NCBI RefSeq assembly: GCF_035917975.1
Contig: NZ_CP109130.1
Coordinates: 1,178,001 to 1,242,000, forward strand
DNA: 64,000 nucleotides
Reading direction: 5' to 3'
Origin: Streptosporangium sp. NBC_01756
Lineage (GTDB): Bacteria > Actinomycetota > Actinomycetes > Streptosporangiales > Streptosporangiaceae
Of this stretch, positions 1 to 64,000 are shown one piece after another (position 1 is the stretch's first letter; the number at the start of each line of letters is the position of its first letter). The notes under the pieces are model-generated. The model made no database searches. It had not been told where the DNA came from and saw only the letters and a program-made list of their open reading frames with translations. A program made the position numbers and the translations under genes.

Positions 1-2
1 AG

Positions 3-665
3 GAGAAGGTCGGCCTCGCCTACCCCATCAACACCCATCTCAAGTCCCTGCTGGACAGCACACTGAGCGACTCCCGCTGGGACATGCCCTACCTCGGCAT
101 GCAGGTGCTCATCGAGGGCCTGGCGCTGGCCGCCTTCGGGGTGATGCGCGACATCACCACCAAGCCGCTGCCCAAACAGATCCTCGCCTACGTCATGCAG
201 GACGAGGCCCGGCACGTGGCCTTCGGCCGGATGGCGCTGCGCGACTACTACCGGCAGCTCACCGAGGCCGAACTCCGCGAGCGCGAGGACTTCGTCATCG
301 AAGGGTGCTACCTGATGCGCGACCGGCTGCGCGGCCGGGAGACGTGGGAGACCCTCGGTCTGAGCAGATCCGAGGTCGCCCAGGCCATGGAGTGCGTCGA
401 CCAGTCGGAATATCTCCGGCTGTTCCGCTCCCTGCTGTTCAGCCGCATCGTTCCCTGCGTCAAGGACATCGGCCTGTGGAGCCCCCGTCTCCAGCAGGCC
501 TACGCCGACATGGGCGTCCTGGACATGGCCGGGCAGAACCTGGAGACGCTGATGCGACAGGACGAGGACATCGCGGAGAAGCTCGACGCCGAGCGCTTCG
601 CCGCCGAGGAGGCCGAACGGCACGCCGAGGTCGCCGAGACCGTGGCCATGGGTTCCGAGTCCTGA
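3..665 (+). CDS. Ferritin-like di-iron domain protein (5' truncated)
   Basis: The reading frame is open from the window edge, so the N-terminus is missing; an internal ATG at 84 is not the real start. The remaining 220 residues are helical and carry two hallmarks of ferritin-like carboxylate-bridged di-iron proteins: a Glu in LIEGLAL and a DEARH motif in a helix (MQDEARHVAFG). These would ligate two metals in a four-helix bundle. The C-terminal 35 residues are very rich in Glu, Ala and Arg. The family includes ribonucleotide reductase R2-like proteins and di-iron oxygenases. The substrate cannot be told from this fragment. The stop is followed at once by a 7-bp tandem repeat. Confidence 0.75.
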   Translation, partial: EKVGLAYPINTHLKSLLDSTLSDSRWDMPYLGMQVLIEGLALAAFGVMRDITTKPLPKQILAYVMQDEARHVAFGRMALRDYYRQLTEAELREREDFVIEGCYLMRDRLRGRETWETLGLSRSEVAQAMECVDQSEYLRLFRSLLFSRIVPCVKDIGLWSPRLQQAYADMGVLDMAGQNLETLMRQDEDIAEKLDAERFAAEEAERHAEVAETVAMGSES

Positions 666-667
666 CC

Positions 668-720
<53 letters not shown>

Positions 721-785
721 CCGGATGGTGCACCGTGGCCCGCCGACCGGCAGGCCCCGCGCGGGAGCCGTACCGCGCCGGAGGC

Positions 786-1109
786 CTAACGGGTGAGCAC
801 GAAGCCGAACGCTCCCACGGCGAAGGCCACGGTGCCGAGCCAGGCGATGACGGCATCGGACCGCTCGTCGAGTGGGCTGCCTCCGTGCAGGGCGTGTTGC
901 ACGCGCTGGTACCGGACGCCGGTACGGGCCAGTAGCAGCGCCCCGCACAGGGCGGCCAGGACGAAGGGGGCGACGGCGAGCGGGGGGATGCCGACGCGCA
1001 GTCCGGCGCCTCCGGCGCCCAGACCGCTGACGGCGAGCAGCGCGGCGGTGCGGACCCAGGCCAGCCGGGTCCGCTCGTTCTGCAGACCCTCATCCCACAG
1101 CGGGGTCAT
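786..1109 (-). CDS. DUF202 family small membrane protein (second of a pair)
   Basis: This 107-residue protein starts MTPLWDEGLQNERTRLAW. The NERTRLAWVRTA segment is the DUF202 (YidH-type) signature, followed by three hydrophobic segments. The ATG at 1109 overlaps the stop of the upstream DUF202 gene (ATGA), so the two are co-translated; a longer open frame to 1307 runs through that gene and is not used. DUF202 proteins are inner-membrane proteins of unknown function that often occur as adjacent paralogues, as here. The last residues (GFVLTR) end close to the heptamer array. Confidence 0.85.
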   Translation of the reverse strand: MTPLWDEGLQNERTRLAWVRTAALLAVSGLGAGGAGLRVGIPPLAVAPFVLAALCGALLLARTGVRYQRVQHALHGGSPLDERSDAVIAWLGTVAFAVGAFGFVLTR

Positions 1110-1447
1110 CGGCCCAGCAGGATGAGGATCACGGCCAGCACCGCCACGATCGCCACGCCGTATCCCAGGAGGGGGGCGATGGCGGGGGGCGGGAGCGGGG
1201 CGGCACTGCGCAGGGCGCGCTGGACGCGGCGCCAGCGAGGATAGGCCATCGCGGCCGACAGAGCCGACAGGGAGACCAGGGTGAGGGCCAGCACGGTCCG
1301 CATCCACGGCACGAAGACGTCCTCGGAGACCGCGGCCATGGCGACGCCGCCCGCGCTCAGCGCGAGCGACGTGCTCAGCCAGGTCAGGAAGGTGCGTTCG
1401 TTCGCGAGGGTGAACCGGGGATCCGGTTCGTTGCCGGGGCTGTCCAT
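1106..1447 (-). CDS. DUF202 family membrane protein (YidH-like)
   Basis: This 113-residue protein has the N-terminal motif NERTFLTWLSTSLAL, the typical DUF202 start, and three predicted membrane helices (about 22-44, 48-68 and 92-111). It shares the NERTxLxW core with the downstream 107-residue paralogue and overlaps it by four bases, so the pair is probably made in equal amounts and may form a hetero-oligomer. YidH-type proteins have no established biochemical role. Confidence 0.88.
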   Translation of the reverse strand: MDSPGNEPDPRFTLANERTFLTWLSTSLALSAGGVAMAAVSEDVFVPWMRTVLALTLVSLSALSAAMAYPRWRRVQRALRSAAPLPPPAIAPLLGYGVAIVAVLAVILILLGR

Positions 1448-1526
1448 GGGAACGACGCTATTTCAGCGACATTCCCCCTAGAGAACCCGGGTTTCCCGGA
1501 ATCGCAGGTAAGTGAGCCGTGCGGCC

Positions 1527-1928
1527 TCAGCCGCAGGCATCGGTGAGCTGCTTGACCCACGCGACCGAGTCGGTCGCGACCTTCTGCCCCGCGTCGACGG
1601 CCTCGTTGGCGCTTCCGACGTTCAGGCCGTCCAACTGCTTGGCGACATTGTCGGCGGCCTCCTTGAGCGTGGTGTTGGCCGCGCTGTCGGCCAGGTCACC
1701 GAGCTTGGCGGCCCCGTCGTTCAGTGCCTTCTCCATGGCGGCGGGGTCGTCCATCACGCCGGTGATCTTCTGAACGGTCTCGGTGACGATACCGGCGGCC
1801 TGCAGGCACTGCTGGGTCTTGTCGATCCCGTCGCTGACCTGCTGGAGCTCCGAACAACCGGTGGTGAGGAGGACAGCGGCCAGTGCGGAGGCGGCGAGGG
1901 CGGGGATTCGTCGCGGAAGGGGTCGCAT
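1527..1928 (-). CDS. Small lipoprotein, helical, function unknown
   Basis: A basic N-terminus, a hydrophobic stretch and a lipobox LTTGC (Cys at about residue 25) mark this 133-residue protein for lipid attachment. The mature part is strongly helical (AMEKALNDGAAKLGDLAD and following) with two more cysteines, at QQC and at the penultimate residue (ACG), which could form a disulphide outside the membrane. I do not recognise the family. It is monocistronic, with a short gap to the DUF202 pair. Confidence 0.8.
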   Translation of the reverse strand: MRPLPRRIPALAASALAAVLLTTGCSELQQVSDGIDKTQQCLQAAGIVTETVQKITGVMDDPAAMEKALNDGAAKLGDLADSAANTTLKEAADNVAKQLDGLNVGSANEAVDAGQKVATDSVAWVKQLTDACG

Positions 1929-2160
1929 ACCCCGACCCTACCCAACGGGCCGGTACGGCAGGCGGATCCGCGGGTCTCCGTCTGCCGGAGGGCGCGGAGT
2001 AAGGTGGTCGTACCCGCTCCGTCCGCACCGGGTGACGCGGCGGGGGAGCCCGGACGGGCACCGGCGCGGACGGCACCGCACAACCGCGCCGGCGCGGAGT
2101 GCCTCACCGGAACACGGCCTCCGCCGTACGATCACCGTGAGATATCCGCAAAGGGGGATC

Positions 2161-2418
2161 ATGCATACTTGCCTTCATTTCGCCCAGGTCCAGGACCCGC
2201 CCCCTCGTACGCCCGAGGGGTGCGAGGAGTGCCTCAGCCTCGGTATGCGCTGGGTGCACCTGCGCAAATGCCTGTCATGCGGGCACATCGGCTGCTGTGA
2301 CTCCTCGCCGGGCAAACACGCCACCGCCCACTACAAGGAGGCGACCCACCCGGTCGTCGCCTCCTTCGAGCCGGGCGAGGACTGGCGCTGGTGCTACATC
2401 GACAACGTCATCGGCTGA
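2161..2418 (+). CDS. UBP-type zinc-finger domain protein
   Basis: The 85-residue protein begins MHTCLHFAQVQ behind a strong ribosome site (AAGGGGGATC). Cysteines and histidines at CEECL, LRKCLSCGHIGCCD and KHATAHYKEATHPV match the zinc-binding pattern of the ZnF-UBP fold, which in eukaryotes binds the ubiquitin C-terminus. Stand-alone bacterial versions are common in actinobacteria and have no proven ligand. The length is right for a single domain. A GC-rich hairpin separates it from the convergent antiporter gene. Confidence 0.87.
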   Translation: MHTCLHFAQVQDPPPRTPEGCEECLSLGMRWVHLRKCLSCGHIGCCDSSPGKHATAHYKEATHPVVASFEPGEDWRWCYIDNVIG

Positions 2419-2426
2419 AGGTGCCG

Positions 2427-2456
2427 GGCGGCTCCCAGCCGCGGTGGGGAGCCGCC
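2427..2456. terminator. Bidirectional hairpin terminator
   Basis: The arms GGCGGCTCCC and GGGAGCCGCC pair perfectly (10 bp) around a 10-nt loop, in the 41-bp gap between two convergent genes. There is no T-run, as is usual in high-GC actinobacteria. Confidence 0.7.
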
Positions 2457-2459
2457 GCC

Positions 2460-4043
2460 TCAGTCCCTTTCGAGGGTGGCCTCTTCGAAGTCGAGCTCCT
2501 GAAGGATCCTGCGGAGCACCTCGTCCTCAAGACGCCCCCCGTCGCGGAGCCGTACGAGCACCTTACGCTCGGCCGCCAGCATCTCCCGGCGCAGCCGCCG
2601 GTAGACCGTGCTCGGCGTCTCCTCCCCCTCGGGGCCGGTGCCGCCGCCGAGGCGTTCCCACGCGGTGAGCGACCGGCGTTCGGACCGGGTTCTGAGCTGC
2701 TCCACCACATCCTGGTGGACGTCGGCGACCCCCTCGGTCACGAGTTCCTCCAGCCGGGCCAGCCCGGCTGAGGCCGCCGCCTGCTGGGCGGCGGCCTCGG
2801 CGAGGTTGTCGTCGAAGATCTCCTGCTCATTGGAGATCTTCAGCCGCCGGATCAGCGCCGGGAACGACATGCCCTGGATCAGCAGGGTGCCGATCACCAC
2901 CACGAAGGTGAGATAGAGCAGCGTCGCACGGCCGGGGAAGTCCTGCGGGAGGGCGAACGCGGCGGCCAGGGAGACCACCCCGCGCATGCCGGCCCAGCTC
3001 ACGATGGCCACGTTCTGCCAGGACGGCGTATGGGGCTCACGGCTGCGGATCTTCCCGGACAGGATCCTGGGCAGGTAGATGCTGGGCACGACCCAGACGA
3101 CCCTGGCGAGCACCGCGGCGGCGAAGACGGCCAGCGCCATCCCCGCGAGCTTCCACGGGTCCTCCCCCTCCAGCGCTCTCATGATCGGCCAGAGCTGCAG
3201 CCCGATCAGTACGAAAACGATCGACTCCAGGAAGAAGTCCACGATCCGCCAGACGGCGTCGGACAGGATCCGGGTGCTGAAATCCACGGTGGGCAGGCGG
3301 TGGCCGATGTAGAGGCCGACGATCACCACGGCGATCACACCGGAGACGTGCACGCTCTCGGCCGCCAGGTAGACCGCGAACGGGATGAGCAGCATGACGG
3401 TGTTCTCGACGAGCGCGTCCCGCAGCAGTAGCAGCCCTCTGACCAGGACCCACGCGAGCACGACCCCGACCACGACGCCGCCCACCGCCGCGTAGAGGAA
3501 CCTGCCGACCGCGTCCACCCAGGTGAGTCCCGCGCCCACCGCCGCGGCGACGGCCACCCGGTAGGCGGTGAGCGCGGTCGCGTCGTTGAACAGGCTCTCC
3601 CCCACCAGGATGGTGACCACCTTGCGGGGCAGCCCGAGCCTGCGCGCCACCGCGACCGCGGCGACCGCGTCGGGCGGCGCCACGATCGCACCCAGCGCGA
3701 ACGCGGCGGCCAGCGGCAGACCGGGGATGAGCAGATGGGCGACCCAGCCGATGACCAGGGTGGTGAACAGCACAAGGCCGATCGAGAGCAGCCCGACCGG
3801 CCTGCGCACCGCCTTGAGCCTCAGATAGGAGCTGTCGATCGCGGCGGAGTACAGCAGCGGAGGCAGGAACACCAGCAGGACCAGCTCGGGGTCGAGCTCG
3901 TACTCCGGCACCAGCGGTGACAGCACCAGCCCGGCCAGCACCAGCAGCAGGGGCACGGGCCAGCCCCTGCGCCTGGACACGGCCGCCACCGCGATCGCGA
4001 TGACCGGCACCACCAGCAGCTGCAGCACCGTCGCCTGATTCAT
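2460..4043 (-). CDS. CPA1-family Na+/H+ antiporter
   Basis: The 527-residue protein has about 12 membrane helices. Family hallmarks are visible: the PPDAVAAVAVAR segment, GESLFNDATALTAY (the conserved Asn-Asp ion-binding pair of CPA1) and WAGMRGVVSLAAAFALP near the end of the membrane domain. A cytoplasmic tail of about 130 charged helical residues follows, as in NhaP/YjcE-type exchangers, where the tail is regulatory. It would exchange Na+ or K+ for H+ at the plasma membrane. ATG at 4043 is preferred over an upstream TTG at 4055. It is a second Na+/H+ system beside the Mrp operon at 46.5-53.3 kb. Confidence 0.9.
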   Translation of the reverse strand: MNQATVLQLLVVPVIAIAVAAVSRRRGWPVPLLLVLAGLVLSPLVPEYELDPELVLLVFLPPLLYSAAIDSSYLRLKAVRRPVGLLSIGLVLFTTLVIGWVAHLLIPGLPLAAAFALGAIVAPPDAVAAVAVARRLGLPRKVVTILVGESLFNDATALTAYRVAVAAAVGAGLTWVDAVGRFLYAAVGGVVVGVVLAWVLVRGLLLLRDALVENTVMLLIPFAVYLAAESVHVSGVIAVVIVGLYIGHRLPTVDFSTRILSDAVWRIVDFFLESIVFVLIGLQLWPIMRALEGEDPWKLAGMALAVFAAAVLARVVWVVPSIYLPRILSGKIRSREPHTPSWQNVAIVSWAGMRGVVSLAAAFALPQDFPGRATLLYLTFVVVIGTLLIQGMSFPALIRRLKISNEQEIFDDNLAEAAAQQAAASAGLARLEELVTEGVADVHQDVVEQLRTRSERRSLTAWERLGGGTGPEGEETPSTVYRRLRREMLAAERKVLVRLRDGGRLEDEVLRRILQELDFEEATLERD

Positions 4044-4115
4044 CCCCGCCCCCAACCGTTGTGGCTGATCAGCGTACGGGACCTACCTCGGCGGCGTGCT
4101 CCCCCGCCCCGGCGA

Positions 4116-5342
4116 TCACCAGTCGCGGCGTTCGTCCCGGTCCTCGTGCCGCTGGTCGTCGTAACGCGATTCGGGGCGGAGCCGCTCGCCGGTGGAGTGC
4201 GGCGGGTCCTGGACGTAGGGGCGCGACATCCGCTGTTCGGGCTGCTGTCCGCCGAGTCCCAGGGGGTCGGACGGGTCCACCTCCTGCCCGTAGGCGGGCG
4301 GCGAGCCGTACAGGTCACGCAGGTCCGCCGGGTGGCCGGCCTGCGGAGAGGGTTGCGGGACGGGCTGCTGGGCGCCGTACGCGTAGGGGTCGGGCTGAGC
4401 CGGGGCCGGATAGCCGTAGGCGTCGGACTGGGGGACCTCGTAGACGGACTGCTGCTGGGCCGCGAAGCCGAAGGGATCGGTGGAGTGCTGCTGCCCCGGA
4501 GTCCCGAAGAGGTCGGGATGCGACGGATGGGCGGAGTCGGGGAACTGTTCGAGGTGCGGCGTGAAGGGATCCACCGGCTGCGACCGGGCGACCGGGGCGG
4601 TGTACGGGTCGGCCTGCTGGGGCGGCACGCCGTACGGGTCGGGCCGCTGGGCCTGCGGTGGAGCGGCGTAGAGGTCCTGCTGGGGCGGCACGCCGTAGGA
4701 GTCGGGCCGCTGGGACGCGTAGGGGGTACCGGGCAGTTGGTACAGCGGATCGGCGGAACCGGGACCGGGAGGCTCGACCGGCTGGGGCGACTGCCCGTAG
4801 GGCAGGGAATCGCCCACGATCAAGTTCTCCCGCGGCACCACGTCGGCCGGGCCGTATCCGGCGGGCTCGCGCTCCGGGGACCTGTCCGGAGGCGGCACCG
4901 CGCCCCGGGCGACGAGCACGTCGTTGGGGCCGAGGGCGGCGACCTGGCGCGGCTCCTGCGACTCCGCGGAAATCGGGACGGCCGGGTCGGGGTAGGGCTG
5001 CTGGGAGTAGTCCTCGGGGCGCGGCCGGGCGTACTGCCCGGTGCCGGGGAACTCCCCGTACTCCTGGTGGTCGGCCGCGTAGTCGGCGGCCGGGGGCTGC
5101 TCACCGACCTCGTCGGGATACTGGCCGCCGGCCTCCACGAAGCCCTCGTCGAGGGTGTCGACCAGGCGCCCCACATCCTGCATGGGCATGCGGAAACTGG
5201 CACTGCACATCTCGCCGCGCCACAGACTCAGCACCAGCGTGCCTTCATGCCAGGTGACCCGGAGCACCCGCTCCTGGCCACGCTCGTCAAAGAACACTTC
5301 GCCAAACGACGGCAACGGGACAACTTCCGACATGGAAGACAT
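4116..5342 (-). CDS. Pro/Gln/Tyr-rich protein with a conserved N-terminal domain
   Basis: The first about 75 residues (SFGEVFFDERG through LVLSLWRGEMCSASFRMP to MQDVGRLVDTLDEGF) form a compact beta-rich domain of a type common in actinobacteria. The remaining about 330 residues are low complexity, rich in Pro, Gln, Tyr, Asp and Ala, with loose repeats such as DPYGVPPQQ and related phrases. No signal peptide or membrane segment is visible, so it is probably cytoplasmic with a disordered tail. ATGs at 5342 and 5333 are both possible. I do not recognise a function. Confidence 0.75.
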   Translation of the reverse strand: MSSMSEVVPLPSFGEVFFDERGQERVLRVTWHEGTLVLSLWRGEMCSASFRMPMQDVGRLVDTLDEGFVEAGGQYPDEVGEQPPAADYAADHQEYGEFPGTGQYARPRPEDYSQQPYPDPAVPISAESQEPRQVAALGPNDVLVARGAVPPPDRSPEREPAGYGPADVVPRENLIVGDSLPYGQSPQPVEPPGPGSADPLYQLPGTPYASQRPDSYGVPPQQDLYAAPPQAQRPDPYGVPPQQADPYTAPVARSQPVDPFTPHLEQFPDSAHPSHPDLFGTPGQQHSTDPFGFAAQQQSVYEVPQSDAYGYPAPAQPDPYAYGAQQPVPQPSPQAGHPADLRDLYGSPPAYGQEVDPSDPLGLGGQQPEQRMSRPYVQDPPHSTGERLRPESRYDDQRHEDRDERRDW

Positions 5343-5595
5343 AGTGCTTTAACCAGCCTTTATTCGTCCACTCGACCCCGGAAAACTCTACCGAACCGGC
5401 CTTTCCGTCCCCACCTCCAGTCACTATGACACCAAAACAGGCGATCTTCATGACCCCTGGAGGTCGGTGAGCCGGATGATCCTGCCAGTTTGCCACGTGA
5501 ATCACGCCACGGCTTCCCGAATACCGTGACGAGTTCGGCGGTGACTCCGCGGAGGCAGCCGCGACCGTCACAGGGAACCGGTACGGTTGGCTGTC

Positions 5596-7635
5596 GTGCC
5601 GACCGACTCCATCGCCCCAGCCGAAGACGTCTCCCCGAAGGTGGATCTGCCGCCGGTCGAGGAGTTGCTGAGCACCGCCGTCGAGGCGGTCGGCGGGGTG
5701 GAGCGGCCCGGCCAGGTCACCATGGCGCGGGCGGTGCAGCACGCGATCGACTCCGGCGACCACCTGGCCGTCCAGGCGGGCACGGGCACCGGCAAGTCCC
5801 TGGCCTACCTGATCCCCTCGGTCCGCCACGCGATGACCTCCAAAGGCGCCGTGGTCGTCTCCACCGCCACCATCGCGCTCCAGCGCCAGCTCGTCGACCG
5901 CGACCTGCCCCGGCTCTCCGAGGCACTCGCCTCGCAGCTCCCGCACGAGCCCACGTTCGCGATCCTCAAGGGCCGCCGCAACTACCTGTGCCGGTACAAG
6001 GCCAGCGCGGGGTGGCCCGACGACGAGCAGGACCAGCTCTTCGACCCGCGCGAGATGAGCCTGACCGGACGGATGGTCCAGCGCATCCAGGACTGGGCGC
6101 AGGAGACCGAGACCGGCGACCGCGACGAGCTCGTCCCCGGGGTCAACGAGCAGGCCTGGCGGCAGTTCTCGGTGAGCGCCCGGGAATGCCTGGGCGCCAC
6201 GCGCTGCCCGAGCGGGATGGAGTGCTTCGCCGAGCTGGCGCGGGCCCGCGCCGGCGAGTCCGACATCGTGGTCACCAACCACGCGCTGCTCGCGATCGAC
6301 GCGATGGAGGACTTCCCCCTTCTTCCCGAGCACGACGTGGTCGTGGTGGACGAGGCCCACGAGCTGGTCGACCGGGTCACCTCGGTGGTGAGCGGCGAGC
6401 TGTCGGAGACCATGGTCTCACTGGCCGTGCGCCGGGTCGGGCGGCTGATCGAGCAGCCCACCTCCGACCGGCTCATGGAGGCCGGAGAGGACCTGAAGGC
6501 CCTGCTGGCCGCCGCGCCCGCCGGACGCCTCGACGACCTCCCCGAGGTGCTCGGGCTGACGCTGGCCCTGATCCGCGACTCGGCATGGGGCTGCATCACC
6601 GCGCTCGGCCCCCGGATGAGCGCCGACAAGGACGACCCCGAGGGCGCGGGGCTCCGCAAGGCGGCCTTCACCGCCCTCGACGAGGTCCACGACACCGCAC
6701 AGCGGATGCTGGACGCGTTCGGCCACGCCGAGGAGGTGGACCGGGCCGAGGTGGTCTGGCTGGAGGCGGGCACCGAGCGCCGCCCGCCCCTCCTCCGGGT
6801 CGCCCCGCTGACCGTGGCGGGCATGCTCCGCGACAAGCTCTTCGGCGACCGCACGGTGGTCCTGACCTCCGCCACGCTGGCTCTGGGCGGCGCCTTCGAG
6901 GGCCTGGCCCGGCAGTGGGGTCTGGGCGCCAAGGAGGGCGCCAAGGAGAAGGGCAAGGCCAGGACCGCCGGATGGAGCGGACTGGACGTCGGCTCGCCCT
7001 TCGACCATCCGCGCAGCGGCATCCTCTACGTCGCCAAACACCTGCCCCAGCCGGGCCGTGACGGCCTGCCCGAGGCCTACCTCGAGGAGATCACCGAGCT
7101 GATCGAGGCGGCCGGCGGCCGGACCCTCGGCCTGTTCTCCTCCATGCGCGCCGCCAAGGCCGCCACCGAGGCGCTGCGGGAACGTCTGAGCGTGCCGCTG
7201 CTCTGCCAGGGCGACGACTCCACGATGCTGCTGGTCAAGCAGTTCGCCGAGGACGAGCCGACCTGCCTGTTCGGCACCCTGTCCCTCTGGCAGGGCGTGG
7301 ACGTGCCGGGGCCCTCCCTGCGGCTGGTCATCATCGACCGCATCCCGTTCCCCCGCCCGGACGACCCGCTGAGCTCCGCCCGCCAGCGCCACGTCGCCGC
7401 CAAGGGCGGCAACGGCTTCATGACGGTCGCCGCCACGCACGCCGCCCTGCTGCTCGCCCAGGGCGCGGGCCGCCTGCTGCGCAGCCAGCATGACAAGGGG
7501 GTGGTCGCGGTCCTCGATCCCCGCCTGGCGACCGCACGCTACGCCGGCTTCCTGCGGGACTCCCTGCCGCCCTTCTGGCCCACCAACGACCCGGCGAAGG
7601 TCCGCGACGCCCTCAAACGCCTCGCAACGTCGTAA
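5596..7635 (+). CDS. dinG: DinG-type ATP-dependent DNA helicase (XPD-like)
   Basis: A superfamily 2 helicase of about 679 residues. The Walker A motif AGTGTGKS is at about 61-68 and the DEAH box is in VVVDEAHELVD. Four cysteines between these motifs (LCRY, ECLG, RCPS, ECFA) match the 4Fe-4S cluster of the XPD/DinG family. The C-terminal motor half contains LTSATLALGG, LFGTLSLWQGVDVPG and QGAGRLLRS (motif VI). Such enzymes unwind 5'-overhang DNA, R-loops or D-loops in repair. GTG at 5596 is preferred; a TTG at 5587 would add three residues. The 3' end overlaps the convergent SGNH hydrolase by 23 bp. Confidence 0.92.
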   Translation: MPTDSIAPAEDVSPKVDLPPVEELLSTAVEAVGGVERPGQVTMARAVQHAIDSGDHLAVQAGTGTGKSLAYLIPSVRHAMTSKGAVVVSTATIALQRQLVDRDLPRLSEALASQLPHEPTFAILKGRRNYLCRYKASAGWPDDEQDQLFDPREMSLTGRMVQRIQDWAQETETGDRDELVPGVNEQAWRQFSVSARECLGATRCPSGMECFAELARARAGESDIVVTNHALLAIDAMEDFPLLPEHDVVVVDEAHELVDRVTSVVSGELSETMVSLAVRRVGRLIEQPTSDRLMEAGEDLKALLAAAPAGRLDDLPEVLGLTLALIRDSAWGCITALGPRMSADKDDPEGAGLRKAAFTALDEVHDTAQRMLDAFGHAEEVDRAEVVWLEAGTERRPPLLRVAPLTVAGMLRDKLFGDRTVVLTSATLALGGAFEGLARQWGLGAKEGAKEKGKARTAGWSGLDVGSPFDHPRSGILYVAKHLPQPGRDGLPEAYLEEITELIEAAGGRTLGLFSSMRAAKAATEALRERLSVPLLCQGDDSTMLLVKQFAEDEPTCLFGTLSLWQGVDVPGPSLRLVIIDRIPFPRPDDPLSSARQRHVAAKGGNGFMTVAATHAALLLAQGAGRLLRSQHDKGVVAVLDPRLATARYAGFLRDSLPPFWPTNDPAKVRDALKRLATS

Positions 7636-8380
7636 GGTCCGGCCGCTTGGGGTCGAGGTCGTCACCCGAGGAGCGCCCGCGCAGCCGGCGGACCACCCAG
7701 GGGCCGAGGTGTTCGCGCGCCCACTGCATGTCCTCCCGGCGCTTGAGCCGGAGGTCCACGCGCTCACGGGGCGGCCAGGCCTTGCGCCAGTCGCCGTCGG
7801 ACCCGATCCCGAGCACCTCGCAGACCTTGGCGGCCACCATCCGGTGACCCTCCTCGTTCATGTGCAGGCGGTCGTCGCTCCAGGCGCGCCAGTCACGCAG
7901 GCCCTGCATCGACCACTGGTCCACCAGACGGCAGCCGTACAGCTCGGAGATGGATCTGACGTGCATGTAGAAGATCGCGAACGTGCCACGGGCACGGCGC
8001 ATGATGGGGGTGTCGCGCGGGTCCACCCCGGTGAACAGCACCACCTCCGCCCCGCAGGCTCGCAGGTCGCGTACGGCTCCCGCCAGTTTCTTGGCCATCC
8101 GGTCGGGGTCGCTGCCGGGCCGGAGCAGGTCGTTGCCCCCGGCGCAGAAACTGACCAGGTCGGGGCGCATCCCGACGGCACGGGGGACCTGGTGTTCGAC
8201 GATCTGGTCGATGAGCTTGCCGCGCACGGCGAGGTTGGCGTAGCGGAACTCCGGATCGAGCTCGGCCAGTCGCTCGGCCACCCGGTCGGCCCAGCCCCGG
8301 AAGTTTCCGTCGGCCCCGGGATCGTTGAGGCCCTCGGTGAAGCTGTCGCCGAGGGCGACGAAGGAACGGTAACCGCTCAC
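7613..8380 (-). CDS. SGNH/GDSL-family hydrolase
   Basis: The N-terminal [11 protein letters not shown] is block I of the GDSL family, with Ser13 as the likely nucleophile. [11 protein letters not shown] supplies the block III Asn, and [11 protein letters not shown] supplies the C-terminal Asp/His pair (DxxH). There is no signal peptide, so this is an intracellular esterase-like enzyme of unknown substrate, 255 residues. The GTG start at 8380 overlaps the aroQ stop (GTGA), making it the last gene of the aro operon. Confidence 0.88.
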
Positions 8381-8811
8381 CCGGCCGCCTCGGCGAGGGC
8401 CTGCAGCGCGAGCACGTAGGACCGCAGACCGAAGCCCGCGATGGTGCCGGTGGCCACGGCGGCGACCACGGAGGTGTGCCGGAACTCCTCACGGGCGGCC
8501 GGATTGGAGATGTGCACCTCGATCAGGGGTGCGGTGCGCTGGGCGATGGCGTCGCGCAACGCGTAGGAGTAATGGGTGAACGCGGCCGGGTTCAGGACCA
8601 CCGGGATCCTGCCGTCGGCGGCCTCGTGCAGCCAGCCCACCATCTCGGCCTCGTCGTCGGTCTGCCGCACCTCGACCGACAGACCCAGCTCCCGGCCGGT
8701 CTCCCGGCAGAGCGCGGTCAGGTCGGAGAAGTTCTCCGCGCCGTAGACATCGGGCTCCCGCGTGCCGAGCCTCGACAGGTTGGGACCGTTGAGCACGTAG
8801 ACGGACCTCAT
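8377..8811 (-). CDS. aroQ: 3-dehydroquinate dehydratase, type II
   Basis: This converts 3-dehydroquinate to 3-dehydroshikimate, step 3 of the shikimate pathway. The 144-residue length, [17 protein letters not shown] (lid with catalytic Tyr), [16 protein letters not shown] and [17 protein letters not shown] (catalytic His) identify the dodecameric type II enzyme rather than AroD. ATG at 8811 overlaps the aroB stop and the gene's own stop overlaps the hydrolase start, so translation is coupled on both sides. Confidence 0.96.
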
Positions 8812-9884
8812 CGGGCGACCTCTTCGTAGGCGGCTTCGAGCAGTTCTTCGGGCGGATCCTCCAGCGGGGAGACCTTCGCCAGGCCGTCCAGGACGATGAA
8901 GCGCAGCTTGGCGCCGCGGCTCTTCTTGTCCAGGCGCATGTGGTCGCGGAGCTGGGGCCAGAGACCGGGACGGTAGGAGGTGGGCAGCCCGACCGAGGTC
9001 AGGACCGATCGCGTCCGGTCCACGACGTCGATGCCGATCCGGCCGTCGAGCCGGGACAGCTCCGCGGCGTAGACCATGCCGATGGCCACCGCCTCTCCGT
9101 GGCGCATCCGGTATTCCTCGACCCGCTCGATGGCGTGGGCGAGGGTGTGCCCGTAGTTGAGGATCTCCCGCAGGCCGCCCTCGCGCAGGTCGGCGCCGAC
9201 GACGTCGGCCTTGATCTGGATCTTCCGTTCGATCAGCTCGCGGGTGTGCCGTCCCTCGGGGAGCCGGGCGCCGGCCGGGTCGTCCTCGATGAGCGTCAGA
9301 ATCGCCGGGTCGGCGATGAACCCGCCCTTGATGATCTCAGCGAGGCCGCCGACGTAGTCGTCGCGGGGGACCGAGACCAGCGTGGCCAGATCGCACAGCA
9401 CCCCAGCCGGCGGGTGGAAGGAACCGACCAGGTTCTTGCCCTCGGGGGTGTTGATGCCGGTCTTGCCGCCGACCGCGGCGTCGACCATGCCGAGCAGGGT
9501 GGTCGGCACCTGCACGACCTTGACACCGCGCAACCAGGTGGCGGCGGCGAATCCGGCCAGGTCGGTGGTGGCTCCCCCGCCGACGCCGACCACGGCGTCG
9601 GAGCGGGTGACGCCATGACGGCCCAGGGCCGACCAGAGTCCGGCGAGCACGTCGACCGACTTGGCCTGCTCGGCGTCGGGCACCGGCAGCGGGACGACCT
9701 CGTATCCGGCGGCCTCCACGGCGCCGCAGACCGGCCGGGCGATCTCCGGCAGACCCACCGGGTGGATCACGGCGACCGTGCGGACCCCGGGACCGAGCAG
9801 GCCGGGAAGCTCACCGAGCACACCGGTGCCGATCACCACGTCGTAGGGGGCGTCCCCGTCGACGGTGATCCTGGATACCGTCAC
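8808..9884 (-). CDS. aroB: 3-dehydroquinate synthase
   Basis: This 358-residue NAD- and metal-dependent enzyme cyclises DAHP to 3-dehydroquinate, step 2 of the shikimate pathway. Visible signatures are [19 protein letters not shown] (NAD-binding), [19 protein letters not shown] (substrate loop) and a metal-ligand region with EIIKGGFI and [11 protein letters not shown]. The GTG start overlaps the aroK stop (GTGA). Confidence 0.96.
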
Positions 9885-10384
9885 GGCTGCAGCCCCTTCA
9901 CGATCTCGTCGACGACCTCGTCGGGCTTGCGCTCGTCGGTCGCCACGGTGACCGTCGCCAGTCCCTCGTAGACCGGGCGGCGGGCGTCCATGAGCTTCTT
10001 GAGCTGGCTGCGCGGGTTCAGCACGAGCAACGGCCGGGCCGAGGCCAGGCCCACCCGCTGCACGGCCTGCGACAGACCGACCTCCAGGTAGACCACCGTG
10101 TGGCCGGCCAGCATCTCGCGGGTGATCTCGGACAGGACCGCACCGCCGCCGAGGGAGAGCACGCCCTCGTGCTCGGCCAGGGCATGCCGTACGGCCTCGG
10201 TCTCAAGCTCGCGGAAGCGCTCCTCGCCGTCCTCGACGAAGATGTCGCCGACCGGCTTGCCCGCCACGGCCTCCACGTCGGCGTCGGTGTCACGGAAGAC
10301 GGCTCCCAGCCGGTCGGCCAGCAGCCGGCCGACCGTCGACTTGCCCGATCCGGGCGGACCGATCAGAACTGCTCGGGGCCTCAC
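9881..10384 (-). CDS. aroK: Shikimate kinase
   Basis: This phosphorylates shikimate at O3. The 167-residue protein has the P-loop GPPGSGKST, the substrate-binding DTDADVE and GGGAVLS motifs, and the lid region with SARPLL. GTG at 10384 is chosen because it directly follows the strong ribosome site AAGAGGAGG and gives the normal family length. A longer open frame upstream runs into aroC and is not plausible. Confidence 0.95.
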
Positions 10385-10410
10385 TGTGCCTCCTCTTGCG
10401 GCTCGCTCGC

Positions 10411-11589
10411 TCACTTGATCACCAAGGACGAAAGGTAGCCGGACAGGTTGCGGGCGACCTCCTCCACGGAGTCGCCACCGAACTTCTCGATCGCGGCGTC
10501 GGCGAGCACCAGCGCGACCATGGCCTCGGCGACGATGGCGGCGGCCGGGACCGCGCACACGTCGGAACGCTCGTGGTGGGCCTTGGCCGCCTCGCCGGTC
10601 AGCACGTCGATGGTGGCCAGCGCCCGCGGCACCGTGGAGATCGGTTTCATCGCGGCGCTGACCCGCAACGGCTCGCCGTTGGTCATGCCGCCCTCGACTC
10701 CGCCCGCCCGGTTGGTGATGCGGCGCACCCCGCCGGCGGTGTTCTCGATCTCGTCGTGGGCCCGGGAGCCGGGACGGCGTGCCGTCTCGAAACCGTCACC
10801 CACGGCGACGCCCTTGATCGCCTGAATGCCCATCAGGGCGGCGGCGAGGCGGCCGTCGAGACGACGGTCCCAGTGGGTGTAGCTGCCCAGGCCCGGCGGC
10901 AGGCCGTAGGCGATCACCTCGACGACACCGCCGAGGGTGTCGCCCTCCTTGTGGGCCTTGTCGATCTCGGCGACCATCGCGGCGCTGCCGGCCGGGTCGG
11001 CGCAGCGCACCGGGTCGGCGTCGACCGCGTCCATGTCGCGGGGACCGGGGACGACGCCCTGGGTGGTCTGCGCCTCCCCGATCGAGACGACGTGGCTGAC
11101 GATGTCGACGCCGAGCGCCTGTTTGAGGAAGTTCTTGGCGACCTGGCCGAGGGCGACGCGGGCGGCGGTCTCGCGGGCACTGGCCCGGTCGAGCACCGGG
11201 CGGGCGTCGTCGAAGCCGTACTTCTGCATACCGGCGAGGTCGGCGTGGCCGGGGCGGGGACGCGAGCGGGGCGCGTTGCGGGCCTGGCCCTCCAGCAGGG
11301 CGGGGTCCACCGGGTCGGCCGCCATGACGGTCTCCCATTTGGGCCACTCGGTGTTGCCGACGCGGATGGCGACGGGGCTGCCGAGCGTGCGGCCGTGCCG
11401 CACGCCGCCCACCACGTTCACCTCGTCCTGCTCGAACTTCATCCGAGCGCCGCGGCCGTAGCCCAGACGCCGCCTCGCCAGTGCTCGATCGATATCGGCC
11501 GTGGTCACCTCGACCCCGGCGGGCAGGCCCTCCAGGATCGCGACGAGTTCGGGGCCGTGGGACTCTCCGGCGGTCAACCAGCGCAACAT
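10411..11589 (-). CDS. aroC: Chorismate synthase
   Basis: This FMN-dependent enzyme makes chorismate from EPSP, the last shikimate step. The 392-residue sequence starts [16 protein letters not shown], has [15 protein letters not shown] and [11 protein letters not shown], and keeps the SAMKPI segment. It is the first gene of the operon aroC-aroK-aroB-aroQ-SGNH hydrolase. The shikimate dehydrogenase gene aroE, often upstream of this cluster in actinobacteria, is not present; a prepilin peptidase lies upstream instead. Confidence 0.96.
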
Positions 11590-11926
11590 GATGACAAGTC
11601 TTCCATGTGCCGTCCACTGGAATGGCCCTCGCTCAACTGGTGAGACGTCAGTCCGCGGCCACGGTGGCCGCCTCCCGCCGGACCCCGGCGGACCTGCGCG
11701 GAAAGTCGAGGACGACCTCCGGTCGCTCGGCGGGGTGAGTGGTGCACAGCCTCCGAGCCGCTCGGCGAGGTCCTCGAACAGCGGGCCGAACCCGGTGATG
11801 GGGGCGTCTTCTTCTCCCCCGGCCCGCGTCTTCTCCCCCGGCCCGCGTCTTTCCCCGGGGCCCGCGTCTTTCCCCGGGGCCCGCGTCTTCCCCTTTCCCC
11901 GGGACCCGCGGACCGGCGGGCGGCTG
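11590..11926. other. Non-coding gap upstream of aroC
   Basis: A 337-bp stretch between the prepilin peptidase and aroC with no supported gene. It holds the presumed aroC promoter region and a 19-bp tandem repeat near the prepilin-peptidase end. Long open frames here lack ribosome sites and family resemblance. Confidence 0.7.
11821..11899. repeat. 19-bp tandem repeat, four copies
   Basis: Units begin at 11821, 11840, 11859 and 11878 with the core GGCCCGCGTCTT followed by a C/T-rich tail; copies two and three are identical. The array sits just downstream of the prepilin peptidase stop (minus strand). The length is not a multiple of three and the sequence is non-coding. Confidence 0.9.
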
Positions 11927-12775
11927 TCAGAGACCCGTGAGGATGGCCGCGAAGGTCCCCGCGACCATGAAGGGGCCGAAAGGGATCTCGCTCTTGCGGC
12001 CCGCCCGGCGCAGGATGACCAGCGCGACTCCGTAGAGGCCGCCCGCGACGAAGCCCAGGAAGGCTCCGGCGACCAGGGTGTCCCAGCCCAGCCAGCCGAG
12101 CGCGGTGCCCAGGGCCGCCGCCAGCTTGACGTCGCCCAGCCCCATGCCCGCCGGGTTGATCAGGAAGAGCACCAGGTAGAAGGCCGCCAGGGCGAGCCCG
12201 CCCAGCCCGGCCCGCAGGAGGTCGTCGAACCGTCCTTCCGGTAGAGCGGTCACCGTGAGCAGGGCGGCGGTCCCGAGGTAGGCGGCGAGGGTGAGCCGGT
12301 CGGGCAGCCGGTGGACGGCGGCGTCGACGAAGACCAGCGCGACGGCGACCACCGCCAGCCACCCGTAGGCGGCCAGTTCACCCGCCGACGCGGCATCCGG
12401 CAACAGCTCGGACGGCCACCCCGTCGTCGCGGCGCCCGGCCGGTGCGGCAGTACGGCGCGCAGGGCGAGGGCGGCCAGTGCCAGGGCCGTGACGACCTCC
12501 ACCGCCAGCGGCGGAGGACCGATCCGCCCGCGACAGCCGGGACAGCGCACAGCGGGCAGCGGGCCGGGCCACGCGGGGCGGCCCCGGCGTCCTCCCGGCG
12601 GACCGGCGCCCTCGACGTGCCCTCGGCGCGCCGCGGCGGGCCGCGGAATGCCGCAGCGCGGGCAGTCGGACCGGAGCGGCTCGCCCTCGGCCACCGAGTG
12701 CCGGATCACCAGGCCCCGCGTCCAGAGCCCGGCCACCAGGCCGGTGAGAGCCGCCAGAACCGGCAGGAGGATCAC
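11927..12775 (-). CDS. Type IV prepilin peptidase (A24 family)
   Basis: This 282-residue inner-membrane aspartic protease would cleave leader peptides of type IV pilin-like or Tad-type prepilins. The N-terminal part has two CxxC pairs (DCPRCG and RCPGCR), the zinc-binding loop of bifunctional PilD-type enzymes. The catalytic aspartates are in the [12 protein letters not shown] segment and in the [14 protein letters not shown] motif (GxGD). About seven membrane helices are predicted. No pilin, ATPase or secretin gene is nearby, so its substrates must lie elsewhere in the genome. Confidence 0.9.
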
Positions 12776-12909
12776 CGGGCCTCCTTGGCCGGCGCCGGCC
12801 CAGCCGTCGCCGGGACGCCGTTCCCGCCTGCCCGCCCGGTGCGTTCGCCCACGGGCCGACCATAATCCGTACCGGGTCCCGGCGTCTCGGGGAAGGCGGA
12901 GCCGGGAGG

Positions 12910-13461
12910 TCAGCGCCGTCCGCGGAACGGCCAGCCGAATCGCCGCCGGGGGACGGGAGCGGGCTCTTCCATCCGTGCCACGGTGACCTCGGGTCCCAGC
13001 TGGTCGATGGTCCCCGACTCCACCGCGGCGAACGCCCGCAGGACGCTCCCCTCGATCACGAAGGGCACCGGACCCGCCACATCCACCACCACGGCCGCGG
13101 CGTCCTCGTGGACCGCCGCCTGGCAGACCTGGAGGGTGGTCGCCTGGATGGGACGGGCGTCGGGACGCCAGAGCCGCAGCGACTCGGCTCCGGTGAAGGC
13201 GAGCACCGCCTCACGCCCGTCGTTGCCGACGAGCTTCGGCAGGGCCATCTCGCTCTCCTTCTCCTGCCGCAGCCCGTGCGCCCCGACCTCCGACTCCGTC
13301 AGCAGGGCCACCACCGGGACGAGAAGCCGGGCGCCGCCCAGCGCGGTTATCACCGCACCGGCGTCCGCCGTACCGGCCGAGAAGGCCGCGAGCGCGGACG
13401 ACACGGAGGCGTCGGCGCTGCCGTCGTCGCCGGGGACCAGGGGCTGGGGAATGCTCGGCAC
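12910..13461 (-). CDS. SseB-like protein
   Basis: The 183-residue protein starts VPSIPQPLVPGDDGSAD and has the SseB-type core GARLLVPVVALLTE, VLAFTGAESLRLWRPDARP and AAAVVVDVAGPVPFVIEG. SseB-family proteins in actinobacteria are cytoplasmic and have no firmly assigned function. GTG at 13461 gives the usual N-terminus. The C-terminal end is basic (RRRFGWPFRGRR). It is transcribed toward the prepilin peptidase with a 134-bp gap. Confidence 0.8.
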   Translation of the reverse strand: MPSIPQPLVPGDDGSADASVSSALAAFSAGTADAGAVITALGGARLLVPVVALLTESEVGAHGLRQEKESEMALPKLVGNDGREAVLAFTGAESLRLWRPDARPIQATTLQVCQAAVHEDAAAVVVDVAGPVPFVIEGSVLRAFAAVESGTIDQLGPEVTVARMEEPAPVPRRRFGWPFRGRR

Positions 13462-13582
13462 AGATCCGGAGCCTACCCGCGGCCGGCGGGAGAGGAGGAA
13501 CTCCGGGGCCGGAAGACCCCGGTGACAGGTGCGGTCCGCCGGGCCGTCGCGGCGTCGTCCCCCGCCGCGTCCGCGGGTGCCT

Positions 13583-13628
13583 TCCCACGCGGTACGGCCG
13601 CGCGAGGGCGGGGCCGTACCGCGTGGGA
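13583..13628 (-). terminator. Strong hairpin terminator of the amidohydrolase gene
   Basis: The arms TCCCACGCGGTACGGCC and GGCCGTACCGCGTGGGA are perfect complements (17 bp) around a 12-nt loop. The hairpin lies 7 bp beyond the stop of the minus-strand amidohydrolase gene and is the clear end of its transcript. Confidence 0.85.
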
Positions 13629-13634
13629 CACGGA

Positions 13635-14726
13635 TCAGCCGAGGTCGGCGATGGCGGCCACCGGGCCGCCGCCGCTGGGACCCTGGTGGACCGCGGCGAC
13701 CGAGACGAAGACGGCGGGGTCGCCGGTGACGCTGGCCGCGACCCCGCCGACGGTGGCCTTGATCTGGCGGTGCCAGTGCACGTCGGAGTCGTCGAGCATG
13801 ATGTTGCGGCGTCCCCGGACGCTGCCCGACGGGTCGGCCTCGCACTTCATGAAGACGTTGACCAGCCTGTCGCCCAGGTCGGACGGGTGGGGCCGGTCGG
13901 GCAGGTCGATGCCGCTGGAGCGGATGGCCTCCCAGATGCCGTCGGCGTCCAGCGCGTCCTTCATGACCGAGTGACCGATCCGGTACCGGCCGCCGATGCC
14001 GCGCACGTTGCCGACCACCACGATCTGTGCGCGGTCCAGCTCGACGCCCGAGGAGCAGGACGCGACGGAGGAGTACAGCGACAGGTCGCGGTGGATCTGC
14101 TCGGCGGTGGGCATCTCGATCTCGCCGAGCGCGACCGCGACCCCGAGCGCGGTGGTGGAGTTGGAGATGTCCATGGACGGGCCGGTGTCCTCGATGACCA
14201 CGTCCTTGCCCCGGGACTTGGCGTCGTTGATGGTGGCCAGGGTGAGCAGGGGCGTCTTGGTCTGGACGTAGTGGACGTCGGCGGGGTCGTCGATCCCAGC
14301 GATCTTCATGGCTTCCCGGACGCCGGCGGCGACCTTCTCCACCATGGCGGGACGGCCGATGTCCTCGGGCAGGATGACGTCGCTCATCGCGATGCCGACG
14401 CTGACCCGCGGCTCGTCACCCGGCTCGGCGTCCGCCGTGGTGGCGAAGATCGTCGCGTGCGGGCTCAGCACGCCGTCGGTGCCGCCGGACCACACCAGCG
14501 GCACGCTCTCAGGAGACGGATGCCCCTTGGCGGCGAGCACCTCGCGGAAGGCCCGGTCGGCCAGGATGCGGGTGTAGTCGTTCACCCCGCCGTTGCCCTC
14601 GGTCTTGCCGATCACCGCGAGCACCCGGTGAGCCTCGATCACCCCGTCCTCGATGAGCCTGGTCAGTCCGGAGGCGTCGGTCACGCTCTCGATGGCCACC
14701 TTGCGCACTTCAATCGGTTCCGGCAT
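13635..14726 (-). CDS. Cyanuric acid hydrolase / barbiturase family ring-opening amidohydrolase
   Basis: The family opens cyclic amide rings (cyanuric acid to biuret, barbiturate to ureidomalonate) with a three-fold fold built of Ser-Lys pairs. The three conserved Lys contexts are [23 protein letters not shown] and RQIKATVGG. The three Ser contexts are [28 protein letters not shown] and [13 protein letters not shown]. At 363 residues it is the normal size. ATG at 14726 is preferred over GTG at 14735 because GGAAGG lies at ideal spacing. It is monocistronic with its own terminator. Which ring it opens cannot be read from the sequence; barbiturase is more usual in actinobacteria. Confidence 0.9.
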
Positions 14727-15217
14727 CCCTGCCACCTTCCCATCGGGTCGTCTTCACTTTCGTACCGCGGTGCCCGCCTGCCCGGTGACCGCAGCCTCGC
14801 GTGTCCTACGGAGAAGTGGTCACCGCCCGGTCGCCGTCCCGCCCGGCGGAACAGAGCGCGCCCCGGCCCTCGGTCCATGCTCCCCCGGCGAAGAAGCGGG
14901 CGGCGGGCAACACGCGCGGCCCGGCCACGGGGACGGGGACGGTGACGGGGACGGGGACGGCCGAGCCGGACGCGATCGGTGTGCGTTCATCCACACGGCG
15001 ACGCTAACGGCCGGTACGGACCCGCTCATGGGCACTCCTTGCCCAAGGCGGAGCCGTTCTTCGACAGAACTCACCGGCTTGACGGCGGCTAGGTTCCCGG
15101 CGATCAAGATTGGCAGGGACGCGGCGATCACACCGAACACAGCTTGGCGGAGGTCCCCGTCCGGTATTTTGCCCCGGGCGCACCCTCCTTTCACCGGCGC
15201 GGGAACACAGGCCGATG
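14727..15217. other. Non-coding divergent region
   Basis: About 490 bp between the divergently transcribed amidohydrolase and metal-exporter genes, followed by the exporter promoter at 15218-15270. It holds a 6-bp repeat and no convincing gene. Open frames across 14800-15000 lack ribosome sites and consist of low-complexity Gly/Asp or Pro/Val repeats. Confidence 0.7.
14929..14958. repeat. 6-bp tandem repeat, five copies
   Basis: The unit GGGGAC is repeated five times with one variant copy (GGTGAC). It lies in the non-coding region between two divergent genes. Confidence 0.9.
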
Positions 15218-15270
15218 TTGCCCTGTTAGGCTTACCTTGCTTAACATCTGAGCAACTGTTCAAGTGTTAA
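15218..15270 (+). promoter_or_regulatory. CDF exporter promoter with ArsR/SmtB-like operator
   Basis: A sigma-70-like pair TTGCCC (15218-15223) and TTAACA (15241-15246) is separated by 17 bp. A 30-bp imperfect palindrome at 15241-15270 overlaps the -10 element. Its left half is TTAACATCTGAGCAA and its right half is CTGTTCAAGTGTTAA; 11 of 15 pairs match. The TGAnCA/TGTTCA core with AACA/TGTT flanks matches the 12-2-12 operators of ArsR/SmtB metal sensors. Repressor binding here would block the promoter until Zn, Cd or a similar ion releases it. No arsR-type gene is in the window. Confidence 0.7.
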
Positions 15271-15286
15271 CGGGACGGATCTTACG

Positions 15287-16270
15287 ATGGGGCATGGACA
15301 CGGGCACGGACACGGTGCGGACTCCGACCGCCGCTACCTGAGGGCGGCACTTGTCCTGCTGGTCGTCTTCATGGCGGCCGAGGTCGTCGTCGGCATCGTG
15401 GCCAACTCCATCGCGCTGATCTCCGACGCCGGGCACATGCTCACCGACGCCGCCTCCATCGCGCTCGCCCTGATGGCCATGACCATGGCCGCCCGCCCCG
15501 CCCGCGGGGCCTACACCTTCGGCTGGAAACGCGCCGAAATCCTGTCGGCCGCCGTCAACGGCCTGACGTTCGTGCTGCTCGTCGCCTACTTCGTCTACGA
15601 AGGCGTGCGACGGCTCATCGAGCCGCCCGAGGTCAAGGGCCTGCTGGTGCTGGGTACGGCCCTGGTCGGCATCGCGGTCAACGCGGCCGCCGCCTGGCTC
15701 ATCGCCCGAGCCGACCGGAACAGCCTCAACGTGGAGGGCGCGTTCCAGCACATCCTCAACGACATGTACGCCTTCATCGCCACCGCGATCGCGGGCGCGG
15801 TCGTCTGGCTCACCGGCTGGGGCCGGGCTGACGCGATCGCCGCCCTGGTCGTCGCGGCCCTGATGGCCAGGTCCGCCTACGGCCTGCTGCGTGACGCCGG
15901 GCGCATCCTGTTCGAGGCGGCGCCCCCCGGGCTGCATCCCGCCGAGGTGAGCGAGGCGATCGCCGCCCACACCGACGTCACCGGGGTGGAGGATCTGCAC
16001 GTGTGGACGGTGACCAGTGGCTTCCCCGCGCTGTCCGCGCACGTGATCGTCAGGACCGGCGGCGACTGCCACCGGATCCGGCGGGAGCTCGCCGAGCTGC
16101 TGCACGAGCGGTTCCACATCGACCACACCACCCTGCAGGTGGATCACGTGCCGGGTACGGCCTGCCGGATCCTCAAGGCCGCGGAGCGTCCTGCCTCCGG
16201 TCCGCCCCCGGCCCGCATCGCCTCCGGGATCGGCCGCCTGCCGGGAGGACACTCCCTGGACCGTTCGTGA
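15287..16270 (+). CDS. Cation diffusion facilitator (Zn/Cd-type exporter)
   Basis: This 327-residue protein has six membrane helices and a His-rich N-terminus (GHGHGHGHG). The transport-site motifs of zinc-type CDF proteins are present: HMLTD in helix 2 (His50, Asp54, with Asp47 just before) and HILND in helix 5 (His155, Asp159). A cytoplasmic domain follows, with VEDLHVWTVTSG and a metal-binding-style His-rich end (ERFHIDHTTLQVDH). The two His/Asp pairs favour Zn2+ or Cd2+ over Mn2+ or Fe2+. It would export the metal using H+. It is preceded by an operator that suggests metal induction. Confidence 0.93.
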   Translation: MGHGHGHGHGADSDRRYLRAALVLLVVFMAAEVVVGIVANSIALISDAGHMLTDAASIALALMAMTMAARPARGAYTFGWKRAEILSAAVNGLTFVLLVAYFVYEGVRRLIEPPEVKGLLVLGTALVGIAVNAAAAWLIARADRNSLNVEGAFQHILNDMYAFIATAIAGAVVWLTGWGRADAIAALVVAALMARSAYGLLRDAGRILFEAAPPGLHPAEVSEAIAAHTDVTGVEDLHVWTVTSGFPALSAHVIVRTGGDCHRIRRELAELLHERFHIDHTTLQVDHVPGTACRILKAAERPASGPPPARIASGIGRLPGGHSLDRS

Positions 16271-16303
16271 GGCGGCCGCCTCCTCCGGCGGCGCACGGGT
16301 GGA

Positions 16304-16864
16304 TCACGCCCCGAGGCAGGCCTCGAAGACCACGGTGAGCCGCCGGACGACGCCCTCGCGGTCGGGAACGTCGATCGTGTCGGGGTCGTACAGCCGGCTC
16401 AGCGTGGCCGCCCCGGCGATGAGCGCGGTGGCGACCGTCGCCCGGAAGGACGCTTCGGGGCCCGGCAGCCGGGCGGCCAGCGGTTCCAGGATCGCCGACC
16501 TGACCCGGTCGCGGATGATCTCGTGGATCTCCGAACAGGAGGACGACCTGACGAGCGCCGCCATCACCGGACTCCCCTGCTCCGACCTGAGCCGCTCGGC
16601 GACGTACTCCGCCAGGCGGCGGGGCATCTCCTCCTCGGGGACCTCCAGCGCACCCGGGAAGCGCCCCTGCATCGCGAGCACCTCGGCGAACAGCTCCCGT
16701 TTGGTGCCGAAGTAGCGGTTGATCAGCGCGATGTTGGCGTCCGCCTCCGCGGCGATCAAGCGCATCGTCACCTCGTCGTAGCCGAATTCGGCGAACAACC
16801 GGCGGGCGGCGTCGAGGATGCGGCGCCGGGTCCCTTCCCGGTCGCGGTGCCGTGTCTCGTCCAC
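16304..16864 (-). CDS. TetR-family transcriptional repressor
   Basis: The 186-residue protein has the typical N-terminal helix-turn-helix RRRILDAARRLFAEFGYDEVTMRLIAAEADANIALINRYFGTKRELF, split here only by residue order, and a helical ligand domain. The GTG start at 16864 follows AGGGTGGAAAG. It is divergent from a drug-type MFS exporter with an 81-bp gap containing a dyad, the standard arrangement for a local repressor of the exporter. The ligand is unknown. Confidence 0.9.
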   Translation of the reverse strand: MDETRHRDREGTRRRILDAARRLFAEFGYDEVTMRLIAAEADANIALINRYFGTKRELFAEVLAMQGRFPGALEVPEEEMPRRLAEYVAERLRSEQGSPVMAALVRSSSCSEIHEIIRDRVRSAILEPLAARLPGPEASFRATVATALIAGAATLSRLYDPDTIDVPDREGVVRRLTVVFEACLGA

Positions 16865-16883
16865 CTTTCCACCCTTTCAAGAT

Positions 16884-16929
16884 TTGACCGGTAAACAAGC
16901 GTCTACTAACTTCATATGTATCGTACATA
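16884..16929 (+). promoter_or_regulatory. MFS exporter promoter with probable TetR operator
   Basis: TTGACC (16884-16889) and TAACTT (16907-16912), spaced 17 bp, form a good sigma-70-type promoter. Directly downstream, TATGTA-TCG-TACATA at 16915-16929 is a perfect 6-3-6 inverted repeat covering the expected transcription start. Between a TetR gene and its divergent exporter this is the obvious operator. Confidence 0.72.
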
Positions 16930-16945
16930 CATTGGGGGATGGTTC

Positions 16946-18523
16946 ATGCTGACCGAACAACAGGCCCAGGCCGAGGCTGCACCACGCATGACGCACAAGC
17001 AGGTGCTGGAAATCCTGGTCGGTCTGATGCTCGCCATGTTGACGTCGATGATCTCGACGTCGGTGGTGGGAACCGCGCTGCCGACGATCGTGGGCACGCT
17101 CGGCGGTCAGGACCAGCTCGCCTGGGTGGCCAGCGCGACCCTGCTCACCATGACGGCCTCCACGCCGCTCTGGGGAAAACTGTCGGACCTGTACGGCCGC
17201 AAGCTCATGTTCCAGGCCGCCCTGGTGATCTTCCTCCTCGCCTCCGTGGCCGCAGGCTTCTCCCAGAACATGGGACAGCTCATCGCGGCCAGGGCCGTAC
17301 AGGGCATCGGCGCCGGCGGCCTCGCCGCGCTGCCGCAGATCATCCTGGGTGACGTGGTCGAGCCCCGTGAGCGCGGGCGCTACTCCGGTTACATCGGCGC
17401 GGTCTTCGGCGTCTCCACCGTGGCCGGGCCGCTGCTCGGCGGGTTCATCGTGGACAACATGTCCTGGCGCTGGACGTTCTGGATCTGCGTGCCGCTGGCC
17501 GTGATCGCGTTCGTCGTCATCCAGAAGGTGCTCAAGCTGCCGCTCGTCCGCCGCGACACCAAGGTCGACTGGTGGGGCGCCACCTTCATCACCGGCGGCA
17601 CCACCGCGCTGATGCTGATGCTCTCCCTCGGCGGCCAGGAGTTCGACTGGAACTCCGGGTGGACCTACGGCCTGGGCGCGCTGAGCCTGGTGCTGTTCGG
17701 CCTCGCCGTCGTCGCCGAGCGCCGGGCCGCCGACCCGATCCTGCCGCCGCGCCTGTTCCGCAACCACACCGTCGTGCTCAGCAGCCTCGCGTCCCTGCTG
17801 GTCGGCGCCGCGATGTTCGGCGCGCTGATGTTCCTCCCGCAGTATCTGCAGATCGTCAAGGCCATGAGCCCCACCGGCTCCGGCCTGATGACGCTGCCCA
17901 TGGTGCTCGGCCTGCTCACCTCCTCGATCCTGGTCGGCCGGTTCGTCACCAGGACCGGCCGGTGGAAGATCTTCCCCGTCGCGGGCATGCTGCTGGTCGC
18001 GCTCGGCCTGTTCCTGCTCTCCCGGCTGCACGTCGACACGTCGCTGGTGATCGTCGGTGTCGACATCGCGGTGCTGGGCATCGGCCTCGGCGCGTCCATG
18101 CAGATCCTGATCCTGGCCGCGCAGAACGCCGTGACCCGCGGCGACATGGCCTCCACCACCTCCGGTGTGGCCTTCTTCCGCTCCCTGGGCGGCGCGGTCG
18201 GCGTGGCGGCCTTCGGCGCCATCCTGACCAACCGGCTCAGCGCGGAGCTGATCGCCCTGGCCAAGGCCGCGCACCTGCCCCTGACCGGCGGCGCGATGCC
18301 CAACCTCGGCTCCCCGGCTGCCATCCACCAGTTGCCCGCCCCGGTACTGGAGGTGATCCTGGAGGCCTTCACCCGGGCCATCCACATGGTCTTCCTGGTG
18401 GGCGTGCCCATCGCCGTCCTGGCCGCGGTGGCCGCCCTGATGCTGAAGGAGATCCCGCTCCGCTCGGCCCAACCCTCCCCGGCCACCGCCGACCCGACCG
18501 CTCCCCCGGTGCCGGCCAAGTAG
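16946..18523 (+). CDS. MFS multidrug exporter, DHA2 (EmrB/QacA) family
   Basis: This protein has about 525 residues with 14 predicted helices. Family motifs are visible: TALPTIVGTLGG in helix 1, WGKLSDLYGRKLMFQ (motif A) and ARAVQGIGAGGLAALPQIILGD (motifs B and C), shown here as continuous only in description. It would use H+ to expel hydrophobic drugs. ATG at 16946 has GGGGGA at good spacing; the ATG at 16916 lies inside the operator and has no ribosome site. It is controlled most likely by the divergent TetR gene. Confidence 0.92.
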   Translation: MLTEQQAQAEAAPRMTHKQVLEILVGLMLAMLTSMISTSVVGTALPTIVGTLGGQDQLAWVASATLLTMTASTPLWGKLSDLYGRKLMFQAALVIFLLASVAAGFSQNMGQLIAARAVQGIGAGGLAALPQIILGDVVEPRERGRYSGYIGAVFGVSTVAGPLLGGFIVDNMSWRWTFWICVPLAVIAFVVIQKVLKLPLVRRDTKVDWWGATFITGGTTALMLMLSLGGQEFDWNSGWTYGLGALSLVLFGLAVVAERRAADPILPPRLFRNHTVVLSSLASLLVGAAMFGALMFLPQYLQIVKAMSPTGSGLMTLPMVLGLLTSSILVGRFVTRTGRWKIFPVAGMLLVALGLFLLSRLHVDTSLVIVGVDIAVLGIGLGASMQILILAAQNAVTRGDMASTTSGVAFFRSLGGAVGVAAFGAILTNRLSAELIALAKAAHLPLTGGAMPNLGSPAAIHQLPAPVLEVILEAFTRAIHMVFLVGVPIAVLAAVAALMLKEIPLRSAQPSPATADPTAPPVPAK

Positions 18524-18617
18524 GCACTCCTCGCACGTGCCCGGGCCCGGTCCTCTCCACCGGTCCCGGGCACCCTCATGCGGACCCTCGTACGGCTCGG
18601 CCACCGGGGGAAGCCGC

Positions 18618-18669
18618 TGTGACGGAGAAGGGCGGGCGCTCAGCCGAGCGCCCGCCCTTCTCCGTCACA
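18618..18669. terminator. Very strong bidirectional terminator
   Basis: A perfect 23-bp stem (18618-18640 paired with 18647-18669) with a 6-nt loop CAGCCG. It lies between the convergent MFS and ahpD genes. The arms include GGAGAAGGGCGGGCGCT and its exact complement. It is the strongest hairpin in the window. Confidence 0.92.
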
Positions 18670-18677
18670 GGAGGGGA

Positions 18678-19214
18678 TCAGACCGAGGACATGACCGCCT
18701 CGGACTCCAGGGTGGCCGCCACGGCGTTGACCGTCGCGGCGATCCGGAGAGCCTCCTGGACCTGCTCACGGGATACGCCCGACTGCCGCAGCACCTGCTC
18801 GTGGGACTCAAGGCAGCGGCCGCAGCCGTTGATCGCGGACACCGCGAGGCACCAGAGCTCGAAGTCGGCCTTGTCGACGCCCGGGTTGCCGATGAGCGTC
18901 ATGCGGAGCTTGGCCGGCATGGTGGAGTACGTCTCGTCGCCGATCAGGTGGACCGACCGGTAGTAGACGTTGTTCATCGCCATGATCGCCGCCGCGCCCT
19001 TGGCGGCCGTGAACGCCTCGTCCGAGAGGTTGCCGGCGGCCTCGGCGGCGACTTCGGCGATCACTCGCGGAGACCTGGTCGCCACCGCGCAGGCGAGCAG
19101 CGTCCCCCAGAGCTGCTGCTCGCCCAGCGAGGAGGTGGTGACCAGTGATCCCAGATTGAGCTTGATGTCCTTCGCGAAGCCGGGCAGGGCGCCCTTGAGG
19201 TTGTCGATCGACAT
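18678..19214 (-). CDS. ahpD: Alkyl hydroperoxidase AhpD
   Basis: This 178-residue protein has the active-site motif [13 protein letters not shown], with Cys131 and Cys134 as the redox pair and His138 as the proton relay; Glu119 is also conserved. AhpD reduces oxidised AhpC via lipoamide partners in actinobacteria. Its ATG overlaps the ahpC stop by one base (TGATG), so the two are translationally coupled. Confidence 0.95.
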
Positions 19215-19768
19215 CAGGCGCCGGCCATCAGCTTCTGCGCGTCGAGGCCCGTCTCACCCTTGTTCCAGTTGCACGGGCAGAGCTCGTCCGACTGGAGCGC
19301 GTCGAGGACCCGGAGGACCTCCTTGACGTTGCGGCCGACGGAGCCCGCGGTCACCATGACGAACTGGATCTCGTTGTTCGGGTCCACGATGAAGGTGGCG
19401 CGCTGGGCGACCCCGTCGACGCCGAGGATGCCCAGCTCGGTGCAGAGCTCGCGCTTGATGTCCGACATCATCGGGAAGGGCAGGTCCCGCAGATCCGGGT
19501 GGTCCTTGCGCCAGGCGTGGTGGACGTACTCCGAGTCGACGGAGAAACCCAGGACCTGAGCGTCGCGGTCGGCGAACTCGCCCTCCAGGCGGCCGAACTC
19601 GGCGATCTCGGTCGGGCAGACGAAGGTGAAGTCCTTCGGCCAGGCGAAGTAGATCTTCCACTTGCCCTCGTAGGACTTGTGGTTGATCTCGGCGAACGCG
19701 TTGTCCGCGTCCAAAGAGACGCAGGCGGTCAGCTCGAACTCAGGAAAGTGGTCACCGACGGTGAGCAA
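19214..19768 (-). CDS. ahpC: Alkyl hydroperoxide reductase C (peroxiredoxin)
   Basis: This 184-residue 2-Cys peroxiredoxin has its peroxidatic cysteine in [12 protein letters not shown] (Cys51) and resolving cysteines in DELCPCNW (Cys164/Cys166). It detoxifies peroxides and peroxynitrite in the cytoplasm. The TTG start at 19768 has AAAGGAGAT 8 nt upstream. The pair ahpC-ahpD is divergent from oxyR, so peroxide-induced control by OxyR is expected. Confidence 0.95.
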
Positions 19769-19874
19769 GTCCGGATCTCCTTTGCGGAAGGACGTCGTTG
19801 TCGGGGCCTACCTTGCCGCATCTAGCATTGATCCGAGAAATCGAGCAGTCGGACCAATCTGAGAGGCGTTCCCT
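19769..19874. promoter_or_regulatory. Divergent ahpC/oxyR control region
   Basis: The 106-bp gap must carry both promoters and the OxyR binding site. It holds AT-richer blocks (CTAGCATTGATCCGAG and CAGTCGGACCAATCTG) in the middle, where LysR-type T-N11-A contacts would lie. No single strong palindrome is visible, so I do not place the operator exactly. Confidence 0.5.
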
Positions 19875-20810
19875 ATCAGTACCCCCACCCCCACCCTGGC
19901 TCAGCTGCGCGCCTTCCTCGCCGTCGCCGATCACCTGCATTTCAGGGAGGCCGCCGCCTCGCTCCGGATGAGCCAGCCGGCCCTGTCGAGCGCGGTGTCG
20001 GCCCTGGAGGAGATTTTGCACACACAGTTACTGGAACGGACCACCAGGAAGGTCCTGCTGACCCCGGCGGGCGACCGGGTGGCGGTGCACGCCGCACGGG
20101 TGCTCAACGCGGTCGAGGACCTGATGGGCGAGGTGACCCAGAGCCGGGAGCCCTTCTCCGGACCGGCGCACCTGGGAGTGATCCCGACTGTGGCCCCCTA
20201 CGTGCTTCCCGCGCTGCTGCCGATGCTCTCCCGGAAGTTCCCCCGGCTCAAGCTGACCGTTCACGAGGCCAAGACCGAGACCATCCTGGAGGAGGTGCGC
20301 GAGGGTCGCCTCGACATGGTGCTGCTGGCCCTGCCGACGGACGCGACCGGCCTGGTCGAGGAACCCCTCTACGACGAGGACTTCCTGCTCGCCGTCCCCT
20401 CGGACCACCCGCTGGCCGGCGCGGACGGGCCGCTGGACCGGGACGTGCTCAAGGGACTGGACATCGTGCTGCTCAACCAGGGCCACTGCCTGCGCGAGCA
20501 GGCCATCGACGTCTGCCGCGAGGTCGGCGCCCGTGCCACCGCCGCCACCTACGCCACCAGCCTCCCCACCCTGGTCCAGCTCGTCGCGGGCGGCCTCGGC
20601 GTGACCCTGCTCCCGGAGTCGGCCGTCCCGGTGGAGACGGGCAAGCGTGTACGGCTGGCGCTGCGCCACTTCCGGTCTCCGGCCCCCGGCCGCACCATCG
20701 GCCTCGCCTACCGGGCGAGCTCCGCCCGCGCTCCGGAGTATGCCGAGCTGGCCGACGCCGTCCGCGGCGCGATCCGCGCCAAGCGCCTCCCGGTCCGGAT
20801 CATCTCCTGA
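19875..20810 (+). CDS. oxyR: OxyR, LysR-type peroxide sensor
   Basis: This LysR-family activator has the winged helix TLAQLRAFLAVADHLHFREA followed by MSQPALSSAVSALEEIL, and an effector domain. The peroxide-sensing pair is conserved as GHCLREQAIDVC (about Cys205 and Cys214), nine residues apart as in E. coli OxyR. The in-frame stop upstream is at 19860-19862, and no ATG, GTG or TTG lies between it and the conserved domain. The only well-placed start is ATC at 19875, 8 nt after GAGAGG and giving I/M-STPTPTLAQ. The first canonical ATG, at 19968, would delete the front of the DNA-binding domain. A sequence error or strain variant is the alternative. Confidence 0.9.
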   Translation: MSTPTPTLAQLRAFLAVADHLHFREAAASLRMSQPALSSAVSALEEILHTQLLERTTRKVLLTPAGDRVAVHAARVLNAVEDLMGEVTQSREPFSGPAHLGVIPTVAPYVLPALLPMLSRKFPRLKLTVHEAKTETILEEVREGRLDMVLLALPTDATGLVEEPLYDEDFLLAVPSDHPLAGADGPLDRDVLKGLDIVLLNQGHCLREQAIDVCREVGARATAATYATSLPTLVQLVAGGLGVTLLPESAVPVETGKRVRLALRHFRSPAPGRTIGLAYRASSARAPEYAELADAVRGAIRAKRLPVRIIS

Positions 20811-20820
20811 ACAGCGTGGT

Positions 20821-21192
20821 TCAGGCCCACGATCCGAGTGCGGCCGCGATCAGCTTGAGATCATTGATGTCTCCGGCTGCCACGCTGACAACCAGGTCGT
20901 AAATCTCATCGTCACCGGCGTCGACCTCGACATCGTTGAATCGGAGAAATGTGTCCGTGGCCAGCCATGCCAGCCGCTTGTTCCCGTCGACGAGGGGATG
21001 ATTGATGGCCAGAGACTGCAGAAGTGCGGCAGCTTTGGTGAACAGGTCGGTATAGGCGTCCTGCCCGAACATGGAAGCGCTTGGCCGATGCACAGCGGAG
21101 TCCAGCAGTCCCAGGTCGCGGATCGCAAGGGCGTCTCCGATGACGAGTTCTGCGAGATCGAGAACCTGCTCCAGCGTCAGGTATCTGGTCAT
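20821..21192 (-). CDS. Doc-type toxin (Fic/Doc fold)
   Basis: The 123-residue protein has the Fic/Doc active-site loop HPLVDGNKRLAW (His65 to Arg73). Its short length and N-terminal YLTLEQVLDLAELVIG match death-on-curing toxins. Doc phosphorylates elongation factor Tu and arrests translation. This protein has Gly where P1 Doc has Ala in the loop, a variation seen between Doc and AMP-transferring Fic enzymes, so the exact reaction is uncertain. The start overlaps the antitoxin stop (ATGA). Confidence 0.88.
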   Translation of the reverse strand: MTRYLTLEQVLDLAELVIGDALAIRDLGLLDSAVHRPSASMFGQDAYTDLFTKAAALLQSLAINHPLVDGNKRLAWLATDTFLRFNDVEVDAGDDEIYDLVVSVAAGDINDLKLIAAALGSWA

Positions 21193-21386
21193 TGCCCCAA
21201 CCGATCAAGGACCGTCCGCCAGCGCTCGACGGACTTCACACCCAGACGGTGGACCTCCTCATCGTCGCTGCGCCGGGCGAGATACTCCTCCAACGCCGAG
21301 AGTACGATCTGCTGCATGCTGCGCCCTTCCTCATCGGCGCGCTTACGCAGAGCCTCGGTCTGTTCGTCGCTCAAGCGAAGAGTCAT
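21189..21386 (-). CDS. Ribbon-helix-helix type antitoxin
   Basis: This small protein of about 65 residues begins MTLRLSDEQTEALRKRADEEG with a single beta strand then two helices (RSMQQIVLSALEEYLARR), the CopG/RHH pattern of DNA-binding antitoxins. The C-terminal tail (VHRLGVKSVERWRTVLDRLGQ) would wrap the toxin. ATG at 21386 is chosen because GGGGGG lies at normal spacing; ATGs at 21392 and 21401 are also in frame. It is the first gene of a two-gene operon, probably self-repressed. Confidence 0.82.
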   Translation of the reverse strand: MTLRLSDEQTEALRKRADEEGRSMQQIVLSALEEYLARRSDDEEVHRLGVKSVERWRTVLDRLGQ

Positions 21387-21454
21387 AGCCATACCCCCCA
21401 TCGTAGAACGCCATCGGTATCAGAGCGATACCACTACGGGAAGCATAAGACTCG

Positions 21455-22639
<1,185 letters not shown>

Positions 22640-22732
22640 GCGCCCAGCGTAACCGGCACGCCTCCCGGCGATCGACTCCGGCAGCGCCCCGTCGCCGGGT
22701 ACGGTTTCCACGGCGGCAGAAAGGACAAGACG

Positions 22733-25825
<3,093 letters not shown>

Positions 25826-25868
25826 GCGGGCACATCACATTCCGCGACGCTGCGGGGGAGAAGCCGGC

Positions 25869-26708
25869 ATGAGCAGGAACGACTGGTTCGAGCCGTCCCG
25901 GCCGATCCGGGTCGAGGGCGGCATCCGAGCGCGGAGCAGGCGGGGCTCGATCGGCGAGCGGTGGTGGTCGCGCCGGTTCATCGACATCCTTGAGCGCGTC
26001 TGCGACGGGGGCAGGCTCAGCCGGGGACGCTCCTACGCGCGCTCCGGCCAGGTCCTCGACCTGGAGATCGCTCCCGGTCTGGTCACGGCGCGGGTCCAGG
26101 GGTCGAGGAGGACTCCCTACAAGGTCGGGATCGAGATCGCGGCCTACGACGCGGACCAGTGGCGGGCTCTCGCCGGGGCGCTGGCCGCGCAGGCCCTCTA
26201 CCGCGCGAAACTGCTCGCCGGGGAGATGCCGACGGAGATCGAGGATGTCTTCCACCGGTGCGACCTCCCGCTTTTCCCCGACGAGCGCGAGCTGGGTATG
26301 GACTGCTCGTGCCCCGACTGGGGATTCCCCTGCAAGCACCTGTCGGCCGTGCTGTACGTGCTGGCCGAGGCGTTCGACGACGAACCGTTCCTGGTACTGG
26401 CCTGGCGGGGCATGGGCAAGGACGCCCTGCTCGGCGCCCTCCGCGAGACCGGCGGCGGGGAAGAGCCGGCACCGGGCCGGCCGGGACTGTTCGACGTGAC
26501 CGACACGCCGTTCACCGAGCGGCTGGCGGACTTCTACGAGCCGGGCGTCTCCCCCGCACGCCTGCGCGACCGTACGACGCTGCCCGCCGCCCCGCCGGAC
26601 CTGCTGCTACGCACCCTCGACCCACCGCCGCTCACAGCACGGAAGATCCCCATCCTGGACCTCCTCCGGCCCGCCTACCAGGTCCTCGCGGAAAGCGACG
26701 ACGCCTGA
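25869..26708 (+). CDS. SWIM zinc-finger protein, SNF2 partner
   Basis: The 279-residue protein contains DCSCPDWGFPCKHLSAVLY (CxCx6CxH at about 147-157), the SWIM zinc finger thought to bind DNA or protein. The N-terminal half is basic (IRARSRRGSIGERWWSRRF). ATG at 25869 follows GGGGGAG. SNF2 and SWIM genes are adjacent in many actinobacteria, suggesting a two-subunit machine; its process is unknown. Confidence 0.88.
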   Translation: MSRNDWFEPSRPIRVEGGIRARSRRGSIGERWWSRRFIDILERVCDGGRLSRGRSYARSGQVLDLEIAPGLVTARVQGSRRTPYKVGIEIAAYDADQWRALAGALAAQALYRAKLLAGEMPTEIEDVFHRCDLPLFPDERELGMDCSCPDWGFPCKHLSAVLYVLAEAFDDEPFLVLAWRGMGKDALLGALRETGGGEEPAPGRPGLFDVTDTPFTERLADFYEPGVSPARLRDRTTLPAAPPDLLLRTLDPPPLTARKIPILDLLRPAYQVLAESDDA

Positions 26709-26756
26709 GAAAACGGCAACAGGCGGCTGGAAGCCGGCCTGAGCGGAGCCATGTCC

Positions 26757-26774
26757 GCCGTCAGCGTTGACGGC
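26757..26774 (+). terminator. Weak hairpin after the SWIM gene
   Basis: GCCGTCA and TGACGGC (7 bp) with a GCGT loop lie 48 bp beyond the SWIM stop. It is short and not followed by T's, so termination here is only likely, not certain. Confidence 0.35.
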
Positions 26775-26899
26775 TAACCGCTTTCTTGGAGTCCGCCGGG
26801 CTCCGCTACCCGACCACGGAATTACCAGGTCGGGAAGAACACCTCTTTTGGTGGGGTCGTCTATGCATGATCTGTTGTGTGGTGGTACGTCTATTTGCT

Positions 26900-27847
26900 G
26901 TGACCCGAAGGCTTCACGAGCTGGACGCGCTCCGCGGCTTCGCGGTGTGCGGGATCATGCTGGTCAACACCTGGCAGCACACCCGGGAACACCTGAAGGC
27001 CCCCGACCGGAACGCGGTCGACTGGGCGATCGACAACCTCCTGCAGAGCAGGTTCTACCCGATCTTCTCATTCCTGTTCGGCCTGAGCTTCGTGCTGTTC
27101 CTGAGGTCCGCCGCGCAGCGGAGCGACCACCCGAGAGTGGTGCTGCTGCGCAGGCTGGCGGTGCTGGCCTGCTTCGGCCTGGCCCACCAGCTCGTCAACC
27201 CCGGCGAGGTGCTCCTGCCGTACGCCATCTTCGGGGCGCTGGTCCTGCTGCCCGTCTCCTTCCTGCCCCGGCACACGGTGCTGGTGTTCGGCGTGGCCGC
27301 CACGGTCTGGGCGGTGCACGAGGGCGGCGGGGTGAAGCTCATTCCGGGGCTGTTCCTGCTGGGGATGGCCCTGATGGAGTATCCGCCGCCCGAGTGGCTG
27401 CTGGCGCCCGTCTTCGCCGTCACCGCCGTGCTCGCGGCCGGACTGGGCTACCTGTGGATCCGCACCGCCGCCGACCCCGGCCTCTTCTACCGGGGCACGT
27501 ACCCGGCCGCCGGGCTGGCCGCGGCGACGGCGTACTGCACCGGGCTGCTGCTGCTCCTGCGGACCCGGGCGCGCGACGCGCTGCTTGCGGCCCTGGCCCC
27601 ACTCGGCCGGATGGCGCTGACGAACTACCTGGTCAGCACCGTGGTCATCCTGCTGTCCCTGCCGCTGCTCACCGCGGACCCGACCCGTCTCACCGGGGTG
27701 GTGCTGGCAGTCGGGGTGCTGGCCCTGCAGGTGGTGTTCAGCCGGGTGTGGCTGGCCAGGTTCAGGTACGGCCCGCTGGAGTGGGCGTGGCGGTGCCTCA
27801 CGTGGATGGAACCGGTGCCCAACCGCCGGATAGGGTCGGTCGTGTGA
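26900..27847 (+). CDS. DUF418-type membrane protein
   Basis: This 315-residue polytopic membrane protein begins VTRRLHELDALRGFAVCGIMLVNTW, the usual DUF418 start. It ends with the DUF418 domain, GRMALTNYLVSTVVILL and RFRYGPLEWAWRCLTWM. About eight helices are predicted. The function is unknown; some relatives are called YeiB. GTG at 26900 matches the family start; an ATG at 26867 (with GGTGGGG) is an alternative. The stop overlaps the nitrilase start (GTGA). Confidence 0.82.
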   Translation: MTRRLHELDALRGFAVCGIMLVNTWQHTREHLKAPDRNAVDWAIDNLLQSRFYPIFSFLFGLSFVLFLRSAAQRSDHPRVVLLRRLAVLACFGLAHQLVNPGEVLLPYAIFGALVLLPVSFLPRHTVLVFGVAATVWAVHEGGGVKLIPGLFLLGMALMEYPPPEWLLAPVFAVTAVLAAGLGYLWIRTAADPGLFYRGTYPAAGLAAATAYCTGLLLLLRTRARDALLAALAPLGRMALTNYLVSTVVILLSLPLLTADPTRLTGVVLAVGVLALQVVFSRVWLARFRYGPLEWAWRCLTWMEPVPNRRIGSVV

Positions 27848-28740
27848 CCCGCATCGCGCTGTGCCAGATCCCGGTCTCCACCGAGCCCGCCGCCAACCTG
27901 CGCCGCGCCCTGGAGGCACTGGAGCGGGCCGCCGCCGACGGCGCCGAACTGGCGATCTTCCCCGAGGCCACCCTCACCCGGTACGGCCCGCGGATCACCG
28001 ACCTGGCCGAGCCGCTGGACGGCCCGTTCGTCACCGCCCTGGCCGAAGCCGCCGGGGCGCACGGACTGGCCGTGATCGCAGGCGTGTTCGAGCCGGGCGG
28101 CAGCCGGACGGGCGACACGGCACCGAACGGCGACGCCGCCCAGGGAAACGGCCGGACGGGCGGCACGACGCCGAACGGCGACACCGCCAGGGGCGACGGC
28201 ACTCGCCGGGTGTACAACACCGCGGTGGCCATCGGCCCCGACGGCACGATCAGGGCGGCATACCGGAAGATCCACCTGTTCGACTCCTTCGGCGCCCGCG
28301 AGTCCGAGCTGGTCGAGCCGGGCTCCGCCCCAGTCGTGGTGGAGCTGGCCGGGCTCCGGATCGGCCTGGTCACCTGCTACGACATCCGCTTCCCCGAGCT
28401 GGCCAGGGCGCTGGTGGACCAGGGAGCCGAGCTGTTCGCGGTGATCGCCGCCTGGGGGTCGGGGCCGATGAAGGAGGAGCACTGGACGACCCTGGTCCGG
28501 GCCCGCGCGATCGAGAACACCGCCTGGGTGGCCGCGGTGGGCCAGGCTCCCAACCCGGAGGCCCGTGACGGCTTCGGGATCGGCCGGAGCATGCTGGTCG
28601 ATCCGATGGGTGTGGTCCGCTCCGATCTGGGCCCCGGGCCCGCCGTGCAGACGTGTGAAGTCGATTCTCAGATCACGATTGCCACCCGGAATGCCCTGCC
28701 GTGCCTGGAACACCGACGACTCCAGGTCGGCAGATCGTAA
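27844..28740 (+). CDS. Nitrilase-superfamily amidase
   Basis: The 298-residue enzyme has the Glu-Lys-Cys triad: Glu41 in IFPEATLTRYG, Lys142 in AYRKIHLFDSF and Cys178 in VTCYDIRFPEL. It would hydrolyse a C-N amide bond, possibly in the omega-amidase or deaminated-glutathione amidase branch; the substrate is not readable. Residues about 87-118 are an extra low-complexity loop made of two 16-residue copies (SRTGDTAPNGDAAQGN and GRTGGTTPNGDTARGD), encoded by a 48-bp tandem duplication and absent from typical family members. Confidence 0.88.
   Translation: MTRIALCQIPVSTEPAANLRRALEALERAAADGAELAIFPEATLTRYGPRITDLAEPLDGPFVTALAEAAGAHGLAVIAGVFEPGGSRTGDTAPNGDAAQGNGRTGGTTPNGDTARGDGTRRVYNTAVAIGPDGTIRAAYRKIHLFDSFGARESELVEPGSAPVVVELAGLRIGLVTCYDIRFPELARALVDQGAELFAVIAAWGSGPMKEEHWTTLVRARAIENTAWVAAVGQAPNPEARDGFGIGRSMLVDPMGVVRSDLGPGPAVQTCEVDSQITIATRNALPCLEHRRLQVGRS
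28102..28197 (+). repeat. 48-bp in-frame tandem duplication inside the nitrilase gene
   Basis: Two imperfect 48-bp copies (28102-28149 and 28150-28197) keep the frame and add a Gly/Thr/Asn-rich loop between the first beta-strand block and the catalytic lysine. Mostly single-base differences separate the copies. Confidence 0.85.
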
Positions 28741-28749
28741 AATGCCATC

Positions 28750-29211
28750 GTGAGTGATCCACCTGGGCGTAGAACGCAGATGCAGAAGGCCATTCCTCCT
28801 CGGCTGCTCGTGCCCTATCTGGCCGGCCGGCGGACTGTGATCTCGGGATATGTCTACCGTGTGCAGGACTGCGCCCGTCTGACCACCCCGGCGCAGCTGT
28901 TCATGGGCCTTGACCTGGGGTTCGACGGCTCGGAGCTGACCGCGACGGTTCCAGAGATCTACCTGATGCGCTGGTTCGCCCGCGACATGGACAGCTACGT
29001 CGTGCCGTACGGCCCGCACATGGGCGGCGACTGGAACGATTCACCGCCGTTCGCCGGGAACGGTTTCACCACCTCGCGCGAGCATGTCGTGCCGCAGTTC
29101 CACACCACACCGGTGCCCATTCCGGCGGGTGCGGAGATCATCCATGTGACGGCCGACGGGGAACGCCTCTTCGGCCTGTACGACGGACTGAGCTGGAGGC
29201 CGGCGGCATGA
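28750..29211 (+). CDS. Hypothetical protein, 153 residues
   Basis: I do not recognise the family. The sequence has aromatic-rich segments (YLAGRRTVISGYVYR, GGDWNDSPPFAGNGF and the C-terminal YDGLSWRP) and no signal or membrane segment. It may start at GTG 28750 or at ATG 28780 (MQKAIPPRLL). Its stop overlaps the start of the next gene (ATGA), so the two form an operon. Confidence 0.65.
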   Translation: MSDPPGRRTQMQKAIPPRLLVPYLAGRRTVISGYVYRVQDCARLTTPAQLFMGLDLGFDGSELTATVPEIYLMRWFARDMDSYVVPYGPHMGGDWNDSPPFAGNGFTTSREHVVPQFHTTPVPIPAGAEIIHVTADGERLFGLYDGLSWRPAA

Positions 29212-29639
29212 GCACCGAGATCGAGCCGGTGGCCTCGGGCTTCGTCGCCCGCCACGCCGACCGGACCCACGCCGCCGCCCTCGGCCCGGACGGCGACGAG
29301 GTCGTGCTGTTCAGCGAGGAGGCCCTGGAGGGCTTCGAGGCCGCCTCGGGCTACTGGCGCAAGGGGGTCTCCCGCGAGGCCCTCGACTGGCTGGTGCTGG
29401 TCCGCACGGTCGGCGCGTTCGGCGGCGAGCCGTGCCTCATCCTCGACGTCTCGGAGGAGAACGGCGAGGAGAGCCTGCACATCGCCTACACCGGGCACAG
29501 CGGGATGAAGGCCGAGGCGCTGGGCTACTGGATGGTCGACCACGGCGCCTACGAGGTCGTCGTCCCCCGCGACGAGGTCTTCTCCATCCGGATCGAGCGC
29601 GTCCCGGTCCCGCTGTCCCCGTCGGGATCCGAGCCGTAG
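29208..29639 (+). CDS. Hypothetical protein, 143 residues
   Basis: The function is unknown. The protein is acidic, with a regular alternation of strands and helices (HAAALGPDGDEVVLFSE, LVLVRTVGAFGGEPCLILD and GYWMVDHGAYEVVV). It is co-translated with the preceding gene and lies 57 bp before the sigma factor. It looks cytoplasmic. Confidence 0.65.
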   Translation: MSTEIEPVASGFVARHADRTHAAALGPDGDEVVLFSEEALEGFEAASGYWRKGVSREALDWLVLVRTVGAFGGEPCLILDVSEENGEESLHIAYTGHSGMKAEALGYWMVDHGAYEVVVPRDEVFSIRIERVPVPLSPSGSEP

Positions 29640-29695
29640 CCCCAGTCGACGGGCGGCACCCGTCAACCGGCGGGCCGTCCGAGTGTCTCGACATT

Positions 29696-30196
29696 GTGAT
29701 CGACCTTTCCACAGCAGCGCCTCCCTCGTTCGCCGAGCTGTTCGCGGCGCACCATCTGTCGATGGTGCGCCTGGCCGGACTGCTCGGCGCCGACGACCCG
29801 GAGGACATCGCCCAAGAGGCGTTCGCCCGCCTCCACGCACGCTGGTCGCGGCTGCGCGACAACGGCGCGGCCGTCTCCTACGTGCGGTCCATCGTGTGCA
29901 ACATGACCCGTAACCGGCTGCGCCATCTGCGGCTGGTACGGCTGCGCCCACTCGAACCTCCCCCGGCCGCACCCAGTGGCGAGCACGCGGTCATCGTCGC
30001 GGAGAGGCATCAGGAACTCCTGGCGGCCGTCGACCGGCTCCCCCGCCGCCAGCGTGAGGCCCTGGTCCTGCGCTACTGGCTGGACCTGTCCGAACGGGAG
30101 ATCGCCGACGCGATGGGCGTCTCCCCCGGCTCCGTCAAAACCCATACGAGCCGCGGCATGTCCGCTCTCGCCAGGACTCTCCGGGAGGAATCGTGA
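29696..30196 (+). CDS. ECF-type RNA polymerase sigma factor (SigE family)
   Basis: The 166-residue protein has region 2 (HHLSMVRLAGLLGADDPEDIAQEAFARLHARW) described in two parts: helices up to LLGADDPEDIAQEAF and then RLHARW. Region 4 is RLPRRQREALVLRYWLDLSEREIADAMGVS, with the helix-turn-helix SPGSVKTHTSRGMSAL. The GTG start at 29696 lacks a strong ribosome site. The next gene overlaps it by four bases and encodes a membrane-anchored protein that may act as its anti-sigma factor. Confidence 0.88.
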   Translation: MIDLSTAAPPSFAELFAAHHLSMVRLAGLLGADDPEDIAQEAFARLHARWSRLRDNGAAVSYVRSIVCNMTRNRLRHLRLVRLRPLEPPPAAPSGEHAVIVAERHQELLAAVDRLPRRQREALVLRYWLDLSEREIADAMGVSPGSVKTHTSRGMSALARTLREES

Positions 30197-31386
30197 ACGA
30201 CCTCGAAGAGCGCCTGCGCGCCGCGCTCGACGCCCGCGCCGGCACCTACACCGCGGCTCCCGACGCCTGGCTGGGCGTGCGGCGCCGTACGCGTGGAAGG
30301 AGGCTGCGCCGCTGGGTCACCCTGGTTCCCGTCGCGGCCGCCGTGACCGCGGTGGCCTGGCTCGCCACCGGCCTGCCGGGAGGAGACGGAAGTGACACGA
30401 CCGTGGCGTCCGTAAGCAATCCCGATCTGTCCTTTGAGAGGGCGTTACGAGAGAATCCGGCGGTCGGCGAGGTGCTCTTGATCCCGCACCCGGAGTTTCC
30501 CGACGTCCCGATCCGCGCCTGGTACAGCCGCAGGGGGGAAACGGAACCGCTCACGTTCTGCAGGGCGCAACAGACTACGAGGTCGGGGAACGTCACGACG
30601 GGCTGCATGGCCGCCGAGCCGATGGACGGGGAGGAAGCCGGCAGGATCGGCGGTGGAACCGGAACGGTCCCCCTGCCCGCCGAGGTAACCGTCTTCGGAC
30701 CGGCGAAGGACTCCGTCCGCTCTGTCAAGGCGACCCTCCGCGACGGCCGGAGCTTCCCCGGCACCGTGATACGCGCCCAGGGCATGCCGGCACCGGTCTG
30801 GGTGGTCCGGTTCCCCGGCGATCTCTCCAATCTCCCCGCCGTCACGTACGCCTTCGCCGACGAGCGGGGCAGGACACTCCAGCGGCTGAACGACATCATC
30901 AGACCGGCCTGTCACACCGACAGAACTCCCAGCGGCGCGGGCGTTCCCCTGCCGGGCGGGATCACCGCCCACCTCCACGCCCACAACTGCCTGGTGTTCT
31001 GGCACGATGGCCGGCAGGCGGGGGTGAGCGGCGGCGACCCGCGCACGCCCCTGGGCGCCGGACTGGAGCGGATGAAGACCCCGATCCCCTTCTGGACCGG
31101 GGTGGGCAACCTCTGGTACGGCTACACCGGCACGGGGACGGCCAGGGTCGAGCTGCGGCTCCACGGCGGCGAACGAGTGTCCGCCGACACGATCGGCGCG
31201 TTCCCGGGGCAGGGCATCCGCCTGTTCGGCGGTGAACTTCCCGCTGGAGCCGACCCGTACAAGGACGGCGCCGTATATATCGGCTTCGACGCGGCCGGCG
31301 ACGAGCTCTGGCGGCACGAGATGCCCTCGCGGGAAGCCCGCGGAGCCCGCGCGACACCGGCAGCTCAGCCCCCGAGCCGCCGGTAG
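30193..31386 (+). CDS. Membrane-anchored protein, possible anti-sigma factor
   Basis: The 397-residue protein has a charged N-terminal about 42 residues (MNDLEERLRAALDARAG, then VRRRTRGRRLRRW), one membrane helix (about 43-60) and an about 335-residue extracytoplasmic domain with six scattered cysteines. No zinc-binding anti-sigma motif (HxxxCxxC) is visible, so the assignment rests on the operon with the sigma gene. The outer domain may sense a signal. The 3' end overlaps the convergent carboxyltransferase by 22 bp. Confidence 0.65.
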   Translation: MNDLEERLRAALDARAGTYTAAPDAWLGVRRRTRGRRLRRWVTLVPVAAAVTAVAWLATGLPGGDGSDTTVASVSNPDLSFERALRENPAVGEVLLIPHPEFPDVPIRAWYSRRGETEPLTFCRAQQTTRSGNVTTGCMAAEPMDGEEAGRIGGGTGTVPLPAEVTVFGPAKDSVRSVKATLRDGRSFPGTVIRAQGMPAPVWVVRFPGDLSNLPAVTYAFADERGRTLQRLNDIIRPACHTDRTPSGAGVPLPGGITAHLHAHNCLVFWHDGRQAGVSGGDPRTPLGAGLERMKTPIPFWTGVGNLWYGYTGTGTARVELRLHGGERVSADTIGAFPGQGIRLFGGELPAGADPYKDGAVYIGFDAAGDELWRHEMPSREARGARATPAAQPPSRR

Positions 31387-32909
31387 CGGGCCAGGCGGGT
31401 GCTGAGGCGGTCCGCGGGGGCCCGCCCCAGCAGGCCGGCGATCTCGTATTCGAGGGCGCCGGCCACCCGGCGGCAGAAGTCCTCCGGCTCGTAGGCGGCG
31501 TCGGGGCGCTCGGGGATGATCCGGTCCACGATGCCGTCACGCCGCAGGTCGGTGGATTTCACGCCCTGTGCGGCGGCGATCTCCGGGGCGAAGTCCACGC
31601 TCCGGTACAGCAGCGCCGAGGACCCCTCCGGGGGCAGCGGGGACAGCCAGGCGTGCTGGGCGCAGAGCACCCGGTCGGCGGGCAGGAGCGCCAGGGCGGC
31701 GCCGCCCGCGCCCTCGCCGAGCAGCAGGCAGACGGTCGGGGCGTCGAGCACCACCAGGTCGGCCAGCGAGCGGGCGATCTCCGCGGCCAGTCCGCCCTCC
31801 TCGGCCGCCTTGGACAGTGCGGCTCCGGCGGTGTCGATCACGGTGACCAGCGGCAGGCCCAGCTCGGCGGCCAAGCGCATGCCCCGCCGCGCGACCCGGA
31901 GCCCGGCCGGGCCGAGTGGGGTCACGACGCGCCGGCGGCTGCGGTCCTGGCCCAATACGACGGCGGGAGCCGTGCCGAACCGGGCCAGGGCCAGGAGCAT
32001 GCCGGGGTCGTTCTCGCCCTCGCCGGTGCCGTTGAGCGGGGAGACGTCGGAGGCGCCGAGCTTGAGCAGCGCCCGCACGCCGGGACGGTCGTCCCGGCGG
32101 GAGCGGGTGATCGCGTCCCACGCCTCGATCGGCTGGATCCGCTCGTCCGGCTCGGGGCCGCTGCGCAGTCCCGTACGCGGGGCGCACAGGACGGCCAGCG
32201 TCCGGATCGCGACCCGCCGCGCGTCCTCGGCGGAGACGACGGCGTCGACCAGGCCGTGGGCGAAGAGGTTCTCCGCGGTCTGCACGTCCTCCGGGAACGG
32301 GTAGCCGTGCAGCGACTCGAACACCCTCGGCCCGAGGAAGCCGATCAGCGCCCCCGGTTCGGCCGCGGTGACGTGGCCCAGCGACCCCCAGGAGGCGAAG
32401 ACCCCGCCGGTCGTCGGGTGGCGGAGGTAGACGATGTACGGCAGGCCCGCGGCGCGGTGCGCGATCACCGCGGCGGTGATCTTCACCATCTGGGTGAAGG
32501 CCAGCGCGCCCTCCTGCATCCGGGTGCCGCCGGAGGCGGGGGCGGCCAGCAGCGGGAGCCCCTCGGCGGTGGCCCGCTCGACCGCGGCGGTGAGCCGCTC
32601 GGCGGCGGCCACCCCGATCGACCCGGCCAGGAAGGAGAACTCGCAGGCGACGACCGCGACCCGGCGCCCGTCGAGCAGCCCCTCGCCGGAGACCACCGAC
32701 TCGTCGTAACCGGTCCTGGTCCGGGCCTTGGCCAGCTCCTCGGCGTAGTCCGACCCGGGGGCGGCCGGATCGACGGGGGTCTCGTCCCACGACCGCCATG
32801 TCCCCGGGTCGAGGACGACGTCGATCAGGGCACGGGCACCGGGCCGGGCGGGGCTCATCCCCTGCCCTCGCACGGTGGGGTCCGCGTGGGAGGGGTGCTC
32901 ATCGTTCAC
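31365..32909 (-). CDS. Acetyl-CoA carboxylase-type carboxyltransferase (fused beta/alpha)
   Basis: The 514-residue protein joins a beta-like half (SFLAGSIGVAAAERL, AAPASGGTRMQEGALAF, HPTTGGVFASWGSLGHVTAAEPGALIGF) to an alpha-like half (VVTPLGPAGLRVARRGMRLA, LPLVTVIDTAGAALSKAAEE, LLLGEGAGGAALALLPADR). It transfers carboxyl from carboxybiotin to an acyl-CoA. The N-terminal zinc finger of AccD is missing, and no biotin carboxylase or carrier gene is near. The substrate is unclear. It overlaps the CoA-transferase gene by 11 bp, so the two are one operon. Confidence 0.85.
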   Translation of the reverse strand: MNDEHPSHADPTVRGQGMSPARPGARALIDVVLDPGTWRSWDETPVDPAAPGSDYAEELAKARTRTGYDESVVSGEGLLDGRRVAVVACEFSFLAGSIGVAAAERLTAAVERATAEGLPLLAAPASGGTRMQEGALAFTQMVKITAAVIAHRAAGLPYIVYLRHPTTGGVFASWGSLGHVTAAEPGALIGFLGPRVFESLHGYPFPEDVQTAENLFAHGLVDAVVSAEDARRVAIRTLAVLCAPRTGLRSGPEPDERIQPIEAWDAITRSRRDDRPGVRALLKLGASDVSPLNGTGEGENDPGMLLALARFGTAPAVVLGQDRSRRRVVTPLGPAGLRVARRGMRLAAELGLPLVTVIDTAGAALSKAAEEGGLAAEIARSLADLVVLDAPTVCLLLGEGAGGAALALLPADRVLCAQHAWLSPLPPEGSSALLYRSVDFAPEIAAAQGVKSTDLRRDGIVDRIIPERPDAAYEPEDFCRRVAGALEYEIAGLLGRAPADRLSTRLARYRRLGG

Positions 32910-34056
32910 GGTCCTCCAGCCACGCGAGGATCTCGTCGTTGTGCTGGCCCAGCGCGGGTGGGGCGCCGTGCCGTACGGGGGGCTCGCCGTCGAAGCGGAG
33001 CGGCGGTCCGGGCAGTTCGATGGTGCCGAGCACGGGGTGGTCCACCTCGACGAGCAGGCCCTGGGAACGGGTCTGGTCCCAGGCGTAGACCTCGTCGATG
33101 GATCTGATCGCCCCGGCGGGCACCCCGGCCTCGGCGAGCGCGGCCAGCCAGTGGGCGCGGTCGTGCTTGGTGAGCGCCCACTCCATGTCGGCGATCAGCC
33201 GGTCCCGATGCGCGAACCTTTCCCTGTTTATCGCATATTTCGGTATATCTGGATCGATGCCCAGCAGGACGGCCACCTTCCGCCACTGGGTGTCGTTCGC
33301 CGCCGCGATCTGGATCATGCCGTCGGCGCAGTGGAACGCCCCGTAGGGGGCGATGGAGGCGTGGTGGTTGCCACCGGCCGCCGGCACCTTGCCGCCGACC
33401 GTCCAGGCCGTGCCGTGGTAGGAGTGCACCCCGGTCACCGCGGCCAGCAGCGAGGTCCGCACGACCTTGCCCCGGCCGGTGCGCGTCCGCTCGTAGAGGG
33501 CGGCGACCACGCCGTAGGCGCCGTGGATGCCGCCGAGCAGGTCGGCGATCGAGGCCCCCACCCGGTAGGGCTCGTCGGCGGACGGGCCGGTGATGCTCAT
33601 CAGCCCGGCCTCGCCCTGGACGATCTGGTCGTAGCCCGGCCGGCCGCCCTCGGGGCCGTCATGGCCGAACCCGGTGATCGACAGGACGACCAGACGCGGG
33701 TTGAGCTCGTGCAGCCGCTCGACGGTGAAGCCCAGCCGGTCGAGCACGCCGGTGCGGAAGTTCTCGATCAGCACGTCGCTCTGCCGTACCAGCCGCTCGA
33801 TGAGGGCCTTGCCCTCGGCGGACTTGAGGTCCACGGTGATCGACCGCTTGTTGCGGTTGGCCGCGAGGAAGTAGGTGGAGATGTCGGCCTCGGGGCCGAC
33901 GAACGGCGGCCCCCAGCTCCGGGACTCGTCACCCCCCGCGGGATGTTCCACCTTGATCACATGGGCCCCCAGGTCACCGAGCATCTGCGCGGCGTGCGGT
34001 CCCGCCAGCGCGCGCGAGAGGTCGAGGACGACGATGTCGCCGAGGGCTCCGTGCAA
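32899..34056 (-). CDS. CaiB/BaiF-type (class III) CoA-transferase
   Basis: This 385-residue protein has LDLSRALAGPHAAQMLGDLGA and HVIKVEHPAGGDESR at the N-terminus, NRNKRSITVDLKS, and the catalytic Asp in GYDQIVQGEAGLMS. It would move CoA between an acyl-CoA and a free acid. TTG at 34056 is preferred because GGAGG is six bases upstream; another TTG at 34062 is too close. It is first in an operon with the carboxyltransferase, suggesting a carboxylic-acid activation and carboxylation route. Confidence 0.9.
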   Translation of the reverse strand: MHGALGDIVVLDLSRALAGPHAAQMLGDLGAHVIKVEHPAGGDESRSWGPPFVGPEADISTYFLAANRNKRSITVDLKSAEGKALIERLVRQSDVLIENFRTGVLDRLGFTVERLHELNPRLVVLSITGFGHDGPEGGRPGYDQIVQGEAGLMSITGPSADEPYRVGASIADLLGGIHGAYGVVAALYERTRTGRGKVVRTSLLAAVTGVHSYHGTAWTVGGKVPAAGGNHHASIAPYGAFHCADGMIQIAAANDTQWRKVAVLLGIDPDIPKYAINRERFAHRDRLIADMEWALTKHDRAHWLAALAEAGVPAGAIRSIDEVYAWDQTRSQGLLVEVDHPVLGTIELPGPPLRFDGEPPVRHGAPPALGQHNDEILAWLEDRER

Positions 34057-34291
34057 GATCAACCTCCAGTGGTGGTCGCGAGCTTAGTCGAACCTGAGCG
34101 GAGAAGACGCCTCCCCGCCATCGGCCCGCCGGGCGGCCCGCAGCGTTTCAGGTCCGGGTACGGCATGTCGGAGATCTTCCCAGACGTGCCCCTTCCCTCT
34201 CCAGCCCGTTCCCCCCTGAACCGCTGTGGACACCCTTAAACCTGACGTACGGGTGTTACCTGCCCTCTCTGGAGACTGTCACCATGGGCAG

Positions 34292-34864
34292 GTGGGAGTA
34301 ATCGTCTCCGTTGAGGAGCTCGCCGGAGCGGTCCGGCGACTGCCGCCGTCCTGCGGTCCGGTCCGCGTCGTCGCCGTGGACGGGCCGGGCGGCTCGGGCA
34401 AGACGACCTTCGCCGAGCGGCTGGGCCGGGCACTGGACGCCCAGGTGATCCACAGTGACGACTTCCCGGTGCCGTGGGACGAGCCGCCCGCGGCCTGGTT
34501 CACCCACGTGCGGGAGCAGGTGCTGGCCCCGCTGGCGGCGGGCGAGCCGGGCGGATACCGGCGCTACGACTGGGTCCGCGGCGCCTTCGCCGACTGGGTG
34601 GACGTGCCGGTCGCGCCGGTGCTGCTCCTCGAAGGGGTGAGCACGGCCCGGCGCACGGCCCCGGCCGCCCTCGCCGTCTGGGTGGAGGCGCCCCGGCCGT
34701 TACGGCTGGCCCGTGTCCTGGCCAGGGACGGCGCCGCCCTCGCACCGCAGTGGCAGGCCTGGATGCGCGCCGAGGACGAGTGGTTCGCCGCCGACGGCAC
34801 CCGCGCCCGCGCCGACCTCCTCCTCGACGGGGCCGCCGTCCCCGGCGAGTTCGTCAGGATCTAG
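34292..34864 (+). CDS. P-loop kinase of the uridine-kinase type
   Basis: The 190-residue protein has a clear Walker A (VDGPGGSGKTTFAERLG), a DxD-like HSDDFPVPW and LLLEGVSTARR, the pattern of uridine kinase-like P-loop enzymes. The substrate (uridine or another small molecule) is not certain because the uridine-binding residues are not obvious. The GTG start at 34292 is tentative. The 3' end overlaps the convergent secreted-protein gene by 11 bp. Confidence 0.8.
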   Translation: MGVIVSVEELAGAVRRLPPSCGPVRVVAVDGPGGSGKTTFAERLGRALDAQVIHSDDFPVPWDEPPAAWFTHVREQVLAPLAAGEPGGYRRYDWVRGAFADWVDVPVAPVLLLEGVSTARRTAPAALAVWVEAPRPLRLARVLARDGAALAPQWQAWMRAEDEWFAADGTRARADLLLDGAAVPGEFVRI

Positions 34865-36980
34865 GGTCCGCCGTGCAGGGGGCGTCGCCGCAGACCTCGA
34901 CCACCAGACCGTCCCGGAGGAAACGGGCCTTCTGCACGCGGGCCTCGATGTCGTTGCGCGGGTCCTCGTGGGGGTCGCGGCCGTACTGCGGGCCGAGCGG
35001 CGGGGTGTTGGTCACCGGGGGCACGGGGGTCCCGCTGTCCCAGACGACCAGCGCCGAACCGGCGTACGGCCCACGGGGCAGCGAGCGGAGTCCCCAGTAC
35101 GGTGCCAGGTCGGGACTGCGCCCGTCGGCGAGCGCGGGCCGGCGGATCCGTGCCCCGATCGTCCGGGCCTCCACCTCGGCCGTCACCGTGGAGACCTGGT
35201 GGTCGCCGAAGGCGGCGTGCAGCAGCACCCGGTGGCGGGGGGAGCCGGGCAGCGGGTCGTCGGTCAGGTGCTCGGCGTAACCGTTGGTCTCCGCGCGGTC
35301 CCAGAGCATCTGCAGCAGCCCGAAACAGACCTGCTGCGTCATCCGGTCGGCATAGGCGCGGTCCATGAGCTGCTGGAACGGCTGGAAGTCCACGCTGCGG
35401 TTGAGCAGCGTGCTGTAGTTCATCCCCGCGACACCGAGCACGGCGTTGCGCACGTCGGGCGAGACGGCGACCAGCGCGCCGCCCGCGATGGCCCCCTGGC
35501 TGTTGCCGTCGTAGGCGAGATCGGCCCGCCGGTCGATCAGTGATCCGCCCCGCCCGTCCTGGAAGGCCGGGTGGCCGGCGAACCCGTCCCGAGTGATCAT
35601 CGCCCGGCCCAGGAGGACGAAGTTCAGCAGGCTCTGCTGGAGCCGGTCGGTGACCGTGCCGAACCGGGAGAGGTCGCCGAACACGCTCGCCACGTGCTGG
35701 ACGTCCTCGTCCGCCATGCCGATCCACTTCGTCGCGCAGAACATGAAGCCGTGCTCGGCGGCCATCGCCCGCACGTTGTCGGCGCGTACCTCGGTGGCCC
35801 TGCCGAGCAGGCCGTGGCCGTACAGAGAGGGCCGCGCGGGCCGGGTGAACGCCGAGCGCGGGATCTCACACTGGTACTGCGCCTTCACCGTGTCGCCGAG
35901 CGGGCGCGGCAGCCCGTCGGGGCCCCGGTTGAGGTTCGAGCCGGGAGGGCCGCCCGGACGGTCGAGATAGTTCGGGACCAGGATCTCACCGGCGACCTCA
36001 CGGGCGATGGAGGAGTCCTGCTCGGGGGTGAGGTCGGTGACGGAGGTGACGGTGAACTTCGGCGAGCGGCCGCCGAGCGCCCGCAGCGTCCGGTCCCGCA
36101 TGGTCAGCACGGGGCCGGCGATGCCCTGCTCGCTGGCCACGGTGAAGTCCCAGGCCAGCTGGAGTCCCGCGGCGTCCACCCCGGCTCTGGCGAGATCGCC
36201 GAGCGTACGGCGGAGCGCGTGCTGCCGCCCGGCGAGCGGGTCACCGGAGGGGAGGCCGTCGCCGAGGAGTCTGGCGAAGGTCGCGGTGACCGGCAGGGTC
36301 TCGCCCGCGGCGTCCTTCAGCCCTCTCAGCGCGACGGCGTAGCGGTGTCCCTCGCGGAGATTCCGCGCCGGTCTGACGATCAGCGCCTGGCGGGCCGGGT
36401 CGGTGGCGCCCGCGTCGAGTTCCGCCCAGTACGGCCAGCGTTCCCCGGTCCGGGTGTCGACGATCACGATGGGGGCGTCGCGGCGCAGGGACCACCCGAC
36501 GTCGGTGACGGGCGCGGCCCCTGTCGTGGCCAGGTCGAGGCCGGGCACGTGGGCGAGCAGCGCCGATCCCGGGGAGAAGCCGTCGGCCGCGTTCCACTGG
36601 GCGGGGTCGATCGGGGTGCCCGCCGCGTTGCGGGGCATGGCCTCGGCGGAGAGGGTGACCCGCAGCCCGGTGCGGGTGCGGGCACCCTTGGTGAACCAGT
36701 CGTTGGGGAAGGGCAGCAGGCACTCGGGGCCGGCGATCGGATCGCAGCCGGCGGGGGACGTCGGGGCCGGGGCCGTCGGTGTCAGGGACGTCGGGGCCGG
36801 GGCCGGGGCCGGGGACGTCGGTGTCAGGGTCGGGGCCGGTGTCGGGGCCGTCGGTGTCGGGACCGGGGACGCGGCTCCCGCTGGAGGCGCGTCGCCGGTG
36901 GCGGGACCGGCCCACGCGGGTAAGGCCGTCACCGAGGTCATGGCCAGCACGGAAACCACCAGCACCACGCGCAGCCGCAT
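34854..36980 (-). CDS. Secreted alpha/beta-hydrolase-like protein
   Basis: The 708-residue protein has a signal peptide (MRLRVVLVVSVLAMTSVTALPAWA) ending in a normal AxA cleavage site, written here only by position 1-24. A Pro/Thr/Ala/Ser linker (about 30-76) made of short tandem repeats follows. The mature part contains YGHGLLG and a nucleophile-elbow-like GNSQGAIAGG, so it is likely an extracellular esterase or lipase-like enzyme. Substrate and catalytic Asp/His are not certain. The cysteines, several in close pairs, suggest disulphides. Confidence 0.78.
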   Translation of the reverse strand: MRLRVVLVVSVLAMTSVTALPAWAGPATGDAPPAGAASPVPTPTAPTPAPTLTPTSPAPAPAPTSLTPTAPAPTSPAGCDPIAGPECLLPFPNDWFTKGARTRTGLRVTLSAEAMPRNAAGTPIDPAQWNAADGFSPGSALLAHVPGLDLATTGAAPVTDVGWSLRRDAPIVIVDTRTGERWPYWAELDAGATDPARQALIVRPARNLREGHRYAVALRGLKDAAGETLPVTATFARLLGDGLPSGDPLAGRQHALRRTLGDLARAGVDAAGLQLAWDFTVASEQGIAGPVLTMRDRTLRALGGRSPKFTVTSVTDLTPEQDSSIAREVAGEILVPNYLDRPGGPPGSNLNRGPDGLPRPLGDTVKAQYQCEIPRSAFTRPARPSLYGHGLLGRATEVRADNVRAMAAEHGFMFCATKWIGMADEDVQHVASVFGDLSRFGTVTDRLQQSLLNFVLLGRAMITRDGFAGHPAFQDGRGGSLIDRRADLAYDGNSQGAIAGGALVAVSPDVRNAVLGVAGMNYSTLLNRSVDFQPFQQLMDRAYADRMTQQVCFGLLQMLWDRAETNGYAEHLTDDPLPGSPRHRVLLHAAFGDHQVSTVTAEVEARTIGARIRRPALADGRSPDLAPYWGLRSLPRGPYAGSALVVWDSGTPVPPVTNTPPLGPQYGRDPHEDPRNDIEARVQKARFLRDGLVVEVCGDAPCTADPRS
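36752..36877 (-). repeat. Pro/Thr linker repeats in the secreted hydrolase
   Basis: Short in-frame units of the type GTCGGGGCCGGG and GTCGGTGTCAGG alternate over about 125 bp and encode the TPAP/APTS linker between the signal peptide and the enzyme domain. Such GC-rich repeats are slippage-prone. Confidence 0.75.
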
Positions 36981-37064
36981 GCGCCCCTCCTCGGACCTGA
37001 GATGGATCTAGGCGCAGCAGATCCCAGGACGGCACACCCGTCAATGGCTGCACGGCAACCAGCG

Positions 37065-37718
37065 CTAAAACGTCACGCTTCCCAGATGGCCGACATCGTT
37101 GAAAATCTCCGGACGAGTGCCCCTCCAGGCAGAGACCGAGGCGTTGCGGACCGGCAGGAACGCGTCCAGGGAGTCCAGCGGAACCCCCTCGATCACGTGT
37201 TTGACCATCAGCACCACCGCGTCGTGCGCGACGATCAGCACCCGCCGGCCGGCGCACTCGGCGTGCAGGTTCGCGAGGACCTCCCGCACCCGGCCGGCGA
37301 CGTCGGGGATGCTCTCCCCCTCCGGCGCCCGGTAGCTGTACCGCCGGGAGACCAGCGCCTCGGCCTCTTCGGGAAACCGCTCCCTGATCGCCGTCAGGTT
37401 CATCCCCGACAGGGTGCCCATCTCCCGGTCCCGCAGCCGCGCCTCCAGCCGGAACTCCGGAGCCACGTCCAACTCGGCCGCGATGAGCTCCCAGGTCTGC
37501 ACGGCCCGCCGGTACGGAGAGCACCGCACCACCTCGGGCGCCCCCTCGGCGGACAGGCGTCTCCCCAGTTCGGTGGCCTGCCGCCGGCCGAGCGGGCTGA
37601 GCGGCGTGCCGTGATCGGGCTCCCCCGGATCGACGGCCGCCCCGGTGGCCGCCGCCTCGTCGAAGGCGGCGTTGGACGCGCTCTGGCCGTGCCGTACCGC
37701 GATGATCACAGAAGGCAT
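37065..37718 (-). CDS. Histidine phosphatase family protein
   Basis: The 217-residue protein has the catalytic RHGQSASN at the N-terminus (VIIAVRHGQ), the second Arg in CSPYRRAVQT, Glu in LRDREMGTLSG and the second His in LIVAHDAVVL. It is of the phosphoglycerate-mutase-like branch-1 type, and could be a phosphatase or a mutase; the substrate is not readable. ATG at 37718 fixes the normal start. Confidence 0.88.
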   Translation of the reverse strand: MPSVIIAVRHGQSASNAAFDEAAATGAAVDPGEPDHGTPLSPLGRRQATELGRRLSAEGAPEVVRCSPYRRAVQTWELIAAELDVAPEFRLEARLRDREMGTLSGMNLTAIRERFPEEAEALVSRRYSYRAPEGESIPDVAGRVREVLANLHAECAGRRVLIVAHDAVVLMVKHVIEGVPLDSLDAFLPVRNASVSAWRGTRPEIFNDVGHLGSVTF

Positions 37719-37758
37719 GGCTCCAGCCGAACCGTCCCGGTGCCCCGCAAACAAGGCC

Positions 37759-39615
37759 TCACTCCGCAAAGTCCACCTCCGCGTGCGGCAGGCCGCCGGA
37801 CAGCGTGGGGAAGCCCGGCCCCCGGTCGAAGAACGGCGCGTCGGCGGGCAGCAGGGCTCGGAGTTCGGCGCGGCGCAGGGCGGTGGCCTCGTCGTCGACG
37901 TGCGGCTCGTCGCCGGAGCCGTACAGGACGACCCCGTAGTCGTCGCGGGCGCCCTCGGCCGAGACCTTGCCGTCCCGGACGTCGGCGGCCACCAGCGCCG
38001 GGTCGCGCTCCAGCGGCGAGCCCCAGCCGCCGCCCCCGGTGGTGCGCACCCGGATGACCTCACCGGCGCGGACCGGCGAGTCGTCCACCAGGCCCTCCAT
38101 CGGCCGCCCCTCGATCTCCACGACGAACGGCTTGCCGGCCCGGCCGCCGTTCACCCCCCAGCAGGACAGGATCGAACGGTCGGCGATGGACATGAAGGAG
38201 GCGTCGCGCAGCATCCGCAGGTGTTTGTCGTAGCCGAGACCGCCCCGGTAGAGGCCGGGACCGCCGGAGTCACGGGCCAGTCCGAGCCGTTCGACCCGGA
38301 ACGGCCAGCGGGACTCGGCGAACTCGACGGGGATGTTGCGCGAGTCGGGGACGACGTGGATGGTGTCCTCGCCGTCGGCGTACCACCGGCCGCCGGAACC
38401 GCCGCCCAGGACCTCCCTCATCAGGTACGGCGTGCCGTCGGCGTCGACGCCGTGGACGCCGGTGTAGCGGATGGTCTCCTGGTCGGCGGGCATCCGGCCG
38501 CCGGTGGCCTTGGCCAGCACCCCGGCCAGGACGCCGAGCAGCCGCAGGATCACGAACGTCCGGGCGTTCGTGGGGGCCGGGAAGATCGGGGTGAGCAGCG
38601 TCCCCTTCTGCGGGAACCGCATCTCGATGAGCGGGACGACGCCCTCGTTGACGTCCAGTTCGGCCATCCGCTCGGGCGTCTCGGCCAGGTTGCGCAGGAT
38701 CGGCGCGAGCCACTTCTTCAGGAACACCCCGTCGGCGTAGTCGCCCGCGTGGTTGATCGGCCCCTTGGCCTGCGGGGACGTGCCGGTGAAGTCGATGACG
38801 AGCGGAGCGGGGGCGGTGTGGTCGACGGTGAGGGTGATCCGCTGGGCGTGCAGCCGGGGCTCGTCCACGCCGTCGTGCTCGGCGTAGTCCTCCCACACGT
38901 GGACGCCCTCGGGGATCCGGGCCAGCAGTTCCCGGCGGAACGTCTCGGTGGTCTTGGCGATGATCGCGTCGAAGCACGCCTCGACCGCCTCGCGCCCGTA
39001 GCGGTCGAACAGCTCCCCCAGCCGCCGCGCGCCCATCAGGCAGGCCGAGCACTCGGCGTCCAGGTCCCCGGCGAGCGAGTCGGGCATCCGCGAGTTGCGC
39101 GTCATGATCGTGAGGGCCGCCCGGTTGGGCACGCCCCGGTCCCACAGCTTGATCGGCGGAACCATCAGCCCCTCCTCGAACACGCTGCGCGCGTGCGAGG
39201 GCATCGAGCCCGGGACCGCCCCGCCGATGTCGTCGTGATGGCCGAACGCCTGCACGAAGGCGACCACCGCGCCGTCGTGGAAGACCGGGACCGTCACACA
39301 CAGGTCGGGCAGGTGCCCGATGCCGCCCTCGGACAGGTAGACGTCGTTGTGGAAGAACACGTCACCGGGGTTCATCTCGGCCACCGGGAAGTCCCTGACC
39401 ACGGGCTGGACCAGCGCCGAGTAGGACCTGCCGGTCAGCTTGCGCAGCCGTACGTCGTGGATGCCCGCCCGGAAGTCGTGCGCGTCACGGATCATCGGCG
39501 AGCGGGCCGTGCGCGCGATGGCGGTCTCGACCTCCCTCTCCACCGACGAGAGCGTCCCCTCCACGATCTCCACCAGCACCGGATCGGCACCGCTCGTCGA
39601 CTGCTCCGCACTCAC
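37759..39615 (-). CDS. hyuB: Hydantoinase B / 5-oxoprolinase B-type subunit
   Basis: The 618-residue protein has HDFRAGIHDVRLRKLTGRSYSALVQP near the N-terminus, then GDVFFHNDVYLSEGGIGHLPDL and FGHHDDIGGAVPGSMP (metal-binding-type His/Asp). The C-terminus has GGGGWGSPLERDP. It pairs with HyuA to form an ATP-dependent N-methylhydantoinase or 5-oxoprolinase, which opens a cyclic imide. It starts at GTG 39615 and follows hyuA after a repetitive gap. Confidence 0.88.
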   Translation of the reverse strand: MSAEQSTSGADPVLVEIVEGTLSSVEREVETAIARTARSPMIRDAHDFRAGIHDVRLRKLTGRSYSALVQPVVRDFPVAEMNPGDVFFHNDVYLSEGGIGHLPDLCVTVPVFHDGAVVAFVQAFGHHDDIGGAVPGSMPSHARSVFEEGLMVPPIKLWDRGVPNRAALTIMTRNSRMPDSLAGDLDAECSACLMGARRLGELFDRYGREAVEACFDAIIAKTTETFRRELLARIPEGVHVWEDYAEHDGVDEPRLHAQRITLTVDHTAPAPLVIDFTGTSPQAKGPINHAGDYADGVFLKKWLAPILRNLAETPERMAELDVNEGVVPLIEMRFPQKGTLLTPIFPAPTNARTFVILRLLGVLAGVLAKATGGRMPADQETIRYTGVHGVDADGTPYLMREVLGGGSGGRWYADGEDTIHVVPDSRNIPVEFAESRWPFRVERLGLARDSGGPGLYRGGLGYDKHLRMLRDASFMSIADRSILSCWGVNGGRAGKPFVVEIEGRPMEGLVDDSPVRAGEVIRVRTTGGGGWGSPLERDPALVAADVRDGKVSAEGARDDYGVVLYGSGDEPHVDDEATALRRAELRALLPADAPFFDRGPGFPTLSGGLPHAEVDFAE

Positions 39616-39616
39616 T

Positions 39617-39774
39617 GGCCGCTCACCCCTTCCGCCTGTTCGTCCCTTCCGGACCACTCCACTCGCCCCGCCGGGCCCGCTCCCCTCGTCCCATCCGGAC
39701 CACTCGGCTCGCTCTTGCTCGCCCGCTCCCCGCTCATCCCGCCGGGGCCGTCCGCCCGTCGGCCGCTCACCCCT
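39617..39774 (-). repeat. Repeat-bearing spacer between hyuA and hyuB
   Basis: The 14-bp sequence GGCCGCTCACCCCT occurs at 39617-39630 and 39761-39774, exactly 144 bp apart. The far copy covers the hyuA stop; the near copy gives hyuB its ribosome site. Inside, the 20-bp segment at 39641-39660 is repeated with two changes at 39687-39706. The spacer looks like an insertion or duplication that separated two formerly adjacent genes. Confidence 0.75.
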
Positions 39775-41803
39775 CCTCGCGTCCACGGCGGACCTCCAGG
39801 TTTCCGAACGCGTCCACGGTGGCGGTGAAGCCGGGGTGCAGCGGCAGGGTGGAGCCGTACTCCTCGATGACCGCCGGACCGGCGACCACGGCCCCGGCGG
39901 CCAGGTCGGTACGGCGGTGGATCGGCGCCGGACCCCACGCGTCGTAGAAGACCTCACGGGCCGTCACCGGCCGCGGATCCGCCGTGCCGTACGGCCGGCG
40001 CCCGATGGCCGGGCGGGTGATGGGGCCGATGCCGGAGACGCGGAGGTTGACCCACTCGACACCGTGCCGGGGGTCGTCGCGGTAGCCGTAGCCGTAGAGC
40101 CGGTGGTGCGCCCGGTGGAAGCGGTCCAGCACCTCGGCGCGCCAGGCCTCGTCCAGCGGGCCGGCCGGGGCGGGCACCCGCACCTCGTAGGCCTGCCCGT
40201 AGTAGCGCAGGTCGGCGCTGCGCGCGTAGACGTGCCGGTCGGCGGTGAACCCCTCACGATCGAGCGCCTCGGCGGCCTGTCCCTCCAGCTCCCCGAAGAT
40301 CTCCGCGGCGGAGTCGAGGGAGAGGTCGCGGGTGACGAAGGTGCGCACGTAGTCGTTCTTGACGTCCACGGTGAGCAGGCCGAACGCCGACACGTTGCCC
40401 GGGTCGGGCGGGACGGTCACCGACGGCAGGCCGAGGATGTCGATCAGCCGGCAGACCAGCAGCGGGCCCGAGCCGCCGAAGGCGACCATCGGGAAGTCGC
40501 GCACGTCCAGGCCGCGCTTGACGGTGAGCCGGCGGATCGCGTTGGACTGGTTGAACGCGCTGATCTCCAGGATGCCGGCCGCGGTCCGCTCGGGGCTCAG
40601 CCCGAGCTTGCCGGCCAGCGTCTCGATCCCCTGCCTGGCCGCCTCCGCCTCCAGCGGGATCTCCCCGCCGAGCAGGTGCGGGGGCACCCGGCCGAGGAAG
40701 ACGTGCGCGTCGGTGACGGTGACCTCGGTGCTGCCCCGGCCGTAGCAGAGCGGGCCGGGATCGGCGCCGGCCGACTTCGGGCCGACCTTCAGCGTGCCCT
40801 CCGGCGAGATCCACGCGACGGACCCGCCGCCCGCCCCCACCGTCACGATGTCGATCATGGGGATCTTGCAGGGGTAGCGGCCGACGCTCCCCTCGGTGGT
40901 CAGCGACGGCTCCCCGTCGACCACCACCGCGACGTCGGTGGAGGTGCCTCCGCCGTCCAGGGTGATCACCGAAGGGTGCCCGGCGGTGGACGCGATCAGC
41001 GCGGCGCCGAGCGCACCCGCCGCCGGGCCGGACAGCACGGTGGTGATCGGCTGGTTGACCACCTCGGCGGCCGACAGCACGCCGCCGTTGCTCTTCATCA
41101 CCGAGAACGGCATGCCGAGGCGGTCCGCGAGGCCGGCGATGTAGCGGCGCATGGTCGGCTTGACCGCGGCGTCCACCAGGGTCGTCACCGACCGCTCGTA
41201 CTCGCGGTACTCGCGCAGCACGTCGCTGGAGATCGAGACGACCGCGCCGGGATGCTCCCGTTCGAGGATCTCGCGCATGCGGAGTTCGTGTGCGGGGTTG
41301 GCGTAGGAGTGCAGGAAGCAGACGCCGATCGCGGTGATCCCCCGCTCCCGGAACCACCCGGCGGCGGCCACGGCCGCCTCCTCGTCGAACGGCCGGACCT
41401 CGGCGCCGGTGTGGTCGAGGCGTCCGCCGACGGTCCTGACCCGGTGCACCGGGACGATCCGAGGTGGTTTGACCCAGAAGTAGGAGTTGCCGTATCCGTC
41501 GGGGACGCTCTGCCGGGCGATCTCCAGGATGAACTCGAAGCCCTCGGTGGTGACGAAGCCGAGGTCGGCGATGCGGTCCTCGAGGAGCTGGTTGGTGGCG
41601 ACGGTGGTGCCGTGCACGACCGCCGACACGGTCTGCCCGCCCGCCTTCTCCAGGACCTTCCGTACCCCCTCCAGGAACCCGTCAGCCGGATCGGCGGGTG
41701 TGGAGGGGGTCTTGGTAGTGGTGATCTCACCGGTCTGCTCGTCCACCGCGACCACGTCGGTGAACGTGCCCCCGGTGTCGACCCCTATACGGACGCTGCG
41801 CAT
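39767..41803 (-). CDS. hyuA: Hydantoinase A / 5-oxoprolinase A-type subunit
   Basis: The 678-residue protein starts MRSVRIGVDTGGTFTDVVAV, the actin-like ATPase phosphate-binding motif of the family, and has VITLDGGGTSTDVAVV and GPKSAGADPGPLCYG. It uses ATP to activate the ring amide that HyuB hydrolyses. Which of the hydantoin, N-methylhydantoin or 5-oxoproline rings is the substrate cannot be told from sequence. It is the first gene of the operon. Confidence 0.9.
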   Translation of the reverse strand: MRSVRIGVDTGGTFTDVVAVDEQTGEITTTKTPSTPADPADGFLEGVRKVLEKAGGQTVSAVVHGTTVATNQLLEDRIADLGFVTTEGFEFILEIARQSVPDGYGNSYFWVKPPRIVPVHRVRTVGGRLDHTGAEVRPFDEEAAVAAAGWFRERGITAIGVCFLHSYANPAHELRMREILEREHPGAVVSISSDVLREYREYERSVTTLVDAAVKPTMRRYIAGLADRLGMPFSVMKSNGGVLSAAEVVNQPITTVLSGPAAGALGAALIASTAGHPSVITLDGGGTSTDVAVVVDGEPSLTTEGSVGRYPCKIPMIDIVTVGAGGGSVAWISPEGTLKVGPKSAGADPGPLCYGRGSTEVTVTDAHVFLGRVPPHLLGGEIPLEAEAARQGIETLAGKLGLSPERTAAGILEISAFNQSNAIRRLTVKRGLDVRDFPMVAFGGSGPLLVCRLIDILGLPSVTVPPDPGNVSAFGLLTVDVKNDYVRTFVTRDLSLDSAAEIFGELEGQAAEALDREGFTADRHVYARSADLRYYGQAYEVRVPAPAGPLDEAWRAEVLDRFHRAHHRLYGYGYRDDPRHGVEWVNLRVSGIGPITRPAIGRRPYGTADPRPVTAREVFYDAWGPAPIHRRTDLAAGAVVAGPAVIEEYGSTLPLHPGFTATVDAFGNLEVRRGREEG

Positions 41804-41960
41804 GCCCCCATGTCTACCCGGTTCTGTGGATCAGGTAAGTGGGCGGACCCTGCCGAAGCCGGGACGTCTCCTTGGGCACTGTTGGGGGGTGGGCGTCCGC
41901 AGCGGGCCGATCACCGCGGGCACGGCCGGCGGTGCGGGACCGCGGCCGGGCGGGTCACCG

Positions 41961-42407
41961 TCAGCGGCGGCGGGGACCCATGGTGGAACCGATCACCGCG
42001 TCGGCGTCGTGCGCGTGCACCTTGGCCGCGAGCCGGATGGCCATCTCGTTGGTACGGCGCAGCTCCGCCTCGACCCGGTCCTTGCCGGACTGGCCGACCT
42101 GGACACCGAAGTAGGCGCCGATGATGGCACCCGAGACGCCGACCAGGCCGGCGAAGGGAGCCGCGGACTCGCCGTTGCGGAACGCGATCACCACGAAGGC
42201 GATCAGCAGGACGACCAGGCCCGTGACGACGACGTAGAAGCCGTAGCGCCAGCGGGCCGCCTCGGCCTGCGCGGCGACGGTCTCGTCCTCGCTCATCATC
42301 GCCGCGAGGGCGATGGGCATCTCGGTGGTCTCGGCCGACGACATGGCCGGAGACGTGGGTGCGGGGATCTTGTTGAGAGGTGGACCGGAGTTTTTGGTGG
42401 TCGTCAC
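41961..42407 (-). CDS. Two-helix membrane protein
   Basis: The 148-residue protein has two adjacent membrane helices (GFYVVVTGLVVLLIAFVVIAF and APFAGLVGVSGAIIGAYFGVQVG, described from their ends) between a polar N-terminus and a basic C-terminus. The family is unknown. The GTG start at 42407 has GGGAGAG at normal spacing. It is divergent from thymidine kinase. Confidence 0.7.
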   Translation of the reverse strand: MTTTKNSGPPLNKIPAPTSPAMSSAETTEMPIALAAMMSEDETVAAQAEAARWRYGFYVVVTGLVVLLIAFVVIAFRNGESAAPFAGLVGVSGAIIGAYFGVQVGQSGKDRVEAELRRTNEMAIRLAAKVHAHDADAVIGSTMGPRRR

Positions 42408-42553
42408 AGGCTCTCCCACTTTCGATAGGCCAAAATTAATCTCCCATGCTTCGATCAATAGCGCCAAGTCAGGCTATGTCACATTGGTTCACCACTCTTA
42501 CCAGCGCATCGCCTGCCCAAACACTCCCACCAGACCCACTAAGCTGACCCCCC

Positions 42554-43183
42554 GTGACCGAATCGTCCGCGCTCTCCACCGTCCCCGTCGGGTCCCGCGA
42601 CGGGGTGCTGCGCTTCTACTTCGGCCCGATGGACTGCGGCAAGTCCACGCTGGCCCTGCAGATGAACTACAACCACGGCCGCCAGGGCAGGCGCGGCCTG
42701 GTGCTCACCAAGCACGACCGTTCGGGCGGCCCGCAGGTGACCAGCCGGATAGGCCTGGGCAGCGAGGCCATCGAGGTCGTCGACGACCTCGACCTGGTGG
42801 CCCTGGTACGGGGACACCAGCGCATCGACTACGTGATCTGCGACGAGGCGTGCTTCTACACCGTCGAGCAGATCGAGCAGCTCGCCGACCTCACCGACGA
42901 CTTCGGCATCGACGTCTACGCCTTCGGCCTCGCGTCGGACTTCCGGTCACAGATGTTCCCCGCCGCCCAGCGGCTGTTCGAGCTGGCCGACGAGATCAAC
43001 CGCCTGCAGGTGGAGATCCTGTGCTGGTGCGGCCGGCCCGGCCGCCTGAACGCCCGGGTGGTCGGCGGCAAACTGGTGCACACCGGCGAGCAGGTGGTCA
43101 TCGGGGACACCGGTGCCGACCCGATCCGCTACCAGGTGCTCTGCCGCCGCCACTACCGCTCCGGCGACCTCGGCCAGGCGTGA
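42554..43183 (+). CDS. tdk: Thymidine kinase
   Basis: The 209-residue protein has the Walker A FGPMDCGKST (24-32), the IDYVICDEACFYT catalytic block and zinc-binding cysteines in ILCWCGRPGRLNAR and VLCRRHYR. It is the type II (TK1-like) enzyme of pyrimidine salvage, phosphorylating thymidine. It is monocistronic with a GTG start. Confidence 0.94.
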   Translation: MTESSALSTVPVGSRDGVLRFYFGPMDCGKSTLALQMNYNHGRQGRRGLVLTKHDRSGGPQVTSRIGLGSEAIEVVDDLDLVALVRGHQRIDYVICDEACFYTVEQIEQLADLTDDFGIDVYAFGLASDFRSQMFPAAQRLFELADEINRLQVEILCWCGRPGRLNARVVGGKLVHTGEQVVIGDTGADPIRYQVLCRRHYRSGDLGQA

Positions 43184-43230
43184 GCCTCCACCTGGCCCTC
43201 TGACGGAAACCAGCCGGTTCTCCGCCGGTG

Positions 43231-43914
43231 TCAGACGGCGCAGTGGCCCTCGTCATCGCAGACCTCACCGGTGGCCTTCCCCGCGGCCGGGCTCTGGCCG
43301 GTCCGCTCGGCGACCTCCTCAAGGGCGGCGAGCAGGGTGTCCTCGGGCTGGGCGCCGGAGACGGCGAACTGGCCTTCGAACAGGAACAGCGGCACCGAGC
43401 TGACGCCCAGGGAACGGGCGCGTGACAGTTCCTCCTTCACCGCCGCGGCGCCGTCCTCGCCGTCCAGGTCGGCCCGTACGCCGATCTCGTCGGCCAGCCC
43501 GGCGAGCACCTCGCGCGAGCCGACGTCGAGGCCGTCGGTGAAGTGGGCCCGGAAGAGCGCGTACAGCGCCTCCTCCCCCTTACCCTGCTCCCCGGCGAGC
43601 TGGATGAGGCGGTGCGCGTCGAAGGTGTTGGCCTGGATGGAGTGGTCGAAGTCCAGCGCCAGCCCGTCCTCGGCCGCGACCTCGCGCACCCGCCCGAACA
43701 TCTGCGCGGCCCGCTCGGCCCCGCCGAACTTGGCCGCCGCCCATTTCAGGGTGAGCTCGCCGTTGGACTCCGCCTCCGGCGCGAGCTGGAACGGCCGGAA
43801 CGCGACCTCCACCTCACCCCCCTTGGCCCGGTAGCGCTCGACGGCGCGAGCGAAGCGGGTGTGCCCGATGTAGCACCAGGGACAGACGACGTCTGAGTAG
43901 ATTTCAACCTTCAC
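43231..43914 (-). CDS. DsbA-family oxidoreductase (FrnE-like)
   Basis: The 227-residue thioredoxin-fold protein has the redox motif VVCPWCYIGH (Cys11, Cys14) right at the N-terminus, so it is cytoplasmic, and the cis-Pro region GVSSVPLFLFEGQFAVSG. The C-terminal CDDEGHC adds two cysteines. FrnE-type proteins are disulphide isomerases linked to oxidative stress. GTG at 43914 follows GGAG. Confidence 0.88.
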   Translation of the reverse strand: MKVEIYSDVVCPWCYIGHTRFARAVERYRAKGGEVEVAFRPFQLAPEAESNGELTLKWAAAKFGGAERAAQMFGRVREVAAEDGLALDFDHSIQANTFDAHRLIQLAGEQGKGEEALYALFRAHFTDGLDVGSREVLAGLADEIGVRADLDGEDGAAAVKEELSRARSLGVSSVPLFLFEGQFAVSGAQPEDTLLAALEEVAERTGQSPAAGKATGEVCDDEGHCAV

Positions 43915-44161
43915 ATAGGGCTCCAACCAGCCCGGAGAACCGTTGATTCCGCCCGAAGACGCTTCAGATCCGAACGACCATCGCCCGGCCGCAAGGACGG
44001 GGGCGTCTCCGAGCGGTGACGTCACCTGTTTTCATCCCGGCCCGGACGCCGTATTTCGATCCCGACTCGGAGCAGAGCACCGGTTCGGCAGGAACCCGAA
44101 TTGCAAGCGGCGCCCTTCATCTCCGCTCATTCATTCGCCGTTCTGGAACTGCGCCTCCAGT

Positions 44162-44671
44162 TCAGCAGTAATCATTGTCGACCTGCCGCCGGAACTCCTC
44201 CTCCGTGAGAATCTCTCCACCTATTTTCAGCACCCGGTCCGTACCGGCCAAGCTCTGCGGAACTTTTTCCAGCAAAAATCCGGAACCAACGAGAAGATCG
44301 CCTGCCAACCACGCCGAAACACTAACGGTAGGTGGCAGAGGCCGCTTCAGGGGCACTTCTTGTTTCACAAATCCACGCGCATCTCCCAAAACGATTTCCC
44401 CATTCTGCTCTTCAGTCCTGGTTGGCTGCGACACCTCCCATACAGGGAGTCCCGTTTGATGACCCTCTATCTCAAATGCGGAGACAGCCTCCCCCTCGCA
44501 CAGCGGAATCACGAACCTGAACTCCCCGCCGCTCGTGCGACCGATTCCGACGGGTCGCGGGAGTTCGTCCGCGAGCGGCGGTCTGCATGCCGAAAGCAGC
44601 AACATGCACGCCGAAAGGATGAGAATCTTCTTGGAAGATCGCAACCGTAGAAAACGAGCGTACTCGGTCAT
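44162..44671 (-). CDS. Lipoprotein in a lower-GC region
   Basis: The 169-residue protein has a basic start, a hydrophobic stretch and the lipobox LLSAC (Cys at about 29). The mature part begins RPPLADELPRPV and ends in DNDYC. There are only two other cysteines. The family is unknown. Codon use is clearly less GC-biased than in the neighbours (many A/T third bases), which suggests recent acquisition. Confidence 0.75.
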   Translation of the reverse strand: MTEYARFLRLRSSKKILILSACMLLLSACRPPLADELPRPVGIGRTSGGEFRFVIPLCEGEAVSAFEIEGHQTGLPVWEVSQPTRTEEQNGEIVLGDARGFVKQEVPLKRPLPPTVSVSAWLAGDLLVGSGFLLEKVPQSLAGTDRVLKIGGEILTEEEFRRQVDNDYC

Positions 44672-44680
44672 TCTTCTCCA

Positions 44681-45019
44681 TCAGCAGTCGTGGATTTCGC
44701 CGCTCACATCAGTCTGGCGTTCATAAATGTTTCCGGAGACCATCAAGAACAGGCCGATCGAGATCATGTACAAGAAACACTGGCCGCCATTCGGTTGTGT
44801 ATGGCACCGGTCCCATCGGCGCATGCGCTCAGCTTCATGGTTGGGAAATTCGCGCTTCCGACCGTAGAACCGATGGTCAACCAGCAGAGCGGCCCTCAGT
44901 ACTTTTCCATTACGACCGAAGCGCCCGCCGCTTCTGAGCCCGGCGCCGGTGCGGTGACAACCACCGCCGCCACCCGGGCCTTCCAGCGGAAAACGCGACC
45001 GTGACAGGAATCGGCACAC
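44681..45019 (-). CDS. Possible small membrane protein upstream of the lipoprotein
   Basis: A 112-residue open frame ends 10 bp before the lipoprotein start. Its last about 50 residues look protein-like (a charged turn, then the hydrophobic FLYMISIGLFLMVSGNIY). The first 60 residues are compositionally odd, and another frame there is equally open, so the gene may start later or be frameshifted. Confidence 0.35.
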   Translation of the reverse strand: MCRFLSRSRFPLEGPGGGGGCHRTGAGLRSGGRFGRNGKVLRAALLVDHRFYGRKREFPNHEAERMRRWDRCHTQPNGGQCFLYMISIGLFLMVSGNIYERQTDVSGEIHDC

Positions 45020-45335
45020 ACGCCATCACACTCCGAATTACAACAAGGCCACAGAGGAAGCCGAACACCACTCTAACGCTACGAAAACCGCACGAATCGA
45101 TAAATTCTCATATCATTGATAATGAAAACATTTGTCGCCATGCGAAACAAGGGTTGAAATAATCACGAATAGAGAACGGACTCCATTGGGCGGGCGACGT
45201 TCCGCAATCAGCTCTTCGATCCAGCGAGGAAGGCCGAAGCATGATCTGCCTGGTCAGATTTCAGGGTGAGGAAACGGAACTCAAAACGAGGAGAACCGAG
45301 CCGGCCTCCACCCGGATCCTGTTCCACCTCTGAGA
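45020..45335. other. AT-rich non-coding region
   Basis: This is the only clearly AT-rich stretch in the window, roughly 45040-45180. It includes the dyad TCATT-GAT-AATGA at 45113-45125, which could be an operator or promoter element for the minus-strand lipoprotein unit. I see no gene in it. Confidence 0.6.
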
Positions 45336-45452
45336 TCAGGCGGAACGATCGCTCACCAGGTCGTAGAGCGAGCCGACCAGCCGCTCGAAGGCCTGCACCT
45401 GAGCCCTCCTGGCGGGCTCGCCGAGAGCGAGGCTGTAGACAGGCCAAGTCAT
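45336..45452 (-). CDS. Candidate 38-residue small protein
   Basis: A clean short frame starting MTWPVYSLALGEPARR and ending LYDLVSDRSA. It is amphipathic-helical with good codon use, and lies 31 bp beyond the stop of the 298-residue hypothetical protein on the same strand. The ribosome site is weak, and it might instead be the remnant of a larger gene. Confidence 0.3.
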   Translation of the reverse strand: MTWPVYSLALGEPARRAQVQAFERLVGSLYDLVSDRSA

Positions 45453-45483
45453 CCGGCGCGGAAGACCGGGGAAACCAGAGAGG

Positions 45484-46380
45484 TCAGGGTGCGGCGGCTA
45501 TCTCCTCCAGGCGGGCGGCGAGCCGGTCGGCTTCGCCGTCGGCCAGCGCGGCCGCGGCACGCCACCAGGCGAACCACTCGCCACTGCGCCACATCCAGTC
45601 GACGCGCTCGATCGCGGCGATGACGTCGCCCCTGGTCTGCCACGGCTCGCCGGCCTGCTCCGCCGAGGCGCCGTGCCGCAGGGCCCAGGCGCGCAGGGTC
45701 TCGGCGGCGGCGCCCACCGGCTGCGCGTAGGGGTCGGGGTCCTCCTCCATGGGGTGCGGGCCGAGACCGGCCGCCACGCTCCAGCTCCACTGGGCCTCGG
45801 CCGGACGGGAGTAGCGCAGCGAGTCGAAGTCCAGGTTGGAGCCGAGAGTGTCGTCAGGCCGTCTGATCACCACGGCGTCGAGCCGGCCACCCGCGTCGAA
45901 GGAGACCACGATCCGCTGTCCGGGGGCGGCGTCCTCGGGCAGTTCGACGCGGTCCTCGGCCTGCCAGGAATTCAGGTCGGCCACCCCTGCCGGACGGCCC
46001 CACACCTCGTCGGCGACGTCGTCGGCGACCCAGACGGCGAGCGTCTCCAGCACCGTCAGGTCCGTCCAGGGCTCGATCGCGGTCGCGGTGCCGAGCAGCT
46101 CGTCCGGTGTGGGCAGCTTGCCGCCACGGGACCGCTGCCACCACTCCTCACCCAGGTCGCGGGTGCCGACCAGCAGCCCGGCCAGGGCCGCGAGCTCGGT
46201 GGATCTGCGGGTCAGCGGGGCGCCTCGGGCCAGCTCGGCGCAGCGCGCGACACGGGCCGCGCCGAGGGCGGCCTCCGCCTCACGGAGCAGGACACCGGAG
46301 TCGGGGCGCTCCTCGCCCAGTAGGTCACGGATCAGTCGTCTGGCTTCGGTTCGGGCGTCCTCCGCACGTGCCTCGCGCAT
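45484..46380 (-). CDS. Hypothetical protein, 298 residues
   Basis: Not recognised. It is soluble, rich in Ala, Arg, Glu and Trp, with helical N-terminal half (EARRLIRDLLGEERPDSGVLL) and a C-terminal segment with WMWRSGEWFAWWRAAAAL. ATG at 46380 or GTG at 46389 may start it. It is not linked to the Mrp operon by spacing. Confidence 0.65.
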   Translation of the reverse strand: MREARAEDARTEARRLIRDLLGEERPDSGVLLREAEAALGAARVARCAELARGAPLTRRSTELAALAGLLVGTRDLGEEWWQRSRGGKLPTPDELLGTATAIEPWTDLTVLETLAVWVADDVADEVWGRPAGVADLNSWQAEDRVELPEDAAPGQRIVVSFDAGGRLDAVVIRRPDDTLGSNLDFDSLRYSRPAEAQWSWSVAAGLGPHPMEEDPDPYAQPVGAAAETLRAWALRHGASAEQAGEPWQTRGDVIAAIERVDWMWRSGEWFAWWRAAAALADGEADRLAARLEEIAAAP

Positions 46381-46545
46381 ACGGGCCACGTTACGCCCGA
46401 CGATCCCCCCGCGCGAGGGCCGACGGCCGCGCCGTCCCTACTATGACGTCCGCCCGGCGCTCCTGCCAGGGAGGAATCAGCCGCCGCAGCATCCGTATGA
46501 CGACGGTCCGCCGTGCTCCCCGCACGCGGGATGCGGAACGGCCTC

Positions 46546-46875
46546 TCAGGTGTCGGAGCCGAGCGGTGGGACGGCCGTGCCGTCGTCGTCCGGCGATCCG
46601 GCCCGGTAGGCCGCCCGCCCCACCATGTAGGCGGCCACCGTCGCCGTGACCACCTGGAAGAGCCCGACCAGCAGCAGTGTTCCCGCCGTCGCCCAGGTGG
46701 GGTGGCGCAGCCACATGGCCAGCAGGATCAGGTGCAACCCGAACACCTGGGGCTTGGTCGCCGGGTGCATGCGCGACAGGGTGCCGGGGAACCTCACCAT
46801 CCCCACCCCTGCCGCGAATGCGAACCCGGAGCCCAGCAGCAGGCACCCGGCGACCGCCACCTCCAGCGCGTTCAA
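46546..46875 (-). CDS. mrpG: Mrp antiporter subunit G
   Basis: The 109-residue protein has three helices and the MrpG signature GMVRFPGTLSRMHPATKPQVFG. The TTG start at 46875 has GGGAGGAG three bases upstream. It is the last gene of the operon mrpA(B)-C-D-E-F-G. Confidence 0.93.
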   Translation of the reverse strand: MNALEVAVAGCLLLGSGFAFAAGVGMVRFPGTLSRMHPATKPQVFGLHLILLAMWLRHPTWATAGTLLLVGLFQVVTATVAAYMVGRAAYRAGSPDDDGTAVPPLGSDT

Positions 46876-46880
46876 CGGCT

Positions 46881-46988
46881 CCTCCCGGAGAAACGACCCC
46901 TCCCGAGGACATGGCCCTTCCCGAGGACACGACTCTTCCCGAGGACACGGCCCCTCCCGAGGAAACGGCTCTTCCCGGGAAAACAGCC
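46881..46988 (-). repeat. 18-bp tandem repeat, six copies, before mrpG
   Basis: Units of exactly 18 bp start at 46881, 46899, 46917, 46935, 46953 and 46971 (consensus CYTCCCGAGGAMACGRCY on the plus strand), with a degenerate seventh. On the coding strand each unit contains a GGGARG Shine-Dalgarno-like block; the unit nearest mrpG supplies its actual ribosome site. No gene is encoded. Confidence 0.9.
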
Positions 46989-47044
46989 CCGCCCGGAGAA
47001 CCCGACCGGCGGAACCGGCCCGGCGGACCCCACCACCGGCGGGG

Positions 47045-47305
47045 TCACCGGGTCCTCCCCGAGAAGAACCTGGCCAGCGAGACCGACCCGACGAACCCCA
47101 CCAGGGCGAGCACCAGCAGCACCGGCAGCGCCGAGTACTCGTCGAGCGCCGTCGCCGCCGTGCCGATCCCGCACATGACCACGGCGGTGAACACGTCCAG
47201 CGCGACGGCCCGGTCCAGCATGGAGGGGCCGCGCACCAGCCGGTGGAGCGTCAGGGCCGCCGCGCAGCCGAGCAGCGCCAGCGCCGTCAGATATACCGCC
47301 GTCAT
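47045..47305 (-). CDS. mrpF: Mrp antiporter subunit F
   Basis: The 86-residue three-helix protein (MTAVYLTALALLGCAAAL, then RGPSMLDRAVALDVFTAV) matches MrpF in size and in its LDRAVALD motif. Two further in-frame ATGs, at 47335 and 47365, each have their own ribosome site because the start region is triplicated. The farthest overlaps the mrpE stop, and using it would add 20 residues. Confidence 0.92.
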   Translation of the reverse strand: MTAVYLTALALLGCAAALTLHRLVRGPSMLDRAVALDVFTAVVMCGIGTAATALDEYSALPVLLVLALVGFVGSVSLARFFSGRTR

Positions 47306-47372
47306 CGAAGCTCCTCCCTGGTACACCGCCGTCATCGCATCCCCTCCCTGGTACACCGCGGTCATCGCAGCT
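47276..47372 (-). repeat. Triplicated start region of mrpF (30-bp units)
   Basis: ATGs at 47365, 47335 and 47305 lie exactly 30 bp apart. Each is followed by codons for TAVY and is preceded by GGAGG-type sites. Units one and two encode MTAVYQGGDA and MTAVYQGGAS; unit three is the real MrpF start. The frame is preserved throughout. Confidence 0.93.
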
Positions 47373-47916
47373 CCTCCTGGTCGGACCGGGTGCCGAAGGC
47401 CGCCAGGATGCGGCTCTCCAGCCGGGTCACGTCCGCCTGGACGACGGCCGGCACGTCCCCGGTGATGCCGAGCATGTGCAGGACCAGCGCTCTCTCCACG
47501 GGGTGCACCTCCAGCACCAGGCTGCCCGGAAGCGCCGACAGCGCCACCGTGATGAACACGGTCATGACCTCCGACGACGTGCGCAGCCGTACTTCGACGA
47601 TCTCGACCGGTGGCAGCGTGCCCAGGCGCAGCGCCCAGAACGCGACCCGGAAGCTGGAGAGCACCAGGTCCGCCGCGAAGACGACCAGGAAGGCGGCCGC
47701 CGCGACGGGGTGGATCCGGACACCGGTGTCCACCACCGGCAGCGGGAGCAGCCAGACGACGAGCAGCCCGCCCAGCAGGCCGCCGAGGACGTTGCCCACG
47801 CTGAGGTCGCCCCAGAGCAGCAGCCAGACCAGGGTGAGCCAGGCCACCTGGGAGAGCGGCACCGGCCTGCCCAGCAGCCGGGGGACGCGCCGCGATCCGC
47901 CGCTCCGCCCGGTCAT
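47362..47916 (-). CDS. mrpE: Mrp antiporter subunit E
   Basis: The 184-residue protein has two N-terminal helices and an about 90-residue cytoplasmic domain typical of MrpE (SSEVMTVFITVALSALPGSLVLEV, then VLHMLGI). ATG at 47916 overlaps the mrpD stop (ATGA). MrpE is an accessory subunit of the seven-part complex. Confidence 0.92.
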   Translation of the reverse strand: MTGRSGGSRRVPRLLGRPVPLSQVAWLTLVWLLLWGDLSVGNVLGGLLGGLLVVWLLPLPVVDTGVRIHPVAAAAFLVVFAADLVLSSFRVAFWALRLGTLPPVEIVEVRLRTSSEVMTVFITVALSALPGSLVLEVHPVERALVLHMLGITGDVPAVVQADVTRLESRILAAFGTRSDQEELR

Positions 47917-49502
47917 CGCCGGTCTCCGAGCACCGCGGAGACGTACGGCTCACGGACCATCAGCTCACCGGCGGTCCGCCGGGCGAGGGCGGACAGCGGC
48001 CCGGCCAGCACGGTGAACGACAGGGCCAGCGCCACCAGGGCCGTGGTGGCGCCGAGCATGGGAGGGGGGATGGTCGCGCTGGTGACGATCTCGCGGCCGG
48101 TGATCCCCTCGGTGCCGGACGCCCGGATGACGGGCGTCTCCTCGCCCTCCAGCACGGTCCCCACCTTTTTGATCATCCCGGGCGGCGGGGTCCGCCAGAA
48201 CGCCTTGCCCCACGTCCTGGCCACGGCGTACAGGGTGAGCAGGCTCGTCATCAGTCCCCCCGTCACCAGGACGAGCGCCATGGGCCTGCCGTCCGCCACC
48301 CCGGCCTGGATCAGCGTCAGCTTGCCGAGGAAGCCCGACATCGGCGGGATGCCCGCCAGGTTCATCGCGGGGACGAAGAAGAGCACCGCGATCAGGGGCG
48401 CCAGTTTCATCAGGCCTCCCAGCCGGTCGAGCGAGGTGGTGCCGGTGCGGCGTTCGATCAGCCCGGTCACCAGGAACAGGCTGGTCTGCACGGTGATGTG
48501 GTGGACGACGTAGAACACCGCTCCGGCCAGGCCCAGGGTCGAGGAGAGCGCGACCCCGAACACCATGTAGCCGATGTGGCTGACGAGGGTGAAGGAGAGC
48601 ATCCGCTTGATGTCGGTCTGGGCGACGGCGCCGAGCACTCCGACCAGCATGGTCAGCAGCGCCGCCCACATCAGCAGGCCGCTGACCGGACCGCCGGGGA
48701 ACAGCAGCGCCTCCAGCCGGATGATCGCGTAGATGCCGACCTTGGTGAGCAGCCCGGCGAAGAGCGCCGTCGCGGGGGCCGGGGCGGTGGGGTAGGAGTC
48801 GGGTAGCCACGCCGACATCGGGAAGATCGCGGCCTTGACCACGAAGACCAGCAGAAGCGTCAGTTCGACCAGCAGCTTCATGTGCTCGGGCAGCAGGGCG
48901 AAGCGCTGGGCGAGCTGCGCCATCGACACGGTGCCCGTCGCGCCGTAGGTGACCGCGATCCCGACGAGGAAGAACATCGACGAGATCAGTCCCATCACCA
49001 CATAGGTGGCGCCCGCCCGGATGCGGGACTCGGTCCCGCCGAAGGTGAGCAGCACGTAGGACCCGCTGAGCAGCATCTCGAACGCCACGAAGAGGTTGAA
49101 CAGGTCACCGGCCAGGAAGGCGTCCGACACCCCCGCGACCATGATGAGGTAGGCCGGATGGAAGATCGACAGGGGGGCGATGCGCTCCTGGTCGGCATAG
49201 GCCTGCGAGAGGGAGAAGACCATCACGCACAGCGTCACCGCCGAGGAGACCACCAGCATCAGCGTGGCGAGCCGGTCGGCGACCAGGGGGATTCCGATGG
49301 GCGCGTCCCAGCCCCCGACGTAGGTCGCCAGCGGGCCGCCGGTGTCGGCCGCCACCAGCAGGACGACCGACACCACCAGCACCACCGTGAGCGTGAACAC
49401 GCTGATGAGCGCCTGCAGCCTGCTCAGCCGCCCGCCGATGGACAGTTTGAGCCCGGCGGCCAGCAGCGGCAGCACCACCGGAATCGGGATCAGCGCCTCC
49501 AC
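47913..49502 (-). CDS. mrpD: Mrp antiporter subunit D
   Basis: The 529-residue proton-translocating subunit is homologous to NuoM/NuoN of complex I. It has 14 helices, FVAFEMLLSGSYVLLTFGG, the conserved Lys in FVVKAAIFPMSAWLPDSYPTAPAP and HIGYMVFG. The GTG start at 49502 follows GGAGGGA. A 160-bp gap with a short repeat separates it from mrpC. Confidence 0.95.
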   Translation of the reverse strand: MEALIPIPVVLPLLAAGLKLSIGGRLSRLQALISVFTLTVVLVVSVVLLVAADTGGPLATYVGGWDAPIGIPLVADRLATLMLVVSSAVTLCVMVFSLSQAYADQERIAPLSIFHPAYLIMVAGVSDAFLAGDLFNLFVAFEMLLSGSYVLLTFGGTESRIRAGATYVVMGLISSMFFLVGIAVTYGATGTVSMAQLAQRFALLPEHMKLLVELTLLLVFVVKAAIFPMSAWLPDSYPTAPAPATALFAGLLTKVGIYAIIRLEALLFPGGPVSGLLMWAALLTMLVGVLGAVAQTDIKRMLSFTLVSHIGYMVFGVALSSTLGLAGAVFYVVHHITVQTSLFLVTGLIERRTGTTSLDRLGGLMKLAPLIAVLFFVPAMNLAGIPPMSGFLGKLTLIQAGVADGRPMALVLVTGGLMTSLLTLYAVARTWGKAFWRTPPPGMIKKVGTVLEGEETPVIRASGTEGITGREIVTSATIPPPMLGATTALVALALSFTVLAGPLSALARRTAGELMVREPYVSAVLGDRR

Positions 49503-49662
49503 GGGCGTTCCCTCCGCGTCACGGGTACGCGATGCCGTCCCCGCTCCCGGCTGTCCGGGTGGCATCCGGTGGGCCGCCCCCACAGCCGCCCCCACAGCCG
49601 CCCACCGGCGTCCCGTACGGCGGGCGCTCCGGGCGGTTCCCCCACGGCATGCGGAGCCGTCG

Positions 49663-50481
49663 TCATTCGTCCCCCTCCAGATCCGGGTCCTGCGCCCTGG
49701 CCTGCCTCTCCCGGTCGGCCCGGATGGCCGCCCGCATCTCCTTGCGCGCCTCGCGCTGGCGGATCCGGAACTGCCTGCGGATCTCCCGCTCCCGCTCGGC
49801 CTGTTCCCGCTCCCTGCGGGCGAAGTCCGCGCGCAGCCTGTCGAGCCGTTGCTGCCGGCTCTCCTTGGACGCCTCCTCTGCACGCCGGGCCTCGGCGAGC
49901 CGCTCCTCGACCTGCTCGCTGGACAGGCCGGCGTCCTTGTGCGCCTGGAGCCAGCGGCCCAGGTCCACGTTGACGTCCAGGATCTGCCGTTCCAGCTCCT
50001 GGGCCTCCCGCTGTTCCCGTTCGCGTCGCGCGTTCTCCAGCCGGGTGAGTTCCGCGCGCTGGTCCCGGACCAGCTTCCGGTAGGCCTCCTGCTTGGCGAG
50101 CACGGCCTGGGTGAGCTCCCCGCGCCGGGCGCGCAGCCGTACCCTGCGGTCCTCGGTGTCGTCCTGGACCTCGTCGTCGCCGGTGAGCTGCCAGGAACGG
50201 TGGACCATGGCGAGCAGGAACGCGGTGACGCCCAGGGTGATCACGATGGCGGTGAGGATCATCGCCTGCGGCAGCGGGTCGGCCATCCGCTGCGGGGCGG
50301 ACCGGCCGAGGATCGGCGGCTCCCCGGCGGGCCCGCCGACGGTGAGGATGAGCAGGTTCACCCCGTTGCCGATCAGGATGACACCGACCAGCAGCCGGAC
50401 CAGGCTCCGTTCCAGCAGCAGCGTCACCCCGGCGGCCACCAGCGTCCCCGACGCCACCAGGGGCAGCAGCGATACGGTCAC
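49663..50481 (-). CDS. mrpC: Mrp antiporter subunit C with charged coiled-coil tail
   Basis: Residues 1-100 are a normal MrpC/NuoK-like three-helix subunit (VRLLVGVILIGNGVNLLIL, then DPLPQAMILTAIVITLGVTAF). Residues about 107-272 are an extra, highly charged, Arg/Glu/Ala-rich coiled coil (RREREQREAQELERQIL and similar). Typical MrpC is about 110-125 residues, so this one is more than twice the usual size. The stretch is in the same frame, with no stop and good GC3. GTG at 50481 overlaps the mrpA stop. Confidence 0.92.
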   Translation of the reverse strand: MTVSLLPLVASGTLVAAGVTLLLERSLVRLLVGVILIGNGVNLLILTVGGPAGEPPILGRSAPQRMADPLPQAMILTAIVITLGVTAFLLAMVHRSWQLTGDDEVQDDTEDRRVRLRARRGELTQAVLAKQEAYRKLVRDQRAELTRLENARREREQREAQELERQILDVNVDLGRWLQAHKDAGLSSEQVEERLAEARRAEEASKESRQQRLDRLRADFARREREQAEREREIRRQFRIRQREARKEMRAAIRADRERQARAQDPDLEGDE

Positions 50482-53267
50482 CGGCCCTCCTCGTCGTCGA
50501 TCTGCCGGTCCAGCTCGGCGCCGAGGCTGCGCAGGATGTCCTGCGCCATGCCGATCACCGTGAGGTAGACCCCCACGTCGAACAGCAGCACGGTGGACAG
50601 ATGGAGACCGCCGATCAGCGGCACCGACAGGTCGGCGGAGAGCATGGTCAGCGGCGCGCCACTGGCCGCCAGCCCCCAGAAGGCGGTGACCGTGGACAGC
50701 AGGAGTCCCAGGCCGATCAGGATCCCGGCGTTCACCGGCGCCGCGGCGGCCAGCTCGTAACGGCCTCCGGCGAGGTAGCGGACGACCAGCGCGAGCCCGG
50801 CCACGATGCCCCCGGCGAACCCGCCGCCCACCGAGCTGTGCCCGGTGAACAGCAGGAAGACCGAGATGAGGACCACCGTGTGGAAGATCAGCCGGGCCAC
50901 GATCTCCAGGACGACCGCCTGCTGCCCGGCGGGCAGGGTCGCCGCGAGCCAGCGCGTCCGATCCCCCTTCGGCAGCTTGCCCGACGGGCGTTCCAGCGCG
51001 TACGTCCGGCGGCGCAGGAAGACGAGGCTGGTCACCCCGAGGGTGAGGACGACCAGCACGGAGCTCTCCCCCATGGTGTCCCACGCCCGGATGTCGACCA
51101 GCAGCGCGCTGACAATGTTCGCGGCTCCGGCTCTTTCGGCTGCGGCGGCCATCAGCCTGCCGACCGGCTCCGCCGTGCGGGCGCTCGCCGCCAGCATCCC
51201 GGCCCCGACCACCACGGCCCCGATCGCCGCCCCGAGGATAAGGCGACCACCGAAGGGCACCCGGGGTCCGCGCTCCCTCGACCCCACCGGCAGCCTGCGG
51301 AGCACCAGCACGAACACCACCAGGCTCAGCGTCTCGGCGAGGAACTGCGTCAGTGCCAGATCGGGCGAGCCGTGGACGAGGAACAGCAGCGCCACACCGT
51401 ATCCGGTCAGCCCTCCCAGCAGGGCGAGCACGATGTGCGAACGCACCCGCGGCGCGACGAGAGCCATGGCGATCAGCAGGGCGCCGATGACGGGCTGCTC
51501 GACGCGCTCCCACGGCACCACGGCCAGCCGGACGTTCCGGACGGGCCCGTACAGCAGGGAGAAACCCGTGACGCCCACCAGGGAGACAAGGGCGATCATG
51601 AGGTAGTCGGGGAGCGAGCCGCGCTGCACGACGCCGGTCAGCTGGAGGGCGGTGCGGTCCAGCCCCCGCATGAAGCTCCAGTAGGCGTGGCCGGAGTCGG
51701 CCAGATGCAGGATGCGTCCCACCCGCGCCACCACTCCCCCGGACAGGAAGAGGAGCACGCCCCCCGCCAGGGCGGTGGCCGACAGCAGCAGCGGCACGGG
51801 CGCGCCGGCCCACAGCGCGAGGTGGGTGCCGTGACCGGGTCCGGCGAAGGTGGTGGTGTAGCTCTCCATGGCGTGGCCGTACCGGCCGGCGAACGGGGCG
51901 GCGACCAGGCCGAGTACGGCCAGCAGCGCGGACGGCAGGAACATCGCGGCGGCGATGCGGCGCACGGGGGTCGGTTCCAGGCCGGGACGGTCGCCGAAGG
52001 CCCCCCATAGGAAACGCAGGGTGTAGGCGACGGTGAGCGCCGAGCCGGCGACCACTCCCACCAGCGTCCCGGTGTCGGCGGGCCGCCCGGTCAGCAGCGA
52101 CTCGAACGCGGCCTCCTTGCCGACGAACCCCATGAAGAACGGGATTCCCGCCATCGATGCCCCCGCGGCCACGGACGCCGCGCAGAGCCAGGGCGCCGAA
52201 CGCCGCAGGCCGCTCAGCTCGCGCAGGTCGCGGGTGCCGGCGCAATGGTCGACGATGCCGACGACCAGGAACAGCGATGCCTTGAACAGGGCGTGCGCGA
52301 GCAGCATGGCGACACCCGCGAGCGCGGTGTCCCGGGTGGCCGCGCCGAACAGCAGGGTCAGGAACCCGAGCTGGCTCACCGTGCCGTAGGCCAGCAGCCT
52401 CTTGAGGTCGTACTCGCGCAGGGCCCGCCAGCCGCCCAGCACCATGGTGAGCAGGCCGAGCGGCACGGTGATCAGCTGCCAGACCGGCAGGTCGCCGAAG
52501 GCCGGGCCGAGCCTGGCGACCAGGTAGATTCCCGCCTTCACCATGGCGGCGGCGTGCAGATAGGCCGAGACCGGGGTCGGTGCGGCCATCGCGGCGGGCA
52601 GCCACATGCTGAACGGGAAGATCGCCGACTTCGACAGCGCGCCGACGAGGATCAGCGCCAGCGCCACCGCGACCGCCCCGCCGGTCGGCGGAGCGGCGAC
52701 GATCCGCGAGATCCGGTAGGTGCCGGCCGCCTCGCCGAGCACGACCAGGCCGCCCAGCATCGCCAGCCCGCCGAAGGTGGTGACGGTCAGCGCCTGTATC
52801 GCCGCCCGGCGGGCCGCCCTGCTCGCGGGGTCGTGGCCGATCAACAGATAGGAGAAGACCGTGGTCAGCTCCCAGAAGACGTACAGCAGCAGGAGGTTGT
52901 CGGCGACCACCAGCCCGAGCATCGACCCGGCGAAGGCGACCAGCACGCCGCCGAACCGGCCGAACCCCTTCTCCCCCGCGTCGAAGTAGCGCGCGCAGTA
53001 CAGCAGGACCAGCATGCCCACGCCGGTGACCAGGAACGTCATGAGCAGGGCCAGTGCGTCGACGCGGAAGGACAGCCCCAGCCCCAGCGTGGGAGCCCAA
53101 TCGTGGTGGGACGCGACCGGCACGCCCCTCAGCGCCACCCACAGCGCGTAGCCGAGCCCGCACGCGGGCGGAACGGCGAGCACGGGGAAGGCGTCACGGC
53201 CGAGACGACGCGCCAGCGCCGGGGCGCACACCGCCGCGACGGCGTGCAGGATCAGCAGCGGCTCCAT
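50478..53267 (-). CDS. mrpA: Mrp antiporter subunit A, fused to subunit B
   Basis: The 929-residue first gene of the operon combines a MrpA (NuoL-like) body with GALSKSAIFPFSMWLPAAMAAPTPVSAYLHAA and HGSPDLALTQFLAETLSLV and a C-terminal MrpB domain (VVLEIVARLIFHTVVLISVF, GHSSVGGGFAGGIVAG). It would drive Na+/H+ exchange with MrpD. The ATG follows GGGGGAA. The fusion of A and B is common in actinobacteria. Confidence 0.95.
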   Translation of the reverse strand: MEPLLILHAVAAVCAPALARRLGRDAFPVLAVPPACGLGYALWVALRGVPVASHHDWAPTLGLGLSFRVDALALLMTFLVTGVGMLVLLYCARYFDAGEKGFGRFGGVLVAFAGSMLGLVVADNLLLLYVFWELTTVFSYLLIGHDPASRAARRAAIQALTVTTFGGLAMLGGLVVLGEAAGTYRISRIVAAPPTGGAVAVALALILVGALSKSAIFPFSMWLPAAMAAPTPVSAYLHAAAMVKAGIYLVARLGPAFGDLPVWQLITVPLGLLTMVLGGWRALREYDLKRLLAYGTVSQLGFLTLLFGAATRDTALAGVAMLLAHALFKASLFLVVGIVDHCAGTRDLRELSGLRRSAPWLCAASVAAGASMAGIPFFMGFVGKEAAFESLLTGRPADTGTLVGVVAGSALTVAYTLRFLWGAFGDRPGLEPTPVRRIAAAMFLPSALLAVLGLVAAPFAGRYGHAMESYTTTFAGPGHGTHLALWAGAPVPLLLSATALAGGVLLFLSGGVVARVGRILHLADSGHAYWSFMRGLDRTALQLTGVVQRGSLPDYLMIALVSLVGVTGFSLLYGPVRNVRLAVVPWERVEQPVIGALLIAMALVAPRVRSHIVLALLGGLTGYGVALLFLVHGSPDLALTQFLAETLSLVVFVLVLRRLPVGSRERGPRVPFGGRLILGAAIGAVVVGAGMLAASARTAEPVGRLMAAAAERAGAANIVSALLVDIRAWDTMGESSVLVVLTLGVTSLVFLRRRTYALERPSGKLPKGDRTRWLAATLPAGQQAVVLEIVARLIFHTVVLISVFLLFTGHSSVGGGFAGGIVAGLALVVRYLAGGRYELAAAAPVNAGILIGLGLLLSTVTAFWGLAASGAPLTMLSADLSVPLIGGLHLSTVLLFDVGVYLTVIGMAQDILRSLGAELDRQIDDEEGR

Positions 53268-53400
53268 GTTCCCCCGGGCCCGTCGTCGGCCGACTCACCC
53301 GAAAGTGCCATGAGAGGCGCGTTTCACCACTGGAACGCGCCGACTGCTTGACGCGAAAAGCCCCCGTTCTTCACCAGCGCATGATCGATTGTCCTGCCGG

Positions 53401-53574
53401 GTACGGCCTCAGCCCCTCCTCCCGGCTGCGGCTTCAGCTCCTCCTCCCGGGACGACCTTCGGCTCCTCTTCCCGGCTGCGGCCTCAGCCTCTCCTGCCGG
53501 TGCGGCCTCAGCCCCTCCTCCCGGGAATGGTCTCAGTCTCTCCTGCCGGGAACGGCCTCAGCTCCTCCTGCCGG
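53401..53574. repeat. 25-bp tandem repeat, seven copies
   Basis: Units of 24-25 bp (core GGCCTCAGCYCCTCCTSCCGG) run from 53401 to 53574. The last unit contains the stop codon and last codons of the coxG-like gene, so the array seems to have grown out of that gene's 3' end into the gap before mrpA. Confidence 0.9.
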
Positions 53575-54304
53575 TGCGGCCGAGCAGCCAGCCGATCACG
53601 GCGCTGCCGAGCGCGATGCCCGCGCCCATGCCGAACGCGGCGAGGATCGGCCATGCGGGGGCGCCCGTCGCGGGCCGACCGGCGGGACGCTCGAAGACCC
53701 GCCGATCCGGCTCCCGGACGGCGGCGGCCCCCGATGCGGTCACCACCGGAGCGGTTCCGGCCGAAGCGGTCACAGCCGGGGCGGTCCCGGCGGGAGCGGT
53801 CACAGCCGGAGCGGTCACAGCCGGGGCGGTTCCGACCGGGGACGTCGCGGCGGGGGCGGCGGCCGTACCGGAGGAGAGGTGGCTCTCGACGGCGGAAAAG
53901 AACTCCCCCGCGGTCCTCTTGGCCACCGAGCTGAGCATGCGCTGGCCGACTCCGCCGATCATGCCGCCGATCACCGCGTCGGCGTCGTAGTCGACCCGGG
54001 TGCCGCCCTCGATCTCGCTGAGGCGGATCTCCACCGTGGCCTCCACGGTGCCGGGCGCGCCCTGGCCCCTGGCCCTGAGCACGAAGCGCTGCGGGGCGTC
54101 GGGCTCGGACAGCGCGACCTCTCCCTGGTAGACGCCCTTGATCGAGGCCACTCCGGCGGTGACCGTCATCCGGTAGGTGTCGGGCCCCGTCTCCTCCAGG
54201 CGTTCGCAGCCCGGGATCGTGCGCACGAGCACGGCCGGGTTCTGGAGCGCGGACCACACACGGTCTCTGTCGATGCCGAGCACGGCACTGCCTGCGAGCT
54301 TCAC
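53558..54304 (-). CDS. CoxG-like SRPBCC-domain protein with membrane anchor
   Basis: The first about 150 residues are a CO-dehydrogenase subunit G-type SRPBCC domain (LAGSAVLGIDRDRVWSALQN, TIPGCERLEETGPDTYRM and YDADAVIGGMIGGVGQRML). A Thr/Ala/Pro linker of about 70 residues with tandem repeats (APAVT, APAGT) follows, then one C-terminal helix (PILAAFGMGAGIALGSAVIG) with a basic end. CoxG anchors the molybdenum enzyme complex in other bacteria; no cox genes are here. GTG at 54304 matches the family start better than TTG at 54322. Confidence 0.85.
   Translation of the reverse strand: MKLAGSAVLGIDRDRVWSALQNPAVLVRTIPGCERLEETGPDTYRMTVTAGVASIKGVYQGEVALSEPDAPQRFVLRARGQGAPGTVEATVEIRLSEIEGGTRVDYDADAVIGGMIGGVGQRMLSSVAKRTAGEFFSAVESHLSSGTAAAPAATSPVGTAPAVTAPAVTAPAGTAPAVTASAGTAPVVTASGAAAVREPDRRVFERPAGRPATGAPAWPILAAFGMGAGIALGSAVIGWLLGRTGRRS
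53741..53840 (-). repeat. 15-bp-type repeats encoding the CoxG linker
   Basis: In-frame repeats of the type GGAGCGGTCACAGCC encode APAVT and variants over about 100 bp. They give a flexible linker between the SRPBCC domain and the C-terminal membrane helix. Confidence 0.75.
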
Positions 54305-54397
54305 ATCACGAACCCTAGGCAATCTCCCGCCGTACGGATAACAGCAACATCTGCCCGCCGGCGTGGCGCGTGATTGGCAGAGAGAAGTACGGCGGGT

Positions 54398-54485
54398 GAC
54401 CGTCCGGCGCAGTTGCGCCCCGTGGGCCCTGCCGTGCGGGCCGGTAGAGAGGTAGACCGTCCGGCGTAGCTGCGCCTCGTAGGCC
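54398..54485. repeat. 31-bp direct repeat, 57 bp apart
   Basis: The segment beginning GACCGTCCGGCG at 54398-54428 recurs at 54455-54485 with four changes. It lies in the non-coding gap between the divergently oriented coxG start and the desaturase end. Confidence 0.8.
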
Positions 54486-54550
54486 CCGCCGCCTTACGGA
54501 CCGGCCCGGCCGGCCACTCGGCCGCGGGTCTCCGGTCCCCGGTCATCGGG

Positions 54551-54580
54551 CGGCTGCGGCACCGACCGGTGCCGCAGCCG
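54551..54580 (-). terminator. Hairpin terminator of the desaturase gene
   Basis: CGGCTGCGGCACC pairs with GGTGCCGCAGCCG (13 bp) around a short loop, 15 bp beyond the stop of the minus-strand desaturase. Confidence 0.8.
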
Positions 54581-54595
54581 ATCACCCCGGGGTGT

Positions 54596-55657
54596 CTAGA
54601 CCGTGGAGCCGCGGGCCCGCAGCGGCGCCCCCACCTCGTGCAGGTGACGCAGCGCCTGGGCGTAGGAGCTGACCAGCCCGCTCTCGAGATAGTCGACGCC
54701 CAGCTCCTCGCAGTACGCCCGCACGATCGGCTGGGCACGGCGCAGGTTCGGCATCGGCATGCTGGGGAAGAGATGGTGCTCGATCTGGTAGTTGAGCCCG
54801 CCCAGCACCGTGTCCACCACCCGCCCGCCGCGCACGTTGCGCGAGGTCAGCACCTGGCGCCGGAGGAAGTCGAGTCGCTCCTCGCCCCGCAGCATCGGCA
54901 TGCCCTTGTGGTTGGGTGCGAACGTGCAGCCCAGGTAGACGCCGAAGATGGCCTGGTGCAGCAGGAGGAACACCACGGCCTTGCCGGGCGACAGCACCGC
55001 GAACAGCGCGCCAAGGTAGGCGATCACATGTACGGCCAGCAGCGCCGCCTCCAGCCCGCGGCGCCGCAGCGACGGGCGCGTCAGGGCCCGGAAGCTGGAC
55101 ACGTGCAGGTTGAAGCCCTCCAGGGTGAGCAGCGGGAAGAACAGGAACGCCTGCCTGGGGCCCAGGAATCTCGCCAGACCCCGGCTGGCGACGGCCTGCT
55201 CGACCGACCAGATCAGGACGTCGGGTGCGACGTCGGGGTCGTGGTCCTCGTGGTTGGGGTTGGCGTGGTGGCGGGTGTGCTTGTCCATCCACCAGCCGTA
55301 GCTCATGCCGATGCTGAGGTTGCCGGCCACCAGACCGGCGATCTCGCTGGCACTCCGGGTGCGGAAGACCTGCCGGTGGGCGAGGTCATGGGCAACCAGC
55401 GCGATCTGGGCGAAGACCAGTGCGAGGAAGGCCGCCACCAGCAGCTGATACCAGGAGTCACCCACTGCGAAGAAGGCGGCCCAGCCGCCGACGAAACAGA
55501 CGGCGACGACGCTGAGCCGTAGGGCGTAGTAGCCGTGACGCCGCTCCAGCAGCCCCGCCTCGGCGATCCGGCGTGAAAGCCGGGCGAAGTCGCTGCCCCG
55601 CTCTTGGTCTCTCCCGTCTACTGTGCCGGCGGCATCGATCGCGAGCGATTCGGTCAC
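54596..55657 (-). CDS. Membrane fatty-acid desaturase
   Basis: The 353-residue integral-membrane di-iron desaturase has the three histidine boxes HDLAH (90-94), HTRHH (127-131) and QIEHH (291-295). The Q in the third box points to the front-end or acyl-lipid delta-6-type group, though position specificity cannot be told. The GTG start follows GAGGAGA. It would introduce double bases, i.e. double bonds, into membrane acyl chains. No ferredoxin or reductase gene is adjacent. Confidence 0.9.
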   Translation of the reverse strand: MTESLAIDAAGTVDGRDQERGSDFARLSRRIAEAGLLERRHGYYALRLSVVAVCFVGGWAAFFAVGDSWYQLLVAAFLALVFAQIALVAHDLAHRQVFRTRSASEIAGLVAGNLSIGMSYGWWMDKHTRHHANPNHEDHDPDVAPDVLIWSVEQAVASRGLARFLGPRQAFLFFPLLTLEGFNLHVSSFRALTRPSLRRRGLEAALLAVHVIAYLGALFAVLSPGKAVVFLLLHQAIFGVYLGCTFAPNHKGMPMLRGEERLDFLRRQVLTSRNVRGGRVVDTVLGGLNYQIEHHLFPSMPMPNLRRAQPIVRAYCEELGVDYLESGLVSSYAQALRHLHEVGAPLRARGSTV

Positions 55658-55942
55658 GGTTCTCCTCAGGGGGTCGGAATACCAGACATGTTTAGTTAGC
55701 TATTAGCACCATAAATCGGCGTAAAAACCGACCTGCCCAGGATTTCGTAACTATCGGGATCACGAACCCCCGCACCCACCCGGACTTGTGGTAGTGCTGA
55801 CCCTACCTTGGCGCTCGGCAGGGACATGGATGGTGACCAAAGCTTTCCGCAGCGTGAGAAACGACCCTCGAACAAGCGCTGAACCCGCGAGGACGAGCGG
55901 ATAGCCAGGGATCCACTCGCCGACCCGGTGACGGGACGGCGA

Positions 55943-56329
55943 TCACCGCTGGTCACGGCGGAGGGGATGATCGCCGGGGATCTCGACCAGGACGATGGGC
56001 AGGCCGTCGGGATCCTCGATCCACATCTCGATCAGCCCCCACGGCTCATGTCGGGGAGGACGGACCACCTCGACCCCCGCGGCGCGCAACCGTTCGTGTT
56101 CGGCGGACAGATCACGGACCTGGAGCCAGAGCGCGGACGTCTCCGCCGCCGCCCCGCCGGACCGGCCGGAGAGCTCGAGGAATCCCTGCCCGAGGAAAAA
56201 GACCAGACCCGGGTCGTCGGGAGGTCCGAACTCACGGTAGATCGCCAGCCCCAGGACGTCACGGTAGAACCGGCGGCTGCGCTCGGGGTCGGCGGGGCGC
56301 ACGAGGATGCGGCTGCTCAGCACCTCCAT
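55943..56329 (-). CDS. Glyoxalase/VOC-family protein
   Basis: The 128-residue protein has the paired beta-alpha-beta-beta-beta modules of the VOC fold: RILVRPADPERSRRFYRDVLGL and LWLQVRDLSAEHERLRAAGVEV, ending WIEDPDGLPIVLVEIPG. Metal ligands are not certain. The substrate is unknown. Confidence 0.85.
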   Translation of the reverse strand: MEVLSSRILVRPADPERSRRFYRDVLGLAIYREFGPPDDPGLVFFLGQGFLELSGRSGGAAAETSALWLQVRDLSAEHERLRAAGVEVVRPPRHEPWGLIEMWIEDPDGLPIVLVEIPGDHPLRRDQR

Positions 56330-56390
56330 GCGCCGACCGGCCTCTCACTCCTCCGGGCGCCGACCGGCCTCCCGCGGCCCGGTCCGGCGG

Positions 56391-56435
56391 CCGGACTCAC
56401 AGCCGCCGGACTCACGGCCACCGGACTCACGGCCG
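56391..56435. repeat. 15-bp tandem repeat, three copies
   Basis: CCGGACTCACRGCCR units at 56391, 56406 and 56421, in the gap upstream of the VOC gene (minus strand). A related 15-bp sequence (GCGCCGACCGGCCTC) is also repeated at 56330 and 56358. Confidence 0.85.
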
Positions 56436-56473
56436 CCGGGAGACCGGCATTCCGGAGGTCCCCGTCGGCGACG

Positions 56474-56659
56474 TCACGCCTCGGTGGGCTTGTCATACCC
56501 CTCGTCCTCCCCATGGACGTGATCGTCCGGATCGCTCTCGGGCTGGTTGGCGGGATCGGTGGGAGACGGGGCGAACTCCTCGGCGAAGTCCGGCTCGTCA
56601 TGATCTTCCGGATTGTCCCGGCGGTCGGCGAGCGGCCGGTTCTCAGCAGGCTGCGACAT
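56474..56659 (-). CDS. Small acidic hypothetical protein, 61 residues
   Basis: MSQPAENRPLADRRDNPE begins behind a perfect ribosome site (AAGGAGGACAC). The body is highly acidic with many Asp, Glu and Pro (DEPDFAEEFAPSPTDP, then DDHVHGEDEGYDK), so it is likely disordered. Its role is unknown; small proteins of this composition are common in actinobacteria. Confidence 0.8.
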   Translation of the reverse strand: MSQPAENRPLADRRDNPEDHDEPDFAEEFAPSPTDPANQPESDPDDHVHGEDEGYDKPTEA

Positions 56660-56845
56660 GTGTCCTCCTTCCCCTCGCCGGGCAGTCTCCCCCCAACGAA
56701 CCCATCCATGCCTTGCCGCGCCCGCCCCGAGGGCTCGTGCCCCGCCCTGACGGCGGCTCGGCCCGTTGCGGCGCGGCGGACGGGCGTCGGGGCCGGGTGT
56801 TCGGAAGGTCATCGCGAACTCCGGGCGCTGGCAGGATGGTGGCCC

Positions 56846-57712
56846 ATGACATCGGGGACATGGGGGACATCATGGGCGACCAGATCGGCGGCGGCGTTCA
56901 TGGCCCTGGTCGTGACCACGGGCTGCGCCGCCGACACCACCGGCGCCCCTCGGGCGGGCGGCGGCCGTACCTCCTCCCCGTCCGCCAGCGCCTCCCCCAC
57001 CCCGCCTCCGGGGCCCCCGGGGGCGCTGCCCAGGCCGGGTGAGGTGGGCCGGCTCCCCCGGTCCGCCGACGGACTGCCGCCGGTGATCAGCTCCGTCCCC
57101 ACCAGGAGGAAGGTGGTCTTCCTCACCATCGACGACGGCTGGGAGCAGGACCCGGGTTTCCTCGCCCAGGTCAGGGACCGGCGGATCCCCATCGCGGCCT
57201 TCCTCACCCGTGACGCCGTGGAGGCCAGGGGCACCACCGACCCGACCGCCCAGGGTGGCAGATTCATCGGCGCCGGCAAATGGGACTACATGCGCGACCT
57301 GCGCGACGCGGGGGCGACGATCGAAAACCACACGCTGACCCATCCGAATCTCGTGACACTCGGCTACGACGGGCAGAAGGCCGAGATCTGCGGCACCTCC
57401 ACGCTGATCCGCAGACACCTCGGCGAGCGGCCGGCGCTGTTCCGGCCGCCGTTCGGCAACCACAACACCCTGACCCGCAGGGCCGCCAAGTCCTGTGGCA
57501 TCGACGCGCTCCTGCTCTGGACCGCGACCGTGCAGCCCGGCGGGAAGATCGCCTACCAGGTGCCCGACAAGAAGCTCCGCCCCGGCGACGTACTGCTGCT
57601 GCACTTCCGGCCGAACCTGTCGCGGGACTTCCGCATCCTGGTCAACAAGATCAAGCGCCGGGGGTTCGAGCTCGGCAACCTGGACGCCTACCTGAAGGCG
57701 GCCCTGCGGTGA
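56846..57712 (+). CDS. Polysaccharide deacetylase-like lipoprotein
   Basis: The 288-residue protein has a hydrophobic N-terminus ending in a lipobox (VVTTGCAAD) and a Ser/Pro linker. A NodB-type domain follows: TIDDGWEQDPG (motif 1 Asp pair), HTLTHPN (motif 2) and FRPPFGNHN (motif 3). It would deacetylate cell-wall or secreted glycans outside the membrane. ATG at 56846 is the likely start. Confidence 0.87.
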   Translation: MTSGTWGTSWATRSAAAFMALVVTTGCAADTTGAPRAGGGRTSSPSASASPTPPPGPPGALPRPGEVGRLPRSADGLPPVISSVPTRRKVVFLTIDDGWEQDPGFLAQVRDRRIPIAAFLTRDAVEARGTTDPTAQGGRFIGAGKWDYMRDLRDAGATIENHTLTHPNLVTLGYDGQKAEICGTSTLIRRHLGERPALFRPPFGNHNTLTRRAAKSCGIDALLLWTATVQPGGKIAYQVPDKKLRPGDVLLLHFRPNLSRDFRILVNKIKRRGFELGNLDAYLKAALR

Positions 57713-57819
57713 ACGCGGCCCCGGCCGGTACGGCGAGGCGGCGCGTGCCCGGTCCCGCCTCCGTCACCGGGGCCATGTGACGAAGATCGCAGTGGTTCAC
57801 GGCGCCGACCCGCCCCATT

Positions 57820-57868
57820 GCTCTACGGCTTGTAGTACTACTTTTAGTAGAACTACAAGCTGTAGAGC
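57820..57868 (+). promoter_or_regulatory. Large dyad upstream of cydA
   Basis: Two 22-nt arms (57820-57841 and 57847-57868) are complementary at 20 positions around the loop TTTTA. Inside, the palindromes GTAGTACTAC (57832-57841) and GTAGAACTAC (57847-57856) lie 15 bp centre to centre. The region resembles operators of BlaI/MecI/CopY-type repressors (TACNNGTA-like blocks), but could also be a regulatory hairpin in the cydA leader. It ends 18 bp before the ATG. Confidence 0.6.
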
Positions 57869-57886
57869 TTTGACGGCGAGGGGAAG

Positions 57887-59320
57887 ATGGACGCACTGGA
57901 CCTGGCGCGGTGGCAGTTCGGGGTCACCACCGTTTACCACTTTCTGTTCGTGCCCCTGACGATCGGCCTCGGCGTCTTCGTGGCCGGCCTGCAGACCGCC
58001 TGGCACCGCACGGGCAAGGAGCACTACCTCAGGCTCACCAGGTTCTTCGGGAAGATCTTTCTGATCAACTTCGCGATGGGCGTGGTGACCGGCATCGTGC
58101 AGGAGTTCCAGTTCGGCATGAACTGGAGCGACTACTCGGTCTTCGTCGGTGACGTCTTCGGCGCCCCGCTGGCCCTGGAGGCGCTGCTCGCCTTCTTCCT
58201 GGAGTCGACGTTCCTGGGGCTGTGGATCTTCGGCTGGGACAAGCTACCCAAGCGTGTCCACCTAGCCACGATCTGGGCGGCGGTCATCGGCTCCAACCTG
58301 TCGGCGTACTTCATCCTCGCCGCCAACGCCTGGATGAAGCACCCGGTCGGCTACGAGGTGGTCGACGGCAAGGCGCGGATGACCGACCTGTGGGCGGTGC
58401 TCACCAACTCCAGCGCGCTCGCGCAGGTGCCCCACGTGGTGGGCGCGGCCTTCGTCGTCGCGGGCGGATTCGTGCTGGCGGTCTGCGGCTACCAGGTCCT
58501 GCGGGAGCGGCGCGCCGACCCCGCCCCGGCCACGCCGGCCCGGCGGGGCGCGGGCGTCTGGCGGACGCCGATGCGGGCCGCGCTGGTCATGACGGCGATC
58601 GCCGGGGTCGTGGTCGCGGGCAGCGGGGACACCTCCGCCAGGCTGCTGTACGAGCAGCAGCCGATGAAGCTGGCCGCCGCCGAAGGCCTGCGGCACGACA
58701 CGGCGGGCGCGCCGTTCTCCCTGGCGCCGGGGGTGGAGGTGCCCCGGTTGCTCAGCCTCCTGGCCGCCCACGACCCGGACGCGGTCGTCCAGGGCACCGA
58801 GGACCTGCAGGCCCGGTACACCGAGGAGTTCGGCCCGGCCGACTACCGCCCCAACCTGACCGTGATCTTCTGGTCCTTCCGGGTGATGATCGTCTTCGGG
58901 ATGGCCACCGTGGCCCTGTCGGTCCTCGGCCTCTGGCTGACCCGCCGGCGCCGCCGCGTCCCCGGCCCGCCGCGCGCGGTCCCCGCGTGGTTCGCCCGCG
59001 CCTGCCTGCTGGCGCTGCCGCTGCCGACCGTCGCGATGGTCTCGGGCTGGCTGCTCAGCGAGATCGGCCGCCAACCCTGGACCGTCCAGGGCGAACTCCT
59101 CACGGCGGCGAGCGTGTCGCCCGGCGTCAGCCTCACCGAGGTGGCCGTCTCACTGGCGGTCTTCACCGCCCTGTACGGCGTGCTCGCGGTGGCGGAGGCC
59201 GTACTGATCGTCCGCCACGTCAAGGCGGGTCCCGAGCCCGTCTCCCCCGCTCCCCTGGCGCCACCCTCACCCGACGACGAGGACGCGGCCGCCAGGCTCC
59301 AGCCGTCCCTGATGTACTGA
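57887..59320 (+). CDS. cydA: Cytochrome bd oxidase subunit I
   Basis: The 477-residue quinol oxidase subunit binds haems b558, b595 and d. FQFGMNWSDYSVFVGDVFGAPLALEALLAFFLEST and the N-terminal WQFGVTTVYHFLFVPLTIG are typical. The Q-loop is of the short type. Ribosome site GAGGGGA. It forms a high-affinity terminal oxidase with cydB for low-oxygen growth. The cydDC genes are not adjacent. Confidence 0.96.
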   Translation: MDALDLARWQFGVTTVYHFLFVPLTIGLGVFVAGLQTAWHRTGKEHYLRLTRFFGKIFLINFAMGVVTGIVQEFQFGMNWSDYSVFVGDVFGAPLALEALLAFFLESTFLGLWIFGWDKLPKRVHLATIWAAVIGSNLSAYFILAANAWMKHPVGYEVVDGKARMTDLWAVLTNSSALAQVPHVVGAAFVVAGGFVLAVCGYQVLRERRADPAPATPARRGAGVWRTPMRAALVMTAIAGVVVAGSGDTSARLLYEQQPMKLAAAEGLRHDTAGAPFSLAPGVEVPRLLSLLAAHDPDAVVQGTEDLQARYTEEFGPADYRPNLTVIFWSFRVMIVFGMATVALSVLGLWLTRRRRRVPGPPRAVPAWFARACLLALPLPTVAMVSGWLLSEIGRQPWTVQGELLTAASVSPGVSLTEVAVSLAVFTALYGVLAVAEAVLIVRHVKAGPEPVSPAPLAPPSPDDEDAAARLQPSLMY

Positions 59321-59330
59321 AGGCGGAAAA

Positions 59331-60257
59331 ATGGAACTCACCACCTTCTGGTTCGTGGTCATCGCGTTCCTGTGGACCGGATACTTCGTCCTGGAGGGCT
59401 TCGACTTCGGTGTGGGCCTGCTGGCCCCGGCGCTGTCGCGGAACGAGGCCGAACGCAAGCAGGTCCTCGGCACGATCGGCCCGGTCTGGGACGGCAACGA
59501 GGTCTGGCTGATCACCGCGGTCGGCGCGATGTTCGCCGCGTTCCCGGCCTGGTACGCCGGCCTGCTCAGCGGGTTCTACCTGCCGATCGCGCTGGTCCTC
59601 GTCGGGCTGATCGTGCGCGGGATCGGCCTGGAGTGGCGGGGCAAAGTCCACCGCCCGTCCGACCTCGCCCGGTGCGATCTGGGCATCTTGGTCGGCAGCG
59701 CGCTCCCGGCCTTCCTATGGGGTGCGATCTTCGCCCATCTGCTGCGGGGAAGCATGACGGCCGCACTGGTCGGCGGGGTGTTCTCCCTCTCGCTGTGTGT
59801 GCTGCACGGTGCCGTCTTCGTCGCTCTCAAGACGTCCGGACCGGTGCGCGTCCGGGCCCGCCGGGTCGCGATGGCCGCTTCCGCGGTGGCGCTGCCCGCC
59901 GCGGTGGTGGCGCTGCCCGCCATCCCCGCCGCCGGCTGGGCCGCGGACCCCTGGCTGTGGGCGGCCGCGCTGGCCTCGGTGGCGGCGCTGTCCGCCGGGG
60001 CCGCACTGACCTGGCGCGGCCGGGACGGCTGGGCGTTCACCGCCACCGCCTCGTCCATCGCACTGGGCTCCGCCGCCCTGTTCGGCGCCCTCCGGCCTGC
60101 CCCGCTGCCCGGCCTCACCATCGCCGAGGCCGCCTCGGGCCCCTACACGCTGGGCATGCTGACCTGGATCGGCCTGGTCGCGCTGCCGTTCGTGCTCGGC
60201 TACCAGATCTGGTCCTACTGGGTGTTCCGCAAGCGCCTGGTCGCCGAGGTGGCCTGA
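59331..60257 (+). CDS. cydB: Cytochrome bd oxidase subunit II
   Basis: The 308-residue subunit has FWFVVIAFLWTGYFVLEGFDFGVG and GPVWDGNEVWLITAVGAMFAAFP, the signature of CydB. It is 10 bp behind cydA and translated with it. It ends near a short AT-rich spacer before an unrelated MFS gene. Confidence 0.95.
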   Translation: MELTTFWFVVIAFLWTGYFVLEGFDFGVGLLAPALSRNEAERKQVLGTIGPVWDGNEVWLITAVGAMFAAFPAWYAGLLSGFYLPIALVLVGLIVRGIGLEWRGKVHRPSDLARCDLGILVGSALPAFLWGAIFAHLLRGSMTAALVGGVFSLSLCVLHGAVFVALKTSGPVRVRARRVAMAASAVALPAAVVALPAIPAAGWAADPWLWAAALASVAALSAGAALTWRGRDGWAFTATASSIALGSAALFGALRPAPLPGLTIAEAASGPYTLGMLTWIGLVALPFVLGYQIWSYWVFRKRLVAEVA

Positions 60258-60356
60258 CCCCCGCCACCATAACGATCTCGCCTTCCGACTCCCGATGTCC
60301 CATTTTGTAAAGGGAATGGGTTGATTTTTCAGGAAAGCTTCTAAAACAATCCTCCC

Positions 60357-61601
60357 ATGACATCCCCCAGCCTATTCCGACAACGGAACTTCGCGCTCCT
60401 GTTCGGTGCAGATGCGATCAGCCAGGCGGGCACGCAGATCAGCGTGCTCGCCCTTCCGCTGGTCGCGGTAATCACGCTGAAGGCGAGCGAGCTGGACACC
60501 GGCCTGTTGTTCGCCGCGCAGACCGCGGCGTTCCTTCTGGTGGGCCTGCCCGCCGGGGTGTGGGTCGACCGGATGCGCAGGCGGCGGATCCTGGTGAGCG
60601 CGGACCTGGTGCGGGGCGCGCTGCTGGCCTCGGTGCCGATCGCCTGGTGGCTCGGCGTGCTGACCCTCCCCCAGCTGTACGTCGTGGCACTCGGCATGGG
60701 CCTGGCCACGGTCTTCTTCGACATCGCCTACCAGAGCTACCTGCCGAGCCTGATCGACAAGGACCGGCTGATGGACGGCAACGCCAAACTGGAGATCGTC
60801 CGCTCGACGGCGGGCGTGGCCGGGCCGGGCCTGGGCGGCGGCCTGGTCCAGCTGATCAGCGCACCGATCGCGGTCCTCGTGGACGCCGTCAGCTTCATCG
60901 GCTCCGCCCTGTTCCTGTGGCGGATCGACACCACCGAGAACGTGCCGGACCGCGCGGCGCGGCAGGGACTGCTCAAGGAGATCGGCGAGGGACTGCGCTA
61001 CGTGGCCGGTCACCGCATCCTGCGGATGATCGCCGCCTCCACCGCCATCGCCAACCTCACGAACGGCATGCTCGCCGCCGTTGAGATGATCTTCCTGACC
61101 CGGGTGGTGGGCCTCTCCCCCGGTGTGATCGGTCTGCTGTTCACCGTGGGGTCCCTCGGCGCGCTCCTCGGCGCGATCCTGGTGGGCAGGGTGAGCCGCC
61201 TGATCGGCTCGGCTCGGATCATCTGGCTGTCCCCCCTGCTGACCGCCCCGTTCATGTTCCTGGTGCCGCTCACCGCGGCCGGCTGGCGAACGGGGCTGTA
61301 CCCGGTGGCCATGTTCGTGCAGACCATCGGTGTGGTGCTCTACAACGTCGGGCAGGTCAGTTTCCGGCAGAGCGTGACCCCCGAGAACATGCTGGGCCGG
61401 ATGAACGCCACCATGCGTTTCGTGGTCTGGGGCGTCCTTCCCCTCGGCGGCCTGATCGGAGGAGTGCTGGGCGAGGTCCTCGGAGCCCGCACCACGCTGT
61501 GGATCAGCGCCGCACTGGCCCTGCTGGCCGTGGTCCCGCTCCTGCTCTCCCCGCTGCGCACGATGCGCGACCTGCCCGCCCCGGACGAGGTCCGCGCCTG
61601 A
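60357..61601 (+). CDS. MFS exporter (DHA3/enterobactin-exporter type)
   Basis: The 414-residue 12-helix protein has RNFALLFGADAISQAGTQIS at the N-terminus, GLPAGVWVDRMRRRRIL (motif A) and VTPENMLGRMNATMRF, features of the MFS_3 drug/siderophore exporter group. Substrate unknown. The ribosome site is weak. Confidence 0.88.
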   Translation: MTSPSLFRQRNFALLFGADAISQAGTQISVLALPLVAVITLKASELDTGLLFAAQTAAFLLVGLPAGVWVDRMRRRRILVSADLVRGALLASVPIAWWLGVLTLPQLYVVALGMGLATVFFDIAYQSYLPSLIDKDRLMDGNAKLEIVRSTAGVAGPGLGGGLVQLISAPIAVLVDAVSFIGSALFLWRIDTTENVPDRAARQGLLKEIGEGLRYVAGHRILRMIAASTAIANLTNGMLAAVEMIFLTRVVGLSPGVIGLLFTVGSLGALLGAILVGRVSRLIGSARIIWLSPLLTAPFMFLVPLTAAGWRTGLYPVAMFVQTIGVVLYNVGQVSFRQSVTPENMLGRMNATMRFVVWGVLPLGGLIGGVLGEVLGARTTLWISAALALLAVVPLLLSPLRTMRDLPAPDEVRA

Positions 61602-61658
61602 CGGACGGCAGCCGCAGCCGCGGAGCCGGCGCCTGAGCGCCCGCGAAGGGGTGCGGAG

Positions 61659-62828
61659 TCAGCGCCTGACCGCCCGGAAGACGGTGACGAGCACCGCGGC
61701 GGTCAGGCCGATCACCGGCGCGGCCGGCACCCCGGCCAGGGCGAGCGCGGTGGCCAGGACGGCGGCCGGGACCCAGGACCAGACGGAGATCAGGCGAGGC
61801 GTGCCGCCACGACGGCGACGCCACGCCTCGGCCACCATCGGCACCACGAGCGGCGGCAGGGCCGCGGCGAGCACCGACAGCCAGGGCAGGAGGTAGAGGT
61901 CGAAGCGGAGGACGGCGAGCAGCGTGCCGGGAACCGCGACGGCGAGCAGGGCCGCCGCCCTGGACAGGCCCGGCCAGACCGACTGGAGCGCCAGAGCGCC
62001 GGAGTAGGTGGTGGTCAGACTCGGGGCGAAGACCGCCGCGGTGACGAAGAGATTGCCGAACGCGGCCACGCCGCCGGCACCCGCCAGCGTCGCGACCACG
62101 TCGGGTGACCCGGTGCGCAGCCACATGCCGGCTCCGGCCACGGCCGCCAGCGACGCCGGCACCACCAACAGGGCCACGCACACCAGCAGATCCCGCCGAC
62201 CGGCGAGGCCGCGGCTGAAGTCCGGGGCCCGCAGCGCGAAGACCGCGACGTATCCGACGAGGACCGCGACGTCGGGCAGGATCCCGTGGACGTCCGCGGT
62301 GACCGGCGGAGCCGGAGGACTCAGCCTGGCCACGCAGAGGGCGACCAGAGCCAGCGCCGCCAGCGTGGTGACGACCGAGATCCGGTTACCCAGCCGGCCC
62401 GACGCGTAGGAGGCGGCCAGCACCCCGGCCGCCAGCAGGACGGCTCCAACCGGTCCCGGCAGGGAGGTCACGGTCCCGAGCGAGGCCCCGCCGAGCCCCA
62501 CGTTGAAGCCGTTCCAGCCGATCATGGCCAGCGCGAGCAGGACGCCGACCACGGTGCGGGCCACCGGGGGAAGGTAACCGGGCGCGACCTCCGCCAGCGT
62601 CCCGCCCTCCCCGTGGGGCGGGCGCAGGCCGAGCAGGCCCTGGCCGTACAGGAGGGCGGCCATGAGCGCGGCGCCGAGCACGATGGCGACCACGGGGACC
62701 GCCCCGCCGTGCCGGTCGGCCATCGCGGCCCCCATGGTGAGCGTCGCGGGGGCGGCGCCCAGCCCGAGCCAGGCTCCGGCCACGCCGGTCCATCGCCGCC
62801 CGTCCCGATCCGCCGCTGTGGCCGTCAT
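61659..62828 (-). CDS. NCS1-like nucleobase permease
   Basis: The 389-residue protein has 11-12 helices and resembles cytosine/hydroxymethylpyrimidine permeases (WTGVAGAWLGLGAAPATLTMG, MIGWNGFNVGLGGASLG). It would import a pyrimidine or related base with H+ or Na+. It is the only nucleobase transporter in the window and might serve the pyrimidine-type enzymes elsewhere in it. Confidence 0.75.
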   Translation of the reverse strand: MTATAADRDGRRWTGVAGAWLGLGAAPATLTMGAAMADRHGGAVPVVAIVLGAALMAALLYGQGLLGLRPPHGEGGTLAEVAPGYLPPVARTVVGVLLALAMIGWNGFNVGLGGASLGTVTSLPGPVGAVLLAAGVLAASYASGRLGNRISVVTTLAALALVALCVARLSPPAPPVTADVHGILPDVAVLVGYVAVFALRAPDFSRGLAGRRDLLVCVALLVVPASLAAVAGAGMWLRTGSPDVVATLAGAGGVAAFGNLFVTAAVFAPSLTTTYSGALALQSVWPGLSRAAALLAVAVPGTLLAVLRFDLYLLPWLSVLAAALPPLVVPMVAEAWRRRRGGTPRLISVWSWVPAAVLATALALAGVPAAPVIGLTAAVLVTVFRAVRR

Positions 62829-62874
62829 GCCGGACCGGTCCCCGCGCGCCCGATCGGGGCCGGATCACCAGGGG

Positions 62875-62922
62875 CGTACCGACCAGGATCGGCAGGACCG
62901 TACCGGCCGGGATCGGCAGGGC
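62875..62922. repeat. 24-bp tandem repeat, two copies
   Basis: CGTACCGACCAGGATCGGCA (first copy from 62875) and CGTACCGGCCGGGATCGGCA (second from 62899) are successive 24-bp units in the permease-lacI gap. Confidence 0.8.
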
Positions 62923-63055
62923 CGTATGGAAAGATCGACTTGGCGCCGTCGCAGGCCCGAAGGCCTGGACGGCGCCTCGTGACGGAGGCCAGACTTCTCA
63001 GGGCGAGGGGAGCCCTTGCCATGCCGAACCCTTCGGAACACGGGTCGTCGCGGAT

Positions 63056-63090
63056 ATCGAAAGCGCCTACGTAAGCGCTTTCGATTACGA
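63056..63090 (+). promoter_or_regulatory. LacI-type operator upstream of the lacI-family gene
   Basis: ATCGAAAGCGC (63056-63066) and GCGCTTTCGAT (63075-63085) are an 11-bp perfect inverted repeat with an 8-bp spacer. The core AAGCGCTT (63073-63080) is a perfect palindrome with the central CG typical of LacI/GalR operators. A second dyad CGTAA/TTACG overlaps it. The site is about 45 bp before the start codon, so autoregulation is likely. Confidence 0.75.
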
Positions 63091-63129
63091 TGGCACGTAT
63101 CGCGGGGATGTGACAAGGGGGCCCTTGCG

Positions 63130-64000
63130 GTGGAAACGCGCTCATCCCTCCCACGACTGGTGGACGTCGCCCAGGCCGCGGGAGTCTCCCTGGCGACCGC
63201 CTCCCGCGCGATGACGGGGAGCAGCGGGGTCAGTCCCGCCCTCGCCGCGCACGTCCAGGCCGTCGCCGCCCAGGTGGGCTACGTGCCCAACAGCCACGCC
63301 CGCGCCCTGGCCGGCGGCCAGGCGTCCATGATCGGTCTGATCGTTCACGACGTCGGGGATCCCTACTTCGCCGAGATCGCCCGGAGCGTGCTGCGCGAGA
63401 CCGAGAGCCGCGGCTACATGGCGATGATCAGCCAGACCGAACGCGATCCGCGTGCGGAGCTGTCCCGGATCCGGACGCTGCGGGCCCACCGGGTGAACTC
63501 GATCGTGCTGGCCGGCTCCGGCTACGTCACGGCGAGCGCGGAGGCCGACACCGCCGCCGAAGTGCGCTCCTTCACCGCCGCCGGAGGCCGCGTCGCGGTG
63601 ATCGGCCGCCACCACCTGCCGGCCGACGCGGTACTGCCGGACAACCGCAGAGGCGCGGAGAGCGTCATGCGCCACCTGCTGGATCTCGGGCACCGCCGCA
63701 TCGGCGTGGTCGGCGGCCCGGCGAACATCACCTCGGCAGAGGACCGGCTGGCCGGACTGCGCGACGTGGCCCGAGCCCGGGGGCTGGACTGGGAGTCGGT
63801 CCCGGTGGTCCACGGCGATTTCACCCGGGAGGGCGGGGCCGCCTCGACCTCGCGGCTGATGAGGGAGCACCCCTCTCTGACGGCCGTCGTGGCGCTCAAC
63901 GACCAGATGGCCGTCGGTGCCCTCTTCTGGCTGCTGCGGCAGGGCCGCCTGGTGCCCGGGGAGGTCTCGGTCGCGGGCTTCGACGACATCCCGGTCGCGG
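63130..64000 (+). CDS. LacI-family transcriptional regulator (3' truncated)
   Basis: GTG at 63130 begins METRSSLPRLVDVAQAAGVS, and the HTH DVAQAAGVSLATASRAMTG is the LacI signature. It is followed by LALAGGQASMIGLIVHDVGDPYFAEI-type periplasmic-binding-like domain sequence, with RRIGVVGGPANITSAEDRL and VSVAGFDDIPVA at the edge. The frame runs open to the window end, so the C-terminus is missing. AAGGGGG lies upstream. The effector is unknown. Confidence 0.9.
   Translation, partial: METRSSLPRLVDVAQAAGVSLATASRAMTGSSGVSPALAAHVQAVAAQVGYVPNSHARALAGGQASMIGLIVHDVGDPYFAEIARSVLRETESRGYMAMISQTERDPRAELSRIRTLRAHRVNSIVLAGSGYVTASAEADTAAEVRSFTAAGGRVAVIGRHHLPADAVLPDNRRGAESVMRHLLDLGHRRIGVVGGPANITSAEDRLAGLRDVARARGLDWESVPVVHGDFTREGGAASTSRLMREHPSLTAVVALNDQMAVGALFWLLRQGRLVPGEVSVAGFDDIPVA

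Follow-up and report, generated by a model that had tools for sequence, protein, structure and literature searches.

The very likely start of oxyR in Streptosporangium sp. NBC_01756 is an ATC codon conserved in related genomes

Where does translation of oxyR begin when its reading frame offers no ordinary start codon ahead of the DNA-binding domain? The question was raised by an earlier note on a stretch of 64,000 nucleotides from the soil bacterium Streptosporangium sp. NBC_01756 (contig NZ_CP109130.1, positions 1,178,001 to 1,242,000; hereafter the window, taken from a single-contig genome of 9.0 Mb), which proposed that the gene starts at ATC. From position 19860 on the forward strand, the frame reads TGA GAG GCG TTC CCT ATC AGT ACC CCC ACC CCC ACC CTG GCT CAG CTG CGC, with the in-frame stop TGA (19860..19862, +) five codons 5′ of the proposed ATC start (19875..19877, +). 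As the note had it, no ATG, GTG or TTG follows this stop in the oxyR frame until the ATG at 19968, and the Shine-Dalgarno (SD) sequence GAGAGG (19861..19866, +) does lie 8 nt upstream of the ATC, with a predicted anti-SD duplex of −7.8 kcal/mol. Initiation at 19968, 93 bases past the ATC, would indeed truncate the DNA-binding domain, removing 31 residues, 24 of them in HTH_1. Counted from the ATC, oxyR (19875..20810, +) comprises 311 codons and a TGA stop.

The translation carries the Pfam domains HTH_1 (residues 8–66 from the ATC) and LysR_substrate, both above cut-off, and its best NCBIfam match is PRK11151 (OxyR), at 257.9 bits, under the curated equivalog cut-off of 329. The cysteine pair GHCLREQAIDVC is present, with two redox cysteines nine residues apart; the abstract of PMC2225504 names the OxyR cysteines C199 and C208. 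OxyR, a LysR-type peroxide regulator, is therefore the likely identity, resting on the best match, the cysteine pair and the ahpC neighbour rather than on a passed curated rule. The divergent ahpC (19214..19768, −) begins at a TTG (19766–19768), 106 nt from the oxyR ATC, and is followed on its 3′ side by ahpD (18678..19214, −; TIGR00777, 264.8 bits, above cut-off). Known OxyR/ahpC divergent loci likewise combine a LysR-type protein, the cysteine pair and divergent ahpC-ahpD, but the locus described here differs from them in its proposed AUC start and in a box that overlaps the SD and start. The ahpC start is TTG in the window and in six other Streptosporangium genomes, ATG in L092 and GTG in L083 and L102. 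On the other side of oxyR, the 3′ end of a gene for a Fic/DOC family protein (20821–21401, −) lies 10 bases from the oxyR 3′ end; a ribbon-helix-helix partner overlaps it by 4 bases, and the two genes are likely a toxin–antitoxin pair.

Within its own genome the arrangement stands apart. Among 37 further matches (E ≤ 0.001) were 28 other LysR-type genes, to which we applied an HTH probe; seven scored too weakly for placement, and all 21 placeable genes have ATG, GTG or TTG close before the HTH domain. A sequencing error or gene decay in the window genome has a negligible probability in our estimation: the 311-codon frame is intact with 94% identity to that of the nearest genome (G001), which shares GAG GCG TTC CCT ATC, and other assemblies share the codon too. 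With the identical codon in many independent assemblies, it is unlikely that resequencing would reveal an ATG or GTG at 19875.

The alignment of starts in close relatives that had been proposed as a check extends the ATC well beyond this locus. A close oxyR (E ≤ 1e-80) was found in 102 of 341 family genomes, the other 239 being without a match, and the 5′ ends of all 102 were read; within the genus, 11 of 16 genomes match at the same threshold. Genomes are sampled unevenly across genera, so that the counts given here are not independent. Group A comprises 35 genomes from Streptosporangium and close genera (at least 72% identity), and group B comprises 67 from Actinomadura and others (58–63% identity). 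ATC stands at the homologous codon in 33 of 35 group A and 55 of 67 group B genomes, 88 of 102 overall; the remaining 14 carry CCC and CTC (group A) and AAC (three), ATG (three), GTC (two), ATT, AGC, ACG and GGC (group B). The proposal of an ATC start is thus supported for this genome, but describes a trait of a wide clade rather than a peculiarity of one strain. Of the 35 genomes in group A, 30 have a stop codon at the distance seen in the window, and the divergent ahpC falls within all 35 group A 5′ stretches and 17 of 67 in group B, being beyond the stretch or absent in the other 50. In L013 (G004), of the Streptosporangium group, the oxyR 5′ end is rearranged: 378 nt separate it from ahpC instead of the usual ~106, ATC is absent and a candidate ATG lies 60 nt upstream of the site.

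The lack of any canonical codon between the upstream stop and the ATC recurs in 26 of the 102 genomes (3 in group A, 23 in group B, the window included). In these 26, predicted anti-SD pairing before the ATC averages −8.9 kcal/mol, against −2.8 kcal/mol at 520 downstream control positions, and the SD core lies 6–8 nt from the ATC. The absence of an upstream codon, accurate for the window, does not carry over to most of group A: 30 of the 33 group A genomes with ATC have an in-frame GTG 9 nt upstream of it, inside the SD (GAGGTG, or CAGGTG or AAGGTG). This GTG is their sole near upstream candidate, save for one genome that also has a TTG at −42, and its counterpart in the window is GCG (19866..19868, +). 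Were the GTG the true start in relatives, the window genome would have lost it by a change from GTG to GCG, and in one database record (P0001, MFPINEPT...) the protein is annotated from it. However, we take GAGGTG(ATC), completed by that GTG, to be complementary to the anti-SD at the 3′ end of 16S rRNA, which GAGGTGATC itself matches; in most group A relatives the SD reads GAGAGGTG. Pairing favours the ATC over the GTG in 30 of 30 genomes (mean −12.1 versus −2.6 kcal/mol, the latter weak), with the SD core 6–8 nt from the ATC in 29 and the remaining one without any listed core. Moreover, the GTG is absent from the window genome, G001, Rhizohabitans and S. tateyamensis, in all of which ATC is retained, as well as from the group B box genomes described below, and, where the GTG is present, the codons separating it from the ATC lack conservation. 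A start at this GTG is accordingly very improbable.

A start further downstream, at the GTG or GTC of TVAQ or the CTG or TTG of LRAF, would yield a shorter OxyR, and we judge it a highly improbable solution. Annotations beginning MAQLRAF, MSQLRAF or MRAFLAV exist, and the 23 genomes of group B that offer no upstream start include 11 with a GTG at +15 and 8 with a TTG at the LRAF leucine. Yet neither codon is conserved as a start (the leucine is CTG, CTC, CTT, CTA or TTG), the HTH domain would be cut, and in 10 of the 26 genomes lacking upstream starts no canonical codon is found even up to the LRAF leucine. A frameshifted start at the GTG of ATCAGTG was rejected, being out of frame with oxyR and not conserved (AGC AGG, AGT ACC).

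Database annotation reflects the difficulty. Annotated N-termini, compared for 17 of 120 listed homologues, vary between MFPINEPT (from the SD GTG), MRAFLAV (S. album, Rhizohabitans), MAQLRAF, MSQLRAF, MTISRPTV, MAISRPTV and MSRPTV. MAISRPTV in P0094 (= L125) begins at an ATG within the box spacer. MSRPTV corresponds to the ATC start in P0092 (= L122), P0104 (= L130) and P0101 (= L131), which means that automatic gene callers have sometimes picked the oxyR ATC. If the ATC start is true, it explains why OxyR N-termini in databases are inconsistent, either cut within the DNA-binding domain or extended from the SD.

Taken together, 63 of the 102 family genomes probably start oxyR at ATC, on the reading of their 5′ ends: the 26 without an upstream start, the 30 with only the SD-internal GTG, and seven group B genomes whose sole candidate is a TTG or ATG in the spacer of the box, immediately after the SD. 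Five genomes of class 'other' (L111, L114, L119, L155 and L169) may do so too. Another pattern, in which ATG, GTG or TTG lies one or two codons upstream and the box is absent, is shown by 31 genomes of group B and a single one of group A. SD pairing is weak (−5.0 kcal/mol or weaker) in 25 of 30 group B cases with a near upstream ATG or GTG, and oxyR mRNAs in part of the Actinomadura-like group look leaderless. A switch from one mode of initiation to the other, leadered with AUC or leaderless with AUG, is possible in this group, whose ATC and ATG forms offer natural comparisons. By eye, a TANNNT-like motif stands close before the ATG in many such group B genomes, e.g. L106, L126 and L133 (ATG at −6). 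In the window, a candidate −10 element of the same TANNNT form, TAGCAT (19823..19828, +), lies ~50 nt 5′ of the ATC, a distance that would imply a leadered mRNA; we grade it weak because it was spotted by eye and a sigma-70 promoter scan found no promoter.

Could the ATC be conserved for a reason other than initiation? The OxyR site consensus, which we take to be ATAG-N7-CTAT, has a close counterpart here: in 29 of 67 group B genomes (29 of 102 in the family), ATAG-N7-YTAT encloses the SD, and its final AT is the AT of the ATC. Besides these, one strand of the same 88,818 bases has six copies of the motif, and 363,044 bases (both strands) of L009–L047 have none. The window has a degenerate version, the inverted repeat TGAGAG-N7-CTATCA (19860..19878, +), whose left half reads AGAG where the assumed consensus has ATAG. 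Binding of OxyR to the predicted box is inferred from that consensus, and the putative operator may help to conserve the ATC in the 29 box genomes. Taken further, the ATC might be conserved merely as the operator half CTATCA, with translation beginning elsewhere. The exact placement of a motif rare elsewhere agrees with this, as does the retention of ATC in group B, where all 29 box genomes keep the codon as against 26 of the 38 boxless ones, and Streptomyces keeps a similar TATCAGTG although GTG is the start there. Against it, 26 genomes have no canonical codon upstream and no other position bears a conserved start codon; and in group A, where the box has a degenerate left half (TGAGAG) and an operator role would accordingly be weaker, ATC is still kept in 33 of 35. 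Six boxless group B genomes likewise keep ATC, although in five of these a canonical codon occurs farther away. Within the box genomes the third base of the ATC is invariant, unlike the outer left base of the box (G in 26 and C in 3 of the 29), but isoleucine codon bias in GC-rich genomes may explain this, which makes the C weak evidence by itself. Conservation of the ATC purely as an operator half is, on balance, improbable.

Constraint on the codon can also be gauged from where it drifts. Group B genomes with no canonical codon at −6/−3 retain ATC in 28 of 29 cases, and those that have such a codon retain it in 27 of 38 (Fisher p = 0.009, kinship uncorrected). When only boxless genomes are compared, the figures are 6 of 7 versus 20 of 31 (p = 0.40), and five of those six have a canonical codon 21–120 nt upstream. 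As the box is confounded with the absence of a canonical codon, the drift test alone cannot separate constraint on a start codon from constraint on an operator. What chiefly argues for the ATC start is that other starts are absent, that the SD is suitably placed and that group A retains ATC despite the degenerate box. On this comparative evidence, which bears out the proposal through a conserved codon, conserved SD spacing and repeated lack of canonical starts, oxyR very likely starts at ATC.

RNA structure adds little to the argument. A hairpin over the SD and start is predicted for 19858–19880 (−5.8 kcal/mol; 15 of 200 shuffles were as good). Its pair −10/−2 is G-C or G-U in 62 of 62 cases, but all 33 genomes from group A have a mismatch at −12/0, so that we do not rely on the hairpin, possible as it is. 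Neither the 71-nt stretch nor L108 folded better than shuffles, and the L122 fold left out the start region.

The arrangement appears to be old. In a protein tree (90 proteins, quick method, duplicates dropped; L244 left unlabelled as ambiguous and L047 labelled ATC by eye), ATC occurs all through the two main clades of the family, with seven changes in all, at least four of them forced by well-supported branches. In Streptomycetaceae, 237 of 297 genomes match; among the best 30 of these 237, a selected sample, nine have no canonical start between the stop and ATC AGT, four combine ATC with a GTG or ATG lying no more than three codons before it, and the other 17 lack ATC AGT but possess an upstream GTG. 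The Streptomyces loci read mostly have a GTG or ATG in another register. A sample at class level returned 89 matching genomes, of which six were family members already read; 40 more were read. In all 20 genomes read from a distant family (f17) and in both from f34, the site is [TC][GC]ATAG-N7-[CT]TATG, with CTATG in the f17 version of the box. Apart from L187, every one of these genomes has the box ATG in frame (19 of 20 in f17, both in f34). The AUC therefore matches, by position, the ATG of distant relatives.

How might such a codon serve? The AUC of oxyR would be read by initiator fMet-tRNA, with which it pairs poorly; it would be disfavoured by initiation factor IF3, and a good, well-placed SD would make it usable by rescuing some initiation. 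The expected outcome is a low, buffered level of OxyR that rises when IF3 is limiting. Initiation at the AUC itself, its low yield and the control of OxyR by IF3 are inferred, the last two, which the note had already named as consequences, by analogy with infC and Streptomyces sigR. That a weak start is conserved in so many relatives suggests that it has been kept on purpose, limiting the amount of the sensor, and a regulatory meaning is plausible. We hold with considerable confidence that oxyR is AUC-initiated through its SD, in an arrangement old in the family and kept to limit OxyR synthesis, most probably via IF3. Because SD and start lie inside an OxyR-type inverted repeat in many genomes, the same ~18 nt may act as operator, ribosome site and start codon. 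More speculatively, and in our view unlikely as a whole, an OxyR box containing the SD and ending in AUC would set the peroxide regulon across Streptosporangiales and part of Streptomycetales, with OxyR repressing itself, IF3 gating translation, and infC, oxyR and perhaps sigR forming one IF3-controlled oxidative-stress module.

Conserved starts other than ATG, GTG or TTG have been characterised in few bacterial genes (infC, sigR, ccpN and cvfC1 in the papers cited below), and oxyR is a new, widely conserved case of this known rare kind; no report of an ATC or AUC start of oxyR was found in the open-access literature (titles, abstract openings and some passages). infC starts at ATT in E. coli, and at ATC in Streptomyces according to a cited passage of PMC5472188. 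Like oxyR, it shows an SD–ATC pattern in this genome and its relatives: the window genome has AGGAGG CCCC ATC AGC, with an ATG 17 codons upstream, and GGAGG-N4-7-ATCAGC is found in 31 of 31 infC loci, its own included, although in L324 it lies further 5′ of the conserved stretch. The two differ in that infC autoregulates IF3, whereas oxyR is a transcription factor whose start often falls within an OxyR-type box. In S. aureus, ccpN (AUA) and cvfC1 (AUU) have extended SDs and conserved non-canonical starts; the portion of PMC13009471 cited gives yields of ~10% of AUG in poor medium, with ccpN reaching up to 30% in rich medium. They share with oxyR the conserved non-canonical start and the SD, but differ in phylum, codons and regulon. 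In a mycobacterial selection, ATC with an SD gave initiation that was low yet above background, 0.2% versus 9.8% for ATT (PMC4633059, passage cited).

The nearest precedent is Streptomyces sigR. In the passages of PMC5472188 drawn on here, its GTC start is IF3-repressed, as proven by mutants; a canonical start gives excess SigR and a constitutive regulon; GTC use was not seen in other genera by the authors, who mention OxyR there only as a redox sensor and name ribosome profiling as their hoped route to the full set of IF3-repressed genes. Like oxyR, sigR is a conserved actinomycete redox regulator with a rare start and a strong SD, misannotated to a nearby canonical codon; unlike oxyR, it encodes a sigma factor and uses GTC instead of ATC, and its start is proven by mutants where that of oxyR rests on comparison. 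If the AUC start holds, oxyR would be the second major actinomycete redox regulator in the IF3-repressed set, and a widely conserved AUC gene alongside infC. The window genome also has a sigR-like gene (G000:C1, L355; TIGR02947, 357.5 bits), likely its sigR, whose 5′ end reads AAG GGG GTG GGT CCG GTC CCT: an SD-like run contains a GTG, with a GTC 9 nt further on, a layout that resembles both that of oxyR and the GTC start of Streptomyces sigR.
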